NCBI GenBank assembly: GCA_009842645.1
Contig: VYFB01000060.1
Coordinates: forward strand, 13,575-63,620
Source: Nitrospira sp. SB0677_bin_15
GTDB lineage: Bacteria > Nitrospirota > Nitrospiria > Nitrospirales > UBA8639
Direction: 5' to 3'
Length of the DNA stretch: 50,046 nt
A program made the position numbers and the translations under genes. A model generated the notes under the pieces. That model was not told the DNA's origin and made no database searches. It saw only the letters and a list, made by a program, of their open reading frames with translations. Position 1 is the stretch's first letter. The number at the start of each line of letters is the position of its first letter. Of the stretch, positions 1-50,046 are shown piece by piece.

Positions 1-55
1 GCTCTTCTGCTCTTCTGCTCTTCTGCTCTTCTGCTCTTCTGCTCTTCTGCTCTTC
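1..55. repeat. Tandem octamer repeat (GCTCTTCT)n, about 7 units, running off the window edge
   Basis: Perfect GCTCTTCT period-8 repeat from base 1 to 55, abutting the transposase stop codon. Confidence 0.95.
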
Positions 56-56
56 A

Positions 57-1013
57 TTATTGAAGACCTATTTTCGCTATCAATTCCTTGTACGGCAACC
101 GCTTTCCAATTATTGCATGCGCCAAACAGGTCATTTGATCAATCGTATCAAGACTGCGAGTATTATGCCGTCCGGCAAATTCATCCACGTAACGATGCAA
201 ATGTTTTCCACTCATCTTGTGATATGTGCCGTGGTAGCCTCGCTTGAGCATCGCCCAAAAAGATTCAATCCCATTCGTATGCGCCATCCCATCCACGTAT
301 TGTTTCGCCGAATGATTGACAGCATGATGAGCATAACCCAAGCCGTCAATATCCCGATACGATCCATGATCGTCCGTGTAGAGCGTGCTGCCTTTTTCCA
401 CGTGCTGTTCAATTTCCTGTTGCAACGTGCCTTGATCTGTTCCGGCAACCGGCTTCGCTGCGATCTGTCCGTCACGGGACTTCATGCCAAGAACCGCCTG
501 TTTGCCGGTTGTACCTCGTAATTTCTTCGGCTTTTGGCTCGCATGTTTATTCTTTTCTTTGCCGCCGATATAGGTTTCATCAATTTCCACGGAACCTGAT
601 AACACGGCGTGATCATCCATCCAGGCTTGTCGAATCTTTTGAGCCATCATCCACGCCGTCTTTTGCGTCACTTTCAAATCCCGATGCAATTTCATGCTCG
701 AAACACCTTTGAGGTTTGTGGACATGAGGTAGAAGCCAATCACCCATTTTCTCAAAGGAAGGTTGCTCGCTTGCATGACCGAGCAGGTTTTGACACTGAA
801 ATATTTTCGACAGGATGCACAATGATACGGCATGGGGTTGGCATTTGGGACTGGGTTGGTTTTGGTGGAAGCGCAATAGGGACAGGTCCGTCCATCTGCC
901 CAACGAATGGATTCAAACCAAGCTCGCGCGGCGGCTTCATTCGGAAACTGATCCATCAATTCAACAAGGCTAATTCCGGTTCGGTACGACTTGCCTGGGG
1001 CTTTGTGCGGCAT
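57..1013 (-). CDS. IS1595-family (ISXO2-like) transposase
   Basis: N-terminal zinc ribbon (CPYC...CASC) followed by ISXO2-like DDE domain (EIDETYIGGKEKNKH...DDHGSY...VNHSAKQYVDG..HTNGIESFWAMLKRGYHGTYH). Confidence 0.9.
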   Translation of the reverse strand: MPHKAPGKSYRTGISLVELMDQFPNEAAARAWFESIRWADGRTCPYCASTKTNPVPNANPMPYHCASCRKYFSVKTCSVMQASNLPLRKWVIGFYLMSTNLKGVSSMKLHRDLKVTQKTAWMMAQKIRQAWMDDHAVLSGSVEIDETYIGGKEKNKHASQKPKKLRGTTGKQAVLGMKSRDGQIAAKPVAGTDQGTLQQEIEQHVEKGSTLYTDDHGSYRDIDGLGYAHHAVNHSAKQYVDGMAHTNGIESFWAMLKRGYHGTYHKMSGKHLHRYVDEFAGRHNTRSLDTIDQMTCLAHAIIGKRLPYKELIAKIGLQ

Positions 1014-1083
1014 GATTCACTCTCCCATTTGATGATCGTTCAGTGTCTAGTAAAATATCATAAATAAGAGTGGGTGTCAAGGT

Positions 1084-1527
1084 TCAAGGCGTTATTTCTG
1101 CCAAATTTTCTTCTAAAGTTTCCCATTCATACCTGTTTGCCGTACTCATTTCATTAAACGCCTTTCTCGCTTTCTTCAAATCATTGTGTTGTGTGCAAGC
1201 AGTGATGATGGTTAAAAATTCTTTCCACAAACTCACTGAGCTATAATCATGCGGGAGAATAGGTGGACAATGTATGCCATAAGTTTGAAACTCTTGATAT
1301 AGTGTTTGAACTTTCATCAAGAGTTGTTGTGAGGGCTTCGTTTCAAACGTCATTTTATCGGCAATTGCCACAGACAAGTCATGACACCTTTGCCGATAGG
1401 CATCTCCCCATCGAACGCCAGGCAACCAAGAATAAATCACAAAGCCGGTATAGGCGACAGACGCACCTACAAAAAAACAAAGAAGAGGAATAAACAAAGC
1501 TGTCAAAAGATTAACTATTTCTGCCAT
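1084..1527 (-). CDS. Hypothetical protein with N-terminal transmembrane segment
   Basis: ORF 1084..1629; likely start at internal Met (MAEIVNLLTALFIPLLCFFVGASVAYTGF). Confidence 0.45.
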   Translation of the reverse strand: MAEIVNLLTALFIPLLCFFVGASVAYTGFVIYSWLPGVRWGDAYRQRCHDLSVAIADKMTFETKPSQQLLMKVQTLYQEFQTYGIHCPPILPHDYSSVSLWKEFLTIITACTQHNDLKKARKAFNEMSTANRYEWETLEENLAEITP

Positions 1528-1679
1528 TCGTTGCACCCTTTCTAAACAAAGAATAGACCCTACACTTGAGCTAACCCAACCAAAAGATACGCAGGTATGA
1601 ACAAAACGACTTGTGCCTGCTGACAGCATGCGGGCGATTCTACTTATTTGTTGCGAGGCTGTCTAGGATTGTATATAAG

Positions 1680-1790
1680 TCCCTTTGTAAGGAGGGGCAA
1701 GGGGAGGTAGAGACTAATATTCGTGGCGTCATCCGGCAACAAGTCTCTACCCCACCTATCCTCCCCTTACAAAGGGGAGGGATAACATCG
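1680..1790. repeat. Long imperfect inverted repeat downstream of carB
   Basis: CCCTTTGTAAGGAGGGGCAAGGGGAGGTAGAGACT pairs with AGTCTCTACCCCACCTATCCTCCCCTTACAAAGGG. Confidence 0.75.
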
Positions 1791-1873
1791 TCTACTCCAC
1801 CTGCATCCTCCATCCGGAAAAAGTTCCCGTCCTTACAAAGGAAGGGAACAGAAGAAACAGTCTGACAACTCCG

Positions 1874-4800
1874 TCAGGCCGGGTGGTAATCCTGTAACGG
1901 CTTGATCGTGAGTGGTGCTTTCTTCATGGCCTCGATGGCGGTCACTGCCGCCTGGATGCCCTGGATCGTCGTGAAATACGGAATGTTCTGTTGAAGTGCT
2001 TCCCGTCGAATGGGCAGCGAATCATGATGTGAGGAGGCGGTACCAACGGTATTGACGACCAACTGTGCTTGCCGGTTCTTAATGTGATCGACGAGATGGG
2101 GACGGCCTTCTTTGACCTTATTGACGGATTCCACGTGGAGGCCGCGTTCGCACAAATACTCGGCCGTTCCCCTTGTGGCTTGAAGCTTGAAACCTAACGT
2201 TTGCAGGCGCTTGGCGACGTTCACCGTCCCGGGTTTGTCACGGTCTTTCACGCTCATGATGATCGTGCCCATAGGAGGCAGACTCAGGCTCGCCGCGGCC
2301 TGGGATTTTGCAAACGCCCATCCGAAATCCTGATCGATCCCCATCACTTCTCCGGTTGAACGCATTTCAGGACCCAGAAGCACGTCGACGTTCCCCAGTT
2401 TCGTAAAGGGAAAAACCGATTCCTTGACCGCGACATGCCGTGTGACCGGAACATCGGTAAAATTCAGGTCACGGAGTGAATGTCCGACCATGGTTTTCAT
2501 GGCAAGTTTGGCCAGGGGGACTCCAATGGCTTTGCTCACGAACGGGACCGTTCGGGAAGCCCTGGGATTGACTTCCAGGACAAAGACCTCATTCCCCTGA
2601 ACGGCGAATTGTACGTTCATGAGGCCGACCACGTGAAGGTCGCGAGCCAAGGCCACGGTTTGGGTACGAATTCGATCGATCAAATCTTCCGGCAACGAGT
2701 GCGGAGGGAGGGAACAGGCCGAATCTCCCGAATGGATACCGGCTTCTTCCACGTGTTCCATGACGCCGGCCACGACAACGTCGACCCCGTCGGAAATTGC
2801 GTCCACGTCCACCTCGATGGCATCGGTCAAGTACTGATCAATCAAGAGAGGATATTGGTCGGCGCTCACGACCATATTTTCGACGTACGACCGAAGCGAT
2901 AGTTCATCGTAGACGATCTGCATCGCCCGTCCGCCCAGGACGTACGATGGACGGACGATCACCGGGTAGCCAATACGTGAAGCCACGGCATACGCTTCCT
3001 TGCCGGAGCGCGCCACACCGTTTCGGGGCTGCCGAAGTCCTAACGTGGTGATCAATGCGCTGAACCGCTCCCGATCTTCAGCGCGATCGATCTCATCCGG
3101 GCTTGTGCCTAAAATCTGGATTCCGGCTCGCGCCAACGGCAACGCCAGCTTGAGCGGCGTTTGCCCGCCGAATTGCACCACCACGCCCATGGGCCGTTCC
3201 ACTTCCATGACGTTCAGGACGTCTTCCTCGACCAGCGGTTCAAAATAGAGCCGGTCTGACGTGTCATAATCCGTGCTCACCGTTTCGGGATTGCAATTGA
3301 CCATGATGGTTTCGATGCCCAATTCCCGCAAGGCCAATGTGGCATGCACACAGCAATAATCGAATTCAATCCCCTGCCCGATCCGGTTCGGCCCGCCGCC
3401 CAAGATCACGACTTTTTCCCGATTCGTCGGACGCGCTTCGCATTCCTGACCGTACGTGGAATACAGGTAGGGAGTGAAGGCTTCGAATTCCGCGGCACAG
3501 GTATCGACTCGAGAATACGTGACGCGGCAATGGCGTAGACGTGTATCTCGAAACGTTCGCACGGTTGCCGGCGTCGCGTGAAGCAATTGGGCTAGTCGTT
3601 GATCCGAAAACCCCAGACGTTTGGCGTCCTTGAGAAGTTCAAGTTCCGTCGGGTCACTGAAGAGTTGGTCCAGTATTGATACGCCCGTTGTCTCTTGGGC
3701 ATGGATACGGGCTTGCCTTAACAGTTGCTGTTCAAACAGGACGAGTTCTTCGAGTTGATCCAAAAACCAGGGATCGACGTGCGTGGCCGCAAAGATTTCA
3801 TCCTTGGAGATTTTAATCCGCAGGCCATCCGCGACGTGCCAGGGGCGGTCCGGATGGGCGACCTGCATGGCCGTCCTGACGTGTTCCGACACGGATGGAT
3901 CGAGTTCGTCTCCCTGAAGATAATGATCCAACCCATTGAGGGAGATCAGGCCGCAACGGTCGATTTCCAGGGAGCGCAAGGCTTTTTGAAACGCTTCCTT
4001 GAACGTTCTTCCCAAGGCCATCGCCTCGCCCACGGATTTCATCTGGGTCGTGAGCGTGGGATTGGAGCCATGGAATTTTTCAAAAGCGAATCGAGGGATT
4101 TTGACGACAACGTAGTCGATGGTGGGTTCAAAAGAGGCTTGCGTCACCTTGGTAATGTCATTGGTAATTTCATCCAGGGTATACCCGACTGCCAGTTTCG
4201 CCGCGATTTTCGCAATCGGAAAACCAGTGGCCTTGGAGGCCAAAGCCGAACTCCGGGACACGCGCGGATTCATTTCAATCACGATCATCTCCCCGTTCCG
4301 GGGGTTGAGGGCGAATTGAATGTTCGACCCGCCGGTATCCACGCCGATCTCCTGGATAATACGAATCGCGGCGTCCCGCATGCGTTGGTATTCTTTATCC
4401 GTCAGAGTCATGGCCGGAGCCACCGTAATGCTGTCGCCGGTATGGATACCCATGGCGTCGAAGTTTTCGATGGGACAGACGATGACGACGTTATCGTTCA
4501 GGTCCCGCATGACCTCGAGTTCATATTCTTTCCATCCGATCAACGAACGTTCAATCAATGCCTCCCCGACCGGACTGGTCAACAACGCCCAATCAACGTA
4601 CCGTTCGAACTCTTCACGATTATACGCAATGTTCCCGCCGCTTCCTCCCAACGTGAAGGAGGGACGCACAATAGCCGGAAATTCGACGATTTCCAGAAAA
4701 CTTACGGCGTCTTCCCGGTTTCGAATCAACCGGCTCAGCGGCGTGTCCACACCGATATTGTGCATGGCCCGTTTGAACGCTTCTCGATCTTCAGCCTTGT

Positions 4801-5170
4801 TGATCGCTTCGTAATTGGCCCCGATGAGTTGCACGTTGTACTTTTCAAGCAGGCCCTGTTCGTGAAGGCGCATGGTCACGTTCAACGCCGTTTGACCGCC
4901 CATCGTGGGAAGCAAGGCATCGGGACGTTCCTGCTCAAGAATCCGCTCCACCACCTCGACCGTAATGGGTTCAACATAGGTTCGATCCGCCAGCTCCAGA
5001 TCGGTCATAATCGTGGCGGGATTACTGTTGATGAGCACCACTTCATACCCTTCCTGTTTCAAGGTCTTACAGGCCTGAGTGCCGGAATAATCGAACTCAC
5101 AGGCTTGGCCGATCACAATAGGCCCGGAGCCGATCAGGAGAATGCGCCGCAAGTCGGTGCGTTTCGGCAT
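1874..5170 (-). CDS. carB: Carbamoyl-phosphate synthase large subunit
   Basis: 1098 aa with tandem ATP-grasp halves ([71 protein letters not shown]). Confidence 0.98.
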
Positions 5171-5176
5171 GCAGTG

Positions 5177-6115
5177 TCAGCTCTTTGAGGGTGAAGCCGG
5201 CGTCGAGGTCTGGGGTTCGGAGGTGCCTGGGACAATGGCCGAGTCGCTATTTTCGCGTGGTCGATAGAATTTCATAGCCTCGGGAATCCATTCCTGTATT
5301 TGCCGAATCCGCGTGACATCCGAAGGGTGAGTCGAAAGAAATTCAGGGACGGCCGCATTGGAGCGGAAACAATATTTCCCGATCATCTGCTTCGGGCACC
5401 CACTCATTCGCTCCCAGAAACCAATAGCTTCACGAGGGTCATATCCGGCCTTTGCCATGAGTCTCAGCCCAACGTAGTCAGCTTCCGATTCCTGTTTCCG
5501 ATTGTGCGGAAGCGTCACGCCAACGCCGTACGCACTCATGGCACCCATGGCAAGTTGGGGATTGACGGCGCCGCTGGCTGCCCCGGCAATCATGCCTATT
5601 TGTGCGATTTGATCGAGAACCCCACGACTCATGCGTTCGGCGCCATGGCGCTGAAGGGCATGTGCGATTTCATGGGCCATGACCGTGGCTAGCCCGTCTT
5701 CGTTTTTCGCGTGTTTCAGGATGCCCGTAAAAATCGCAACTTTGCCCCCGGGCAAGGCAAAGGCATTGACCATTTGGTCGTCTTGAATGACCGCAAATTC
5801 CCAATGGTATTCCGGTTTGTCGGCTGCCTCGGCAATACGTCGGCCCACGCGGTTGACCATTTCATTGATTTCGGGATTTGCACTGAGCCGAGCCTGTCGC
5901 AATACGTCGCGAAACGCACTGACTCCCAATGCGATTTCCTTTTCCTCCGAAAGAAAAATCACCTGGTCACGCGCAGTCCCCGGAGCTTTGATGCAACCGG
6001 CCAACAACAGGAGCCCGCAGAGAAATATTGACAACTCTCTCGCCCCTTGAGAGAGAGGGCCGGGGTGAGGGGGTCTTTTCTTTTCCCTTCTTTGTATCAA
6101 CGAATGACTGAACAT
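5177..6115 (-). CDS. M48-family zinc metallopeptidase, putative lipoprotein
   Basis: HEIAHALQRHGAERMSRG (HExxH) and ESEADYVGLRLMAKAGYDP; lipobox LLLLAGC. The N-terminus before it is repeat-derived. Confidence 0.9.
   Translation of the reverse strand: MFSHSLIQRREKKRPPHPGPLSQGARELSIFLCGLLLLAGCIKAPGTARDQVIFLSEEKEIALGVSAFRDVLRQARLSANPEINEMVNRVGRRIAEAADKPEYHWEFAVIQDDQMVNAFALPGGKVAIFTGILKHAKNEDGLATVMAHEIAHALQRHGAERMSRGVLDQIAQIGMIAGAASGAVNPQLAMGAMSAYGVGVTLPHNRKQESEADYVGLRLMAKAGYDPREAIGFWERMSGCPKQMIGKYCFRSNAAVPEFLSTHPSDVTRIRQIQEWIPEAMKFYRPRENSDSAIVPGTSEPQTSTPASPSKS
6035..6073. repeat. REP-like palindromic repeat (CCCTCACCCC-GGCCCTCTC...GAGAGGG family)
   Basis: CTCTCTCGCCCCTTGAGAGAGAGGGCCGGGGTGAGGGGG; many sister copies in the window. 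Confidence 0.8.
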
Positions 6116-6126
6116 TGACGGTTCCC

Positions 6127-6201
6127 GTAGGTCGGGTTAGCCGCAGGCGTAACCCGACACCCTGCCAAACCGTCGGATTACGCTTCGCTAATCCGACCTA
6201 C
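6127..6201. repeat. Composite palindromic repeat GTAGGTCGGGTTAGC...GCTAATCCGACCTAC
   Basis: Two nested hairpins; sister copies at 37088..37174, 23168..23200 and 29607..29636. Confidence 0.85.
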
Positions 6202-6246
6202 AACGACTCATGTGATCGCAAATGGTACTAAGCATATCCATCGTTC

Positions 6247-7215
6247 CTACGGAAGCCAAAGATACATAAACGCCGGTGTGCCTCCCGCTAGCAGCAGCGA
6301 AACCGGAGCGAGTTTGGGAAAAGTCCAATCGGTCGGAGCAAGCCCCCCTGGCCCTTGGGCATAAATATTCGGGTGATATCCGCCTGCCCGCTGGTACATG
6401 ACAACCTGCGCTTCCTCAATCCCGGCTTTCTCCTTGGCCAGTCCGATGGCGTCATCCAAATAGCCTATCACGTCAACCAAGCCAAGGTCTTGAGCCTGGG
6501 TTGCCGAATAAATTCGACCATCAGCCAACCGGCGAATGGTTTCGGGCTTCAGATTCGGTCTTCCTTGTTCAATGACCCGAAGGAACCGGTCATAAAAATT
6601 ATCGATCACGCCTTGAAAAATGGCCCGGTCCTGTTCGGTCATCGTGCGGAACGGTGAACCCATGTCTTTATGGGGTCCCGACGTCACGGCATCGGCCCGG
6701 ACGCCTATTTTTTCCATCAAACCCGACGCATTGAGCGTCAACATAATAACCCCGAGACTACCCGTGACCGACGATGGATGCGCCACAACCTGATCGGCAG
6801 CCATCGCCACGTAATAGCCGCCCGAGGTGCCCAGGTCCATGATAGAGGCAATGATTGGAATTTCCCGGGTTTTTTTCAATTCCTTAATTTCATGATACAA
6901 AATATCCGAGGCCGTGACCGTACCGCCCGGCGTGTTGATCCGAAAAACGATCGCCTTGACGTCTTCGTCATCCTCAGCCTTGGCAAGTTCTTCCTTGAAT
7001 CGTGCCGGCAGGCTGAGCCGGTCAAAGAACCTGTCAAGAACGCCACCGGGTTTTGCGGAGGTCAAAATCCCGGAAACCTCGACCAACAGGATTTTATCCT
7101 GTCCCTCTCCTGAAAGCACGACTTCCTCCAACGGGCTTGCCCGAGGGAACAGGGACGAGGTCATACAGCTTGTCGTCGTTAGCAACAGGCAGCCAAGAAG
7201 AAAGAATTTAGGCAT
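6247..7215 (-). CDS. sppA: Signal peptide peptidase SppA-like S49 serine protease
   Basis: VKAIVFRINTPGGTVTASDILYHEI; MDLGTSGGYYVAMAADQVVAHPSSVTGSLGVIM. Confidence 0.9.
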   Translation of the reverse strand: MPKFFLLGCLLLTTTSCMTSSLFPRASPLEEVVLSGEGQDKILLVEVSGILTSAKPGGVLDRFFDRLSLPARFKEELAKAEDDEDVKAIVFRINTPGGTVTASDILYHEIKELKKTREIPIIASIMDLGTSGGYYVAMAADQVVAHPSSVTGSLGVIMLTLNASGLMEKIGVRADAVTSGPHKDMGSPFRTMTEQDRAIFQGVIDNFYDRFLRVIEQGRPNLKPETIRRLADGRIYSATQAQDLGLVDVIGYLDDAIGLAKEKAGIEEAQVVMYQRAGGYHPNIYAQGPGGLAPTDWTFPKLAPVSLLLAGGTPAFMYLWLP

Positions 7216-8389
7216 GGGCTTGTTCCATCATGGTTCGAAATTGACTGAACAGGTATGAAGAATCATGCGGACCCGGAGAAGCCTCCGGATGATACTGGAC
7301 CGAGAGCACCGGCACCGCTGTTCCAACGAGGCCTTCCAGACATTGATCATTGAGGCTCACGTGCGTCGCCTGGAATGGCCCCCAAGGCGTCTCCAGCAGA
7401 CCCTTGGGGTCTTCGGCTGAAGACAGACGAACCGCAAAATTGTGATTTTGTGAGGTAATTTCCACTTTTCCGGATCGCAAATCCATCACCGGATGGTTGG
7501 CACCGTGATGTCCGAATTTCAATTTGTACGCGGAGAGTCCCAATGCCAACCCCAACATCTGGTGACCGAGACAGATTCCCATGATCGGCCGCCATCCGAG
7601 AAGAGCCCGGATATGGGGCACGGCATAGGACACCTCCTCGGGGTCCCCGGGGCCATTGGACAGGAAAACACCGTCCGGATTCAGGGTGCGAACCGTCTCC
7701 GCAGTCGTGGATGCGGGAACAACGGTGACTGTACACCCTTCATCCACCAGCCGCCGTAAAATATTCTGTTTCACGCCAAAATCGTAGACCACAACGTGGA
7801 ATTGTCTCGCCGGAACCGGATCGACTTGTCCGTTTGCATTTAACCGTTGGGGCCAAGCCCCGGTGCCTTCGTTCCAATGATACGCGGAATCGCAGGTCAC
7901 GGTCCCAACCAGATCCTGTTCGGAAATGGAGGGCAGTGCGTTGGCTTTTGCAACAAGATCGTCAAGTGAGCCGTTCACGCCGGCTCCGTGGGAGATGATA
8001 CCCGCCTGCGAACCATGGGTGCGCAAATGGCGCGTCAGGAACCGGGTGTCGATGCCTTCAATCCCCACGATTTGATGATGCACCAAATACTCGTGCAACG
8101 AAAGTTCCGAGCGCCAATTACTGGGGCGACGGGACGCTTCATTGACGATAAATCCTTCGGCCCACGTGCGACGGGATTCATTGTCCTCCGGCGAAATACC
8201 GTAATTGCCGATATGCGGGCAGGTCATCAGCACCATTTGTCCCTTGTAGGACGGGTCCGTGAGGATTTCCTGATACCCGGTCATTGCGGTATTGAACACC
8301 ACCTCACCGGACGCCTCACCCTCAAATCCCAAAGCCCGTCCTTCAAGAACGGTCCCATCGGCTAATGCCAGAATTGCTTGTTTTGTCAT
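7208..8389 (-). CDS. carA: Carbamoyl-phosphate synthase small subunit
   Basis: Glutamine amidotransferase motif GWRPIMGICLGHQMLGLALG; FNTAMTGYQEILTDPSY. Confidence 0.97.
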   Translation of the reverse strand: MTKQAILALADGTVLEGRALGFEGEASGEVVFNTAMTGYQEILTDPSYKGQMVLMTCPHIGNYGISPEDNESRRTWAEGFIVNEASRRPSNWRSELSLHEYLVHHQIVGIEGIDTRFLTRHLRTHGSQAGIISHGAGVNGSLDDLVAKANALPSISEQDLVGTVTCDSAYHWNEGTGAWPQRLNANGQVDPVPARQFHVVVYDFGVKQNILRRLVDEGCTVTVVPASTTAETVRTLNPDGVFLSNGPGDPEEVSYAVPHIRALLGWRPIMGICLGHQMLGLALGLSAYKLKFGHHGANHPVMDLRSGKVEITSQNHNFAVRLSSAEDPKGLLETPWGPFQATHVSLNDQCLEGLVGTAVPVLSVQYHPEASPGPHDSSYLFSQFRTMMEQAHA

Positions 8390-8473
8390 CAGACAGATAC
8401 CCTTCGGTCATCCTCGACCATATAAACTGGATCCCCGATTAAAGATGTCGGGGACGAATCCAGTGTCTTTTCT

Positions 8474-9064
8474 TTATTCTTTCTTTATCCCCCTCACCCC
8501 AACCCTCTCCCTCCAGGGGAGAGGGTGTTCAGTAGGGACAGGCCCCTGTGCCTGTCCGACCAGTTTGACCACGAGCAAACTGATAGCCAGCCCGGCATTG
8601 ATCAGGTGAAAGCCCCGCACGACCATATGCATTCGGAAAAAAGCCTCAAGGGCTGCTTTTTTGGCTTCCTGCGAGTCTGCTTCAAACGCAATCTCCTGTA
8701 AGGCAACGGCTTTGGGTCCCAGGACCGCGACAATCAACGCCGTCACAAACGTGAGAGCCATCAACAGGCCAACCTCGGATCGTTTCAACGGCGGATTCCC
8801 TTGCGGCTTCTGCCGGTGTTTCCAATAGCGAAAACTCGCCGTGCCGATCAACACCGCGACGACGCCCACGGTTACGGCATTATACCCATCAAAAACTCGG
8901 CGCAAAAACCGTCCGCCCGTTTCCATCCCCAGGGTATTAAATACCGCGGGAATCACCATCGTCAGGAGCGCGGTCAGGCTTCCGATCCACATCATGAGCC
9001 CCAACAATTCCAGCAAGGAACAGGAAAGCTGCCAGCCTGAAACGCGCAGAACCATTTTGCTCAC
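8474..9064 (-). CDS. DUF4149/TMEM205-like membrane protein
   Basis: Four predicted TM segments (LLGLMMWIGSLTALLTMVIPAVFNTLG...). The C-terminus (EHPLPWRERVGVRGIKKE) reads through a REP repeat. Confidence 0.65.
   Translation of the reverse strand: MSKMVLRVSGWQLSCSLLELLGLMMWIGSLTALLTMVIPAVFNTLGMETGGRFLRRVFDGYNAVTVGVVAVLIGTASFRYWKHRQKPQGNPPLKRSEVGLLMALTFVTALIVAVLGPKAVALQEIAFEADSQEAKKAALEAFFRMHMVVRGFHLINAGLAISLLVVKLVGQAQGPVPTEHPLPWRERVGVRGIKKE
8489..8525. repeat. REP-like palindromic repeat
   Basis: CCCCTCACCCCAACCCTCTCCCTCCAGGGGAGAGGG. Confidence 0.85.
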
Positions 9065-10368
9065 AATGTTTCTTCTCGATCATACACGATGATCCCGCCG
9101 ACGAACGTCTTGACCACCTTCCCCTTCATGGTCCAACCGGCATACGGCGTATTGCGGCTCAGGGAATGCAGCCGAGCGACGTCCACGACCCATGTGGCAT
9201 TGAGATCGATTAACGTAACGTCCGCTTCACCACCCGGGGCTAAGGTGCCGTACGGCAAACCAAACACCCGGGCCGGTTCCCGCGTCAGCTTGGCGATGGC
9301 CTGTTCCAGCGTCAGTATCCCCTCCTCGACAAGATTCAGGGTGAGCGGGAAGGCCGTTTCCAATCCGATGATACCGAACGGAGCCTCGTCGAATTCCAAC
9401 TGTTTCTCCTGAACGGCATGCGGCGCATGATCCGTAGCCACGATATCGATGGTGTGATCCTGCAACCCTTCCTTGATGGCCCGGACGTCCTCATCCGTCC
9501 GTAACGGGGGATTCATTTTGGCGTTGGTGTCATAGGAACGAACGGCTTCATCCGTGAGCGAAAAATGATGCGGGCAGGCCTCGGCGGTAACGGGAATCCC
9601 ACGTGCCTTGGCTTCCCGCGTCATTCGGACCGAGCCCAACGTGCTGACGTGAGGCAAATGCAACCGTGCGCCGGTCAATTCGGCCAGGGCAATATTCCGG
9701 GCGACCATGACTTCTTCCGCGGCTTTCGGGATTCCAGGAATGCCCAGTTCGGTGGATACCGCGCCTTCATGCATACAGCCACCCCGTGAAAGCTGTGAGT
9801 CTTCACAGTGATCGATGACCGGAAGGTGAAAAGCCGAGGCATATTCCATGGCTCGACGCATGACCAGACTGTTCATGACCGGAACCCCATCATCGGAAAT
9901 GGCCACGCAGCCGGCATCGAACAGTTCCCCGATTTCCGCGAGCTCCTCTCCTTTCGATCCCTTGGTAATGGCCCCGATGGGAAAGACCCTGGCTTTCCCG
10001 GCAGCCGCGGCCTGGGCAAGGATAAATTCCGTGATCGACCGGGAATCGTTGACAGGGTAAGTATTGGGCATGCAACACACCGAGGTGAAGCCGCCGGCCA
10101 CGGCCGCGGCGCTGCCCGTGGCAATCGTTTCCTTATATTCGAATCCCGGTTCCCGAAAATGAACGTGCAAATCCACAAAACCCGGACACACGAGCAGATC
10201 CTTGGCGTCGATAATCTTCAGCCCTTTGACCTTCTGCAATTTTTGTTGCAGGTTCGGCTCCACCGCACTGATTTTTCCCTCTTCGATCAACACGTCAGCC
10301 ACGCCGTTCCATTGACCGGGATCAATCACGTGTCCGCCGGCAATGAGTATTTTCACGTCATTCGTCAT
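9061..10368 (-). CDS. pyrC: Dihydroorotase
   Basis: DLHVHFREPGFEYKETIATGSAAAVAGGFTSVCCMPNT; DIVATDHAPH. Confidence 0.97.
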   Translation of the reverse strand: MTNDVKILIAGGHVIDPGQWNGVADVLIEEGKISAVEPNLQQKLQKVKGLKIIDAKDLLVCPGFVDLHVHFREPGFEYKETIATGSAAAVAGGFTSVCCMPNTYPVNDSRSITEFILAQAAAAGKARVFPIGAITKGSKGEELAEIGELFDAGCVAISDDGVPVMNSLVMRRAMEYASAFHLPVIDHCEDSQLSRGGCMHEGAVSTELGIPGIPKAAEEVMVARNIALAELTGARLHLPHVSTLGSVRMTREAKARGIPVTAEACPHHFSLTDEAVRSYDTNAKMNPPLRTDEDVRAIKEGLQDHTIDIVATDHAPHAVQEKQLEFDEAPFGIIGLETAFPLTLNLVEEGILTLEQAIAKLTREPARVFGLPYGTLAPGGEADVTLIDLNATWVVDVARLHSLSRNTPYAGWTMKGKVVKTFVGGIIVYDREETL

Positions 10369-10442
10369 AGAGGGTTACCTCCATCTCGTCGGGTTACACC
10401 CTTCGACAAGTTCAGGGTTAACCCAACCTACGAGACTTATCA

Positions 10443-10529
10443 CCCTCACCTTAGTCCTCTCCCATCAAGGGAGAGGAAATTCCATACACTCCCTCGCCCC
10501 TTGCGGGAGAGGGTTGGGGTGAGGGGGGG
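10443..10529. repeat. Two adjacent REP-like palindromic repeats between pyrB and pyrC
   Basis: CCCTCACCTTAGTCCTCTCCCATCAAGGGAGAGG and CCCTCGCCCCTTGCGGGAGAGGGTTGGGGTGAGGGG, in opposite orientation. Confidence 0.85.
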
Positions 10530-10561
10530 GCAGATTCCGGGTATTTTCATGCCAATCCCGT

Positions 10562-12137
<1,576 letters not shown>

Positions 12138-12185
12138 CACTGAACTCCTTTCTCACCTCGCAGGATGAGCATTAAAGGTATGGGC

Positions 12186-12214
12186 ATCCTAAAAGGTCAG
12201 GATGGTTTAGTCAA
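12186..12214 (-). promoter_or_regulatory. Putative sigma-70 promoter of the pyr operon
   Basis: Minus strand TTGACT-N17-TAGGAT (-35 at 12209..12214, -10 at 12186..12191). Confidence 0.65.
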
Positions 12215-12236
12215 GGACTTCTTCTCAGAAACGGAA

Positions 12237-14033
12237 TTACGACCCCTTGAGGCCCCAAACGGTCAGGCGGGGATGCAGCGCCGCCTTGGGAAGAATCGAT
12301 TGATGCATGCGAAACGGCTGCAAATTAGCAACAAGGTCGCCAAACACGATTTCCAACGAAAGCCCGGAGACGATGGAAGACAGGGAGTCCGGTCCGGCAA
12401 GAAACGCTAATGCATTGGGCCGGAGTGCCTCGCTGATTCGACGCAGCCGATTTTGCAACGTCGATTCTTCATCATACGAAGCAAACGGCAGCCAGACGTA
12501 CATGAGGTCGTACGCCGATGCACCATAACGGAAATCGTCTTCGCTCAAGAAACGATAGGATGTTTGCCAGTCCAACCGGTTGCCTTGGGCCAATTGATTC
12601 CATACCGACTGGGCGTGCTTTTGGGCATAGGCTCCGTGTGAATAGACGATTGTCGTGGACCGGAGCCGGTCAAAAGTCAACAAGGACCCGATGACTCCGT
12701 CAAATCCATGAATGAGGATTTGGCCGGATTGTCCGACCTGGACAACCAGGCGTTGATCCTGCTCGATGAAGTCGTTCAAAAAATCAGCCACAAACGGTTG
12801 GCTTGCAAGATCCCCGATGGGCGTCTCATCTTCAGGATAGAGCAGCACGGCCGAGTAGGCTTCCTGGGGCGACACGACCGGCGCACAATCAGCGAACAAT
12901 CCTTCCCAGGAATTTGCCTTGTTCATAACAGCCTGGTTGCCTGCATGACGTTTCGACTGGTGCGTAATCCCCCAGGTTGGTCGTAGCGCAATTTCATGTG
13001 AGGTTCTATGGTCATGCAGCAACAGACGATCGGAGTCTACGGTCATGTATTTCCCACAAGGAGCGAAGCCGCGTTGATTGAAAGGCACAAACGAAAGGCC
13101 GCTGGCGTCATCCGTTTTGGTCACCTTGAGCAGGTTTCCCTGTTTGACCGTCAAACACATCTGTTGGCCCGGCTCCACGTAGCGAACGGGCGGATGCGGA
13201 TATGGCAGCCAATCGACCTCTTGCGACCGGGGCGGATCCATGAAGACCGTAAAAGGATGTTCTTCACCCCGATGCATGGGCGTAAAAAAATTGCCGAACA
13301 ATCCGAACGCCGCTGCCGACGGGTAGGTCGGGATGCCCCGGTATTGTAATGGCCGGGGCTGATGCGGGTTCTGATCGTCATACAGCCCGCGGATCAATTC
13401 AAACGTGGCACTGCCCGTTCCCGGCAACAATGATTTGAATAATTCCACCACCGGCAAATAATCAATCCTTGCCCAATGCATGGCACTCATGCAGGACATG
13501 AACTGCGCCCGATCCCATGTGCCGTCCTCCAATACATAGAATGCATCCTTCCGTTGGCGGATCATGGCATACCCGGTGTCGTCAAGCACAAGATCATCGT
13601 CGGCATAAAAGAATGCCACTTCCTCCGCAGCCACGCCCATGGCCAAGGACGCCATCATGCGGAGGTCGTGCCGTGTGAGCGTGCGCCAGTCGGGGCGAGT
13701 CGTCAGGTCCAGTTTCATGGTATTCACCAAGCCGGATGGTTTGAGACCTACCCATTGACCCCAGTCCAAATAGATCCGGGCCGACACCAGGTAAACCGTC
13801 CCATCGTCATGTTTCCCCCACTCACACTCATGCAACGGGCAACCGTCCGGATCGGTCATCAGGATACGACGACCCAAAGGGCCGTACACCACCACGTGAC
13901 AGGTAGGGAGTTGTTTGCACGCCAGGCTGTGGCTGTCCGACGACGCGTTTACAACAAGCGCCCGGTTGCCTTGAAGCATGAAACTCGCCGGATTGTGCAG
14001 GATGGACGAAAGAATCGCAGGATGGTTTTTCAA
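12237..14033 (-). CDS. Hypothetical protein (598 aa)
   Basis: Long intact ORF; no family recognised with confidence. The C-terminal part (DLMYVWLPFASYDEESTLQNRLRRISEALRPNALAFLAGP) faintly resembles a methyltransferase C-terminal lobe. Confidence 0.7.
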   Translation of the reverse strand: MKNHPAILSSILHNPASFMLQGNRALVVNASSDSHSLACKQLPTCHVVVYGPLGRRILMTDPDGCPLHECEWGKHDDGTVYLVSARIYLDWGQWVGLKPSGLVNTMKLDLTTRPDWRTLTRHDLRMMASLAMGVAAEEVAFFYADDDLVLDDTGYAMIRQRKDAFYVLEDGTWDRAQFMSCMSAMHWARIDYLPVVELFKSLLPGTGSATFELIRGLYDDQNPHQPRPLQYRGIPTYPSAAAFGLFGNFFTPMHRGEEHPFTVFMDPPRSQEVDWLPYPHPPVRYVEPGQQMCLTVKQGNLLKVTKTDDASGLSFVPFNQRGFAPCGKYMTVDSDRLLLHDHRTSHEIALRPTWGITHQSKRHAGNQAVMNKANSWEGLFADCAPVVSPQEAYSAVLLYPEDETPIGDLASQPFVADFLNDFIEQDQRLVVQVGQSGQILIHGFDGVIGSLLTFDRLRSTTIVYSHGAYAQKHAQSVWNQLAQGNRLDWQTSYRFLSEDDFRYGASAYDLMYVWLPFASYDEESTLQNRLRRISEALRPNALAFLAGPDSLSSIVSGLSLEIVFGDLVANLQPFRMHQSILPKAALHPRLTVWGLKGS

Positions 14034-14062
14034 CTAAAGCTCGCGGTGCTGATACTATTTCA

Positions 14063-14130
14063 AGGAACCTCTGATTCAGTGCACTATCGGGCGCATGGCT
14101 GCGTTGTGTCCTCGCTCAACCCTCACCTTT
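14063..14130. mobile_element. Truncated copy (about half) of the 144-bp MITE-like element
   Basis: AGGAACCTCTGATTCAGTGCACTATCGGGCGCATGGCTGCGTTGTGTCCTCGCTCAACCCTCACCT matches the full copies at 24677 and 25964. Confidence 0.75.
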
Positions 14131-14143
14131 AACCCCCTTCTTG

Positions 14144-15505
14144 TTACTCGCGAAGCTGCCCCGACCCGTACACCACGTATTTGGAACAGGTCAAATCTTC
14201 GAGACCCATGGGACCTCGAGCATGAATGCGCGTCGTGCTGATGCCGATTTCCGCGCCCAGGCCGAATTGATAGCCGTCATTGAGCCGGGATGAGGCATTG
14301 ATCATCACCGCGCCGGCATCGACTTCCTGCAAAAACCTCATGGCGCGACTATAATCCTTGGTCACAATGACTTCGGTATGCCGGGACCCATACATCCGGA
14401 TGTGAGTCATGGCTTCATCCATATCCTTGACAACCTTGACGGCCAGCGTCAAAGACAGAAACTCCCGGCCATAATCCTCTTCTGTCGCGCTTTGGGCCTC
14501 ATGAATATATTGACGGGTTTTTTCGCAACCCCGAATTTCCACGCCGGCCTCGATCAGGGCCTTGCCCAGCTTCGGCAACAACGTCCTGGCTATGCCCTGG
14601 TGGACCAGTAGCGTCTCCATGGCGTTACACGTGGAAGGCCGTTGGACTTTGGCATTCACGCTAATAGCCTCGGCCATCGCAAGATCGGCATCAGCATCGA
14701 TATAGGTGTGGCAGACCCCTTTGTCATGCTTGATGACCGGGATCGTCGAGTGCTCGGTCACGAGTTTCATCAGGGACTCCCCGCCCCGCGGAATAATCAG
14801 GTCGATGAATTGATCCTGCTTCAGCAGTTCCAGAACCGCTTCCCGTTCAGTGCGTTCGACCAGGGATATGGCCCCTTCCGGAAGCCCGGCCTTTTGTGCG
14901 GCCTCAGATAACACGCGGGCGATGGCCATATTGGAATGAATGGCTTCCGAACCGCCCCGGAGTACGCAAACGTTTCCGGATTTGAGACACAAGGCCGCGG
15001 CATCGGCCGTGACGTTCGGGCGGGACTCGTAAATGATCCCAATGACTCCAATGGGCACGCGAATGCGTCCGACCTTCATGCCGTTGGGCCGTTCCTGCAT
15101 GCCCGGTGATTGCCCGACGAGATCGCGTAACCGGGCAATTTGCCGGAGTCCATCCGCCATTTCCCGCACGCGCTCGGGCGTCAGTCGAAGCCGGTCGGCC
15201 ATGGCCTCCCGTCCGTTACTCGTATCAAAGGCTTCGAGATCTTTTGCATTGTCTTCCAGGAGCGCATCGGTGGCCTCTTCCAAGCCTTCGCCCATGGCCG
15301 TCAATGCCTCATTCTTGACGGATGCCGGCAGGCGACTCAATTGAGGAGCGGCAGAACGCGCCTGCTCCAGAAGCGTGCGAAGATACGTCGGGGTATCAAC
15401 GACCTCTTCCTCGGCACCTTCTTCAGGTGTGGGATCGGCGTCTTGTGTCGCCCCTTCTATGCCTTGTTCTTCTTTCAGTTCCTCTTGGGTCTCTTCAGTG
15501 CTCAT
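14144..15505 (-). CDS. proA: Glutamate-5-semialdehyde dehydrogenase (gamma-glutamyl phosphate reductase) with acidic N-terminal extension
   Basis: GVIGIIYESRPNVTADAAALCLKSGNVCVLRGGSEAIHSN; VQRPSTCNAMETLLVH; TTRIHARGPMGLEDLT. Confidence 0.96.
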   Translation of the reverse strand: MSTEETQEELKEEQGIEGATQDADPTPEEGAEEEVVDTPTYLRTLLEQARSAAPQLSRLPASVKNEALTAMGEGLEEATDALLEDNAKDLEAFDTSNGREAMADRLRLTPERVREMADGLRQIARLRDLVGQSPGMQERPNGMKVGRIRVPIGVIGIIYESRPNVTADAAALCLKSGNVCVLRGGSEAIHSNMAIARVLSEAAQKAGLPEGAISLVERTEREAVLELLKQDQFIDLIIPRGGESLMKLVTEHSTIPVIKHDKGVCHTYIDADADLAMAEAISVNAKVQRPSTCNAMETLLVHQGIARTLLPKLGKALIEAGVEIRGCEKTRQYIHEAQSATEEDYGREFLSLTLAVKVVKDMDEAMTHIRMYGSRHTEVIVTKDYSRAMRFLQEVDAGAVMINASSRLNDGYQFGLGAEIGISTTRIHARGPMGLEDLTCSKYVVYGSGQLRE

Positions 15506-15687
15506 ACTCTCCAGCCATTAAAGGTGATGGTTGCTCCCTGATCGAGAATACCGAGGCGTCATAAACCCGGTCAAGATCAGCTAAACCTGTTCCCTTGATT
15601 TTCCGTATTCAATCCTGCTACACATGGTGCCGTTGTTACTTCAGCAAAGAGAGATTTACCGCCTTCCCCATCGCGATCTGACCTTGT

Positions 15688-15763
15688 GCCGAGGTAGCTC
15701 AGTTGGCAGAGCACAGCCCTGAAAAGGCTGGTGTCGGCAGTTCGATTCTGCCCCTCGGCACCA
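15688..15763 (+). tRNA. tRNA-Phe (anticodon GAA), CCA encoded
   Basis: GCCGAGG/CCTCGGC acceptor, CAGCC-CTGAAAA-GGCTG anticodon arm, GGCAG-TTCGATT-CTGCC T arm, ACCA end. Confidence 0.97.
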
Positions 15764-15914
15764 TATTTCTCTCTCCCGCACTCTCGCCTCAGCCTCAGTC
15801 CCTGCACAATGCATCCATGAAGTGCTCCTGACTGCACATCGCAGACTAAATTACGGACACACCGTTTTCCAATCGAAGCCACAAATAGAGGAACATCTTG
15901 ACTTTACGGTAGAA

Positions 15915-15949
15915 ATAGCGTCAAAATAGTGGCATATAATTGACGTTAT
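15915..15949 (+). promoter_or_regulatory. Inverted repeat overlapping a TATAAT -10 box (putative operator)
   Basis: ATAGCGTCAA-N15-TTGACGTTAT (9/10 match between arms) with TATAAT at 15935..15940, upstream of CDS 16011. Confidence 0.5.
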
Positions 15950-16010
15950 TTAATTTATTGGCATGTTTATAGAAGTTAATGTAAATTTAAAGTCAACCTC
16001 GTGAAAGATT

Positions 16011-16595
16011 ATGGATAAATTAAAGCTTCGCGTAAAAGCCTCTGATTATGAGCTTGAGGCTGAAGGCTCCAGAGATTTTCTTAATGAGCAGTATGAAGCC
16101 TTCAAGCAACTTCTTGGTGCTGTGACACAAAAATCTGTTGTGTCAGGATCGCGGGGGAAAATGGATTTTCCGTCATCGCGTGCCTCGGTCGTTGCTCCCC
16201 TGCCCGACAAGAAGACAGGTGTTCCTCCAAATTCCCAGGCCACGTCTTTTCAGAAATTGCTGGTATGGGATGATCGAACTCAACGGGTGAAAATCACAGC
16301 CCTCCCGGATGGCCCGACGAGCATAGCTGATACGGTTTTGCTGCTCTTATTGGGATACCGCGAACTTCGAGGGCTAAGTCAGATATCTGCATTAGATCTG
16401 AATCAGGGGCTCAGGTCCGCAGGCATCGACGACGTTCGTTTAGATAGAGAAATGGCGCCTTACCTGAAGGCCAGATTGGTGCTGCGATCCGGAGTCGGGA
16501 AAGGCAGCCGGTATCGACTCACCACGCGCGGCGTCAAACAAGCCCAGGAACTTGTCCAAACCCTCGCTACGCTGATTCCCGATCCCTTCCTCTGA
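16011..16595 (+). CDS. Hypothetical protein, possible C-terminal winged-helix
   Basis: 194 aa ORF; C-terminus APYLKARLVLRSGVGKGSRYRLTTRGVKQAQELV resembles a wHTH. Confidence 0.65.
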   Translation: MDKLKLRVKASDYELEAEGSRDFLNEQYEAFKQLLGAVTQKSVVSGSRGKMDFPSSRASVVAPLPDKKTGVPPNSQATSFQKLLVWDDRTQRVKITALPDGPTSIADTVLLLLLGYRELRGLSQISALDLNQGLRSAGIDDVRLDREMAPYLKARLVLRSGVGKGSRYRLTTRGVKQAQELVQTLATLIPDPFL

Positions 16596-16628
16596 TTCAC
16601 CTTCCGGAGATGATAATGTTGGCTTGTC

Positions 16629-16901
16629 TTATTCCGTGAAGAGGTCGGAGTGCGAGCCGATACGGACCAGGTGTAATTCGCTTCCTTCGACCCTATAAAT
16701 CAGAAGCCGGTCCGTCTCGACGTGCGTCTCCCTGTACCCTTTCCAGATACCTCGCAATGGATGATCGCGTTGCTGCACGGCTAACGGCTCTTGCCGGATC
16801 AATGCTGCCAGCACCGTTCGCAACTTTGTCAGGTCTTTCCCTTGTTTCCGGGCTTTTTTGACGTCGCGTTTGAACTGCGTGGATCGAACCGGGGTCAGCA
16901 C
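16629..16901 (-). CDS. YafQ/RelE-family mRNA interferase toxin
   Basis: TPVRSTQFKRDVKKARKQGKDLTKLRTVLAALIRQEPL...HPLRGIWKGYRETHVETDRLLIYRVEGSELHLVRIGSHSDLF. Confidence 0.9.
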   Translation of the reverse strand: MLTPVRSTQFKRDVKKARKQGKDLTKLRTVLAALIRQEPLAVQQRDHPLRGIWKGYRETHVETDRLLIYRVEGSELHLVRIGSHSDLFTE

Positions 16902-17160
16902 TTAGATGTCCAGATCCCGGAACAGGTCTTCGGCTTTGCCAAAACGCTTCCCTTTGCCTTCGTTTAATTCCTTCATGGCCTTGAGAGTTCTCACGTTCGG
17001 CACTTGGACGGCAAATGGCAGCCTCTTTTCGTCTGCCACGCGCACCAATAACAGACGAATGGCATCGGACACTGAAAGGCCCATGGATTGGAGTACTTTT
17101 GTGGCTTGTTTTTTGGTTTTGCCCGCGATTCGAGCGCGTACGACGGTATCGGCATTCATC
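16902..17160 (-). CDS. RelB/DinJ-family antitoxin
   Basis: MNADTVVRARIAGKTKKQATKVLQSMGLSVSDAIRLLLVRVADEKRLPF; directly upstream of the YafQ toxin. The ORF track extends to 17198. Confidence 0.9.
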
Positions 17161-17293
17161 TTGACGTCCTCCGGCATGTAGCTTGAATGTAGCCACACGT
17201 TCTTGCCGTGTCAAGGGATTCCGCAGGGAGGTGCTGGATTTCCGATCCTCCGTACTGTCATTCCTGCACACGCGAGAAAGTAGAAGAAAAAAC

Positions 17294-17327
17294 ACCCTCA
17301 CCCTGCCCTCTCCCAGAGGGAGAGGGT
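17294..17327. repeat. REP-like palindromic repeat
   Basis: CACCCTCACCCTGCCCTCTCCCAGAGGGAGAGGG. Confidence 0.85.
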
Positions 17328-17343
17328 AACAGGAATGTAGGGC

Positions 17344-18063
17344 TTAAGAGGCCGTCTGCTTCTTACCTTGACCGGTCATGACCGCGTCGATCATGGAGCG
17401 AAACAATAATTGCCCGTCTTCGTTGTCCAGCAGGGCTTCGGCGCAGCGTTCCGGGTGCGGCATGAGGCCCAACACGTTGCCCGCGGGATTGCGAAGCCCT
17501 GCAATGTTGTCGAGCGAACCGTTGGGGTTGGCCTGTTCCGTGACAGTTCCATCCGCCCGGCAATACCGGAACACGATTTGGGCATTGGCCCGGACCGCGG
17601 CCAAGGTCACGGGATCGGTATGGTAATTGCCCTCTGCGTGGGCAATCGGAAAACGTATCACCTGTCCGGATTCATAGTGCCGCGTAAACGGGGTATCGGC
17701 ATTTTCCACTTTCACGCAAACGTCGTCGCATATAAAGGAAAGTCCAACGTTAGGCAGCATGGCGCCGGGCAATAATCCCGCTTCGAGGAGGATCTGAAAC
17801 CCGTTGCAGATTCCCATGACCAGCCCTCCCGTCCGGGCGAATTCCTGAACGGCGTGCATGATCGGTGAGAGTTGCGCAATGGCCCCGCTACGCAGGTAAT
17901 CCCCGTAAGAAAAGCCGCCGGGCAGGACGACGGCATCCAGTTCGCCCAGCGACGTGTCGCCATGCCAGATGAGGGTGACGTCCTGATCCAGCACATTGGC
18001 CAGGACGTGTGCGCAATCGCGGTCACAGTTCGAGCCGGGAAAAACAATGACGCCCCATTTCAT
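17344..18063 (-). CDS. purQ: Phosphoribosylformylglycinamidine synthase subunit PurQ
   Basis: [57 protein letters not shown]. Confidence 0.97.
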
Positions 18064-18326
18064 GAGGAATGCCGCGACGGGTGTAGTTCCAACTCGTATT
18101 GATATTCTTCGATGACCGTGTTGGCGAGGAGCGTTTCACACATGGCCTTGAGTTGCGCTTCCGCCTCAACCGGATCATCCTGGTTCAATTCAATTTCCAG
18201 AAACTTTCCCACGCGGACGTCGGCCACGCCGGCAAACCCCAAGGTTCTCAACGACTGCCGGATGGTCCTGCCCTGAGGGTCCAAAATGCCTGATTTCAAG
18301 GTCACGTGAATTTTGGCCCTGATCAT
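18060..18326 (-). CDS. purS: Phosphoribosylformylglycinamidine synthase subunit PurS
   Basis: [43 protein letters not shown]. Confidence 0.95.
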
Positions 18327-19669
18327 GGGCGAGTTTTCCCTTTTCGCACGGGCCTGGGTTTCAACGCGACTGCCTTTGATCCAAAAACTCGCCGGTAGAC
18401 TTCATCCAGGTGACGAACGTACCATTCGGGGTCGAAACAGGATTTGATCCCGGCTTGCGTCAACTTTCTTGAGATCAACGGGTCTTCAGACACGAGATCG
18501 TGAAAAGACTCCCCTCCTTCCCAGGCTTCCATGGCGTTCCGTTGAACCGCTTCGTACGCGACTTTGCGCTCGACGCCACGGTCCACCAAAGCCAGCAACA
18601 AGCGTTGTGAGTAGACCAACCCGCCCTTCAGGTTTAAATTTTCCAACATCCGTTCCGGATACACCACCAGGTTCTTGAGAAGTTGGGTGAGACGCACGAG
18701 CATATAATCAAGCAAAATCGTGCTGTCCGGGATAATAATACGCTCGACCGAAGAATGGCTGATGTCACGTTCGTGCCACAATGTGACGTTTTCCAGCGCG
18801 GCCAGACTATTGGCTCGAATGACCCGGGCAAGTCCACAGAGATTTTCTGACCCCACAGGATTCCGTTTATGCGGCATGGCGGATGATCCTTTTTGCCCGG
18901 CACTAAAATATTCCTCGGCCTCCAGGACTTCGGTTCGTTGGAGATGGCGAATTTCCGTTGCCACTTTTTCGATACTCGCGGCCACAAGGGCCAAGGCGCC
19001 GATAAACGCGGCGTGCCGGTCCCGTTGCACGACCTGGTTTGAGACCGCAGCCGGTTTCAACCCCAGCTTCGCACAGGTAACTTTTTCAATCCGCGGCGGC
19101 AGGTGGGCGAACGTGCCCATGGCCCCGGACAGCTTCCCAACGGCAACGTCCTCTCCGGCTGCCGTCAGCCGGTTGCGTTGCCGCTTGAATTCCTCGTACC
19201 AGATGACAAATTTGAAACCCAGGGAGATCGGCTCGCCGTGAATGCCATGAGACCGTCCTACCATCATCGTTTTCCTGTGCGCGAAGGCCTGATCTTGCAA
19301 CACCGTCAGCAAGGCGTCCAGGTCTTCCAGGATGATGCCCCCCGCCTCGACCAATTGAATGGCCAGCCCGGTATCGAGGACGTCGGAAGAGGTCAGGCCC
19401 ACGTGCAAATGACGGGCCGGCGGGCCGGCCTGTTCGGCAAGGGATTCCAAAAACGCAATAATGTCATGTTTGGTGACCCGTTCGATTTCTTCGATCCGGC
19501 CGGGGTCCAGGGTCACTTTTCGTTTGACCCGTCGGGCCATGCCCCGCGGAACCTCGCCGGCTTCCTCACGCGCTTCACACGAGGCCAATTCGACTTGCAG
19601 CCAGGTCTCATATTTCCGCTGAGGAGTCCATATGGCTCCCATACGGGGCAAGGTGTAGCGTTCAATCAT
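18323..19669 (-). CDS. purB: Adenylosuccinate lyase
   Basis: Signature GQKGSSAMPHKRNPVGSENLCGLARV; VGLTSSDVLDTGLAIQL. Confidence 0.97.
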   Translation of the reverse strand: MIERYTLPRMGAIWTPQRKYETWLQVELASCEAREEAGEVPRGMARRVKRKVTLDPGRIEEIERVTKHDIIAFLESLAEQAGPPARHLHVGLTSSDVLDTGLAIQLVEAGGIILEDLDALLTVLQDQAFAHRKTMMVGRSHGIHGEPISLGFKFVIWYEEFKRQRNRLTAAGEDVAVGKLSGAMGTFAHLPPRIEKVTCAKLGLKPAAVSNQVVQRDRHAAFIGALALVAASIEKVATEIRHLQRTEVLEAEEYFSAGQKGSSAMPHKRNPVGSENLCGLARVIRANSLAALENVTLWHERDISHSSVERIIIPDSTILLDYMLVRLTQLLKNLVVYPERMLENLNLKGGLVYSQRLLLALVDRGVERKVAYEAVQRNAMEAWEGGESFHDLVSEDPLISRKLTQAGIKSCFDPEWYVRHLDEVYRRVFGSKAVALKPRPVRKGKTRP

Positions 19670-19690
19670 GGGGTCTCCTGGGCAAATATT

Positions 19691-20038
19691 TTATTCCTGC
19701 GGGGTGTAGAGACACGCATCCAAAATGCCTAGAACCTCATCAAGCACAAATCGAGGGGCTTTTTCAATAAATTTCACCCGTCGTCTTGTACTGTCAACGG
19801 ACTTGAGCTGTTCAACCATAATGTACCCCGTCAGGGACGACTCTTCGGGGACGGCCACGTGAAAGGGAATGTTTCTGAACGCCTTGGTGATGGGGCACAC
19901 CATGGCAAGTCCCGTATGGCGGTTGAACAACGTGTTACTGACGACCAGCGCAGGACGACGCCCCTTTTGTTCGTGTCCGGCCTGCGGGTCGAAGGTCAGA
20001 ATCACGAAATCCCCTTTTTTCGGAACATAGGCGGGCAC
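19691..20038 (-). CDS. mazF: MazF/PemK-family endoribonuclease toxin
   Basis: PKKGDFVILTFDPQAGHEQKGRRPALVVSNTLFNRHTGLAMVCPITKAFRNIPFHVAV. Confidence 0.93.
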   Translation of the reverse strand: MPAYVPKKGDFVILTFDPQAGHEQKGRRPALVVSNTLFNRHTGLAMVCPITKAFRNIPFHVAVPEESSLTGYIMVEQLKSVDSTRRRVKFIEKAPRFVLDEVLGILDACLYTPQE

Positions 20039-20287
20039 CTACCACACCTCTTTCCCCACTGGCGGTCCCCAGTCCTGTTCTTCAAGTTGATACGTTTCCG
20101 GCATTTTGGCGACCAACGTTTTCAGGTCATATTTCCCCCGTACTTTGGCCACAGGTTCGACAATAATCCGTCCCTTCCTGATAGAGACGTTCACTTCATC
20201 ACCCACGTTAATTCGGGCTTCGTCCAAAAGCGTCTTCGTGAACCGAAGCCCCTGACTGTTTCCCCATTTCTGAACCTTGGTCACCAT
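20039..20287 (-). CDS. mazE: MazE-family antitoxin
   Basis: VTKVQKWGNSQGLRFTKTLLDEARINVGDEVNVSIRKGRIIVEP (AbrB/MazE fold), adjacent to mazF. Confidence 0.93.
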   Translation of the reverse strand: MVTKVQKWGNSQGLRFTKTLLDEARINVGDEVNVSIRKGRIIVEPVAKVRGKYDLKTLVAKMPETYQLEEQDWGPPVGKEVW

Positions 20288-20425
20288 GGTCTATCTCCTC
20301 ATATCACCAACTGTATAGCCGAAGTATATCCTTTGGCGCATTGCATGACAACGGTTTATGAGAAACGTTGGATTACGTTGTGGCGCCGGGGTATGCCTTC
20401 GGCCAACTCGCCCACGGTCTGGTCT

Positions 20426-20463
20426 CCCCCTCACCCCGGCCCTCTCCCTCAAGGGGCGAGGGA
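20426..20463. repeat. REP-like palindromic repeat
   Basis: CCCCCTCACCCCGGCCCTCTCCCTCAAGGGGCGAGGG. Confidence 0.85.
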
Positions 20464-20477
20464 GAAATGCCAACCAT

Positions 20478-20963
20478 TCAAGAGGCGAGGGCACTGCGTT
20501 TGGGCTCCAGGCGCACGTCGTGCTTTATGAGTTGATCCAGGATGCCGTTCACGAATCGTCTGGTCTCATCGTCCGCAAAGTTTTTGGCCAGTTCCAGGGC
20601 TTCATCCACCGTCACCTTCGCCGGCACGTCAGGGACCCAAAGTAATTCATACATCGCTTGTCGCAAAATATTGCGATCCACCACGGGCATACGATTGACG
20701 GTCCAATTTCGTGCATAGGCGGCAATCAGGTCGTCGAGTTCGGCTTGATGTTCCCGGACGCCGTCAACCAGTTCAGACGTAAACGTCCTGACCGATTCCG
20801 ACGCATCTCTTTGTGCCCAGAATTGTTCCAGCCAGAATTCGGCAGATCCGTGAAAATCGCATTGAAACAGAATTTGAAGGGCTAATTCACGCGCATCGTG
20901 TCGCGTGTACCCTCGTCGCGATTCGGAGGATGAGTCTTCTTGTTGTGTCCCGTTCACGGACAT
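20478..20963 (-). CDS. nusB: Transcription antitermination factor NusB
   Basis: ARELALQILFQCDF; NRMPVVDRNILRQAMYELLWVPDVPAKVTVDEALELAKNFADDETRRFVNGILD. Confidence 0.96.
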   Translation of the reverse strand: MSVNGTQQEDSSSESRRGYTRHDARELALQILFQCDFHGSAEFWLEQFWAQRDASESVRTFTSELVDGVREHQAELDDLIAAYARNWTVNRMPVVDRNILRQAMYELLWVPDVPAKVTVDEALELAKNFADDETRRFVNGILDQLIKHDVRLEPKRSALAS

Positions 20964-20979
20964 ATCAAAGGTTCCGTGA

Positions 20980-21480
20980 TCATACGTGTCGGAAGCCGGT
21001 CGGCTTTCGATTGCCGTCGTGCAATTCTTTCATGAGAGTTGCCATCTCAATAGCCGTACACGCGGCTTCCCTGCCCCGGTTGATTTCAGTTGTGCCGGCC
21101 CGGGCCAATGCCTCTTCAGCGGTATTCGTGGTCAAGACGCCGAAGATAACGGGAATGCCCGTTTCCCATGAGGCTCGCGCAATGCCCCTGCTCATTTCCG
21201 CACTAATAAAATCAAAATGAGGGGTCTCTCCCTTGATGACGGCACCCAAGCACAGCACGGCGTCAAACTGTTTGGATTGGGCCAACTGCCTGGCTACCAA
21301 CGGGATTTCAAATGCCCCGGGGACACGGACGATTTGAACGTTGTCTTCGTGCGCGCCATGGTGTTTCAGCGTTTCGATCGCAGCGGCCTCCAAGCGCCCG
21401 GTGACGAATTCATTGAATTTGCTGACCACGATGCCAAATCGCAGGTCACCGGCATTCAGGTTTCCTTCAGTGAAATTCAT
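20980..21480 (-). CDS. ribH: 6,7-dimethyl-8-ribityllumazine synthase
   Basis: IVVSKFNEFVTGRLEAAAIETLKHHGA; VPGAFEIPLVARQLA; CLGAVIKGETPHFDFI; GVLTTNTAEEALARAG. Confidence 0.97.
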   Translation of the reverse strand: MNFTEGNLNAGDLRFGIVVSKFNEFVTGRLEAAAIETLKHHGAHEDNVQIVRVPGAFEIPLVARQLAQSKQFDAVLCLGAVIKGETPHFDFISAEMSRGIARASWETGIPVIFGVLTTNTAEEALARAGTTEINRGREAACTAIEMATLMKELHDGNRKPTGFRHV

Positions 21481-21501
21481 GGGAACGTGCGGGCAGGATT
21501 C

Positions 21502-21538
21502 CCTCTCACCCTACCCTCGCCCACCAGGGGAGAGGGGA
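21502..21538. repeat. REP-like palindromic repeat
   Basis: CCTCTCACCCTACCCTCGCCCACCAGGGGAGAGGGG. Confidence 0.75.
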
Positions 21539-21598
21539 TAAATGCTCCTGTGCCTCTTTCTGTCATTTCCGACATTCCCCCTCCTGTCATTCCCGACA

Positions 21599-21645
21599 AA
21601 AAGAACCGGATCCCCGATTAAAGATGTCGGGGAGGAATCCAGCGT
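21599..21645. repeat. Palindromic repeat of the GGATCCCCGAT...TCGGGG family
   Basis: CCGGATCCCCGATTAAAGATGTCGGGGAGGAATCCAG; sister copies near 8430, 33128, 34021, 34856, 37909 and 44320. Confidence 0.75.
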
Positions 21646-21775
21646 CTTTTCCTTTTCTTGCGTTCGTAAAAAACAACACTGGATTCCCGCGTTCGCGGGA
21701 ATGACGGATTCCGGATATGTTCATGTCTATGACAATCAGGATGCGATTCCGTGATGCCGCCCCGGCAGATGCTGT

Positions 21776-22981
21776 TCAGACGTTGTTTAAAATGTGCCCC
21801 AGTTTGCTTTTTTTCGTTCGAAGGTAATGGACGTTCGTTTCCCGGGGATTAATTTCAATGGGGACCCGTTCGACGACCTTCAAGCCATAGCCTTCGATCC
21901 CCACGATCTTCCGGGGGTTATTCGTCATGAGACGGATCTGCCTGAGTCCCAACGCAACCAGGATTTGTGCGCCGATACCGTAATCCCGCAAGTCCGGTTT
22001 AAACCCCAGCTTGAGATTGGCCTCAACTGTATCGCTGCCCTGATCCTGGAGGTGGTACGCTTTGATTTTATTCAACAACCCGATGCCTCTCCCCTCCTGA
22101 TTCAAATACAGCAACACCCCCTTGCCTTCCTTTTCAATAAGGGCCATGGCATGATGGAGTTGATCGCGACAATCGCACCGCAAGGAACCGAAGACGTCCG
22201 ACGTGAGACAACCGGAATGCACGCGGACCAAGGCGGGCGATTCATCGATGCGGCCCTTGACCAGAGCCATGTGTGTGCCACTATCCAACTCGTTCTCAAA
22301 AACCCAGGCTTCAAAATTCCCAAAAATCGTGGGCAACTCCGCGCTCACGGACTTTTTGACGAAAGTCTCGCGTGACAACCGATGTCGAATGAGATCCTTG
22401 ATGGTAATGATCTTGAGGGCGTGTCGCTTGGCAAAAGACATCAAGTCGGGCACCCTGGCCATGGTTCCGTCGTCGTTCATGATCTCGCAAATGACCCCGG
22501 CCGGATACCTGCCGGCCATCCTGGCCAGATCAACGGAACCTTCGGTCTGCCCCGCCCGTTTCAGCACGCCGCCATTATGAGCCCGCAAAGGGAAAATGTG
22601 TCCCGGTCTTGTGAAATCCGAGGGTTTGCATGATGGATCGACAGCCATGCGAATCGTCGTCGCCCGGTCGGCGGCCGAAATCCCCGTCGTCACGTCCCGC
22701 GAGGCATCAATTGACACGGTAAACGCCGTACCGAACGGTGCGGAATTTTCCGCAGTCTGAGGATGTAAATTGAGCTGGTCTGCTCGTTCGGGCGTCACGG
22801 TCAGACAGATGAGCCCCCGGGCATGTATAGCCATGAAATTGACGGCTTCCGGGGTCACGCATTCTGCAGCGATCACCAAATCACCCTCGTTTTCGCGATC
22901 CTCATCATCTACCAGGATCACGAATTTCCCGGCACGAATATCCTCAAGGGCTTCGTCAATGGTATTAAAAACAGGAGTCAT
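21776..22981 (-). CDS. ribBA: Bifunctional 3,4-dihydroxy-2-butanone-4-phosphate synthase / GTP cyclohydrolase II
   Basis: [71 protein letters not shown]. Start moved to internal ATG; the ORF N-terminal extension is repeat-derived. Confidence 0.95.
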
Positions 22982-23003
22982 GGATGGAATCCCTAATAGG
23001 TTT

Positions 23004-23089
23004 CCTCTCCCTTGATGGGAGAGGATAAAGGTGAGGGTGAGAACGGCCCTCACCCCCTCACCCTGCCCTCTCCCGCCAAGGGAGAGGGA
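23004..23089. repeat. Pair of REP-like palindromic repeats upstream of ribBA
   Basis: CCTCTCCCTTGATGGGAGAGGATAAAGGTGAGGGTGAG and CCTCACCCCCTCACCCTGCCCTCTCCCGCCAAGGGAGAGGG. Confidence 0.85.
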
Positions 23090-23100
23090 GAAACTCTCCA

Positions 23101-23248
23101 ATTTTATATGGGGTTTCTACTCGCCTTGTCAATGGAGAGTGAGGGGAGGTAGAGCCTACAAGAACCTGTAGGTCGGGTTAGCCGCAGGCGTAACCCGACA
23201 ATCAAAACCTGCATTTTATATGGGGTTTCTACTCGTCTTGTCAATGGA
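23101..23248. repeat. 36-bp direct repeat pair (23101..23136 and 23213..23248) flanking a GTAGGTCGGGTTAGC palindrome
   Basis: ATTTTATATGGGGTTTCTACTCG(C/T)CTTGTCAATGGA, 35/36 identical. Confidence 0.9.
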
Positions 23249-23277
23249 AAGCATACGAGTTGCCCCACGAGAATCGG

Positions 23278-24486
23278 TTAGGATGCCCCTTCTTTGACGG
23301 AAAAAGCCAATGAGCGTTGAATCCAAATCACGCTGCCGGTGGCAATCACGGTCAGGACGACGAAGACGAGAAATCCGCTCGCGTACGTCCCCGTTACGTC
23401 CTTTAACAGACCGAACCAGAACGGAAGAAAGAATCCGCCGAGCCCTCCGGCTGCCCCGATAAACCCCGAAGCCGTGCCCATCATGTTCCTATAGCGTAAC
23501 GACGCCACCTGAAAGACCACCCCGTTTCCAAAGCCCAAGAGAAGAAGGGTCATCACGGTCAAGGGAAAGGCCCATAATGGAGGCGGCAACCACGCCAGCA
23601 GGATGCACACCCCCCCGATAGCCGGCAATCCGACCTGAAGTAAATTGAGTCCGCCGGCCCGGTCGGCCCAGTGACCGCCGACCGGCCTGGCGATACTTCC
23701 CGCCAACCCGCAGAACGCCGTCAGGCTCCCGGCAGCAACCATATCCAAGCCATATTGATCGTGGAAGAAAATGGGCAAGAAGCTCGAAAATCCAACGAAT
23801 CCGCCAAACGTCACCCCGTAAAAAAAACACAGCCACTGCATGAACCGCTCCTGATACACCGTGCGAAAAGATCCTGCCAAGCCCTTCCTTTGCTGGTTTT
23901 GCAGAGGAAGTTCTTGAACGAACAGCGCAAACACGATGGCCGCGAGCAGGACCGGGACAATCATCAGGCCGAAAACTCCGTGCCATCCAATGTGAATCGC
24001 CAGACGTGGCGCAAAGAACGTAGCGAGAAGAACCCCACTGTTTCCTGTCGCGGCAATACCCATCGCCAGCCCTTGATGTTCCGATGGATAAGCGCGGCTC
24101 GCTACGGGCAGCGCCACGGCAAAACTCGCGCCTGCCGCCCCCAGCAAAAAACCGACTCCGAACATTTGGGCATAGCTTTGCCCGGACAACCAGCCCAGGA
24201 CCAATGCCGCCACTTCAATCCCAAGAATGCCGAGGCCCACTCGTTTCGCACCAAACTGATCCGTGAACGGCCCGACCACGATGCGCAACAAGGCTCCGCC
24301 AAGTAAGGGAGTCGCAACTAACACCCCTTTCTGAGTAGCGGTTAAAGCGAAATCTTCCGCAATGGCAATGCCCAATGCGCCGATCAACAGCCAGACGACG
24401 AAACTCACTTCGAAATGAAGCCATGCCCCCAATAACGAAGGCCAATGGCCGCTTTTCAAGGCATTCTTGAGTGCGTATGATTTCAT
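23278..24486 (-). CDS. narK: NarK/NasA-type MFS nitrate/nitrite transporter
   Basis: 12-TM MFS; GHWPSLLGAWLHFEVSFVVWLLIGALG; VVGPFTDQFGAKRVG; GIAATGNSGVLLATFFAPRLA. The ORF track extends to 24516. Confidence 0.82.
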   Translation of the reverse strand: MKSYALKNALKSGHWPSLLGAWLHFEVSFVVWLLIGALGIAIAEDFALTATQKGVLVATPLLGGALLRIVVGPFTDQFGAKRVGLGILGIEVAALVLGWLSGQSYAQMFGVGFLLGAAGASFAVALPVASRAYPSEHQGLAMGIAATGNSGVLLATFFAPRLAIHIGWHGVFGLMIVPVLLAAIVFALFVQELPLQNQQRKGLAGSFRTVYQERFMQWLCFFYGVTFGGFVGFSSFLPIFFHDQYGLDMVAAGSLTAFCGLAGSIARPVGGHWADRAGGLNLLQVGLPAIGGVCILLAWLPPPLWAFPLTVMTLLLLGFGNGVVFQVASLRYRNMMGTASGFIGAAGGLGGFFLPFWFGLLKDVTGTYASGFLVFVVLTVIATGSVIWIQRSLAFSVKEGAS

Positions 24487-24676
24487 GTGTAAACGCGGAC
24501 CCAAAAGATTACACAAATGAAACAGGACGTTTCCAAACGACTGCGACTATAAAGCACGGCCATGAACCGTCGCAATCGGACAACAAAGCAAGAGAATCAT
24601 AGAAGCCTTCTTTTGTGATTCTTCTTTCCACGGTTTATAATTTTGGGGCAATTGCATGACATGCGGGTATGTGTTC

Positions 24677-24820
24677 AGGAACCTCTGATTAAGTGTGATA
24701 GCGGGATGCAGGGCAAGGCGTCCCGGAGCGAAACCCGAAGCTTATCAGAGAGATAGGTGAGGGTTGAGCGAGGACACAACGCAGCCATGCGCCCGATAGT
24801 GCACTTAATCAGAGGTTCCT
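24677..24820 (+). mobile_element. 144-bp MITE-like element, copy A
   Basis: Perfect 19-bp terminal inverted repeats AGGAACCTCTGATTAAGTG...CACTTAATCAGAGGTTCCT; no coding capacity. Confidence 0.85.
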
Positions 24821-24840
24821 TCACTCATTTGTTGACATCC

Positions 24841-24877
24841 CCCCTCACCCCAGCCCTCTCCCGCCGGGGGAGAGGGA
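24841..24877. repeat. REP-like palindromic repeat in the rpoH 5' region
   Basis: CCCCTCACCCCAGCCCTCTCCCGCCGGGGGAGAGGG. Confidence 0.85.
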
Positions 24878-24899
24878 AAAAACTTCCTGGATCAATAAC

Positions 24900-25964
24900 G
24901 TGATGCCTTCTTCCAAGCAAGACGAGAATATTTCGGGACGGCACCCTTCGACTTCGCTCAGGGCAGGCGCAGGCCGTCCCCTACAAGAGAACGAGCACTC
25001 ATCCCCTATCGAGGCTGAATTCGTTGTCGAACCTGAGGACAAGGAAGAGGTCTCCGAAAACGTTGCGGAATCCGGCGATGATTCCCAGGCCGAGCAAGCC
25101 GAATCCACGGCCCTTGCGCCCACCACGGCATTAGGCCGGTATCTCGTTGAGATCCGTCGCTACCCGTTTCTTTCCAAAGAAGAAGAATTGCAGCTCTTCC
25201 ATGAATATCAGGTCACGGGCAGCCGTGACGCGGCGGTCAAACTGGTCCTGTCCAACCTGCGAGTGTCGGTGGCCATCGCTTCGGAATACGGGCATACCGG
25301 CGCCGACCAAATGGACCTCATCCAGGAAGGGAACGTCGGTCTGATGCAGGCTATCAAAAAATTCGACGTGTCCCGTAACGTCCGCTTCTACGCGTATGCC
25401 GCGTGGTGGGTCAGGGCCTATATCCTCCGGTACCTGTTGCAGTCACATCGACTGGTGAAGATCGGCACAACCCAGGAACAACGAAAACTCTTCTATAACC
25501 TGAAAAAGGAAAAGTCCAAACTCGAACGGGAAGGATTCGTACCGGATGCCAAGCTTCTAGCCGACCGCCTTCAGGTCCGGGAACGGGACGTGCTGGAAAT
25601 GGACCAGCGACTGGGAAGCTGGGAGCTGTCCCTCGACCAACCCATCAGCAAAGACAGGGAGGAAGGGACCTTCCTCGATTTTCTGCCCGCCCCCACGCCC
25701 CGGGTGGACGACACCATCGCGAAGAAGGAATTGATGCTGCTTTTCAGGAAAAAACTCGGAAAATTCTCAAAAACCCTCGATGAGCGAGACGAGGACATCC
25801 TGCGGAACCGGCTGCTATCAGAAACCCCGTTGACGCTTGAGGAAATCGGTCGCAAGTATTCGATTACCAAGGAACGCTCCAGACAGTTGGAAGCCAGAAT
25901 AATCAAGCGGTTGCGTGAGTTCATGAAGGCCGAATTGCAGGATTTCGACGTCTTGCGGAACTAA
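24900..25964 (+). CDS. rpoH: RpoH-like (sigma-32) heat-shock sigma factor
   Basis: Region 2 (GNVGLMQAIKKFDVSRNVRFYAYAAWWVRAYILRYLL), RpoH-box-like QRKLFYNLKK, region 4.2 (LTLEEIGRKYSITKERSRQLEARIIKRLR). Confidence 0.88.
   Translation: MMPSSKQDENISGRHPSTSLRAGAGRPLQENEHSSPIEAEFVVEPEDKEEVSENVAESGDDSQAEQAESTALAPTTALGRYLVEIRRYPFLSKEEELQLFHEYQVTGSRDAAVKLVLSNLRVSVAIASEYGHTGADQMDLIQEGNVGLMQAIKKFDVSRNVRFYAYAAWWVRAYILRYLLQSHRLVKIGTTQEQRKLFYNLKKEKSKLEREGFVPDAKLLADRLQVRERDVLEMDQRLGSWELSLDQPISKDREEGTFLDFLPAPTPRVDDTIAKKELMLLFRKKLGKFSKTLDERDEDILRNRLLSETPLTLEEIGRKYSITKERSRQLEARIIKRLREFMKAELQDFDVLRN
24935..24980. repeat. Nested palindromic repeat inside the rpoH reading frame
   Basis: GGGACGGC-ACCCTTCGACTTCGCTCAGGGCAGGCGCAG-GCCGTCCC, encoding ..GRHPSTSLRAGAGRP.. 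Confidence 0.8.
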
Positions 25965-26107
25965 GGAACCTCTGATTTACTGCACTATCGGGCGCAAGGC
26001 TGCGTTGTGTCCTCGCTCAACCTTCACCTATCTCTATGATAAGCCTCAGGTTTCGCTCCGGGACGCCTTGCCCTGCATCCCGCTATCACATCAAATCAGA
26101 GGTTCCT
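25964..26107 (-). mobile_element. 144-bp MITE-like element, copy B (inverted relative to copy A)
   Basis: AGGAACCTCTGATTTACTGCACTATCGGGCGC...GCATCCCGCTATCACATCAAATCAGAGGTTCCT; the reverse complement aligns along the full length of copy A. Confidence 0.85.
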
Positions 26108-26290
26108 TGAGCCTCCTCACTCCCCTATCCACATTTTTTTTGTTTCCGGAGCTTGACTTCTGAAAAACAGGCCTTACCTGTTACCTTGATAGTTGCATGG
26201 AATCCTCAACCTATCAGGATTTCTGAATATTATTATCCAGTTACCGCACTTCGAGACCCGAGACTATTAACCAAAGGAGGAAGTTGTCAC

Positions 26291-26605
26291 ATGGCCACAC
26301 AAACCAAGGAAAAAGAAGCAACCAAGGGCACGGCGGCCAAAGGCTTTTTGCCACTTGGTGACCGCATTTTCGTGACCTATACGGAAGAACTCGAACGCAC
26401 GGCCGGAGGCATCTACGTGCCGGATTCCGCCAGGGAAAAACCCCAACGTGGAACGGTTGAAGGTGTCGGACGAGACGTCAAATCCCTGAAAGTCGGCGAT
26501 CAGGTCCTCTTCGACAAATATTCCGGAACCAAGATCAGGATCGAAAACGATGACTGCCTGATTCTGAGAGAGGAAGACATCCTGGGCGTCTTCGTCGATT
26601 CCTGA
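26291..26605 (+). CDS. groES: Co-chaperonin GroES
   Basis: KGFLPLGDRIFVTYTEELERTAGGIYVPDSAREKPQRGTVEGVG...GDQVLFDKYSGTKI; AAAGGAGG SD upstream of this ATG. Confidence 0.97.
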   Translation: MATQTKEKEATKGTAAKGFLPLGDRIFVTYTEELERTAGGIYVPDSAREKPQRGTVEGVGRDVKSLKVGDQVLFDKYSGTKIRIENDDCLILREEDILGVFVDS

Positions 26606-26684
26606 TAATCTTGATTGAGCAAATCCACAGAGCACAATTCCATGAAAAAATTCAAGCATGACTTTAATTTGATGGAGGAACATT

Positions 26685-28322
26685 ATGTCTAAGCAGCTAT
26701 TGTATAGTGATCAAGCCAGGAGCGCGATTCTCCAGGGCGTGAACCAATTGGCCAATGCCGTCAAGGCCACGTTGGGTCCGAAAGGCCGGAACGCCATTCT
26801 GGACAAGAAATTCGGTGCCCCGACGATCACCAAGGACGGCGTGACCGTCGCCAAAGAAATCGACCTCAAGGACCCCTACCAGAATATGGGGGCCCAATTG
26901 GTCAAGGAAGTGGCCAGCAAAACCAGTGACGTGGCCGGTGACGGCACCACAACCGCCACGGTGTTGGCCCAGGCCATTTTCCGCGAAGGTGTGAAGCACC
27001 TGAGCGCCGGCGCGAACCCTATGGAATTGAAGCGCGGAATCGAGAAGGCCGTTGAAACGGCCACCGGAGAACTGAAGAAGCTCAGCAAGCCCTGTCAGGA
27101 CAAGAAAGAGATCGGGCAAATCGGCGCCATTTCCGCGAACAACGACTCCACCATCGGTGATCTGATTGCCGAAGCCATGGACAAAGTCGGAAAAGACGGC
27201 GTCATTACCGTTGAGGAAGCCAAGTCCATGAGCACCTCGCTCGATGTGGTCGAAGGCATGCAATTCGACCGCGGGTACATTTCCCCCTACTTCGTCACCA
27301 ACGCCGAACGCATGGAATCCTCCCTCGAAGATGCGTTCCTGCTCATCCACGAAAAGAAAATCAGCGCGATGAAGGACCTGCTCCCCATCCTGGAGCAAGT
27401 GGCCAAAATGGGCAAACCGCTCGTCATCGTGGCCGAGGACGTCGAAGGCGAGGCCCTGGCGACCCTGGTGGTGAACAAACTGCGCGGCACGTTGAATATC
27501 GCGGCAGTCAAAGCCCCGGGCTTTGGTGATCGCCGGAAAGCCATGCTGGAAGACATTGCCATCCTGACCGGCGGCCAGGTGATTTCCGAAGAAGTGGGCG
27601 TGAAACTGGAGAACGTGAAACTCACGGACCTCGGTCGCGCCAAGCGAGTGACTATCGACAAGGACAATACGACGATCGTCGAAGGTGCCGGCGACCCCAA
27701 GAAGATCGAAGGCCGGGTCAAACAAATCAAGGCGCAAATCGAAGAAACCACGTCGGATTACGACCGCGAAAAACTGCAAGAGCGGTTGGCGAAAATCGTG
27801 GGCGGCGTGGCGGTCATCAACGTCGGGGCCGCAACGGAAACCGAAATGAAGGAAAAGAAAGCCCGCGTGGAAGACGCGCTGCACGCAACAAAAGCGGCCG
27901 TGGAAGAAGGGATTGTTCCCGGCGGCGGCGTGGCGCTGCTTCGGTCGGTTCCCGAGTTGGAAAAAATGAAATTGGACGGCGATCAACAATTCGGCGTCAA
28001 CATCGTCCGGCGGGCATGCGAAGAGCCGATCCGGCTGATCGCAGAGAACGCCGGGGTCGAAGGCTCGATCGTGGTGGACAAAGTCCGCAGTGCCAAGGCC
28101 AACGACGGGTACAACGCAGCCACGGACGAATACGTCGATCTGGTGGATGCCGGTGTCATCGACCCGACCAAAGTAACACGCTGCGCCTTACAGAACGCCG
28201 CAAGCGTCGCAGGCTTAATGCTCACCACCGAAGTCACCGTGACCGACCTGCCGGAAGAAAAGAAAGAACCAGCCATGGGCGGCCACGACCACGGCATGGG
28301 CGGAATGGGCGGCATGATGTAA
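26685..28322 (+). CDS. groEL: Chaperonin GroEL
   Basis: Canonical GroEL including [49 protein letters not shown], and GGMGGMM tail. Confidence 0.99.
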
Positions 28323-28351
28323 GGACGCTGAAGCAACACCGCTTCGCAGTG

Positions 28352-28391
28352 AAGGCCCGAGGGATAATTCCCCCGGGCCTTCGTTTTTTTG
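28352..28391 (+). terminator. Rho-independent terminator of groESL
   Basis: GAAGGCCCGAGGGATAATTCCCCCGGGCCTTCGTTTTTTT. Confidence 0.93.
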
Positions 28392-28430
28392 AATCGTTAC
28401 ACGTGATGTGGAGCCTCCCCTCTTGTCATC

Positions 28431-28469
28431 CCTGTATATGTTCACTAATTCGTTGACAAAATACAGGGA
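28431..28469. repeat. Hairpin repeat CCCTGTAT...TGTTCACTAATTCGTTGACA...ATACAGGG
   Basis: 20-bp core identical at 34886..34905; variants near 29676, 24822 and 49343. Confidence 0.65.
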
Positions 28470-28578
28470 CTGATCACCCGGAATTGTCATTCCGAGCAAA
28501 GCGAGGAATCTCCTTGCTGTCATCTTCGACTGTCTCCCTCTGCCATCGTTGTCTTTTCTCCTTCTGTCATTTGTAGGT

Positions 28579-29583
28579 TTACTTTCTTTTCTCGAAACGC
28601 GACAGATCAAAAACAGCAAAGAGCGGCAGGTGGTCCGAATACTTACCCCCCTTGGCATCAAAAGATGTTTTTGCTTCAACAATCAGGCCATCTAGGGCCT
28701 GATTGTAAATAACATGATCGATGGCGTAAGGGTATTTACGATTATAGGGCTTCGGATGTTTGACCCCGTGCAGCGCTTTTTCCAGGTCAACGTACGTTCC
28801 AGGCTTGCCACCGGTTTCCAATCGTAACCACATTGCATCGCTCAATTGGTCAAGCTGCCTGTTGAAGTCGCCGGCAATGATAAAATTCTGTCCTGAGCGG
28901 TCGCGAGCATTGATCCAGGCAGATAATACGTTAATCTGCTTATTGAGGATACCGCACGGATTGGAGTTTTTGCCCTCCACAGCTTGGTATGTACATCGCG
29001 ATTTCAGGTGTATGGAAAGCAGGTGCAATGGTGCGCTGGTTGCTACCTTGTTTCCCCCGTCAACGTGCTCTAAGACGAGATAGACCCCCCTGCGTCCCGA
29101 ATCATAAGCACCTTCCAGTTCCCTAACGTCGGGTTGGCGAACCGCCCGCAGCCCCAGGCGATCTCCCATGTCTTTGCGAACGGCAAATCCCGTACGCTGC
29201 ATCAATCTGTTGTTGGTGGAATTAGAACAGGCTGCAAATTCACGGCTGGGTCTTTCCGATATGTGAATGTCATAATCCACAACCGGAAATATTCTCTTTG
29301 CCGCGCTCAAGTTCTCTACTTCCTGGAACGCAACCACGTCCGCCCTGGTCCGGCTCAGGTACTTCCTGATGTCCTCATACTGCGATGAATTCCGTGGACG
29401 GCAACCCTTGTCATCATCAGCAGCCAAGTGTTCAATATTCCAGGTGGCCAGGGTGAGAATTCGGTCGTTGGCAATACCCGGAACGGGCACCCATATCAGC
29501 AATAGCGCGCTAACCAGCCACCCTGATATTTGCCGGACGGCCAAATGGAGAGATCGGTGAATGTATACAGAAATCAACCGCAT
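28579..29583 (-). CDS. Endonuclease/exonuclease/phosphatase (EEP) family protein, probably secreted
   Basis: LTLATWNIEHL; DVVAFQEVEN; FIIAGDFNRQLDQL; AIDHVIYN; KYSDHLPLFAVF; N-terminal signal/TM. Confidence 0.88.
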   Translation of the reverse strand: MRLISVYIHRSLHLAVRQISGWLVSALLLIWVPVPGIANDRILTLATWNIEHLAADDDKGCRPRNSSQYEDIRKYLSRTRADVVAFQEVENLSAAKRIFPVVDYDIHISERPSREFAACSNSTNNRLMQRTGFAVRKDMGDRLGLRAVRQPDVRELEGAYDSGRRGVYLVLEHVDGGNKVATSAPLHLLSIHLKSRCTYQAVEGKNSNPCGILNKQINVLSAWINARDRSGQNFIIAGDFNRQLDQLSDAMWLRLETGGKPGTYVDLEKALHGVKHPKPYNRKYPYAIDHVIYNQALDGLIVEAKTSFDAKGGKYSDHLPLFAVFDLSRFEKRK

Positions 29584-29655
29584 CGGCCTTTCCTTTCTCA
29601 GTTCCCGTAGGTCGGATTAGCAGAGCGTAATCCGACATGGTATGGGGCGCAAGGA

Positions 29656-30009
29656 TCAACCAGCCCCCTTGTAGATGTTCACGGATTCGTTGCCAATTCT
29701 CGCCCTTGGCCTTTCACCAAATTTAGGTAAGGGCAAGCCCGAGGAGCCTTCGTTTTTTACTAAGGAGTATATCGAAACGGGAGGAAGATCAGCGAAGCAA
29801 TCAAAGATGACAATCTCTCACGGTGAACTGCCTCAAAAAGATTTACTCAACGATGAAGAAGAGGACGCAGATTTTTTCAGATCCTTTATCACGTTTTGCC
29901 CCGCTTGAATCTTTTCATGACGTTCTTGTACAGGCAAAGTTTCCAGGTGATCCACCATAATATTTGCCATTTTTTGAGCAATTTCTCTATTCGATAGCTT
30001 ACGCTTCAT
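29656..30009 (-). pseudogene. Degenerate small gene, left copy
   Basis: MKRKLSNREIAQKMANIMVDHLETLPVQERHEKIQAGQNVIKDLKKS... (58-aa ORF to a stop at 29833), then an out-of-register homologous C-terminus GERPRARIGNESVNIYKGAG*. Confidence 0.7.
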
Positions 30010-30085
30010 AGTTTTTAATCTAGCATGTGCTTGCTTGACTGGCCAACAGAATGACCGAAAATGGCCATTACTGCCCCAGTCTTGT

Positions 30086-32887
30086 CTATTTGCTCTTTCC
30101 CTTCCGTCGTTTTGGTTTCGTCTTCATCGCGGCCTTCAGGGGTGCGCTCATTTTTTCGTAGAGCATGAAGAGGTGCTCTGCCCGCTCGCGTTCGGATGCG
30201 AATCCGCCACGGCGATAGAGTTTGTCCACGGCGCGGTCGAGGGTTTGGTGGGCCTTGCGGAGATCAGGTGGCATGAGGTCGGGGTCGTAGAGGTCTGCCA
30301 GCGTGGCGTCAGGATGGACGGCGCGGGCATCGAGGATGGCCTGTACGAGCGGGTCCAGTTTTGACAAGTCCGGCTTCTCAGGTGGCATCGGGAAGGTGTT
30401 GTAGACGAGGCCAATGGAATAGCGATAATCGCTTTTCAGACGACCGCCGACGTGGCGTAGCCAAGCCATGTGCATGGCAGATGTGAGCAGCGCAAAATCG
30501 GCGAGGGTGGCGTTTTGCAGCACAAAAACGAGATCGCTCGGAATTGTTGGCGGCTCTAGCCAGCCAGTAGGCACATACTCACGCCGTTCCGAACTCACTT
30601 TGGGAATGACCAGAAACGGCGCGGTAGGAACAACGTTCACATGATAGAGTGTAGGCGTTTCCGACAACTTTTGCGTGGGTTTGCTATTGCTGGCTTGTCG
30701 ATAGGCGCGAACAGCCGCAATACGCTCTCGCACACGTGGAAGCCGCGCTAGTACTCTCGGTTCAGCTTCGTGTAAAGCGAGAATCCAGCGTTCACCGCCT
30801 TGCAGGTATTCACGCGCACCAACGAAGGGATGCAAAAAGGCCACGGCCTCTGCCTCTGTTTCCAGCAAAGCCGCTCGTTCTTCTCCATCGAATATGTAAT
30901 GACCACCATCAATGGGTTTGGAACCGATTATCAGCGTTCCCATCCCGTTAATCGGCTTGCTTTCCTCTCCTACCGTCAGATGCGTGTCGGTAAGTCCGCC
31001 GGCGTCGAACAGATAAGGCGATAGCGTAGCGTGCCGGGTTTCTTCCGGTTCGCCGTTGATGTCGGGATAGCTAAACAGGCGTTTGTCCGTCCGCTGGCGA
31101 TCCCTGACGTCGAGCCCGATAATGACGACGTGCACGTGGGCCTTGCCGCGTGCGTCCGAGCCCCAGGCGAAGGTACGGTGCGCGAAGGCGATCTCCAAGC
31201 CGCAACGCTCGAAGAGGAGCGGCCAGAGTTGCGCCACCTGCTCGCCTTGGGTGATCGAGTTAGTGGCGACGAAGCCGATCCGCGCCGTTCCTTTTTGAAC
31301 GTATTGTCCGGCCTCGATGAACCAGGCGGTCACATAGTCGAGTGTTCCGCCGTTCTTGCCCAAGGCGGCGATACGGCGTACTTGGGCGCGCTGCTCTTCG
31401 CTTTGGAACTTCGCTCCGGCGAACGGCGGATTGCTGAACACGACGGAGCAGTCTTCCGGCGGCAGCACGTCCGCCCAATCCGTTTCCAGTGCATCAGCGT
31501 TTACGATATGGGGCGCATCTTCAAGCGGAATGCGGACGTGGCTCTGCCCGAACTCCAGGCTCAACCGGTTGTTCATGATATGGTCCATCATCCACAGGGC
31601 CGTCTCGGCGATGCGTGCCGGGAACTCGCCGATCTCGATGCCGTAAAACTGATCGACGTTGATCCGTGAGAGGTCGGCGGTATCCAGTACTCGTTGCGTT
31701 TCATCGGTCTTGTCGCGGTGCAATTCCCGGATCAGTTCGATTTCCAATTCGCGCAATTCCCGGTAGGCGATGATCAGAAAGTTGCCGCACCCGCAGGCCG
31801 GATCGAAGAACTTCATTTCACCCAGTCGCTTGTGAAAGGCTTCCAATTCGGCACGGCGGCGATGATCTTTCCGCCTTTTGAGACGCTGAAATTCCGCTCT
31901 CAGATCATCGAGGAACAGCGGTTCGATCACCTTGAGGATGTTTTTCTCGGTGGTGTAATGGGCGCCCTGGGCTCGGCGTTCGGCGGGTTCCAGCACAGAC
32001 TGAAAGAGCGCACCGAAGATGGCAGGCGAAATTGCCGTCCAGTCGAAACGACACGCATCGAGCAGTACCGCCCGCATGTCCGCGTCGAAATCGGGAATCC
32101 TCAACTGGGCCGCGAACAGATTACCGTTGACATAGGGAAAGCGGGCAAGGTCTTCATCGAGCTTGGTTTGGCGCAGGTCTATGTGCGTATTCAGGACTTG
32201 AAACAGTCGCGCAAGCCAGCCGCCGAGGTCGGAGCCATCTTCCCTCGTCCGGGTCTCCAACAAATCCAGAAAGATGTCGCGCGGCTCGAAGATGCCGGTG
32301 TCATCGGCGAACAGGCAGAACACCGTCCGAACCAGGAACACTTCCAGATCATGGCCGTCGTACCCGGATGCCTTGAGCGCGTCGTGCAGTCGTCCCACCA
32401 ACTCCGAGGCTTTGACGTTGACCGGGTCCTGATCGCGGAAGGTGCGGCGTTGTACGCCAAGAATGAAGCCGAACTTTTCGACGTGAGCCGGCAGGTCTGC
32501 CAGCGTGAACGTAGTCTGTTCACGTTCATCAAGGTCGTGAAGCTCGAAGTTCTGAAAATCGCTGACCAGGATGTAGCGCGGCCGGTCCTTCTCGGGTAGG
32601 ACGTCGAAGTACTCCCCTGCTTGTCCATAGGCTTTTGCCAAGTCACGGCCGGCACTCTTTTGTTCAACAAGCAGGACGCCCGGCCAGAACAGGTCGATGA
32701 ACCCGGACTGATTGTCCAGCTTGCGCACGTGTTGCTCGTACCGTGCGACTGAGCGGCGCTTGACATCGAAAATGCTGAAGAATTCGTTGTAGAAACTCTG
32801 CGTCTCGCCTTTTTCGTAGGCTGCGTCCTGCCATTCACGGGCAAATTCAGCAGCACGGGCACGAATTTCGTTCCAGGACAGGCGCAT
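30086..32887 (-). CDS. MmeI-like type IIL single-polypeptide restriction-modification enzyme (nuclease-methyltransferase-TRD)
   Basis: Nuclease-like DLFWPGVLLVEQKSAGRDL; SAM motif FFDPACGCGNFLIIAYRELR; catalytic NPPF; C-terminal TRD-like region; 933 aa. Confidence 0.85.
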   Translation of the reverse strand: MRLSWNEIRARAAEFAREWQDAAYEKGETQSFYNEFFSIFDVKRRSVARYEQHVRKLDNQSGFIDLFWPGVLLVEQKSAGRDLAKAYGQAGEYFDVLPEKDRPRYILVSDFQNFELHDLDEREQTTFTLADLPAHVEKFGFILGVQRRTFRDQDPVNVKASELVGRLHDALKASGYDGHDLEVFLVRTVFCLFADDTGIFEPRDIFLDLLETRTREDGSDLGGWLARLFQVLNTHIDLRQTKLDEDLARFPYVNGNLFAAQLRIPDFDADMRAVLLDACRFDWTAISPAIFGALFQSVLEPAERRAQGAHYTTEKNILKVIEPLFLDDLRAEFQRLKRRKDHRRRAELEAFHKRLGEMKFFDPACGCGNFLIIAYRELRELEIELIRELHRDKTDETQRVLDTADLSRINVDQFYGIEIGEFPARIAETALWMMDHIMNNRLSLEFGQSHVRIPLEDAPHIVNADALETDWADVLPPEDCSVVFSNPPFAGAKFQSEEQRAQVRRIAALGKNGGTLDYVTAWFIEAGQYVQKGTARIGFVATNSITQGEQVAQLWPLLFERCGLEIAFAHRTFAWGSDARGKAHVHVVIIGLDVRDRQRTDKRLFSYPDINGEPEETRHATLSPYLFDAGGLTDTHLTVGEESKPINGMGTLIIGSKPIDGGHYIFDGEERAALLETEAEAVAFLHPFVGAREYLQGGERWILALHEAEPRVLARLPRVRERIAAVRAYRQASNSKPTQKLSETPTLYHVNVVPTAPFLVIPKVSSERREYVPTGWLEPPTIPSDLVFVLQNATLADFALLTSAMHMAWLRHVGGRLKSDYRYSIGLVYNTFPMPPEKPDLSKLDPLVQAILDARAVHPDATLADLYDPDLMPPDLRKAHQTLDRAVDKLYRRGGFASERERAEHLFMLYEKMSAPLKAAMKTKPKRRKGKSK

Positions 32888-33080
32888 GGAGATTACAAGG
32901 CTTCGGGTTGAGAGAGGTTTCGTCGATCAGCCTGACCGCGCGGCCTTATCGTGTGCGTAGAGTGTTTATTTACGAAGTTATCCGCGGCAGATCCGGCAGG
33001 ATCTGTCGCTTCAGATCATGTAACGTCACCATAGTCAACCTTCCGGTATCCGTCAATTATGATGAAGGCTTCTTCTTTTT

Positions 33081-33118
33081 CCCCTCACCCCAGCCCTCTC
33101 CCACAATGGGGCGAGGGA
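33081..33118. repeat. REP-like palindromic repeat
   Basis: CCCCTCACCCCAGCCCTCTCCCACAATGGGGCGAGGG. Confidence 0.85.
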
Positions 33119-33276
33119 GAAAAGACACTGGATCCGTCCCCGACATTCTTAATCGGGGATCAAGTCGGGGATGACGGAAAAAGAAAAAACGCACCTCCTC
33201 TCTTTCGTCCCGCCTGCCCTTTCATGTTGTTCTTTCCGTCTTGTTCCTGATGGGATGAGTGCGCTATGTTGCCGGG

Positions 33277-33771
33277 ATGACCAAACCTCTCGTGTATATT
33301 GAAACGACGATTCCCAGCTTCTATTACGAGAAACGCACCGACCCCGGCATTGTGGCGCGTCAGGAATGGACTCAGCAGTGGTGGGATACTGCGCCAGAGC
33401 GCTTTGAACGGGTCACTAGCCCGGCCGTATTAGACGAACTCGCCGGCGGTGTACCCGAACGTAGCGCAGAACGACTGGATCTCGTTCGTGATCTGCCACT
33501 CCTCTCCGTCGAGTTGGCCATTATCGAGATTGTCCAAGGGTATATCCGGCACAAACTGATGCCGGCTGATCCTGCTGGTGATGCGCTGCACTTGGCGCTT
33601 GCCTCTTATCACAAGTGCGACTTTCTGGTAGCCTGGAATTGTCGGCACCTTGCCAACGCCAATAAGTTCGGACACATCCGCCGGGTGAATGCCATGCTAG
33701 GTCTTTTTGTGCCAGCATTGGTGACTCCCCTGGAACTCCTTGGAGGGAGCGATGAAACAGAACCTGAGTGA
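33277..33771 (+). CDS. PIN-domain (VapC-like) toxin
   Basis: VYIETTIPSFYYEKR...SPAVLDELAGG...DALHLALASYHKCDFLVAWNCRHLANANK (PIN acidic residues). Confidence 0.8.
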   Translation: MTKPLVYIETTIPSFYYEKRTDPGIVARQEWTQQWWDTAPERFERVTSPAVLDELAGGVPERSAERLDLVRDLPLLSVELAIIEIVQGYIRHKLMPADPAGDALHLALASYHKCDFLVAWNCRHLANANKFGHIRRVNAMLGLFVPALVTPLELLGGSDETEPE

Positions 33772-33940
33772 TCCGGTCATCGACGAAATCAGGGAAATAC
33801 GGCACCGCATCTCGGCACGTTTTGATCATGATCCCGTACAACTGGTGACCTTTTATATGGAGATGCAGAAGCAGTACCAGGATCGACTGATTGACCCCGC
33901 AAAGAGTGCTGGGTGCAAGGATCAACCGGCCACCTTGTAA
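33752..33940 (+). CDS. Putative antitoxin partner of the PIN protein (toxin-first order)
   Basis: MKQNLSDPVIDEIREIRHRISARFDHDPVQLVTFYMEMQKQYQDRLI; overlaps the PIN ORF. Confidence 0.65.
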   Translation: MKQNLSDPVIDEIREIRHRISARFDHDPVQLVTFYMEMQKQYQDRLIDPAKSAGCKDQPATL

Positions 33941-34216
33941 ATTCTCACGGGTTTCTTGCCAATTTTCACCTTTGGCTTTTCTTCCAATAATTGTTCGGTT
34001 TCCTGAGCAAAACTGTCGGGACTGGATCCCCGATCAGGTCGGGGATGACGGAAGAGGAAAAACAAAAGAAGAGGTAGATTTTTTCAGATCCTTGATGACT
34101 TTTTGCCCCGCTTTAATTTTCATATGACGTTCCTCTACAGGCAAAGTTTCCAGGTGCTTCACCATAATATCTGCCATTTCTCGTGCGATTTCTCTATTCG
34201 ATAACTTACGCTTCAT
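33922..34216 (-). pseudogene. Degenerate small gene, right copy (paralogue of 29656..30009)
   Basis: MKRKLSNREIAREMADIMVKHLETLPVEERHMKIKAGQKVIKDLKKSTSS... interrupted at a GGATCCCCGATCAGGTCGGGGATGACGG repeat; the C-terminus FAQETEQLLEEKPKVKIGKKPVRIYKVAG* persists in another frame. Confidence 0.7.
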
Positions 34217-34226
34217 GGGTGCCAAT

Positions 34227-34475
34227 CTAGTTCCTGAGCGAGCCTTCTACCGCCCGTCGAATAAATTTTTGGTACGAAATGCCTTCCTGCGCCGCTCGTT
34301 GGCGAACAGCGTTCAATAACGGTTCGGAAAACCGCAGATTGACTTGCTTGGTTTTGGGCAACAGTTCGAATGTGACGGAGGTAAATTGTTTCAAGTTCAG
34401 GTAATCTGTCAAATCCCGGTTCAGAAACTGTTCGGCTTCCTGATCGGTCTTAAATCTTGGCACTTTCTTCTTCAT
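34227..34475 (-). CDS. brnA: BrnA/CopG-family antitoxin
   Basis: MKKKVPRFKTDQEAEQFLNRDLTDYLNLKQFTSVTFELLPKTKQVNLRFSEPLLNAVRQRAAQEGISYQKFIRRAVEGSL (C-terminal RHH), downstream of brnT. Confidence 0.75.
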   Translation of the reverse strand: MKKKVPRFKTDQEAEQFLNRDLTDYLNLKQFTSVTFELLPKTKQVNLRFSEPLLNAVRQRAAQEGISYQKFIRRAVEGSLRN

Positions 34476-34758
34476 ATTTCCGGGCCTCCTTCTCATGCAT
34501 GTACCGAGCACTGATCGGACGGAGCCGCACGGTGTCGTCGACTTTTCTGATGGTGAAGACTACCAGCATCGGCTTTCCCGTTTGCGCCCGGCCGATAGCC
34601 AGATAGCGATCCTCTTGTTGGGCATGCAACACATCAGGCGCAACCAACAGGTTCTCTTGCTACAAGAAGTGTTCGATCTGTTTCGGGCTGAGCCCGTGTT
34701 TTTGGCAATGCCTCCGATTCCCCTCATCCCATTCAAAGCCGGAGAACGCTAGTTTCAT
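34450..34758 (-). pseudogene. brnT: BrnT-family toxin with internal amber stop
   Basis: MKLAFSGFEWDEGNRRHCQKHGLSPKQIEHFL*QENLLVAPDVLHAQQEDRYLAIGRAQTGKPMLVVFTIRKVDDTVRLRPISARYMHEKEARKYEEESAKI; in-frame TAG at 34660..34662. Confidence 0.8.
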
Positions 34759-35032
34759 TATAGGAAAAGTATATATATTTTTATATACAAATAGCTACCG
34801 AAAAATGTCTGTTCTGAGGAAAATAGAAAGAAGACAATAAAGTTAAAAAAGACCCTGGATCCCCGACCTAGTCGGGGATTGTAAATGTTCACTAATTCGT
34901 TGACAGAAAGAGAAACTCAGACTCCTCACGAAGCCTCTCTCTTCGCCGAGGACAAGCCAAGCTCGAATGCCATGTTGAGAGAGGATCAGGCGTTAAAAAG
35001 ATTAAAAAACTGACAAATGATTTGCTAATTGT

Positions 35033-35067
35033 CATGATAATCATTAATTTATATAATTATTATCATG
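35033..35067. promoter_or_regulatory. AT-rich inverted repeat ending on the start codon of the DUF4143 ATPase
   Basis: CATGATAAT-N17-ATTATCATG; the last three bases (35065..35067) are the ATG start. Confidence 0.5.
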
Positions 35068-36246
35068 TCTATTCCTACCCCAAGCATTGCACGATATTTG
35101 GATGTCAAGAAACTTCTGCAGCAGAAGTCCTGTTTTCTGTTCAGTCCACGGCAGACGGGGAAATCCACGTTGATCCGCCAGCAGCTCTCCGATGTCCGTA
35201 CGTATAACCTGCTTGATCAGACGCTCTTCCTCCGTCTCTCCAGAAATCCGGCTTTGATCCGAGAAGCATTCACCCCGGATACGCGACTCATCGTAATCGA
35301 CGAAATTCAAAAGATGCCGGCGCTGTTGAACGAAGTCCAACTCATGATCGAAGAGTACGGCATTCGCTTCTTTCTGACCGGATCAAGCGCGCGCACGTTG
35401 CGCCGCAAGGGCGTCAATTTACTCGGCGGCCGGGCGCGCTCCCGCGTGCTGCATCCATTTGTACGTGCCGAACTCGGCGAGCACTTTCGTTTGGAAAGGG
35501 CACTGGAATTTGGCTTGTTGCCGTCGATTTATTTTTCCGACGCACCGGAAGAAGATCTGGCCGCCTACTCGGGAGATTATCTCAAGGAAGAAGTTGCAGC
35601 AGAAGCCCTAGTCCGTAATATCGGCGCATTCAGCCGGTTCCTTGAAGTGGTGGCGCTGTCACATGGGCAGATGATCAATTTTTCGCAGGTTGCGAGCGAT
35701 GCCCAAGTCCCGGTCTCCACAGTGCGAGAATATTACGGTATTCTTCGAGACACGTTCATTGCTCACGAAGTCCCCGCCTATACCGAAACCCGCAAACGCA
35801 AGGCGATCTCGACTTCCAAGTATTATTTGTTTGATGTCGGTTTGGCGCGGCACTTGCAAGGGCGTCGTGGTCTGGCCTTGGGCACAGTCGAGTACGGCGA
35901 GGCATTCGAGACTTTTGTGTTACAAGAGATCAAAGCATTCTGCGATTACCACCTGCTCGGCTCGCCAAGGTACTGGCGTTCCAAGTCCCAATTTGAAGTG
36001 GATTTTGTTCTCGGCACACTCGCCATCGAAGTAAAGGCCAAGAAAGCCATATCACGCCGGGACCTGAAAGGATTACTGGCACTTCGGGAAGAAGCCTTGA
36101 TGACACATTATGTCCTGGTGTCCATGGAACCAACGACTCGTCAAGTGGATGGCATGACCATTCTGCCCTGGCAGGAGTTCCTTGATCGACTGTGGGACGG
36201 CGAATGGATGCCCAACATGGAGCCTCCGTCGCTTTCTGCAAAGTAA
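35065..36246 (+). CDS. AAA-family ATPase with DUF4143 domain
   Basis: Walker A SPRQTGKSTLIRQ; Walker B RLIVIDEIQKMPALLNEVQLMIEE; C-terminal DUF4143-like FEVDFVLGTLAIEVKAKK. Confidence 0.9.
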   Translation: MSIPTPSIARYLDVKKLLQQKSCFLFSPRQTGKSTLIRQQLSDVRTYNLLDQTLFLRLSRNPALIREAFTPDTRLIVIDEIQKMPALLNEVQLMIEEYGIRFFLTGSSARTLRRKGVNLLGGRARSRVLHPFVRAELGEHFRLERALEFGLLPSIYFSDAPEEDLAAYSGDYLKEEVAAEALVRNIGAFSRFLEVVALSHGQMINFSQVASDAQVPVSTVREYYGILRDTFIAHEVPAYTETRKRKAISTSKYYLFDVGLARHLQGRRGLALGTVEYGEAFETFVLQEIKAFCDYHLLGSPRYWRSKSQFEVDFVLGTLAIEVKAKKAISRRDLKGLLALREEALMTHYVLVSMEPTTRQVDGMTILPWQEFLDRLWDGEWMPNMEPPSLSAK

Positions 36247-36308
36247 CGTCATTTTTGTAGTCGGGGATGACGGAGAAAAAAGATTCTGGCATTTCTGGCG
36301 ACCTAACG

Positions 36309-36728
36309 TCACCGCGTCTTCCACGGATTGACCACCTGTACCTCTAAGACGTCGAAATCTCTGACGTTGCGGGTCGCTATGGCGAGGTCATGGGTTTTCG
36401 CGGTTCCCGCGATCAGCGCATCGCCCAAGTCCAGCGTGCGTCCGAACCGGTGTGCTTGCGCCCGAAACAGGGCTGCCCATTCCGCCCCTATTGTCTCCAA
36501 AGGCAGGATGCGGTCTTCGTATTCAGCAATAACCCCCCGCAGACTATCCTGCAGACCGGATCGTCGTTGTCCTTGCGCCATATGCTGCAAGCCATATTCC
36601 AACTCGTGTATGACAATTGACGACAGCCATAGGTCGTCGTGTTCGGCGAGAAACGTGACGACTCGTGTGTGCGGAGTGCTTCGTATGACCTCTGAGATGA
36701 TGTTCGTATCCAGAAGATAGCCGTTCAT
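36309..36728 (-). CDS. vapC: VapC-family PIN-domain toxin
   Basis: YLLDTNIISEVIRSTPH...SSIVIHELEYGLQ...LDLGDALIAGTAKTHDLAIATRNVRDFD. Confidence 0.93.
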   Translation of the reverse strand: MNGYLLDTNIISEVIRSTPHTRVVTFLAEHDDLWLSSIVIHELEYGLQHMAQGQRRSGLQDSLRGVIAEYEDRILPLETIGAEWAALFRAQAHRFGRTLDLGDALIAGTAKTHDLAIATRNVRDFDVLEVQVVNPWKTR

Positions 36729-37006
36729 GCTCTTTCTTCATCGATGAACGGGATTTTCCGATCAGAACGGCGGCTCGGGATTTCAAGCTCTATCCCACGC
36801 GGCATGTTCTCAACCAGCCACTGGCCCAACGGCTTGCGTGGCGGCGTTTTTGCGTCCCAGGTAGCGGCGGGTACAACGACGAATGACCGGCGGGTGCCGA
36901 TACGCTGGGGCCCTTCCTCTTCGGCAAGACGTAGAATTTCGGACAGTCGCGCCTTAGCTTCGGCCACGGTCCAAATCCGGTTGAGTTTGGCATGTTTGGT
37001 AGTCAT
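36725..37006 (-). CDS. Phd/YefM-like antitoxin
   Basis: WTVAEAKARLSEILRLAEEEGPQRIGTRRSFVVVPAATWDA; overlaps vapC start. The ORF track extends to 37063. Confidence 0.88.
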   Translation of the reverse strand: MTTKHAKLNRIWTVAEAKARLSEILRLAEEEGPQRIGTRRSFVVVPAATWDAKTPPRKPLGQWLVENMPRGIELEIPSRRSDRKIPFIDEERA

Positions 37007-37087
37007 AGGCCCTCCAATCAACATTTTATAGTCCAATATAGACCATGTTCGAGGTTGAATCAAGAAGTCTCAATCCGTCCAAGCAAG

Positions 37088-37174
37088 GTAGGTCGGGTTA
37101 GCCAAAGGCGTAACCCGACACCCGCACTGCGGGCGAAACTCCTTGTCGGATTACGCTCCGCTAATCCGACCTAC
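37088..37174. repeat. Composite palindromic repeat GTAGGTCGGGTTAGC...GCTAATCCGACCTAC
   Basis: Same architecture as 6127..6201; overlaps the 3' end of the 37161 vapC. Confidence 0.85.
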
Positions 37175-37571
37175 CCTGTCCGACAAGCTCAACGGTCGCC
37201 CGGTGACCGGATGTGGTGGCCAATCTGGTGTCACAGGTGATCAATCGGGCCGCAAGGGACTCCGTCAGAGCCAGATACGCGGCATCATAGGCGGTGACAT
37301 TATGACGTAGCGCCCAAATGCGTGGAAGAAAGAGGTCATGCGGGTAACGAAAAATCGGAAAATCGGCCAAGTCAGTCAGGGCTTGCTTCCCGCGTTGCGG
37401 TGTCAGTTCACCACTCAAGACGTACCGGCGCAGGACTTGCGCGATCTCCAGATCCAGTAAATGAGGCGCATGCAGAGACTCTCCGCCGTCAAACAGGCGC
37501 TGCTGAATATCCAACGCGGCAGTCGTTCCCAAAAGAACCTCAAGGACCGCCGAAGCATCCGTCACAATCAC
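37161..37571 (-). CDS. vapC: VapC-family PIN-domain toxin
   Basis: IVTDASAVLEVLLG...HAPHLLDLEIAQVLRRYV...NVTAYDAAYLALTESLAARLITCDTRLA. Confidence 0.93.
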   Translation of the reverse strand: MIVTDASAVLEVLLGTTAALDIQQRLFDGGESLHAPHLLDLEIAQVLRRYVLSGELTPQRGKQALTDLADFPIFRYPHDLFLPRIWALRHNVTAYDAAYLALTESLAARLITCDTRLATTSGHRATVELVGQGRSD

Positions 37572-37798
37572 CGGCTATCGCGTTCTTCCCGGATCAATTG
37601 AGCCGGTGGGAGGGTTGGATGGACCCGTGTTCGAGTCTGGAGCCGCCGGCGTAACTCTTCGACTGTTGGATGCTCGGCAAGGCGTTGAATTTCCGCAATC
37701 AGGTAATCCGACAGAGACATACCGGCCATGGCAGCCCTGGACTTGAGGACCTTATGAAGGTCATCGGAGACGTTCCGCAACTGAATCATTTTTGGCAT
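37568..37798 (-). CDS. FitA/VapB-like ribbon-helix-helix antitoxin
   Basis: MIQLRNVSDDLHKVLKSRAAMAGMSLSDYLIAEIQRLAEHPT. Confidence 0.9.
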   Translation of the reverse strand: MPKMIQLRNVSDDLHKVLKSRAAMAGMSLSDYLIAEIQRLAEHPTVEELRRRLQTRTRVHPTLPPAQLIREERDSR

Positions 37799-38001
37799 GC
37801 TATTAAGATATTTGCATGTTATTCACATGTCAAGTCGATCATTTTATTCTCAGAGCCAAGGACAATTTTCTCTCAGGAGGAAAGGGCGAAAGCAAAACCC
37901 AAAAGCCTGGATCCCCGATTACTAATGTCGAGGATGACGGAAAAGACTGCTGGATTATTCGTGTCTTGTTCCTTAAACGGTGAGTGCGGTATGTTGCCGT
38001 G

Positions 38002-39138
38002 ATGACCGACAACGACTTGAACGTCACACTCGGGGTTGAAGAGGAATTTTTCCTGGTCGATCCGGAGTCGCGGGACCTGATCGCTGATCCTGATCCGGCG
38101 ATCTTTGAAACCTGCGAGCGGGCCAGCGGACCGCATACCGTGGTGCGCGAATTCCTTCGATCTCAAATCGAAACCAACACCCGGGTTTGCGCGAACTTCG
38201 TCGAATTGCGTAACGCGCTGACCGAAACGCGCCGATTGGTTATTGATGCAGCGAGACATCACAAAGTCGCCGTGATTGCATCGTCCACGCATCCGTTTGC
38301 CGACTGGCGAATACAACTCCCGACGCCAAAGGAGCGATACCAACGACTTGCGATTACGCTTCAAGAGCGCCGGTCCCTTCTTGTGGGCGGCATGCACATT
38401 CACGTCGGATTCGGCAACCCGGAATCGCGCATTCGAGTCATGACCGCCCTCCGACGGTATCTCCCGTTGCTGAACGCCCTATCCGCGTCGTCACCGTTCA
38501 GCTCGGGCAGGGAGACCGGGTTCAAATCTTACCGGCTGAATCTTTTGAGTGTACTGCCACGGTTCGGCCTCCCTCCGGCGTTTTTCACGCGACGCGAGTA
38601 TGAGAACCTCTTGAGTACGTACCAGTCTCTCAAGTTCATCGACGACGGTAGCGAGTTGTGGTGGGATCTCCGGCCGTCGCCGAAATACCCCACGATCGAA
38701 TTACGTATCTGTGACATTTGCACTCGCCTGAATGACGCGCTCGCCGTGGCGGCGGTCTATGCCTCTCTCATCCGCAAGTTGCTGCGCCAGAATGCCGCCG
38801 GCGCGTTGCCACCGGAACCGGCATCCGAAATTATTGCCGAGAATCGGTGGCTGGCTGCACGCTATGGCGTACTGGCGTTTTTTGGCAATACCGCCTTGGG
38901 CGGGCGCATCGACATCAATGATTGCCTGACGGCGCTCGTCGAAGATCTTACAGAGGATGCCAGGGCGCTTGGCTGCGAGACGGAATTGCGTCATTCCCTG
39001 AGCATCATCAAAGAGGGCACGGGTGCGGATCTGCAGATCGACCACTTTCGGCTGCGCCGGCTCGAAGGCGACAGTGCGAACGAAGCCTTGCGTTCCATTG
39101 TCGACTTGGTCATTCGGGAAACGATGGAAGTAATGTAA
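38002..39138 (+). CDS. YbdK-type carboxylate-amine ligase (GCS2 family)
   Basis: LGVEEEFFLVDPESRDL; MHIHVGFG; SLKFIDDGSELWWDLRPSPKYPTIELRICD. Confidence 0.9.
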   Translation: MTDNDLNVTLGVEEEFFLVDPESRDLIADPDPAIFETCERASGPHTVVREFLRSQIETNTRVCANFVELRNALTETRRLVIDAARHHKVAVIASSTHPFADWRIQLPTPKERYQRLAITLQERRSLLVGGMHIHVGFGNPESRIRVMTALRRYLPLLNALSASSPFSSGRETGFKSYRLNLLSVLPRFGLPPAFFTRREYENLLSTYQSLKFIDDGSELWWDLRPSPKYPTIELRICDICTRLNDALAVAAVYASLIRKLLRQNAAGALPPEPASEIIAENRWLAARYGVLAFFGNTALGGRIDINDCLTALVEDLTEDARALGCETELRHSLSIIKEGTGADLQIDHFRLRRLEGDSANEALRSIVDLVIRETMEVM

Positions 39139-39160
39139 CGACGAGCCGTTTTTTTCGGCT

Positions 39161-39198
39161 CCCTCACCCCAGCCCTCTCCCGCGATGGGGAGAGGGAG
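39161..39198. repeat. REP-like palindromic repeat
   Basis: CCCTCACCCCAGCCCTCTCCCGCGATGGGGAGAGGG. Confidence 0.85.
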
Positions 39199-39342
39199 AA
39201 AAGAGGAAAGCTGTCAGGTTACGCTTCGCTAACCTGACCTACTGAGTACTCAGGGAAAGGACTTGCTCTTGTGCCGGAAGCGTTCTATGGTAGGGAAAAT
39301 CTTTGCTGGTTCCGAAATATCAACGTTTAAAAGAGGACTCGA

Positions 39343-39732
39343 ATGATGAAGCGCTCAATATTGCCTCTGGTCATTGTTGCAAGCGGGATCCTGTTCATGA
39401 ACGGCACGGTGGCCTCTGCCGAACCCCGGACCGAATCGATCTGCAACCTGGGAATGGTGAAAGGAGAACAGGGCCGTACCTGTGAGGTGCCGGTCCCGGC
39501 GGGATGCAAGGTCGCAAATTTCCCGGGCTATGATGATCCGTGGGTCGATATCTCCAAGGGCGGCAAGACAAGCTGCGCCATCGATGAGAAACAAACCGAC
39601 TGGAAAACCAGGATCGTGGGCTCCTGTAGCGCCTGCGGCACGGATAATTGTTCGGCCCGGTTCAGCGTGATGTTCGCGTGCGGCGACAGTCAACCCATGA
39701 CCACTCAACCGAGAAAAGTCTACAAGGATTGA
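39343..39732 (+). CDS. Secreted cysteine-rich hypothetical protein
   Basis: Signal peptide MMKRSILPLVIVASGILFMNGTVASA followed by multiple Cys. Confidence 0.75.
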   Translation: MMKRSILPLVIVASGILFMNGTVASAEPRTESICNLGMVKGEQGRTCEVPVPAGCKVANFPGYDDPWVDISKGGKTSCAIDEKQTDWKTRIVGSCSACGTDNCSARFSVMFACGDSQPMTTQPRKVYKD

Positions 39733-39755
39733 ACTGTGCAATCCGTGTTGCTTGT

Positions 39756-39793
39756 CCCCCTCACCCCAACCCTCTCCCACAATGGGGAGAGGG
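39756..39793. repeat. REP-like palindromic repeat overlapping the queG ribosome-binding region
   Basis: CCCCCTCACCCCAACCCTCTCCCACAATGGGGAGAGGG. Confidence 0.85.
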
Positions 39794-39802
39794 AGCAACT
39801 TC

Positions 39803-40786
39803 GTGTCATCGACAACTCGACTTCTTAAACAGGCTGCCCTTGAGCAGGGGTTTCATGCGGTGGGCATTGCCCGCGTCCCGTCGTCAAGCACTGACCGGGA
39901 TTGCTCTCCGTCCAGTCATTCCCCTACCAACCCATTCGACCGCCTGCAGTATTGGCTGACCCAGGGCTACCACGGCACCATGGCGTGGATGGGGCGGAAT
40001 CCCGAACGCCGCGCCGACCCCGCGCAGGTGTTGCCCCACTGCCGTTCGATTATTGCTCTTGGTCTCAATTACTGGACTGACGCGATCCCGGATGAGCGCC
40101 GGGGCAACGGCCGGATTGCGCGGTATGCCTGGGGTGAGGATTACCACCGCGTATTCAAGAAAAAGCTCAAACAGCTTGAACGGGTGCTCAGGTCTCTCGA
40201 ACCGGATTGCGTCACCCGCAGCTACGCGGATACAGGTCCGGTGATGGAAAAATTCTGGGCGCAACAAGCCGGCTTGGGGTGGATCGGCAAACATTCCAAT
40301 CTCGTCTCCCCGGCTTTTGGTTCGTGGTTGCTGCTCGGAGAAATTTTGACCACCGTGGAGCTGGAACCTGATGAACCCGGCACCGACCTCTGCGGGACCT
40401 GTACCCTGTGCGTGCAAGCTTGTCCGACCGGAGCGATTGCCGAATCCTACGTCGTCGATGCCACAAAATGTATTTCTTATCTCACCATCGAATACCGCGG
40501 AGACGGGGCCTCACTGGACAAGAACCTGCAAACCCGCATGGGAAACCGCATCTTCGGTTGTGACGATTGTCTGGACGCATGCCCGTATAACGCATTCGCT
40601 CCGGCAACAAACGAACCAAGCATGCAACCCACGGCCCTGACACAAGGACCAAACCTGTCACGGCTCTCGGCATTGAGCGAAGAAGATTTTTCCCGGACCT
40701 TTGCCCATTCCCCCATCCGGCGCGCAAAATTTTCAGGATTTCAACGCAACGTGGCCATCGCCGTGGCGAATGAACCCCGGCCTTAG
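39803..40786 (+). CDS. queG: Epoxyqueuosine reductase QueG
   Basis: LNYWTD; RYAWGEDYHRVFKKKLKQL; GLGWIGKHSNLV; two 4Fe-4S motifs CGTCTLCVQACPTGA and CDDCLDACPYN. GTG start with GGAG SD 7 nt upstream; the ORF track starts at 39752. Confidence 0.93.
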   Translation: MSSTTRLLKQAALEQGFHAVGIARVPSSSTDRDCSPSSHSPTNPFDRLQYWLTQGYHGTMAWMGRNPERRADPAQVLPHCRSIIALGLNYWTDAIPDERRGNGRIARYAWGEDYHRVFKKKLKQLERVLRSLEPDCVTRSYADTGPVMEKFWAQQAGLGWIGKHSNLVSPAFGSWLLLGEILTTVELEPDEPGTDLCGTCTLCVQACPTGAIAESYVVDATKCISYLTIEYRGDGASLDKNLQTRMGNRIFGCDDCLDACPYNAFAPATNEPSMQPTALTQGPNLSRLSALSEEDFSRTFAHSPIRRAKFSGFQRNVAIAVANEPRP

Positions 40787-40793
40787 AGGTTCC

Positions 40794-43214
40794 CTACGTC
40801 AATTCCGCTATTGTGACGCCATCCCCTCCTTCTTCCTGACTCCCGGGTCGATACACTGACACGTATGCCGACTGTGCGAGAAATTCTCGAATCGCGGTCT
40901 TGAGTTTCCCTGTTCCGTGCCCATGAATGATCCGGACGGACCTGGCGTTCCGCAACAAAGCCTGATCCAATCGGGTCGTCAATTGCTCAAGGGCTTCTTC
41001 CGCGGTCTGTCCTCGCAAATCAATGCCAGCGAAATCCGATACCGTTGAGCCCAACCCTGCGCTCTCGCCTGATCGTGACGACGATTTCGTCAAACGCGGT
41101 GCAGGACTTTTTTCTTGCAAGACAACGTCCGGCACGTTCCCCGCTTTACCAACGCCCACAAGCCGCTCCACGTGGACGGAGAGTTCGGATGACCCAACCT
41201 GCACACGAACGGATTTCTTGCCCTCGGGCTTTTCCAGCAACCGGCCCAGCGTGTCCAAGCCGGCGATTTCCACCACGTCGCCTTCCTCAAGAGATGCAAC
41301 CGGAATGGATTCCGATGTCGTGTGTCGATTGATCGTCGCTTCCGCTTGGTGTAACAAGCCTTGTGCCTCTTGCGCATGAGTCCACGTCCGTTGCCGTTGC
41401 AATGACTCGGTGATCCGTCGAACCTCGGCGCGGGCCGTTGCCAACTCTTCCCGAAACTTCTTTTTCATCTTCTTGATTTCGTCGCGTTCAATGGAACGCA
41501 ATCGTTCCGCAATGGTATGGGCTTCGGCTGCCTCACGAACGGCTGTTTCTCGCTGAGTCCTGGCTTCGTCAAGTTCTTCCTTCAATTCCTGATGGGTGCG
41601 TTGCAGCTCCGTGAACACGTGATCGAGTTGCCGGTCTTCACGATCAACCAGATCCAAAGCCTGAGTGAGAATCGACGAATCCATACCCAAACGCCCGGCA
41701 ATATCCAACGCGGAGGACCCGCCGGGGATGCCGGGGATAAAGCGGTAGGTTGGAGCCAGTGTATTGACGTCAAATTCGAGGCTCGCGTTCAAAAACCCGG
41801 GCGTCGAAAGGGCCAACGTCTTCAGCGCATTGTAGTGCGTCGTCACGACGACCTTGAGACTGAGTTCGGCAAAACGGCGAAGCAGCGCCTCAGCCAGGGC
41901 CGCACCTTCGGCGGGATCGGTTGAACTGATGACTTCGTCCAGGAGCACCAGCGTTCGCGGGGACTCCCCGCCGGTGCGGTGCTCGATGCTCTTGAGCAAG
42001 CCGATCAATTTTCTGATGTGCGCGGAAAAACTGGACAGGTCCTTGGTCAGGTCCTGCGCATCGCCGATGTCCGCGAAGGTTTCCTCGAAGAACGCCATCT
42101 CCGATCCGTCCCCGCACGGCACGTGAAGCCCGCCACGCACCATCAGACTGTAAAGGCCCAGCAGCTTCAGCAGCACGGTTTTTCCGCCGGTATTGGGACC
42201 GGAAATGACCAACACGGCCGAATCCCGCTCGAACATGACGTTGTTGGCCACGACCTGTTCTTTCGTCAACAGCAACAAGGGATGCCGGGCTTTCCATAAA
42301 CGAACGTGTCCGTCCGTATTGAGACGGACCGGCGTACCGTTCATGCGGGTGCTCAAGCGCGCCTTGGCTCCGATACAATCCAGGGTGGTCAGGACCTGCG
42401 ACAAATGCAGCAAATCATCCAGGTGCCGCATAACCCGGCTCGTGAGTTCCTGCAAGATACGGGTGATTTCCCGGGCGACTTGAAGTTCGGCCACTTTGAT
42501 CTGATTGTTCAGGTCGATGAGTTCACGAGGCTCCATGAACACCGTGGCGCCACTGGCCGACATGTCATGCACGATCCCGGGAAGATCATGCTGGCGCTCG
42601 GCTTTGACCGGCAGGACGTACCGGTTCTCCCGTTGCGCATAGTATGGTTCCTGCAGCAACTCCCGGTAGCGTGAAGACGCCACCATGTTCTCCATGCGCT
42701 GGCGTATACGGTGCTTCAATCCCTGCGAAAGACGGAGTGCTTCATGCAATGCCGGTGAAGCGTGATCGAGTATTTCCCCTTCCGCGCTCACGCATGTATC
42801 GATCTCCTCTCGCAGTTCGGACGGGTCCGGCAGGGATACGTAATAGGCAAACAGGACCGGCGCGGTCTCCTGATTCACCACGAGACAACGCCTGATCGCC
42901 CCTGCCAAGTGGATCAGGACGGAGAGTGCTCGCAGTGTTTTCAGGTCAAGTATTCCGCCTTTTCCCGCTTTACGCAGGGCCTGCGACGAGTCTTCGAATT
43001 GAACGGCAGGAAACGGTACGGGAGCATGGGACAGCTCGAACATTTCCGTCGTCTCCTGCATGCGACGTTGCGCAAGTGCGAGCGAGTCCTCCAACGGTAA
43101 CCGCCGGCACAACTCGGCTCCGGACGCCGAATGCGCCTGTGCGGCCAACGCCTCCAGGACTTGCGGCCATTCAAGGGCTTGATGCGTTTCTGAAATAGTG
43201 GAGAGATCAGACAC
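40794..43214 (-). CDS. mutS2: Endonuclease MutS2
   Basis: Walker A ISGPNTGGKTVLLKLLGL; LLDEVISSTDPAEGAALAEALL; C-terminal Smr domain IDLRGQTAEEALEQL...IIHGHGTGKLKTAIREFL. Confidence 0.96.
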   Translation of the reverse strand: MSDLSTISETHQALEWPQVLEALAAQAHSASGAELCRRLPLEDSLALAQRRMQETTEMFELSHAPVPFPAVQFEDSSQALRKAGKGGILDLKTLRALSVLIHLAGAIRRCLVVNQETAPVLFAYYVSLPDPSELREEIDTCVSAEGEILDHASPALHEALRLSQGLKHRIRQRMENMVASSRYRELLQEPYYAQRENRYVLPVKAERQHDLPGIVHDMSASGATVFMEPRELIDLNNQIKVAELQVAREITRILQELTSRVMRHLDDLLHLSQVLTTLDCIGAKARLSTRMNGTPVRLNTDGHVRLWKARHPLLLLTKEQVVANNVMFERDSAVLVISGPNTGGKTVLLKLLGLYSLMVRGGLHVPCGDGSEMAFFEETFADIGDAQDLTKDLSSFSAHIRKLIGLLKSIEHRTGGESPRTLVLLDEVISSTDPAEGAALAEALLRRFAELSLKVVVTTHYNALKTLALSTPGFLNASLEFDVNTLAPTYRFIPGIPGGSSALDIAGRLGMDSSILTQALDLVDREDRQLDHVFTELQRTHQELKEELDEARTQRETAVREAAEAHTIAERLRSIERDEIKKMKKKFREELATARAEVRRITESLQRQRTWTHAQEAQGLLHQAEATINRHTTSESIPVASLEEGDVVEIAGLDTLGRLLEKPEGKKSVRVQVGSSELSVHVERLVGVGKAGNVPDVVLQEKSPAPRLTKSSSRSGESAGLGSTVSDFAGIDLRGQTAEEALEQLTTRLDQALLRNARSVRIIHGHGTGKLKTAIREFLAQSAYVSVYRPGSQEEGGDGVTIAELT

Positions 43215-43379
43215 GGGAATGGTAGATGGGGTTTCCTTGCCTGCCTAGAATAACGAAGTCATCAACGAAACGAAAGGGGCACTCTTGTCAGACTGGCTCC
43301 ACGAAACGTACAGTAGCTACCATGAAATGCCTTTTATAGTGAACACGATTCATAGCAAGAACTTTCGAGGTCGCCCGTT

Positions 43380-44096
43380 GTGAGCGGTATTCTTTTGCTG
43401 GGACTCCTGATTGGCATGCAGCATGCGTTGGAGGCTGATCACGTGGCAGCCGTATCGTCGCTCTGCACGGGTACGCGATCCGTTCGCCGGATTGCCGTCC
43501 ATGGCGCAGTTTGGGGCCTGGGCCATTCGTTGACCTTGTTCATCTTTGCCGGTGCGGCTGTCTTTTTGGATCTGCGTTTCGGTGAGACCCTGGCGCAGAC
43601 GTTGGAGGGCGTGGTCGGCGCAATGCTGATCCTGCTGGGCGGACAGGTGCTCTTTCGCCTGTGGCGGGAACGCCTCCATTTCCATACGCATCGTCACTCC
43701 GACGGCCTGCCCCATTTCCACGTCCATAGTCATCATGGTGAGAACGCGGACCATGATCCTGACCGTCACGTTCATGCCCATGCGAACGGACTGCCCCTGC
43801 GGACACTCGTGGTGGGCATGGTGCATGGTTTGGCCGGATCAACGGCCCTGGTGGTTTTGACTGCTTCGACCGTACAGGACCCGGTCATCGGCCTGCTATA
43901 CGTCGGGCTGTTCGGCCTGGGGTCGATAGCCGGTATGACGGTACTGTCTTCGGCGCTCGCCGTCCCCTTGGCTTGGACCGCGCAGGCTTTCACGTGGGCT
44001 CACCGCAGCCTTCAGACCGTCGTAGGGCTCGCCACAATGGGAATCGGAACAGCGTTACTGATAGAGGCTGGAATGGCTTTCCTTTTCTACACCTGA
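43380..44096 (+). CDS. NicO/UreH-like metal (Ni/Co) transporter family protein
   Basis: GLLIGMQHALEADHVAAVSSL; His-rich loop HFHTHRHSDGLPHFHVHSHHGENADHDPDRHVHAHANG; MVHGLAGSTALVVL. Confidence 0.85.
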   Translation: MSGILLLGLLIGMQHALEADHVAAVSSLCTGTRSVRRIAVHGAVWGLGHSLTLFIFAGAAVFLDLRFGETLAQTLEGVVGAMLILLGGQVLFRLWRERLHFHTHRHSDGLPHFHVHSHHGENADHDPDRHVHAHANGLPLRTLVVGMVHGLAGSTALVVLTASTVQDPVIGLLYVGLFGLGSIAGMTVLSSALAVPLAWTAQAFTWAHRSLQTVVGLATMGIGTALLIEAGMAFLFYT

Positions 44097-44208
44097 AACG
44101 ATCATTGGAAAATAGCCACTTTTGTCTTTCTCGCGCACGCAAATGACAGAAGGGTGCAAAGGCGTCCCATTTTCATCTCTTGGTGTGCAGGGGAGGTAGA
44201 GCCTTTAA

Positions 44209-44246
44209 CCCCTCGCCCCTTGCGGGAGAGGGTCGGGGTGAGGGGG
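44209..44246. repeat. REP-like palindromic repeat
   Basis: CCCCTCGCCCCTTGCGGGAGAGGGTCGGGGTGAGGGGG. Confidence 0.85.
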
Positions 44247-44376
44247 CTTGTTCCGACCAATCCGGTTTCCTTAGAATGGCGTGTTTGTTCGTTGATAATT
44301 TCCACTGTCTCCTTCTGTCATCCCCGACCCAGATCGGGGATCCAGTTTATATGGTTGGGAATGACGGAGGAAAACT

Positions 44377-44413
44377 CCCCCTCACCCCAGACCTCTCCCT
44401 CCGGGGGAGAGGG
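44377..44413. repeat. REP-like palindromic repeat directly 5' of CDS 44418
   Basis: CCCCCTCACCCCAGACCTCTCCCTCCGGGGGAGAGGG. Confidence 0.85.
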
Positions 44414-44417
44414 TGAT

Positions 44418-45671
44418 ATGAGGCATGACCCGAAGGTTCCTACCATGACCCAGGATGAAGCTCGTTCGTATCTGAATTATCTTCTGACGTTGAGTCTCCG
44501 TCGCGAAGAGGCGTTTGGCCCGTTGGCGATCGCGTTTCTCCGTGAACGGGACTTGACGGCTCTCGGCGTCGCTCCGGAAGAACAGTTCAGCCTGATCATC
44601 GCCACGATCCAGGCCATTGCCCCGGAACCCAAACGGTATTCGCTTAAATTGGAACTACTGCAAAAGGCCCGTCAATTGCTCGCGAACACGCGGTTCTTCG
44701 ACCCCGAATTGGACAAGGACCTGGAGCACGATATTCAGAAAACCACTGCCGAGTTGTCTATCTATAACGACGCCATGAAGTCGTCCCGGAATGCGCCGGT
44801 CGATCGTCACGCGCTGATTGTCGAAACTGATCTCCCGGACTATTTTCTGGACCTGGCCCAAAAACGAGCCGGGGCGTATTACCAGAATAAATACCGGCTC
44901 ACCAAGGAGGCCAAGACCGCGCAACATTTCGGCGGCACGCCCAAGCGATTTGAACCTGAAAATGAAGCCCTGCATAAGGAATTTCCCGGTGCCTGCGCAC
45001 CCTTCATGGCCGTTCGGACGAACGGGTTTCATATGATGCTTCCCTTCGACCTGAAGATCAGCCGGTGCCCCGACGACCCACTGGACGCGGGCGTCCGGAT
45101 TTTTTACGCAAAAATGGGATATTCGTATCCGCTCCGGTACGAAATGGGTAAGCTGTGCAGTTATCACGACGGGCAGGTCTATGATATTGCCCTGGACGAT
45201 CCCAACCTCTTATTCGTGTCCTTTTCCGGCATCAAGGACGCCGAATTTTCATCCCAGGCCGTGCCGGCTTCCGGAGACGTGCCCCCGGAATACGCCTACC
45301 CCCTCGCCGTGCTTGAACATACGGGCAGCCTCGGGCCGTTCATCCAGGTCAGTTGTAATTTCAAAGTCTGGTTCGATGCCTCCAAGGTGGCCATCCTGAT
45401 CCAGGGAGCACCGGACCTGTACGAATACGGACTTCAGGGCGGCGCCGGGCTGATGACCAGATCGTACGCCTCGGACAAGGTCACGACCTACGCCCAAGCC
45501 CAATCTCAACCCTGGCAGGAAGGGCTGAGTTTTAATTTCGTGAATCTCCACCTGACCCTGAGCCCGGGAACGGACACCGGCCTTATTCCGCACAGCACGC
45601 CGATCTTTACGGTCTTTCCCGTCCTGAGCAAACAATGCTACAAATTCAGTACACCTATTGATACGCAATGA
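44418..45671 (+). CDS. Hypothetical protein (about 417 aa)
   Basis: Long ORF; likely start ATG 44418 (MRHDPKVPTMTQDEARSYL) or 44445. The upstream part of ORF 44154 is repeat-derived. No family recognised. Confidence 0.75.
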   Translation: MRHDPKVPTMTQDEARSYLNYLLTLSLRREEAFGPLAIAFLRERDLTALGVAPEEQFSLIIATIQAIAPEPKRYSLKLELLQKARQLLANTRFFDPELDKDLEHDIQKTTAELSIYNDAMKSSRNAPVDRHALIVETDLPDYFLDLAQKRAGAYYQNKYRLTKEAKTAQHFGGTPKRFEPENEALHKEFPGACAPFMAVRTNGFHMMLPFDLKISRCPDDPLDAGVRIFYAKMGYSYPLRYEMGKLCSYHDGQVYDIALDDPNLLFVSFSGIKDAEFSSQAVPASGDVPPEYAYPLAVLEHTGSLGPFIQVSCNFKVWFDASKVAILIQGAPDLYEYGLQGGAGLMTRSYASDKVTTYAQAQSQPWQEGLSFNFVNLHLTLSPGTDTGLIPHSTPIFTVFPVLSKQCYKFSTPIDTQ

Positions 45672-45874
45672 ACGCTTATGCTATAGTAACTGTTCCGATG
45701 GATGACGACGGTCCCAGACGATATTTCCGTCACCAGCACACTGCTCTCCACCCGTCTTATTCGTTTTTCTTTGTCCATTTCCCATCACCTGATTGGCACG
45801 AAGCAAAGAGATTGATTTCTCTACGTTTTCCGGGCCTGCTGCCTTCCGGCAGGGGTTTGTCCTGATTTGATCCC

Positions 45875-47146
45875 ATGGAATACATCGCCATTGTGATTTG
45901 CTTGCTGCTTTCCGGCTTGTTTTCAGGAGCGGAAATCGCGTTCTTTTCCCTTTCCGAGACCAAGTTGCAAACTATGGCAGAGGAAGGCCGCCGGGCAGCG
46001 AAACTGGCGCTCTCCCTCAGACAGAATCCCCAGCGACTGCTTTCGACCATCCTGATCGGAAACAACGTCGTCAACCTGACGGCCGCCGCGTTGATTTCCA
46101 TGATCACCTTTGAGCATTTCGGGTCAGAAGCGGTTGCGATTGCGACCGGCGCATTGACGGTTTTTGTGCTGATTTTTGGGGAAATCGTTCCCAAAACCTT
46201 GTGCGCCAAATACGCACCCTCAGCCGTCCAATTCTTCTCGTACATGATCTATTGGATGGAAAAACTCTTTACTCCGGCCCTGTTCCTGTTGGAACCTCTG
46301 ATTCTGAAATTGACCGGAGGACGGGGGCTGGCCGTCCCGTTCGTGACGAAAGAAGAACTGAAGATCATGATTGAGGCCGGCGGCAAAGCCGGGATTCTCG
46401 AAAGCGAAAAAGTCGAGATGATCAAGAACCTCTTCGAGTTCACCGAGCTCACGGCCAAGGACGTGATGACCCCGAGAATCGATACGATCGTCATGGACAG
46501 CACGCGGTCTTTGGACGACGCTAAAGACGACCTGTTCAGTATCAAACATTCACGGATTCCCGTCTATGAGGACATCCGCGATAACATCACGGGGATTTTA
46601 TATCGTACGCACGCCTTGATCGAATTGGCCCAGGGAAATCGTACCAGCCAACTCAAGGAATTAGCCCTCCCGCCGCTCTTTATTCCCATTTCCAAGCCGG
46701 TCGGCGACCTGTTGAAGCAATTTCAGCAGGAGAAACGCCACATTGCGATCGTCGTCAATGAATTCGGCGGGGTCATGGGCATCGTCACCACGGAAGATCT
46801 CCTGGAAGAGGTCGTGGGTGATATTCTCGACGAGACGGACGTGACTGAGGAACTGATCAAACGGACCGGCAAAGATGAGATTTTGGTGAGCGGTCGAACG
46901 GAAGTTCGCAAAATCAATGAATTTCTGAAAGTCGCCTTGGACAAAGACGAAGACGTCGTCTTCTATACCATCAGCGGACTCATCCAGCAGCACCTCGGTC
47001 ATATCCCGGCGGTCGGTGAGGAACTCCGGGTAGCCGGTTGCCTGCTGACCATCCGGGATGCCGACAACCGATCCATCAAGAGCGTCCAGATCCACAAACT
47101 GGAGGACGTGTCCCAGGAAGAACCGGAGCCCGCCCAAGCCGTATAA
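45875..47146 (+). CDS. CNNM/CorC-HlyC-type transporter (DUF21 + CBS + CorC_HlyC domains)
   Basis: [85 protein letters not shown]. Confidence 0.93.
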
Positions 47147-47154
47147 CACCCCCA

Positions 47155-47240
47155 GGTTTTTCTTTCTTCCTTCCTCCTTCCTTCCTTCTTCCTTCTTCCT
47201 TTCCTTCTTCCTTCCCCCCTCTACCTCCCCTCGCCCCTCC
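47155..47240. repeat. Polypyrimidine low-complexity tract between convergent genes
   Basis: TTTTTCTTTCTTCCTTCCTCCTTCCTTCCTTCTTCC... about 75 nt almost purely C/T on the plus strand. Confidence 0.9.
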
Positions 47241-49286
47241 TTACAAAGGAGGGGAAGAATCGGGTCGAACCAAGTCAAGAAATCCGGCTTCGTCAAGCAT
47301 GGCGACACCCAGACGCTTGGCCTCGTCCAATTTCGACCCCGGAGCCTTTCCCACGACCACGTACGCGGTGTGTTTACTGACGGCAGAAGTGACCCGGCCG
47401 CCAAGTGCTTCAACACGTTGCGCGGCTTCCTGCCGGCTGACGCTCTCCAGCTCGCCGGTAAACACGAACCTTTTTCCTTTCAGGGGAGCGGCCCGCCCCG
47501 TCGCCTCACGGGGAACGGCTTGCACGGTCACGCCCAATGTTTTCATCCTGTCAAGCACAGCCGCGTTTCGGGGTTCGGCAAAGAAGTGGATCACGCTCTG
47601 CGCAATTTCCGGCCCTACGTCGTGAATCTCCAGTAATTCCTCACGGGTCACGGTCAGAAGCTTATCCAACGAACCGAACTGCGAGGCCAGAACCTGCGCA
47701 ACGTGCTGACCAACGTGGTGAATGCCGAGACCGAAGAGAAACCGTTCCAATGACGGGGTTTTGCTTTGCGCAATAGCCGCCAGCAATTGTGCAGCGGATT
47801 TATCCGCAAATCCATCCAGGCTCAAGAGTTGGTCTTTGGTCAAACGGTACAGATCAGACAAATCCTTCACAAAGGATTTATCCACCAATTGCGCTACGGT
47901 TTTCTCTCCCAGACCTTCGATATTGAGAGCGCCCTTGGAAGCAAAATGTTGGACGCCGCCTTTCAACTGTGAGGAACAGACGGTTTGCCCCGTGCAATAG
48001 TAGATGGGGCCTTCCTGCACCACGGCCGATTGACACACCGGACAGGCAAGAGGGATTGCAAACGAAGCGCCGCGTTGTTCCCCGGAAACCGCTACCCGTT
48101 CGACAATATCGGGAATGACGTCTCCTGCCCGTTCAACCTTGACCGTATCCCCTACCCGCACGTCCTTGCGCGCGACTTCTTCCACGTTGTGCAGCGTGGC
48201 CCGGCTGATCGTCACGCCGCCGACTTCAACCGGCGTTAGCAGGGCGATGGGCGTCAACGCTCCGGTTCGTCCCACCGACACCACAATGTCCTGGACGGTC
48301 GTCAATTCCTTGCGGGGCGGAAATTTAAAGGCAATTGCCCAGCGCGGGCTTCGGGATTTTTCCCCGAGTTGCTCTTGCTGATCGCGTGAATTGAGCTTCA
48401 CCACGATGCCGTCGATTTCAAAGGGCAAGCCTTCCCGTTGTTCCATCATGCCGTGGTGAAACGCAATGACCTCCTCAATGCCGTCACAGATCCGGCGTTG
48501 CGCAGGATCGGGAACGGGCAGCCCCCAAGCCTCAAGCAAGGCAACGGTCTCTCCATGCGTAGGCGGCAACCGACCGGACGAGACCATCAAGTCATAACAG
48601 GTGAGCACCAGGGGTCTGGATTCCGTGATCCGGAAATCGAGTTGTCTGAGGGAGCCGGATGCCGCGTTGCGGGGATTCGCAAACGTCTTTTCTCCTCGTT
48701 CGGTCAGTTGACGATTGAGGACCTGGAAATCGGGCAGGCGCAGATACGCTTCCCCCCGGACCACAATTCGTTGCGGAACGTTTCCGTGAAGCGTCAGGCA
48801 AGCCAGGCGAGCAAGAATCGTTCGAAGGTTCGGAGTAATATTTTCCCCTGTCTGCCCGTCGCCCCTGGTAGCCCCGCGGGTGAAGGTCCCGTTTTCATAC
48901 ACGACGACAACCGACAACCCGTCGTATTTGGGCTCAACGGCGTACTCGACCCGGCCGGAGTCAAGTTCCTTCTTTATGCGTGTATCAAAGGCAGAGACTT
49001 CCCCGGGGACCAGAACGGAATCGAGACTCAACAACGCGCGATCGTGCGGCACTTTCGCAAATTGTGCGAGCGGCGCGCCACTCACGCGTTGCGTGGGAGA
49101 ATCCGGCGTGAGCAGGTCGGGATGCTGCTTTTCCAGATCCTGAAGTTCCTTGAACAGGTTGTCGTATTCCGAATCTGAAATTTCGGGTTCATCGAGATGA
49201 TAGTAGAGATAATCGTGATGGCGGATCTGCTTGCGCAACTCGGCAATTCGAGCTTGACGATCAAAAAAAGTATCGGATGAAGACAT
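47241..49286 (-). CDS. ligA: NAD-dependent DNA ligase LigA
   Basis: YHLDEPEISDSEYDNLFKEL; adenylation motif AVEPKYDGLSVVVVYENG; zinc finger CPVC...; BRCT domain KGKRFVFTGELESVSRQEA. Confidence 0.98.
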   Translation of the reverse strand: MSSSDTFFDRQARIAELRKQIRHHDYLYYHLDEPEISDSEYDNLFKELQDLEKQHPDLLTPDSPTQRVSGAPLAQFAKVPHDRALLSLDSVLVPGEVSAFDTRIKKELDSGRVEYAVEPKYDGLSVVVVYENGTFTRGATRGDGQTGENITPNLRTILARLACLTLHGNVPQRIVVRGEAYLRLPDFQVLNRQLTERGEKTFANPRNAASGSLRQLDFRITESRPLVLTCYDLMVSSGRLPPTHGETVALLEAWGLPVPDPAQRRICDGIEEVIAFHHGMMEQREGLPFEIDGIVVKLNSRDQQEQLGEKSRSPRWAIAFKFPPRKELTTVQDIVVSVGRTGALTPIALLTPVEVGGVTISRATLHNVEEVARKDVRVGDTVKVERAGDVIPDIVERVAVSGEQRGASFAIPLACPVCQSAVVQEGPIYYCTGQTVCSSQLKGGVQHFASKGALNIEGLGEKTVAQLVDKSFVKDLSDLYRLTKDQLLSLDGFADKSAAQLLAAIAQSKTPSLERFLFGLGIHHVGQHVAQVLASQFGSLDKLLTVTREELLEIHDVGPEIAQSVIHFFAEPRNAAVLDRMKTLGVTVQAVPREATGRAAPLKGKRFVFTGELESVSRQEAAQRVEALGGRVTSAVSKHTAYVVVGKAPGSKLDEAKRLGVAMLDEAGFLDLVRPDSSPPL

Positions 49287-49304
49287 GGTTACATATCCCG
49301 TCGT

Positions 49305-49340
49305 GCGTGCGACCGATAGTGCACTTCATCAGAGGTTCCT
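49305..49340. mobile_element. Terminal fragment of the 144-bp MITE-like element
   Basis: TGCGTGCGACCGATAGTGCACTTCATCAGAGGTTCCT matches the right end of copy A. Confidence 0.7.
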
Positions 49341-49512
49341 TTACGTATTCATTAACAAATACAGGACATCGCGCCCCCCTCGCAAGAACGACAGAAAGAG
49401 GGATGGGTATATTTGACATTCCCGAACGTCCCTCTCTACCTTATCATCCAGGTTATTCTTGAGAATCTGCCGTTTTTCACCGGATCAACACTGAAAATCG
49501 AAAGGGGACCTG

Positions 49513-50019
49513 ATGTTTCAAAACCCTCAGTCCGTTCGGCACCAATGTGCCCCTCGCTCATTTTCAACAAAATTGGCATTTCAAGCAGGACTGCTCGTTT
49601 TACTCGGCGCCGTCCTTTCGACGGGTTGTGTCAGCAATGAACAGTACAAGTCGGAAAAGGCTCGTTGTTTGAATTTTCAGCGCCTGCTGGCACAAGAGGA
49701 AAACCGCGCAAGCACGCTGGATGACAAATTGGCGTATAAGGATAAGGAAATCAACAAACTCAATGCTCAATTAAAGGAAATGGAGGATAAAATAGCGGCA
49801 TCGGAATCCGAAAACCGCGACCTGACCGTTAAACTCGATGCCCTGGAGCAACAAAACCATCAACAGTCGGAACCGGAATCTATTCCGGAATCTTCCACTC
49901 TCTCAAAAGACTCAGACCCTTCCGGGGAAAAGACACTTTCCGAACCGTCGCTTTCCGATCCTTTTCTGAGCGATGAAGAACTGACAAACATGCTCGATCA
50001 CAGAGATATAAAAGAATAA
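49513..50019 (+). CDS. Putative lipoprotein with coiled-coil region
   Basis: Lipobox-like LLGAVLSTGC; coiled coil NKLNAQLKEMEDKIAASESENRDLTVKLDALEQQ. Confidence 0.7.
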   Translation: MFQNPQSVRHQCAPRSFSTKLAFQAGLLVLLGAVLSTGCVSNEQYKSEKARCLNFQRLLAQEENRASTLDDKLAYKDKEINKLNAQLKEMEDKIAASESENRDLTVKLDALEQQNHQQSEPESIPESSTLSKDSDPSGEKTLSEPSLSDPFLSDEELTNMLDHRDIKE

Positions 50020-50046
50020 ACCGCTACAATCCCCTCCCTCCCCCTC

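Follow-up and report, generated by a model that had tools for sequence, protein, structure and literature searches.

Two independently inserted copies of an abundant IS5-type MITE most likely account for the inverted repeats around an rpoH-like gene in Nitrospira sp. SB0677_bin_15

The window, i.e., the whole analysed stretch of 50,046 nucleotides of Nitrospira sp. SB0677_bin_15 (contig VYFB01000060.1, positions 13,575 to 63,620), has a G+C content of 54% and contains an rpoH-like gene followed by groES, with one copy of a MITE on either side of the former. The features concerned are, in window positions:

14064..14126, minus strand: truncated copy of the MITE family to which copies A and B belong, about 63 bp
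24613..24641, plus strand: conserved sigma-70-type promoter of rpoH, TTGTGA-17-TATAAT (10/12 matches)
24674..24677: left target site duplication (TSD) of copy A, TTCA (a single TTCA or TTTA in the empty sites of relatives G001 and G003)
24678..24819, plus strand: MITE copy A, 142 bp, with 17-bp terminal inverted repeats (TIRs), in the rpoH leader (recognised by similarity, folding and TIRs)
24820..24823: right TSD of copy A, TTCA (flank match)
24838..24880, plus strand: REP-like G+C-rich palindrome, dispersed in the genus (dozens of matches in genome G007)
24903..25964, plus strand: rpoH-like sigma-32 gene, 353 aa, native to the locus (NCBIfam profiles, relatives)
24930..24984, plus strand: in-frame palindromic repeat of dispersed type within the N-terminal coding part of rpoH
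25961..25964: left target copy of copy B, CTAA, including the TAA stop (CTAG in G011, CTGA in empty sites)
25965..26106, minus strand: MITE copy B, 142 bp, directly 3' of the rpoH stop (also in G011)
26107..26110: right target copy of copy B, TTGA (flanks and comparison with relatives)
26148..26185, plus strand: conserved block upstream of groES, CTTGACTT...AACAGGCCTTACCTGTT, also read as CTTGACTT...AACAGGYCTTACCT (9 genomes)
26292..26605, plus strand: groES (open reading frame assigned by visual inspection of its sequence and from its position ahead of groEL)
49309..49340, plus strand: remnant of a MITE terminus, about 32 bp, from the same family

The rpoH-like product scored above the cut-off of NCBIfam model NF005143 and below the own cut-off of TIGR02392 (rpoH_proteo). 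Upstream of the gene, a TTGTGATTC...TATAAT-like block is present in G011 and in the relatives searched, and copy A begins approximately 36 bp 3' of the -10 element of this conserved predicted promoter, which places it within the rpoH leader and not ahead of it. The block between copy B and groES contains a near-perfect inverted repeat, AACAGGY-CTT-ACCTGTT, in the 9 genomes, and is a possible groESL promoter/operator of the genus. The initial annotation recognised only rpoH and a REP hairpin between the two copies; both are present, but the 5' part of the coding region carries an additional dispersed repeat (24930-24984). This in-frame repeat, which is reminiscent of the Rickettsia palindromic elements found in open reading frames, has 31 matches in the own genome and is absent from most relatives, with a shorter version in G001. 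The rpoH leader itself (24652-24900; loci L062-L069 and L075) holds a different repeat in each of several species of the genus (REP-like, CCTCCCC-type, or A/B-type MITE sequences), and is apparently a position that attracts or tolerates repeats.

As proposed in the initial annotation, copies A and B lie in opposite orientation on the two sides of rpoH and align end to end without gaps, with 134 of 144 positions identical. The 144-bp span was correctly located, but the element itself measures 142 bp, GGAACC...GGTTCC (in full GGAACCTCTGATT...AATCAGAGGTTCC), and the outermost bases (A and T) are flanking target, one per end. The coincidence of the start of copy B with the final base of the TAA codon was likewise real, in that the left target copy of B ends on this base; it results from a T/A-rich 4-bp target overlapping the stop codon, an arrangement that was seen at other sampled copies as well. 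The unit is short and lacks coding capacity, and its designation as MITE-like was borne out: it ends in TIRs, most full copies are flanked by 4-bp TSDs, it recurs in high copy number alongside an autonomous IS with matching ends, and the corresponding sites of relatives are empty.

The similarity between A and B goes far beyond chance, as the best match in the similarity search had an E value of 2e-70 and the matches listed included 40 full-length or near-full-length copies. Exact 13-bp termini occur 233 times in the own genome (2.55 Mb), 116 in forward and 117 in reverse orientation, and the reversed control pattern had no match there; consequently, the unit recurs many times elsewhere in the genome, with at least 117 elements. 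The copy census, which combined the searches with 20 chosen stretches and the window (390 kb in total), yielded 48 copies or remnants, a density that is biased because the stretches were picked for holding copies, and 46 of these were situated between open reading frames that were called crudely by length, so that gene contexts, which included convergent, tandem and divergent gaps alike, are approximate. Among the near-full-length copies in the sampled stretches, the 4-bp flanks matched perfectly for 19 of 31 and at 3 of 4 positions for another 7 (26/31 in total). Variants of 169 and 194 bp (L014, L025 and L029) carry 27-52 extra bases near one end. Searches with the element gave no match in a plasmid collection, and no Rfam family scored above the gathering score, a single chance match being far below threshold.

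Of the 13 further genomes of the genus, 10 contain the MITE; the 46 additional genomes from its family and order gave no match, and a 296-genome sample of the phylum returned, outside the genus, one weak match of 74% only. As far as searched, the family is thus confined to a single Nitrospirales genus. Many contigs start within approximately 60 bp of a MITE terminus, which indicates that the elements probably fragment these assemblies. The genomes of the genus range from 1.9 to 3.0 Mb, and in genome sizes and in the G+C content of the window the genus is near the sponge-associated 'Ca. Nitrosymbion' (2.36 Mb, 56.9% G+C; PMC11812461), a resemblance that serves as a lead.

A full-length IS with the same termini, which the initial annotation had suggested looking for, was found in the own genome by a PF01609 search (G000:C105, L041 1014-2178). 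This intact element of 1165 bp is flanked by the TSD TTTA/TTTA, its TIR (GGAACCTCTGATTAAGT) matches that of the MITE at 17 of 17 bp on both sides, and it carries a single transposase open reading frame of 313 aa with DDE_Tnp_1 and DUF772 domains. The transposase belongs to the IS5 family (NCBIfam NF033581, 312 bits versus a cut-off of 140), and the closest named transposase (91%) comes from a MAG of the Nitrospirales. Another copy of the IS has lost internal sequence and retains its left end together with a portion of the transposase (L042, G000:C69). The partner IS resembles the IS5 family in its single transposase open reading frame, its TIRs and its 4-bp T/A-rich TSD, and TIRs resembling the GGAACCTCTG type, along with 4-bp duplications of the CTAA kind, are found in related IS from other phyla; compared with the YTAR target of the IS5 group, TTTA is not a strict match and the MITE targets are looser still. 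The 142-bp MITE differs from the IS in that it codes for nothing and has only TIRs of 17-20 bp in common with it; the MITE interior displayed no similarity to the 1165-bp IS beyond these termini, and descent of the MITE from the IS by internal deletion is therefore not supported beyond the TIRs. A comparable relation is known for the RUP element of Streptococcus pneumoniae, a MITE thought to be mobilised by IS630-Spn1 (PMC2229807), which is similarly short, has about 100 intergenic copies and shares its TIRs with one autonomous IS of the same genome (PMC2229807), but which, compared by description, depends on another transposase family and a TA target. The IS5-type transposase would mobilise the Nitrospira MITE in trans by acting on its GGAACCTCTGATTAA ends, and transposition would duplicate a 4-bp, T/A-rich, YTAR-like target.

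The comparison of the rpoH-groES region with that of relatives, as proposed in the initial annotation, revealed that both insertion sites are empty in their rpoH loci. At the site of A, G003 reads GTATGTGTTTACTCATTTG and G001 reads GTATTCACTCATTC, versus GTGTTCA-[A]-TTCACTCATTTG in the own genome; at the site of B, G003, G005, G001 and G013 read GGAACTGAG or AAACTGAG, versus GGAACTAA-[B]-TTGAG. The nearest genome, G011, has B at the same site with CTAG on its left and TTGA on its right, and lacks A. Copy A was thus found in the own genome only and copy B in two genomes only, from which it follows that B predates the divergence from G011 and A postdates it. The flanks of B (CTAA/TTGA, from CTGA) have decayed and no longer form an exact TSD, so that its insertion history rests on the CTGA empty sites and on G011. 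The stop codon of rpoH was changed from TGA to TAA or TAG but was retained as a stop. In this reconstruction, B inserted first, at the TGA codon that ended rpoH in the ancestor shared by the own genome and G011, and A followed in the own lineage only, in the rpoH leader. A protein search gave the impression that rpoH is absent from G011, but loss of the gene was rejected, as contig C63 breaks off within it and contig C6 begins within it, with approximately 0.7 kb missing, i.e., an assembly gap.

When 117 elements are placed at random, 6.0 +/- 2.3 neighbour pairs at least as close as A and B are expected per genome, 3.0 of which are inverted, and the bracketing of rpoH therefore needs no special cause. 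Taken together, A and B are best explained, at a probability of roughly 0.94, as members of a single abundant, non-autonomous MITE family that inserted independently of each other and would be mobilised in trans by the IS5-family transposase, without a role of the pair around rpoH. In this reading, A and B would also be transcribed, as long hairpins, in the 5' and 3' untranslated regions of the rpoH mRNA, where they may be subject to RNase III-type processing or may stabilise the 3' end. Other bacterial MITEs are cleaved by RNase III when present in transcripts, or alter mRNA levels (PMC10969869, PMC2229807), which makes an effect of A or B on rpoH expression possible by analogy. The Correia elements (NEMIS) of Neisseria, which measure 107-155 bp and whose TIR hairpin is transcribed with neighbouring genes, provide the model for such processing (PMC10969869, PMC2229807); they differ from the present MITE in family and target.

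Among the alternatives, domestication of A and/or B as regulators, retained because their hairpins control the rpoH mRNA through RNase III processing, 3'-end stability or A-B pairing, survives best and is nevertheless unlikely. Hairpins spanning almost the whole element are predicted on both strands of both copies (for A, -78 and -66 kcal/mol for the two strands). Pairing is retained in 98% of cells in the comparison of 40 distinct copies, with double changes mainly at pair 14:129, near the TIR, and some at 16:127. However, the latter pair is broken in 14 of the 40 copies, and pairing follows automatically from a palindromic MITE, so that its retention in such a transposable element is not evidence of RNA function. 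Moreover, the presence of A in one genome and of B in two argues against long-term conservation at rpoH, as does, against a regulatory role in general, the indifference of the sampled copies to the type of intergenic gap. The A and B transcripts are also mutually complementary, and in the lowest-energy structure predicted for the full transcript A is paired with B, the duplex being predicted at -274 kcal/mol versus approximately -131 kcal/mol for two separate hairpins. Such a duplex could zip the rpoH 5' leader to the 3' untranslated region, so that the mRNA forms a loop, becomes open to attack by RNase III and heat-shock control is altered in this one lineage, a model that we consider very improbable.

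Inverted repeats such as A and B, of 142 bp, approximately 93% identical and 1.15 kb apart, are a possible substrate for RecA. Homologous recombination between them that inverts rpoH relative to groESL, and so switches it off or on, is nonetheless hardly to be expected: rpoH lies beside groES, native and uninverted, in the relatives examined, and gene order and orientation are conserved across the genus (rare inversion isomers being invisible in an assembly), inversion would sever the gene from its conserved promoter, and the perfect TSD of A pairs the outer with the inner flank, identifying the present orientation as parental. It is equally doubtful that the elements insulate rpoH from its neighbours as transcription terminators or promoters; although the hairpins are strong and B directly follows the stop while A precedes the gene, neither hairpin is followed by a T-run, no terminator-like site was predicted at A or B, and A would separate rpoH from its own conserved promoter. 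The composite transposon, in which two like inverted elements jointly mobilise rpoH as cargo, can practically be dismissed, since each copy sits in a target site of its own, with a perfect TSD in the case of A, the outer flanks differ (TTCA versus TTGA) and hence form no common outer TSD, the two were inserted at different times with B but not A common to G011, and the cargo gene is native, other species of the genus keeping rpoH by groES without either element.

Our literature searches for MITEs at rpoH or in Nitrospira found nothing relevant, and this very active IS5-type MITE family is one of which no description was found. The case documents such a family in one Nitrospirales genus; its occurrence on both sides of rpoH is coincidental and does not warrant interpretation as a unit of regulation or mobility.
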